A stretch of DNA of 10,973 bases from Kiritimatiellia bacterium (lineage in GTDB: Bacteria > Verrucomicrobiota > Kiritimatiellia > RFP12 > UBA1067): NCBI GenBank assembly GCA_017547265.1, contig JAFYQC010000236.1, positions 1 to 10,973 on the forward strand, written 5' to 3'. A model generated the notes under the pieces. It was not told the origin of the DNA. It saw nothing but the letters and a program-made list of their open reading frames with translations, and did not search any database. The position numbers and the translations under genes are program-made. Below, in pieces: positions 1-10,973 of this stretch. Position 1 is the first letter of the stretch, and the number at the start of each line of letters is the position of its first letter.

Positions 1-1589
1 ACCTGGAACGCGCTGTGCAGCGCGCCGAACTTCTGCTCGACGACCTCTTTGCTGTACCCCGCGATCTCGAACGCCTTGTACATCACCTCGGGGAGGTGGT
101 TGCGGATGGCGCCGGAGGAGAGCTCGATGCCGTTGCACACGACGTCGTACTGGTAGGCCACGATGTCGAGAGGCGGCATCTCCTCAAGCGCCTTCAGCCC
201 GCCCTGCGGCATGGAGAAGGGGTTGTGCGAGAAGATGATCTTGCCGGTCTCGGGATCCTTCTCGAAGAACGGGAAGTCGACGATCCAGCAGAAGCGGTAG
301 ACGTTGTGCTCGCGGATGTCGTTCGTCATGTGGTCTGCGATGTCGGTGCGCACCAGCCCCGAGAGGCGGTTGCACTCGTCGACGTCGGCGGCCATGAAGA
401 AGAGCGCGTCGGTCGGCTCCATGCCGGAGATCTTCTTCATCTCCTCGAGCTGGTCGGCGGAGAGGAACTTGGCAATCGGGCCCTTAAGCTCGCCTTCCTT
501 AGTCCAGCTGATGTAGCCAAGACCCTTGCCTCCGTTCTCCTTGACGAACGCCTCGCGCTTGTCGAACCAAGTGCGCGTCTCAACGCCGACGATTCCCTTT
601 ACGAGAAGGCCCTTGACGAGACCGCCGTTCTTGACGCACGCCGCAAACGCCTTGAAGTCGGCCTTCGCGAAGAAGTCGGACATGTCGATCCACTTGAGCG
701 GGTTCCTGAGGTCCGGCTTGTCGGAACCGTACGTCATCATCGCGTCGCGGTACTTGATGCGCGGCCACGGCGCCTCGGTGCACTCCCACGATGAGAACTT
801 CTTGAATGTCTTGCCTACGACATCCTCGACGACGGCGAAGATCTCGTCCTGCGTCGCGTAGGACATCTCGATGTCCATCTGGTAGAACTCGCCCGGGGAT
901 CGGTCGGCGCGCGCGGCCTCGTCGCGGAAGCACGGCGCGATCTGGAAATACTTGTCGAAGCCCGAGACCATCAGGAGCTGCTTGAACATCTGCGGCGCCT
1001 GCGGAAGGGCGTAGAACATGCCGCGGTGGATGCGGCTCGGCACCAGGTAGTCGCGCGCGCCCTCGGGCGAGGAGGCGGTGAGGATCGGCGTCTGGAACTC
1101 GTGGAATCCCTTCTCCCACATCTTCTCGCGGAGGAAGCGGATGACGTCGCTCCGGAGGATGATGTTCTTGTGCAGCTTCTCGCGGCGGAGGTCGAGGAAA
1201 CGGTACTGGAGTCGCACGTCCTCGCTCTCGTCGGCCTTTTCGTCGGGAATGTAGAGGGGCGTCACCTGCGAGGCCGACTCCATCACGAGTTCGTTCGCCT
1301 CGATTTCGATTTCGCCAGTGGGAAGCTCGGGGTTGATCGTGTCAGGAGTCCTCAGCTTCACCTCGCCCGTCACGGTGATGACCGATTCAAGGTGCGCCTT
1401 TTCGACGAGGCCGAAGAAGCTGCGCGAAGGATGGACGACGATCTGCGTGAGGCCGTAGTGGTCGCGGAGGTCCACGAAGAGGATTCCGCCGTGGTCACGG
1501 AGGCGGAACATCCAGCCGGAAAGTCTGACAGTCTTGCCCGCGTCAGAGGCGCGGAGCTCGTTGCATGTATGTGTACGATAGGGATGCAT
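1..1589 (-). CDS. aspS: Aspartyl-tRNA synthetase, C-terminus cut by the window edge
   Basis: Class II aminoacyl-tRNA synthetase that charges tRNA-Asp in the cytoplasm. About 529 residues are visible, starting MHPYRTHTCNELRASDAG. In order: an N-terminal OB-fold anticodon-binding domain (about 1-105, RDHGGILFVDLRD at 32-44); the catalytic core with YRFLDLRRE near 129-137, PEGARDYLVPSR at 175-186, the QAPQ form of the QSPQ motif at 197-200, and motif 2 FRDEAARADR at 221-230; a bacterial GAD insertion (about 290-410); then SHNPFSMPQGG and NGIELSSGAIRNH. Motif 3 and roughly 60 final residues lie beyond base 1. The ATG at 1589 has an AGGAG Shine-Dalgarno 7 nt upstream and its own -10 element, so the start is well supported. 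His33 replaces the Leu30 of E. coli AspRS, a change linked to non-discriminating enzymes that also charge tRNA-Asn. nadA lies upstream on the same strand but appears separately promoted. Confidence 0.97.
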   Translation of the reverse strand, partial: MHPYRTHTCNELRASDAGKTVRLSGWMFRLRDHGGILFVDLRDHYGLTQIVVHPSRSFFGLVEKAHLESVITVTGEVKLRTPDTINPELPTGEIEIEANELVMESASQVTPLYIPDEKADESEDVRLQYRFLDLRREKLHKNIILRSDVIRFLREKMWEKGFHEFQTPILTASSPEGARDYLVPSRIHRGMFYALPQAPQMFKQLLMVSGFDKYFQIAPCFRDEAARADRSPGEFYQMDIEMSYATQDEIFAVVEDVVGKTFKKFSSWECTEAPWPRIKYRDAMMTYGSDKPDLRNPLKWIDMSDFFAKADFKAFAACVKNGGLVKGLLVKGIVGVETRTWFDKREAFVKENGGKGLGYISWTKEGELKGPIAKFLSADQLEEMKKISGMEPTDALFFMAADVDECNRLSGLVRTDIADHMTNDIREHNVYRFCWIVDFPFFEKDPETGKIIFSHNPFSMPQGGLKALEEMPPLDIVAYQYDVVCNGIELSSGAIRNHLPEVMYKAFEIAGYSKEVVEQKFGALHSAFQ

Positions 1590-1610
1590 CAATTTTCTCC
1601 TGAAAAATTG
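1590..1610 (-). repeat. Perfect 7-bp inverted repeat enclosing the aspS Shine-Dalgarno
   Basis: Immediately before the aspS ATG, CAATTTT and AAAATTG are exact reverse complements separated by seven bases (TCAGGAG on the minus strand), so the AGGAG site lies in the middle. It could be a weak AU-rich hairpin presenting the ribosome site in its loop, or a DNA operator covering the predicted start point. The predicted +1 (about 1608) trims the RNA stem to about 5 bp, which favours the DNA interpretation or no function. Confidence 0.45.
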
Positions 1611-1614
1611 CCGT

Positions 1615-1623
1615 ATTATACCA
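1615..1623 (-). promoter_or_regulatory. Extended -10 promoter of aspS
   Basis: Reading the minus strand, TGGTATAAT (TGn extension plus a perfect TATAAT) lies 25 nt before the aspS ATG. Transcription would start near 1608, giving a leader of about 19 nt that contains the AGGAG site. No convincing -35 hexamer is present at 16-18 bp spacing, as is common for extended -10 promoters. Thirteen bases, TTTATGGTATAAT, are identical to the promoter of the kinase operon. Found by motif inspection only. Confidence 0.75.
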
Positions 1624-1649
1624 TAAATTGGCGTGTCGTGCCCACTTGG

Positions 1650-2546
1650 CTATGCGATTGCAAGCATTGCCTCGATGGCGCGTCGTGCGCGAACGGCTGT
1701 CTCTTCAGGCACCGTGACGCGCGTTTTCATTTCGCGCAAAGCTTCTGCGAGGTTTTCGAGTGTCGTCTTTTTCATGTTCGGGCAGACGAGCCGGTCGTTT
1801 ACGGGATAGAAAGTCTTTTCGGGGTTTTCCTGCCTTAGACGGTGGAGAATGCCGACTTCAGTGCCGACGACGATTTCCTTCGCGGCAGATTCGCGGGCGA
1901 ACTTGCACATCCCGCCCGTAGAGAGCCGCTCGTCAGCCGCATCGCGCACGTCGCGTGCACATTCGGGGTGGACCATCACTGGGGCGCCTGGGTGCGCGGT
2001 TCTCGCGTCGGCTATCGATTTTGCAGTAAGCGCTGCGTGAGTTGGGCAGTATCCTGGCCAGAGGATGTACTTCCTGCCGAGAAGGCCCATTATGTGCGAG
2101 CCGAGGTGCTGGTCGGGAACGAAGATTATCTCGTCGTCGGGCGCAAAGGTCGCCATTACCCGCTCGGCGTTGCCAGAGGTGACGCAGATGTCGCACTCGG
2201 CCTTGACCTCTGCTGTCGAGTTCACGTAGCAGACGGCCTTTGCGCCGGGGTGCTTTGCCTTGAGCTCTCGAAGTTGCGCGCCCGTTATCATGTCTGCCAT
2301 GGGGCAGCCGGCGGTCGGGTCGGGGATTAGGACGGTCTTTTCTGGGTTCAGTATCGCCGCCGTCTCGGCCATGAAGTAGACGCCGCAGAAAACTATCACA
2401 TCGGCGTCGACCTGCGTCGCCCTGCGCGCGAGCTCGAGCGAGTCGCCGGTGAAGTCTGCGGCATCCTGTACTTCTGCGCGGCAGTAGTTGTGCGCGAGTA
2501 TTACCGCATTGCGGCTTTTCTTTAGGCGTTCTATCTCTTCGTTCAT
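1650..2546 (-). CDS. nadA: Quinolinate synthase A (NadA)
   Basis: Condenses iminoaspartate with dihydroxyacetone phosphate to make quinolinate for de novo NAD synthesis, using an oxygen-sensitive [4Fe-4S] cluster in the cytoplasm. At 298 aa it has the length of the compact NadA form, a threefold repeated fold. Visible signatures are AHNY at 18-21, QDAADFTGDS at 27-36, IPDPTAGCPMAD at 74-85, VPDQHLG at 143-149, VHPEC at 192-196 and CPNMKKTTL at 255-263. The cluster ligands are Cys81, Cys196 and Cys255, all present, with the catalytic His19, Tyr21 and His193. The ATG at 2546 gives the usual short N-terminus before AHNY, so an upstream start is not needed. No Shine-Dalgarno precedes it and the -10 element ends only 8 nt upstream, so the mRNA is probably leaderless. 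No nadB or nadC is in the window. Confidence 0.97.
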   Translation of the reverse strand: MNEEIERLKKSRNAVILAHNYCRAEVQDAADFTGDSLELARRATQVDADVIVFCGVYFMAETAAILNPEKTVLIPDPTAGCPMADMITGAQLRELKAKHPGAKAVCYVNSTAEVKAECDICVTSGNAERVMATFAPDDEIIFVPDQHLGSHIMGLLGRKYILWPGYCPTHAALTAKSIADARTAHPGAPVMVHPECARDVRDAADERLSTGGMCKFARESAAKEIVVGTEVGILHRLRQENPEKTFYPVNDRLVCPNMKKTTLENLAEALREMKTRVTVPEETAVRARRAIEAMLAIA

Positions 2547-2554
2547 TGCCGAAT

Positions 2555-2563
2555 ATTATACCA
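2555..2563 (-). promoter_or_regulatory. nadA: Extended -10 promoter of nadA, giving a leaderless mRNA
   Basis: The minus strand reads TGGTATAAT, then eight bases, then the nadA ATG. With normal spacing from the -10 box, transcription starts 0-2 nt before the AUG, leaving no room for a ribosome binding site. No good -35 hexamer is seen. The spacing is read directly from the sequence; leaderless translation is inferred. Confidence 0.7.
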
Positions 2564-2716
2564 AAATTATGCTCCGCCACTTTGCCCATTGGCCCATGTC
2601 TTTCATGTATTGCAGAATATGACAAGTGAAAATGAAATTGCTTTGCTGGCGTTCCTGTTGATTTTGCATGTGCCAGAAGTTGAGATTGAGAGGTTCAATC
2701 CCAGCGAAAAGCGCAA

Positions 2717-2730
2717 GTGCAGAACTGCAC
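2717..2730. promoter_or_regulatory. Perfect 14-bp palindrome at the -35 position of the kinase operon promoter
   Basis: GTGCAG-AA-CTGCAC is a perfect 6-2-6 dyad. Its right half occupies exactly the -35 hexamer position for a 17-bp spacer to the TATAAT at 2748. No recognisable -35 consensus is there. Position and symmetry fit a dimeric regulator's operator (repressor by occlusion, or activator at -35). It lies upstream of the predicted RNA start, so an RNA hairpin role is unlikely. The binding protein is unknown. Confidence 0.5.
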
Positions 2731-2744
2731 AAAGCCGTTCTTTA

Positions 2745-2753
2745 TGGTATAAT
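2745..2753 (+). promoter_or_regulatory. Extended -10 promoter of the kinase/phosphatase operon
   Basis: TGGTATAAT, with a perfect TATAAT at 2748-2753, is followed by seven bases and the ATG at 2761. The predicted start point is about 2760, so the first gene would be read from a leaderless message. No other promoter-like sequence was recognised before 9038, which suggests this one serves kinase 1 through the response regulator and possibly the histidine kinase. Confidence 0.72.
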
Positions 2754-2760
2754 GCTGTCA

Positions 2761-3768
2761 ATGGACGGCGATTGGCGAGAGACGCTAGTCCCCGGAAGCA
2801 TTTTCGGGAACCTGCGCATTGTGAAGCGGCTTGGCTCGGGCGGCATGGGAGTGGTTTTCCTTGCCGAGAACCCGACGGGGGCCAAGTGCGCCCTAAAGGT
2901 CCTCGCTCCGTCAGACGCTTCCGACGAAGGACGCTTCGAAGAACGCTTCAAGAACGAGGCGCAGTTTGCGCTCAAGACCCGTCACCCGAATTTCGTAGAG
3001 GTGTGGGACGCGGGGCGCGACGCTGCGACTGGGCTTTACTACCATGTCATGGAGTATCTTTCGGGCGGTTCGCTCAGGGAACTCGTGGCCGAGTCCAAGG
3101 ACGGTCTCCCGATCGAGAGGGCTGTTTCGATCGCGCGCGATGTCGCGCATGCGCTCGTTCACATCGAGCGCAACGGAATGGTGCACCGCGACATAAAGCC
3201 CGACAACGTCCTCTTTACGGCCGATGGCGTCGCCAAGCTTGCGGACTTCGGCATATCGCGTTTCGAAACGAGCGACGACGTCCATGCGACGCGCGCGGCC
3301 GCGGTGATCGGGACGCCTGCCTACATGGCCCCCGAGCAGATGATCGACTCCCACGACGTCGACATAAGGGCCGACATCTATTCCTTTGGCGTTATGCTTT
3401 ATGAGCTTCTTGCGGGGCGCAGGCCTAACGCGGGCGAAAACGCGATGAACACCCTCGCAAAGGCGATAGAGGGTTTTTCGTTTGCCGATGTTCGCGAGCT
3501 GCGGCCCGACGTTCCCTCCGCGCTTGCGGAGCTCGTCTCCGACATGACGCTTCCGAACCCCGACGACAGGCCGGGTTCCGCTGCGCTCGTGCTAATGCGA
3601 ATAGTAAAACTTGTCGACACCAGCGAAGACGGTACGACAGAGGCGGCGGCAGCCCAGGCCAAGCTCCCTTGGTATCGCGATCGCGGCGTCTTGTATGCGG
3701 CGACTGCGATGGCTCTTGCGCTTGAAGCGCTTGTCCTTGCGGTTTTCAGAGCAGTGAGGGGAGGGTAG
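2761..3768 (+). CDS. Transmembrane Ser/Thr protein kinase, PknB/Hanks type (kinase 1)
   Basis: Phosphorylates Ser/Thr residues with ATP at the inner face of the membrane; the substrate is unknown. From ATG 2761 the protein has 335 residues. The kinase domain spans about 18-280: glycine loop LGSGGMGVVF at 24-33, ATP-anchoring Lys46, helix-C Glu66, catalytic loop HRDIKPDN at 142-149 (Asp144), DFG at 162-164, activation segment GTPAYMAPE at 184-192. It is an RD kinase, so activation-loop autophosphorylation is expected. After a short linker there is one membrane helix (about 309-328) and only a few residues, so it has no PASTA or other sensor ectodomain. An open frame extends upstream to 2668, but those starts lie upstream of the promoter, and the ATG at 2752 overlaps the -10 box. 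2761 is therefore chosen and the mRNA looks leaderless. It is first in the operon with PP2C and kinase 2. Confidence 0.95.
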   Translation: MDGDWRETLVPGSIFGNLRIVKRLGSGGMGVVFLAENPTGAKCALKVLAPSDASDEGRFEERFKNEAQFALKTRHPNFVEVWDAGRDAATGLYYHVMEYLSGGSLRELVAESKDGLPIERAVSIARDVAHALVHIERNGMVHRDIKPDNVLFTADGVAKLADFGISRFETSDDVHATRAAAVIGTPAYMAPEQMIDSHDVDIRADIYSFGVMLYELLAGRRPNAGENAMNTLAKAIEGFSFADVRELRPDVPSALAELVSDMTLPNPDDRPGSAALVLMRIVKLVDTSEDGTTEAAAAQAKLPWYRDRGVLYAATAMALALEALVLAVFRAVRGG

Positions 3769-3773
3769 CCGCC

Positions 3774-4550
3774 ATGCTGTTCGGACTTATGGGAGGAAGG
3801 CGCAAGTTCAGGGTCGACGTCGCGTACACGAGCGAACGCGGGCTCGTTCGCAAGGAGAACCAGGACCATGTGATAGCCGACCCGAAGGCGTTAGTGTTCT
3901 GTGTCGCGGACGGCATGGGTGGCGGTGATGCGGGTGGCGAGGCGAGCGAAATCATCTGCCGCAATGTCGATTCCGTACTGCATGACTACGCGAGCTTTGC
4001 AGACCGCGTGCGGCTTGTCGACGACGCAATAAGGCGCGCCGACGGCGACATACGCTCGGTCGCCGCGTCCGCAGGGTACAGGCAGATGGGCTCCACCGCA
4101 GCCGTGCTCGTCAGCGACGGCAAGCGTATCGCCGCCGTCGGCAACGTAGGCGACAGCCGAGTCTATCGATTGCGCGCCGGCCGGCTGCAGCAGATCACCA
4201 AGGACCACACGCTTGCCGAGGAACTCACGCAGCATTGTCCGTCGCGTATCACAAAGCCGTTCGCGGACATACGCTCGATTGCTCTCTCCCACGTCCTTAC
4301 GCGCGCTGTCGGCGTCGGACAGGAGCCGCTCAAGGTCGACTGGCACAAGATCGACGTTGTCGACGGCGATGTCCTGCTTCTTTGTTCGGACGGCGTACAT
4401 GGTTCCATTTCCCATTCCGTGCTTTTGGACGCAGTGCAGGCCGGCGGCTCGTCCAAGGAGATTGTCGACCGCATAGCCACTCTGGTCGTCGCGAGCGGCG
4501 CGCGCGACAACTACTCCGCGATCGTCGTTAAGATCGGAGGCTCGAAGTGA
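3774..4550 (+). CDS. PP2C-family Ser/Thr protein phosphatase (PrpC/Stp type)
   Basis: Metal-dependent phosphatase that removes phosphate from phospho-Ser/Thr, presumably opposing the two kinases that flank it. It is 258 residues, the normal size for a single-domain bacterial PP2C. Motifs in order: RKENQD at 26-31, ADGMGGGDAGGEAS at 45-58, GSTAAV at 106-111, GNVGDSRVYRLRAGRLQQITKD starting at 123, VLTRAVG at 174-180, LLCSDGVHG at 202-210 and DNYSAIVV at 245-252. The Mn/Mg ligands are therefore Asp31, Asp46, Gly47, Asp206 and Asp245, all present. There is no membrane segment, so it is cytoplasmic. The ATG at 3774 is 5 nt after the kinase 1 stop, with a GGAGG ribosome site (3760-3764) inside the last codons of kinase 1. 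Its stop overlaps the start of kinase 2, so the three genes are probably translationally coupled. Confidence 0.96.
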   Translation: MLFGLMGGRRKFRVDVAYTSERGLVRKENQDHVIADPKALVFCVADGMGGGDAGGEASEIICRNVDSVLHDYASFADRVRLVDDAIRRADGDIRSVAASAGYRQMGSTAAVLVSDGKRIAAVGNVGDSRVYRLRAGRLQQITKDHTLAEELTQHCPSRITKPFADIRSIALSHVLTRAVGVGQEPLKVDWHKIDVVDGDVLLLCSDGVHGSISHSVLLDAVQAGGSSKEIVDRIATLVVASGARDNYSAIVVKIGGSK

Positions 4551-5683
4551 ATTTTGGCAAGAAGGAGATATTCCGCGTAGGCGACAGGTTTCGCGGCTAC
4601 GTTGTGGAGCGTCTTCTCGGAAACGGCTCGCTCGGTGCCGTCTATCTCGTACGGCACGAGGTGCTTGACACGATCTACGCGCTCAAGGCTTTGTTTCCGG
4701 AGGTTGCGAAGGAGAACGCCGACTACGTGAAGAGGTTTCTGCGCGAGGCGAAGATTGCGACGCGCATCCGCCACCCCAACCTCGTCGCTGTACACGACTG
4801 CGGCTACGACGAGTCTCGAGAGCTGTACTACATCGTGATGGACTATGTGTCTGGCGGGGATCTCAGGCAGGCGCTCGCTTTTGCAGGGCGTTTCGCGCCC
4901 GACCGCGCCGTCGAGGTCGTGTTGCAGGTCGCGTCTGCGCTCGATGCCGCGCAGGAATACCACGTAGTCCATCGCGACATAAAGCCCGAGAACATAATGA
5001 TCCAGCCCGACGGGACGGTGAAGCTTGTCGACCTCGGCATCGCAAAGGCCGACGGACTGCGCGACTCCCTTTGTACCGAGGCGGAAAGCGTGTTTGGCAC
5101 TCCCGCCTACGTCGCGCCAGAGCAGGCGGTCGACGCTTCGGCCGTAGACGTGCGGGCTGACATCTATTCTCTCGGCGTCGTGCTTTTCGAGATGATTGCA
5201 GGGCGCGTTCCCTACGAAGGTCCTAACGCGCCGCAGATACTCGTCCAGACTCTCTCCAACGAGCCGTTTCCGGATATACGCGACATGAATCCCGACGTGA
5301 AGCCAGAGCTCGCGATTATCATCAGGCGCATGTGCGTGAAGGAACGTGATAGGCGCATAGCAACTCCCGCGGCGCTCATCGAGGAATTCAGGAAGATCGG
5401 CTACCGCCCCAAGGACACTCCGACCCCCGGGGTGAAGTACGGTCGCCGCGCAGATTCCGCGCCGACTGTCGTCAGCATGCGCGCGCTTCTGGAGAAGGGC
5501 GCGAACACCGCCGTGGCCGATGGTGATCCACTTGCGTTCGAGACACAGGACGTGGAGATACAGGACTTCGTCGATCGCCTCAAGAGGCGCAAGCGCAAGA
5601 GAAAGCTGGCGTCGACGGCGGCAATTGCCGCGGCTGCGATTCTTGCGCTTCTCGTCTTCGCGTGGCTTGTAGGAGTGATGTAG
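4547..5683 (+). CDS. Transmembrane Ser/Thr protein kinase, PknB/Hanks type (kinase 2)
   Basis: Second Hanks-type kinase, 378 residues. Glycine loop LGNGSLGAVY at 24-33, Lys47, helix-C Glu67, HRDIKPEN at 142-149 (Asp144), metal-binding triad DLG at 162-164 (Leu replaces the usual Phe, tolerated in active kinases), GTPAYVAPE at 184-192. A linker of about 60 residues (285-345) follows the kinase domain, then a very basic stretch (RLKRRKRKRK, 344-353) and one membrane helix (about 355-375) ending three residues before the C-terminus. By the positive-inside rule the kinase is cytoplasmic, with no outside domain. The start is GTG at 4547, overlapping the PP2C stop as GTGA, with GGAGG at 4536-4540 six bases upstream. 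The catalytic motifs sit at the same residue numbers as in kinase 1, pointing to tandem paralogues. Confidence 0.95.
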   Translation: MNFGKKEIFRVGDRFRGYVVERLLGNGSLGAVYLVRHEVLDTIYALKALFPEVAKENADYVKRFLREAKIATRIRHPNLVAVHDCGYDESRELYYIVMDYVSGGDLRQALAFAGRFAPDRAVEVVLQVASALDAAQEYHVVHRDIKPENIMIQPDGTVKLVDLGIAKADGLRDSLCTEAESVFGTPAYVAPEQAVDASAVDVRADIYSLGVVLFEMIAGRVPYEGPNAPQILVQTLSNEPFPDIRDMNPDVKPELAIIIRRMCVKERDRRIATPAALIEEFRKIGYRPKDTPTPGVKYGRRADSAPTVVSMRALLEKGANTAVADGDPLAFETQDVEIQDFVDRLKRRKRKRKLASTAAIAAAAILALLVFAWLVGVM

Positions 5684-5706
5684 GTTCAAGAAAGGGTTAT
5701 GGAAAA

Positions 5707-7062
5707 ATGGAAGAGTCTGTTCTCGGTGAGTGGTGCGAGCTTCTGAAGTACGAGTCCGTTGGCTCCGATCCGTCGCGCCTTAAGGAGTGCGTCGCCTGCG
5801 CGTCGTGGCTCCGCAAATGGCTGATGAAGCTGGGCTTCACGGCCGAAATGCTCTACCCTGGCGAGGGATCCCCTGCGTCGGAAGGATCGCTTCCTCCGCC
5901 TGTCCTGTACGCCGAGCGTAATGGTGACGAGGGCTCTTCGACCGTGCTTGTCTATGGCCACTATGACGTGCAGCCGCCGGATCCCCTCGACGAGTGGCGT
6001 ACGCCGCCTTTTGAGCCGACGGTCGTTGACGGTCGTGTATACTGCCGCGGCGCAAACGACGACAAGGGCCAGACGTTCGCCTTGCTCTGCGGTCTTCGCG
6101 ACTACCTCGCGTCAGAAGGCCGCAAGATCAACATCAAGATCGTCCTCGACGGCCAGGAGGAGTCAGGCAGCAAGTCGCTTTCCGATCTCGTTCCCTCGCT
6201 ACGCCGCCGCCTCGCCGCAGACGTGCTGCTCGTCTGCGACACGTCTGCCGCTCCCGATTTGAGGCCGGCGATCATCGCAGGCCTTCGCGGAATATCCCAT
6301 TTCACCGTGCGCCTTTCAGGCCCGAATCGCGACCTTCACTCTGGCGAATACGGCGGCATTTCGCCAAATCCCGCCCAGGGCATAGCGGAGCTCATGGCGA
6401 GTCTCCATCTTCCGGACGGGTCGATTGCTGTCGCCGGGTTTAGCGACGGAATCGAGAACCCGACGCACGACGAGCTTTCGACGGCCGAGATGTTCGGACC
6501 TTCCGACGAGACGCTTGCCGAGGATATTGGCTGCGATCCGTGCGGAGGCCAGACTGGCAAGACGCTCGTCCAGCGTAACTCCTTCGAGCCGACAATCGAG
6601 GTGAACGGCATCCATTCCGGCTATGGCGGCCCTGGGTCGAAGACGATTATACCTTCGTCTGCTTTCGCGAAGATTTCGATGCGTCTTGTTCCAGGCCAGT
6701 CGCCGCGCGGCGCATTTGCCGCGGTGCGTGCGCATCTCGAGGACAGGTGCCCTAAGGGGATGAAACTTGCGTTCGAGGATGTGGTCGAAGGTTCTGCGGC
6801 GTTTCGCCTGCCGCTGTCCTCGCCGCTCTTCCGGCTTGCGGCCGATGTCCTTTCCGAGATGGATCCGCGCGGTCCTGCGTTTCAGTGGTGCGGGGCGTCC
6901 ATTCCGGTTTTGTCTCTCTTGCGCGAGGCGTCTGGCGCTGCTCCCCTCATCGTTGGCTGGGGGCAGGCGGAAGACCGCATCCATTCCCCGAACGAAAGCT
7001 ATTCCTTGGCGCAGTTCGACAAGGCGCGCGAGTGGGCGAAGAAAATCCTTGCGGCGCTTTAG
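5707..7062 (+). CDS. M20-family metallo-dipeptidase/hydrolase
   Basis: Zinc-dependent amide-bond hydrolase of peptidase family M20 (carnosinase/CNDP-like dipeptidase branch), probably cytoplasmic and cleaving dipeptides or related substrates; the exact substrate cannot be read. It is 451 residues. All di-zinc and catalytic residues are visible: GHYDVQP (His85, catalytic Asp87), GANDDKG (Asp118), GQEESGS (catalytic Glu151, Glu152), CDTS (Asp178) and EDRIHSPNES (His426). The peptidase dimerisation lid domain spans about 193-350, with RDLHSG at 208-213. ATG 5707 is preferred, with AAAGGG 10 nt upstream; a GTG at 5662 inside kinase 2 would add 15 unlikely residues. It sits 23 nt after kinase 2 and 3 nt before the response regulator, so it is co-transcribed with signalling genes. 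Why is not evident. Confidence 0.92.
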   Translation: MEESVLGEWCELLKYESVGSDPSRLKECVACASWLRKWLMKLGFTAEMLYPGEGSPASEGSLPPPVLYAERNGDEGSSTVLVYGHYDVQPPDPLDEWRTPPFEPTVVDGRVYCRGANDDKGQTFALLCGLRDYLASEGRKINIKIVLDGQEESGSKSLSDLVPSLRRRLAADVLLVCDTSAAPDLRPAIIAGLRGISHFTVRLSGPNRDLHSGEYGGISPNPAQGIAELMASLHLPDGSIAVAGFSDGIENPTHDELSTAEMFGPSDETLAEDIGCDPCGGQTGKTLVQRNSFEPTIEVNGIHSGYGGPGSKTIIPSSAFAKISMRLVPGQSPRGAFAAVRAHLEDRCPKGMKLAFEDVVEGSAAFRLPLSSPLFRLAADVLSEMDPRGPAFQWCGASIPVLSLLREASGAAPLIVGWGQAEDRIHSPNESYSLAQFDKAREWAKKILAAL

Positions 7063-7065
7063 GAC

Positions 7066-7707
7066 ATGGGAGAGATCGCAAAGATACGAATCGTAGAGGA
7101 CGACGCGACCATTCGCGCGCTTCTCGAAATGGCGCTTCTCGGCGCGGGGTACAGCGACGTCGTGTCGTCTCCGCGCGGCGACGATGGGCTCAAGATGGTG
7201 GTGCGCGACAAGCCCGATCTCGTGCTGCTCGACGTGATGCTCCCGGGGCTCGACGGCTTTTCAATCGCGAGACGAATCCGCGAGACTCCTGCGCTCGCAG
7301 CGACGCGCATCGTCATGCTGACGGCGCGTACCGCGAGCGAGGACATCGTGCGCGGCCTCGAGGCTGGTGCAGACGACTATGTCACGAAGCCGTTCGACAG
7401 GAAGGTGTTGCTTGCGCGGGTAAAAGCGGTTTTGAGAAGGGGGCTACCTGTTACCGAAGGGATGGACTTTGACGGGCTTAAGATCGACGAGGGCTCTCGC
7501 ATTGCCACGCTTCGTGGGAAAGCGCTTGACTTGACGCCGGGCGAGTTCGATTTGCTCGTCCGCCTAGTCGCGCACAGGGGGCGCGTATTCGCGCGGCCGC
7601 CCGATGAGCGCACTGTTGACGTTCAGGTGGCGAAGCTCAGGCAGAAGCTTGGCAAGTGGAGCGACCATATCGAGACTGTGAGAGGCGTTGGGTATAGGGT
7701 TGGTTAG
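7066..7707 (+). CDS. OmpR/PhoB-family response regulator with a shortened DNA-binding domain
   Basis: Two-component response regulator, presumably phosphorylated by the histidine kinase at 7822-9024. The receiver domain (about 5-123) is complete: acidic Glu11/Asp12/Asp13, phosphoacceptor Asp56 in LLDVMLPGLDG, Thr86 and Lys108. The C-terminal part begins as a normal OmpR winged helix (LTPGEFDLLVRLVAHRGRVFAR, about 156-177) and ends normally with the recognition helix RTVDVQVAKLRQKL (182-195) and the wing TVRGVGYRVG. Between them, where PhoB has about 14 residues forming helix alpha-2 and the transactivation loop, only Pro-Pro remains, so it is roughly 12 residues short. Total 213 aa compared with about 225-230 in the family. 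The frame is intact, so this is an in-frame loss rather than a frameshift. DNA binding may be altered or lost. The ATG is 3 nt after the M20 stop with no well-placed Shine-Dalgarno, so it is probably coupled. Confidence 0.93.
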   Translation: MGEIAKIRIVEDDATIRALLEMALLGAGYSDVVSSPRGDDGLKMVVRDKPDLVLLDVMLPGLDGFSIARRIRETPALAATRIVMLTARTASEDIVRGLEAGADDYVTKPFDRKVLLARVKAVLRRGLPVTEGMDFDGLKIDEGSRIATLRGKALDLTPGEFDLLVRLVAHRGRVFARPPDERTVDVQVAKLRQKLGKWSDHIETVRGVGYRVG

Positions 7708-7709
7708 GA

Positions 7710-7740
7710 GTCGTAACCGCCCCTTGCGGGTGGGCGCGAC
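7710..7740 (+). repeat. GC-rich hairpin after the response regulator
   Basis: CCGCCC (7717-7722) pairs with GGGTGG (7728-7733), including one G-U pair, around a CTTGC loop. An outer GTCG/CGAC stem (7710-7713 with 7737-7740) closes it across a 3x3 internal loop. No U-tract follows, so it is not a standard rho-independent terminator. It could stabilise or process the mRNA or slow transcription between the regulator and its kinase. Confidence 0.55.
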
Positions 7741-7782
7741 CCATGGGGAAGCGACCGAGCCGAGCGGAGCGAGTGCCGAGGG

Positions 7783-7810
7783 GTCAGTAGTCAGGAGTCA
7801 GTAGTTGGAG
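7783..7810 (+). repeat. Imperfect 14-nt tandem repeat
   Basis: Two adjacent 14-nt units both begin GTCAGTAGT (7783-7791 and 7797-7805) and then diverge (CAGGA versus TGGAG). The second unit supplies the GGAG that may serve as a distant ribosome site for the histidine kinase start at 7822. Function unknown. Confidence 0.6.
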
Positions 7811-7821
7811 TTTAGAGCGGA

Positions 7822-9024
7822 ATGAAATTTGGAAGGATATTTTCTTCTCTTGCGCCGTACCTTGCGGCGGCGGCGTTCGTGTTCCTGATGCTTGCGTTCT
7901 ATGTTAGCATCAGAGTCTACAAGCTTTCTGTCTACATGGACGCGAAGCGTGAACTTGAGACGCGCGCCGAGCTCGCGGCGATGACTCTGGCCGAGCCTCT
8001 GCGCACTCAGGATTTCGCGGCCGTGCGCGCATTCGGCGACGTGTGCCGTGAGCGCGGATATGAGCTTTCAGTTCGGGCAAGCGGCGGAGGACGCATTTTC
8101 GACACGAGGCGAAACCACGACGACTCCGCGGATCGTTGGCTGAGTGCGGAAGCGTCGAGCGGTGAATACGTAGTCTGGCTTATCCGCTCTCGCAAGGAAG
8201 TGTTCGCTCCTTTCCGCCGCACGTACCGGCTATTCGTCCTTGCCGCTCTCGCTGGCGCAGCGGGAGTGTTTGTCTTTTTCTTCGCGCTCTATCGCCAGCG
8301 TGTCAGGATTCGCGAACTCGCGCGGACGGAAAAGTTTCGCCGCGAGTTCGTGGCCGACGTCTCGCATGAAATCAAGACTCCGCTCACCGGCATCCTCGGC
8401 GCGGCGGAGATGCTTTCCGAGGGCGGAGCGTCAGAAGCGCAAAAGCCACTTCTTTCGATGATATCAAAGGAGTCGACGCGGCTTAACGCACTTGTCCAGC
8501 AGATTCTCGATCTCGCGCGGCTCGAACGCGAAGGGGAGGCGCTTGACCTTGCCGAAACCGATCTCGTCGACCTTGCGAGGGAGAGTGTCGACTTGATGCG
8601 CCCTCGCGCCGAAGTCGCTGGAATCGCTTTGTCGTTTGTCGCGCCAGAAGCGCCCTGTGTCGCGAAGGTCGACGCGCGGTTAATAGGCGAAGCGATTGGA
8701 AATCTCGTATCCAATGCAATTCGCCATTCTGGTTCGCCAGATGTTGCCGTTTCTGTTTCGCGCACGGCGCACGGTTTCGACATAACGGTTGAAGATCACG
8801 GCGTCGGAATTCCGCCCGAGCACGCGGAACGTGTCTTCGAGCGTTTCCACCGTGTCGACCCTGCACGCGCTGCGGAATCTGGCGGCGCGGGGCTCGGTCT
8901 CGCGATAGCCCGTCGCATAGCGCGTCTCCATGGAGGCGATATTGTCCTTTCTGCTGTCGTTCCATCTGGCGCGCGGTTCGTCCTTTCCCTTAGGGGTTGT
9001 CGTTCCGACCTAGATGGCAGGTGA
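7822..9024 (+). CDS. Membrane sensor histidine kinase, PhoR/EnvZ-like
   Basis: Membrane sensor kinase that autophosphorylates on His and passes phosphate to a response regulator, most likely the one just upstream. It is 400 residues. Membrane helix 1 spans about 10-31, an extracytoplasmic sensor of about 100 residues 32-135, and membrane helix 2 about 136-157. Next come a short juxtamembrane segment, HisKA with SHEIKTPLTG at 181-190 (phospho-His182), and the ATPase domain with N box NLVSNAIRHS at 294-303, G1 DHGVGIP at 325-331, F box VFERFHRVD at 338-346 and G2 GGAGLGLAIAR at 354-364. All kinase boxes look intact. The sensor shows no named PAS or HAMP signature, so the stimulus is unknown. 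ATG 7822 leads straight into the first membrane helix; its ribosome site is weak. Confidence 0.95.
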   Translation: MKFGRIFSSLAPYLAAAAFVFLMLAFYVSIRVYKLSVYMDAKRELETRAELAAMTLAEPLRTQDFAAVRAFGDVCRERGYELSVRASGGGRIFDTRRNHDDSADRWLSAEASSGEYVVWLIRSRKEVFAPFRRTYRLFVLAALAGAAGVFVFFFALYRQRVRIRELARTEKFRREFVADVSHEIKTPLTGILGAAEMLSEGGASEAQKPLLSMISKESTRLNALVQQILDLARLEREGEALDLAETDLVDLARESVDLMRPRAEVAGIALSFVAPEAPCVAKVDARLIGEAIGNLVSNAIRHSGSPDVAVSVSRTAHGFDITVEDHGVGIPPEHAERVFERFHRVDPARAAESGGAGLGLAIARRIARLHGGDIVLSAVVPSGARFVLSLRGCRSDLDGR

Positions 9025-9037
9025 AACGGTTTTTTTG

Positions 9038-9043
9038 TATAAT
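9038..9043 (+). promoter_or_regulatory. -10 box of the metallophosphoesterase promoter
   Basis: A perfect TATAAT follows a seven-T run directly after the histidine kinase stop. The predicted start is near 9050, giving a leader of about 15 nt with AGGAG at 9052-9056, eight bases before ATG 9065. No -35 match is convincing. This separates the phosphoesterase from the signalling operon. Confidence 0.6.
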
Positions 9044-9064
9044 TCAGGAAAAGGAGAGAGTAAA

Positions 9065-10597
9065 ATGGTTCAGATCAATAGGCGTGATTTCGCGAAAGGG
9101 GCGATGGGCCTCTTCGGCTGGGGAATGTTTGCAGGCGGCTTTGGCGGCTGCAGCTTGCTTTCGAAGCGCTCTGGCCCGAATCTCGTGATCGGCACCATAA
9201 GCGACATCCACATTCGTCTCTCCCGCAAGGACGGCGAGAACACCTTTTCTGGCTCTGAGAAGTTTCGCGAGACGCTGGAGTGGTTCCGCGACCAGGGAGT
9301 TGACGGCGTCACGATAAGCGGCGACCTCGCAGACTGCGGCTTTATAGAGGAGCTTGAAGAAGTCGGAAGGGTATGGCGCTCCGTATTCCCGAATGACAAG
9401 GCCCCTGACGGGCGGCATGTCGAGCGGCTTTTCGTCTACGGCAACCACGACTGGGAGGGCTTCAAGTACGGCGGCGGTGCTGGCAAGAAGATTTTTGGCG
9501 ACGACTTCGAATCGCATACGATTCGCAAAGACCTCGCGGCGGCGTGGAAGAAGGCGTTTGGCGAGGAATATTCGCCTGTGTGGCGCAAGGAAGTGAAGGG
9601 ATATACGTTCATCGGCGGCCATTGGATTGCTGACTACTGCAGGGGCAGGGGAGAGATCGGCGTTCCGCAGACGCCTGAATGGTTTAAGGAGAACGGAAAG
9701 ACTATAGATCCCTCGAAGCCGTTCTTTTACCTCCAGCATCCGCCGCCGAAGAACACTTGCCACGGCCCGCATCTCTGGGGTCGAGACGACGGCCGCTTGA
9801 CCGAGACGCTGTCACAATACCCCAACGCGATTGCGATAACGGGCCATTCTCATGCATCACTCACGATCGAGCGTGCAATCTGGCAAGGTACGTTCACCGC
9901 AATCGACGCAGGTTCGCTTAGCTATACAGGCGGCGAATGTGGCGACAGCTATCCGTATTGGCGCGAGAACGACAACAGCGGCGAGAAGTACTCTGTCGAC
10001 AATGCCAAGAAGATCATGCCTCGTCTGTATACAAGGGACGGGCACCAGGGTCTTCTCGTCCGCGTCTACGACGACTGCATAGTGTTCGCGCGTCGCGATT
10101 TCGAGAGCATGAGCAAGCTTGCGGAGGACTGGGTAGTGCCGCTTCCTGCGAAAGACCCGATGCCGTTCACTTTTGAGTCTCGTATTGGCGGAAGCGTTGC
10201 GCCGCAGTTCCCGGCAGGTGCCACGCTTGCTGCCCGCATTACGACCGGAAAGAACCGAGGCGGCGGCAACGTGAAGTCCGAGGAGCGCCGTGTTCTCGAA
10301 GTGACCATCCCCGTCGCGAACCGTCCGGGTGCTGGCAGGGTCGTAGACTACGCCGTCGAAATCTCCGGCAAGGACGGCGGAATAGACAGGAAGCTCGCGT
10401 TCGCCGAGGGCTACCACAGGGCGCCTGAAAGCAAGGTGGCGAACACGCCGCTGGTGTTCCTCGTTGACGCCGACCTTCTCAAGTCGAAGGGCGACCTCTT
10501 GATAAAGGTCGTGCCTCGCAACGGTTTCGGGGTTGCAGGCGAGGCGCTTGGCTGTCGACTGCCCGCCATTGACGAGAAGCCCAAAAATGAGGTATAA
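9065..10597 (+). CDS. Exported metallophosphoesterase, probable Tat lipoprotein
   Basis: Calcineurin-like phosphoesterase; substrate unknown. It has 510 residues from ATG 9065, supported by AGGAG eight bases upstream (a frame-open ATG at 9014 overlaps the histidine kinase gene and lies before the promoter). The N-terminus NRRDFAKGAMGLFGWGMF resembles a twin-arginine signal, and FGGC at 26-29 resembles a lipobox, so export via Tat and lipid attachment at Cys29 is plausible. Di-metal ligands are all present: SDIH (Asp47, His49), GDLAD (Asp87), GNHD (Asn127, His128), LQHPP (His225) and GHSH (His261, His263). The catalytic domain ends near 340. About 150 further residues, with an Ile/Val-rich repeating strand pattern near 370-500, look like an added beta domain that I do not recognise. 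The stop codon TAA lies inside the -10 box of secG. Confidence 0.9.
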   Translation: MVQINRRDFAKGAMGLFGWGMFAGGFGGCSLLSKRSGPNLVIGTISDIHIRLSRKDGENTFSGSEKFRETLEWFRDQGVDGVTISGDLADCGFIEELEEVGRVWRSVFPNDKAPDGRHVERLFVYGNHDWEGFKYGGGAGKKIFGDDFESHTIRKDLAAAWKKAFGEEYSPVWRKEVKGYTFIGGHWIADYCRGRGEIGVPQTPEWFKENGKTIDPSKPFFYLQHPPPKNTCHGPHLWGRDDGRLTETLSQYPNAIAITGHSHASLTIERAIWQGTFTAIDAGSLSYTGGECGDSYPYWRENDNSGEKYSVDNAKKIMPRLYTRDGHQGLLVRVYDDCIVFARRDFESMSKLAEDWVVPLPAKDPMPFTFESRIGGSVAPQFPAGATLAARITTGKNRGGGNVKSEERRVLEVTIPVANRPGAGRVVDYAVEISGKDGGIDRKLAFAEGYHRAPESKVANTPLVFLVDADLLKSKGDLLIKVVPRNGFGVAGEALGCRLPAIDEKPKNEV

Positions 10598-10598
10598 T
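10569..10598 (+). promoter_or_regulatory. secG: Sigma-70-type promoter of secG inside the end of the phosphoesterase gene
   Basis: TTGACG (10569-10574), an 18-bp spacer and a perfect TATAAT (10593-10598) make the best full promoter in the window. It lies wholly within the last codons of the upstream gene, whose TAA stop (10595-10597) is part of the -10 hexamer. The predicted start is about 10605 and the leader about 23 nt. Confidence 0.8.
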
Positions 10599-10610
10599 AT
10601 TATCTCATTT
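10585..10610 (+). repeat. Inverted repeat spanning the secG -10 box
   Basis: AAATGAG (10585-10591) and CTCATTT (10604-10610) are perfect reverse complements around a 12-nt centre that contains the -10 element and the self-complementary ATAATATTAT (10594-10603). It could be an operator over the promoter, or an AT-rich 3' hairpin for the phosphoesterase mRNA. No U-tract follows, so it is not a typical terminator. Confidence 0.45.
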
Positions 10611-10627
10611 AACGAAAGGAAAGAAAA

Positions 10628-10973
10628 ATGCCTATTCTCATCGGTTTCCTCTATGTGGTAGAGGTTCTTGTCTGTATCCTTCTGGCGATGGTCGTCATGC
10701 TTCAGAAGCCGAAAGAAGGCGGCCTTGGCGGCGCGTTCGGCGGAGGAATGCTCGAGGCGTCTCTCGGCGCCGACGCTGGCAACGTCCTCATTCGCACGAC
10801 GGCGATCCTCGGCGCTATCTTCCTTCTCAACACGCTCGTTCTCGCGCGTCTTACTTCGACCGTCCACTCCCGCAGCCTGATGGCTCGCGAAGCGGAGCCC
10901 GCGGCCGAGACTGCGCCTGCGCTTCCTGCGGCACCCGAGCTCCCGGCCGTTCCCGAAGCGCCTGCTGCGCCTG
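10628..10973 (+). CDS. secG: Preprotein translocase subunit SecG, 3' end cut by the window edge
   Basis: Small membrane subunit of the SecYEG export channel. 115 residues are visible. A first membrane helix (about 3-24, IGFLYVVEVLVCILLAMVVM) is followed by the family loop LQKPKEGGLGGAFGGG (25-40), then the conserved Arg-Thr-Thr and a second helix (about 57-75, TAILGAIFLLNTLVLARL). From about 88 on, the tail is an Ala/Pro/Glu-rich low-complexity stretch that runs past the window end, longer than a minimal 75-aa SecG but common in several phyla. ATG 10628 has AAGGA at 10616-10620, seven bases upstream, and its own consensus promoter. Identification rests on the GGLGGAFGGG loop between two helices. 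Confidence 0.93.
   Translation, partial: MPILIGFLYVVEVLVCILLAMVVMLQKPKEGGLGGAFGGGMLEASLGADAGNVLIRTTAILGAIFLLNTLVLARLTSTVHSRSLMAREAEPAAETAPALPAAPELPAVPEAPAAP

Follow-up and report, generated by a model that had tools for sequence, protein, structure and literature searches.

Can a response regulator of the OmpR/PhoB family do without alpha-2, which is normally counted as part of the core of the winged helix-turn-helix, one of the commonest DNA-binding folds? The question arises from a gene in a 10,973-nucleotide contig from a Kiritimatiellia bacterium. (We refer to this entire stretch of DNA as the window.) A preliminary description of the window had claimed that the encoded regulator lacks alpha-2 and the transactivation loop but is otherwise conserved, and had suggested that it binds DNA differently, depends on a partner, works without DNA, or reflects a recent lesion or an assembly artefact. 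The relevant features of the window are:

7066..7707, + strand: short-form OmpR/PhoB-type response regulator, 213 amino acids (open reading frame, Pfam, and junction length in homologues)
7078..7425, + strand: receiver domain, about residues 5–120 (Pfam match to 7–120; acidic D12, D56 at the phospho-acceptor position, and K108)
7477..7584, + strand: N-terminal part of the DNA-binding domain, residues 138–173, with strands and alpha-1 (158–169) (AlphaFold2)
7585..7611, + strand: junction RVF-AR-PP-DE, residues 174–182, without alpha-2 and the transactivation loop (alignments and AlphaFold2)
7612..7668, + strand: recognition helix, residues 183–201 (AlphaFold2 helix; conservation in 339 short homologues)
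7669..7704, + strand: wing hairpin, residues 202–213 (ETVRGVGYR) (AlphaFold2 strands 202–205 and 209–212; conservation)
7822..9024, + strand: sensor histidine kinase (HisKA and HATPase_c), the probable partner (Pfam)

The regulator lacks alpha-2 and most of the transactivation loop

Both domains of the regulator are recognized by Pfam: Response_reg matches residues 7–120 (E = 2e-27; 96 bits versus a cut-off of 30.2) and Trans_reg_C matches residues 151–211 (E = 2.8e-15; 56.6 bits versus a cut-off of 26.2). The 61 residues of the Trans_reg_C match cover profile positions 1–76. We examined three alignments to PDB chains, among 308 matched sequences (MtrA, 2gwr; BaeR, 4b09; and 3q9s), and 12 of the columns that separate the RVF strand from the recognition helix are gaps in the regulator. 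As a control, we used the best 80 of 590 confirmed relatives in the genome collection, which are 34–44% identical to the regulator. All 80 are longer between the positions of the regulator's residues 166 and 192 (by 12 residues in 79 of them and by 19 in the other). For the nearest long orthologues, the difference is 12 or 13 residues. Because of these extra residues in the aligned long relatives, we read the absent piece as alpha-2 (RILDAV or QIIDAT in the nearest long relatives) along with most of the loop that leads to the recognition helix. At most, the last residues of the loop (D180-E181) remain. So, the central claim of the preliminary description stands, and the region it pointed to, 7567–7640, encodes residues 168–192 and brackets the junction (residues 177–181).

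A structure prediction had also been suggested. AlphaFold2's model of the full-length regulator (127 alignment rows; mean pLDDT 87.9; pTM 0.67) has strands at 138–141 and 146–149, helices at 158–169 and 183–201, and a hairpin at 202–212. There is no helix at 170–182 in this model, and the block 171–180 averages a pLDDT of 70. In contrast, the long relative P0325, modelled from a nearly identical alignment (mean pLDDT 89.9; pTM 0.61), has a helix at 177–184, before the recognition helix. This comparison was read from the secondary structure of the models. Using Foldseek, both models match OmpR-family chains over their whole length, with an rmsd that is mostly large, due to domain orientation. 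For the window model, the best overall overlap is with VbrR (7e1b_B; TM 0.65, rmsd 4.8), and the top match is RpaA bound to DNA and to the C-terminal domain of RNA polymerase alpha. The VIA list is mostly receivers and says little about the DNA-binding part.

How should this protein be classified? It has a receiver with the phosphorylation residues, a Trans_reg_C domain with the recognition helix and wing, and, by its position beside long orthologues in a phylogenetic tree (see below), OmpR/PhoB ancestry. We also checked for a complete helix-turn-helix, with alpha-2 before the recognition helix, and this is absent, so we filed the regulator as a non-standard descendant. It is a derived variant of the family, which works like a standard member but is not one. 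Compared to PhoB and the rest of the OmpR/PhoB family, the domain order, the receiver residues, the recognition helix, the wing, and the adjoining histidine kinase are all as expected, but the family keeps alpha-2 and the transactivation loop and the regulator has neither. Some databases label its relatives as PhoB. The PhoB equivalog TIGR02154 is the best-scoring NCBIfam model for the regulator, at 184.7 bits, which is below that model's cut-off of 296.2 bits.

Distribution of the short form

To look for the short junction in other proteins, we ran three protein searches, with the window regulator and two short forms from related genomes as the queries, and took the best 120 of about 8000 candidates from each. 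This gave 341 distinct proteins; these lists favour close relatives. Among the matches listed, the segment corresponding to residues 175–183 is nine residues long, as in the window, in 339 of the 341. The long form occurs in just the other two, P0253 and P0325. NCBI names are attached to two of the 341: Kiritimatiellae bacterium (P0121, which is identical to the regulator at locus L167) and Kiritimatiellia bacterium (P0150).

Across a sample of the phylum (387 genomes around a Verrucomicrobiota genome), the 30 top-ranked loci comprise 2 short and 28 long ones. Both short loci fall in the family that we searched next, which also includes genome G435, whose regulator is 97% identical to the window's; on this basis, the window probably belongs to that family too. 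That family has 114 genomes, and 79 of them contain a match at E = 1e-30 or better. Alignment with regulators from related genomes was another check that had been proposed for the window: the best-ranked 60 loci from the 79 matching genomes include 24 with a junction of the same length, 35 of the ordinary long form, and one broken gene (L170). One of the short loci, L160, is cut at the end of its contig.

The preliminary description had allowed for an assembly artefact or a recent lesion, and a close genome (G456) does carry a broken copy of the regulator gene. However, the same junction recurs on many contigs, in 339/341 of the listed homologues and in 24/60 of the family's loci, and purifying selection acts on the trimmed domain (see below). 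We exclude an artefact or a recent, strain-specific lesion on these grounds, and consider the chance of such an error in the window to be negligible.

In G456's locus (L170), an internal frame-shifting deletion has taken part of the DNA-binding domain, and the sequence of the recognition helix carries on in a different frame. Either a lesion or an assembly fault could account for this.

The trimmed domain is under selection

We computed pairwise dN/dS (by the NG86 method) for 22 short-form pairs, comprising 15 pairs within the window's own group and seven others, and for those long-form pairs that were computable. In the window's group (15 pairs), dN/dS is 0.031–0.178 for the DNA-binding domain (residues 133–213), 0–0.054 for the receiver, and 0–0.070 for residues 174–196, where dN is just 0–0.02. 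In the other seven short-form pairs, dN/dS for the domain is 0.048–0.085, except for one pair at 0.36, which has a dS of only 0.03 and very few changes. The computable long-form pairs range from 0.032 to 0.136. By these ranges, constraint on the trimmed domain is similar to that in the long relatives and weaker than that on the receiver. Probably, then, the gene is not broken and encodes a working variant.

Individual residues are highly conserved as well, as the preliminary description had claimed for the receiver, the recognition helix, and the wing. In the 127-row alignment, D12, D56, and K108 of the receiver are invariant and T86 is conserved in at least 90% of rows. Across the 339 short homologues, R182, V186, T204, R206, G207, G209, and Y210 are invariant; R177, D185, Q187, and R192 are present in 338; and T183 is present in 319 and replaced by serine in 20. 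At position 190, 186 of the 339 have asparagine and 150 have lysine.

Several of these positions presumably correspond to DNA contacts: from the alignment and the order of residues in PhoB, we take R177, T183, V186, K190, and R206 of the window regulator to be the equivalents of R171 of PmrA and of T194, V197, R201, and R219 of PhoB, respectively. According to PMC3973317, R171 of PmrA, the arginine that starts alpha-2, contacts phosphate, while T194, V197, and R201 of PhoB contact bases and R219 is a wing contact.

These data bear on whether the trimmed domain might bind no DNA, and might instead be a protein-interaction module, such as for receiver-mediated signalling. Losing a core helix of the helix-turn-helix would usually be expected to destroy DNA binding, and the regulator's Trans_reg_C score (56.6 bits) is low beside scores of up to 95.7 bits for other matches in the searched genomes. 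On the other hand, the equivalents of the base and phosphate contacts are nearly invariant, and residues 174–196, with a dN of 0–0.02 in the window's group, have hardly changed. We do not favour a function without DNA and consider it quite unlikely.

Origin of the short form

We built a phylogenetic tree with 59 rows (the window and 58 loci), leaving out the junction columns as well as L160 and L170. Almost all of the short rows (23/24) form one set, with support of 99/93. The remaining short row, L163, lies beside this set, but its placement is not firm. The short and long labels require 2 changes on the tree, versus a mean of 18.7 if the labels are shuffled; one change suffices in only 51% of 200 bootstrap trees. 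The simplest reading of the tree would be one ancestral loss, and a single origin is well supported but not proven.

Eleven long rows share a larger group with the short set. None of their genomes has a short form among the fetched loci, which is consistent with one orthologue having replaced the other. The long sister orthologues (L164–L166, L168–L169, L171–L175, and L186) are 60–70% identical to the regulator where listed. Their recognition helix and wing are nearly identical to those of the short form, and most of their loci have a kinase match, but they keep alpha-2 and the loop.

The long sisters and the short forms also differ around the junction. Position 179 is valine or threonine in the long sisters and alanine or proline in the short form. 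Position 180 is threonine or serine in the long sisters and aspartate in 22/24 short forms, so that the long sisters have Thr/Ser-Glu where the short forms have D180-E181. By PhoB's residue order, this pair presumably sits where PhoB has E191-D192. Position 166 is leucine or serine in the long sisters and arginine or lysine in the short form (24/24 short versus 0/35 long). We considered whether the change from leucine to Arg/Lys at 166 proves that the loss newly exposed the core. This idea is weakened by the glutamate at this position in 32/80 of the distant relatives in the genome collection, so the change may show adaptation, but only weakly.

Gene neighborhood

The regulator gene starts three bases after the stop codon of the M20 peptidase gene that precedes it, and the histidine kinase gene comes next, at 7822–9024. 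Of the 24 short-form loci, 18 have a kinase match. In L146, L147, L154, L158, and L159, the fetched stretch has no open reading frame with an H-box motif downstream of the short regulator, and these regulators are possibly orphans at their loci. L144 ends at the edge of its contig.

The regulator's neighbours vary, and include a Clp-type ATPase, Tex, SecY, M20 peptidase, an AIR synthase-related protein, and aldolase, among others. In the loci that we examined, they do not name a common pathway. We saw no phosphate operon among the few neighbours examined, just one gene with a Na/Pi cotransporter domain, in L148. With neighbours that vary like this, membership in a phosphate regulon is not supported.

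The spacer between the regulator and the kinase (7708–7821) contains a dispersed repeat, comprising an element of about 70 nt and a GTCAGTAGTCAGGAGTCAGTAGT-like tail. By DNA search, this repeat has 20 matches in G435, 23 in G467, 24 in G463, 51 in G458, and 13 in G465, all of which are close genomes. In L141, the corresponding spacer is only about 36 nt.

The region shortly before the peptidase and regulator genes, 2668–5683 of the window, encodes a PP2C phosphatase with a eukaryotic-like Ser/Thr kinase on either side. In L141–L144 and L170, the regulator likewise has PP2C and one or more such kinases nearby. On the other side, adjoining the kinase gene, 9014–10597 encodes a protein of 527 amino acids with a weak match to calcineurin-like phosphoesterases, which at 23 bits falls short of Pfam's cut-off (27).

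In L158, the reading frame of the short regulator stays open in the upstream direction, and the resulting 697 amino acids (at about 2040–4133) match Pfam only within the regulator. Similarly, an open frame of 828 amino acids is listed for G254 (the L083 match). These could be either unusual N-terminal extensions or long open frames of the kind found in GC-rich DNA.

A proposed mechanism

The explanation that we favour, and consider fairly likely, is that one ancestral loss gave rise to a two-helix winged domain that binds DNA and has lost most of the PhoB-type surface for sigma-70, so that the regulator is probably a repressor or an activator that uses another contact. Specifically, a regulator descended from the OmpR/PhoB family in a lineage of uncultured Kiritimatiellia would have lost 12–13 residues, including alpha-2 and the transactivation loop, once and long ago. 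What remains would be a selected and folded domain, with a sheet, alpha-1, the recognition helix, and the wing, as in the predicted structure. The neighbouring kinase would phosphorylate the regulator, which would lead the receivers to dimerise, and the two DNA-binding domains would then bind DNA via the recognition helix and the wing, as the conserved residues suggest. In the last and weakest step, with most of the alpha-2/loop surface for region 4 of sigma-70 gone, the protein may act as a repressor, as a DNA-architectural factor, or as an activator via another contact.

We infer that DNA binding is retained because the short form keeps the recognition helix, the wing, and the arginine that starts the lost helix. 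It is plausible that the regulator binds DNA differently from usual, as the preliminary description had suggested, and this is close to our best explanation. In PmrA, as described in PMC4660055, the DNA contacts run from alpha-1 through the loop and include the recognition helix and the wing.

A further suggestion was that the regulator depends on a partner. For instance, it might need to pair with a full-length OmpR-type paralogue, as a heterodimer, in order to bind DNA, with the paralogue supplying the lost contacts. We searched 32 genomes (24 with the short form and 8 with the long form) and found 2–11 Trans_reg_C matches in each. All 24 short-form genomes have at least one further match, and four of them (G455, G464, G470, and G471) have long relatives among the fetched loci. 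But each of G254, G330, G437, G445, and G423 has a single further match, perhaps unrelated or not co-located, so these five short-form genomes offer few OmpR-type candidates. We view an obligate partner as unlikely.

It is also conceivable, but in our judgement doubtful, that the short regulator activates transcription much as PhoB does, with D180-E181, the receiver, or a contact with RNA polymerase alpha replacing the lost loop. According to PMC3973317, substitutions in PhoB's loop abolish activation, and an acidic patch, E177/E191, faces region 4 of sigma-70. The aspartate in 22/24 short forms, where the long sisters have Thr/Ser, is at the position of E191. Since the short forms carry D180-E181 and the long sisters have Thr/Ser-Glu, part of the acidic patch may persist, or may even have been gained. 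RpaA, the top Foldseek match, is evidence that members of the family can make other contacts, although not that this regulator does. Against PhoB-like activation, all of alpha-2 and most of the loop are absent, including the position of E177. Because most of this surface is gone, we consider repression, or activation through another contact, to be more likely than PhoB-style activation.

Comparison to other reduced or atypical regulators

Lambda Xis, which is of the excisionase type, has a small winged domain with a reduced helix-turn-helix, and binds by its recognition helix and wing. The regulator may resemble Xis in this respect; unlike the regulator, Xis has no receiver. PMC7145599 describes Xis as a winged-helix protein that uses helix and wing. 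Another atypical member of the OmpR/PhoB family is ChxR from Chlamydia, whose transactivation loop is unlike OmpR's, according to PMC3960148. ChxR is, like the short form, a lineage-specific departure within the family, but ChxR keeps the full winged helix-turn-helix and departs in its receiver and phosphorylation, while the short form departs in the helix-turn-helix. In the titles and abstracts of the literature that we searched, we found no description of an OmpR-type domain without alpha-2, which is weak evidence of absence.

The absence of alpha-2 at a fixed length, with the recognition helix and wing conserved, amounts to a natural experiment on the winged helix-turn-helix. The short form would separate DNA binding from contact with RNA polymerase, which point mutations in PhoB do only partly. 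Its long sister orthologues, from the same family of genomes, provide a ready-made comparison.
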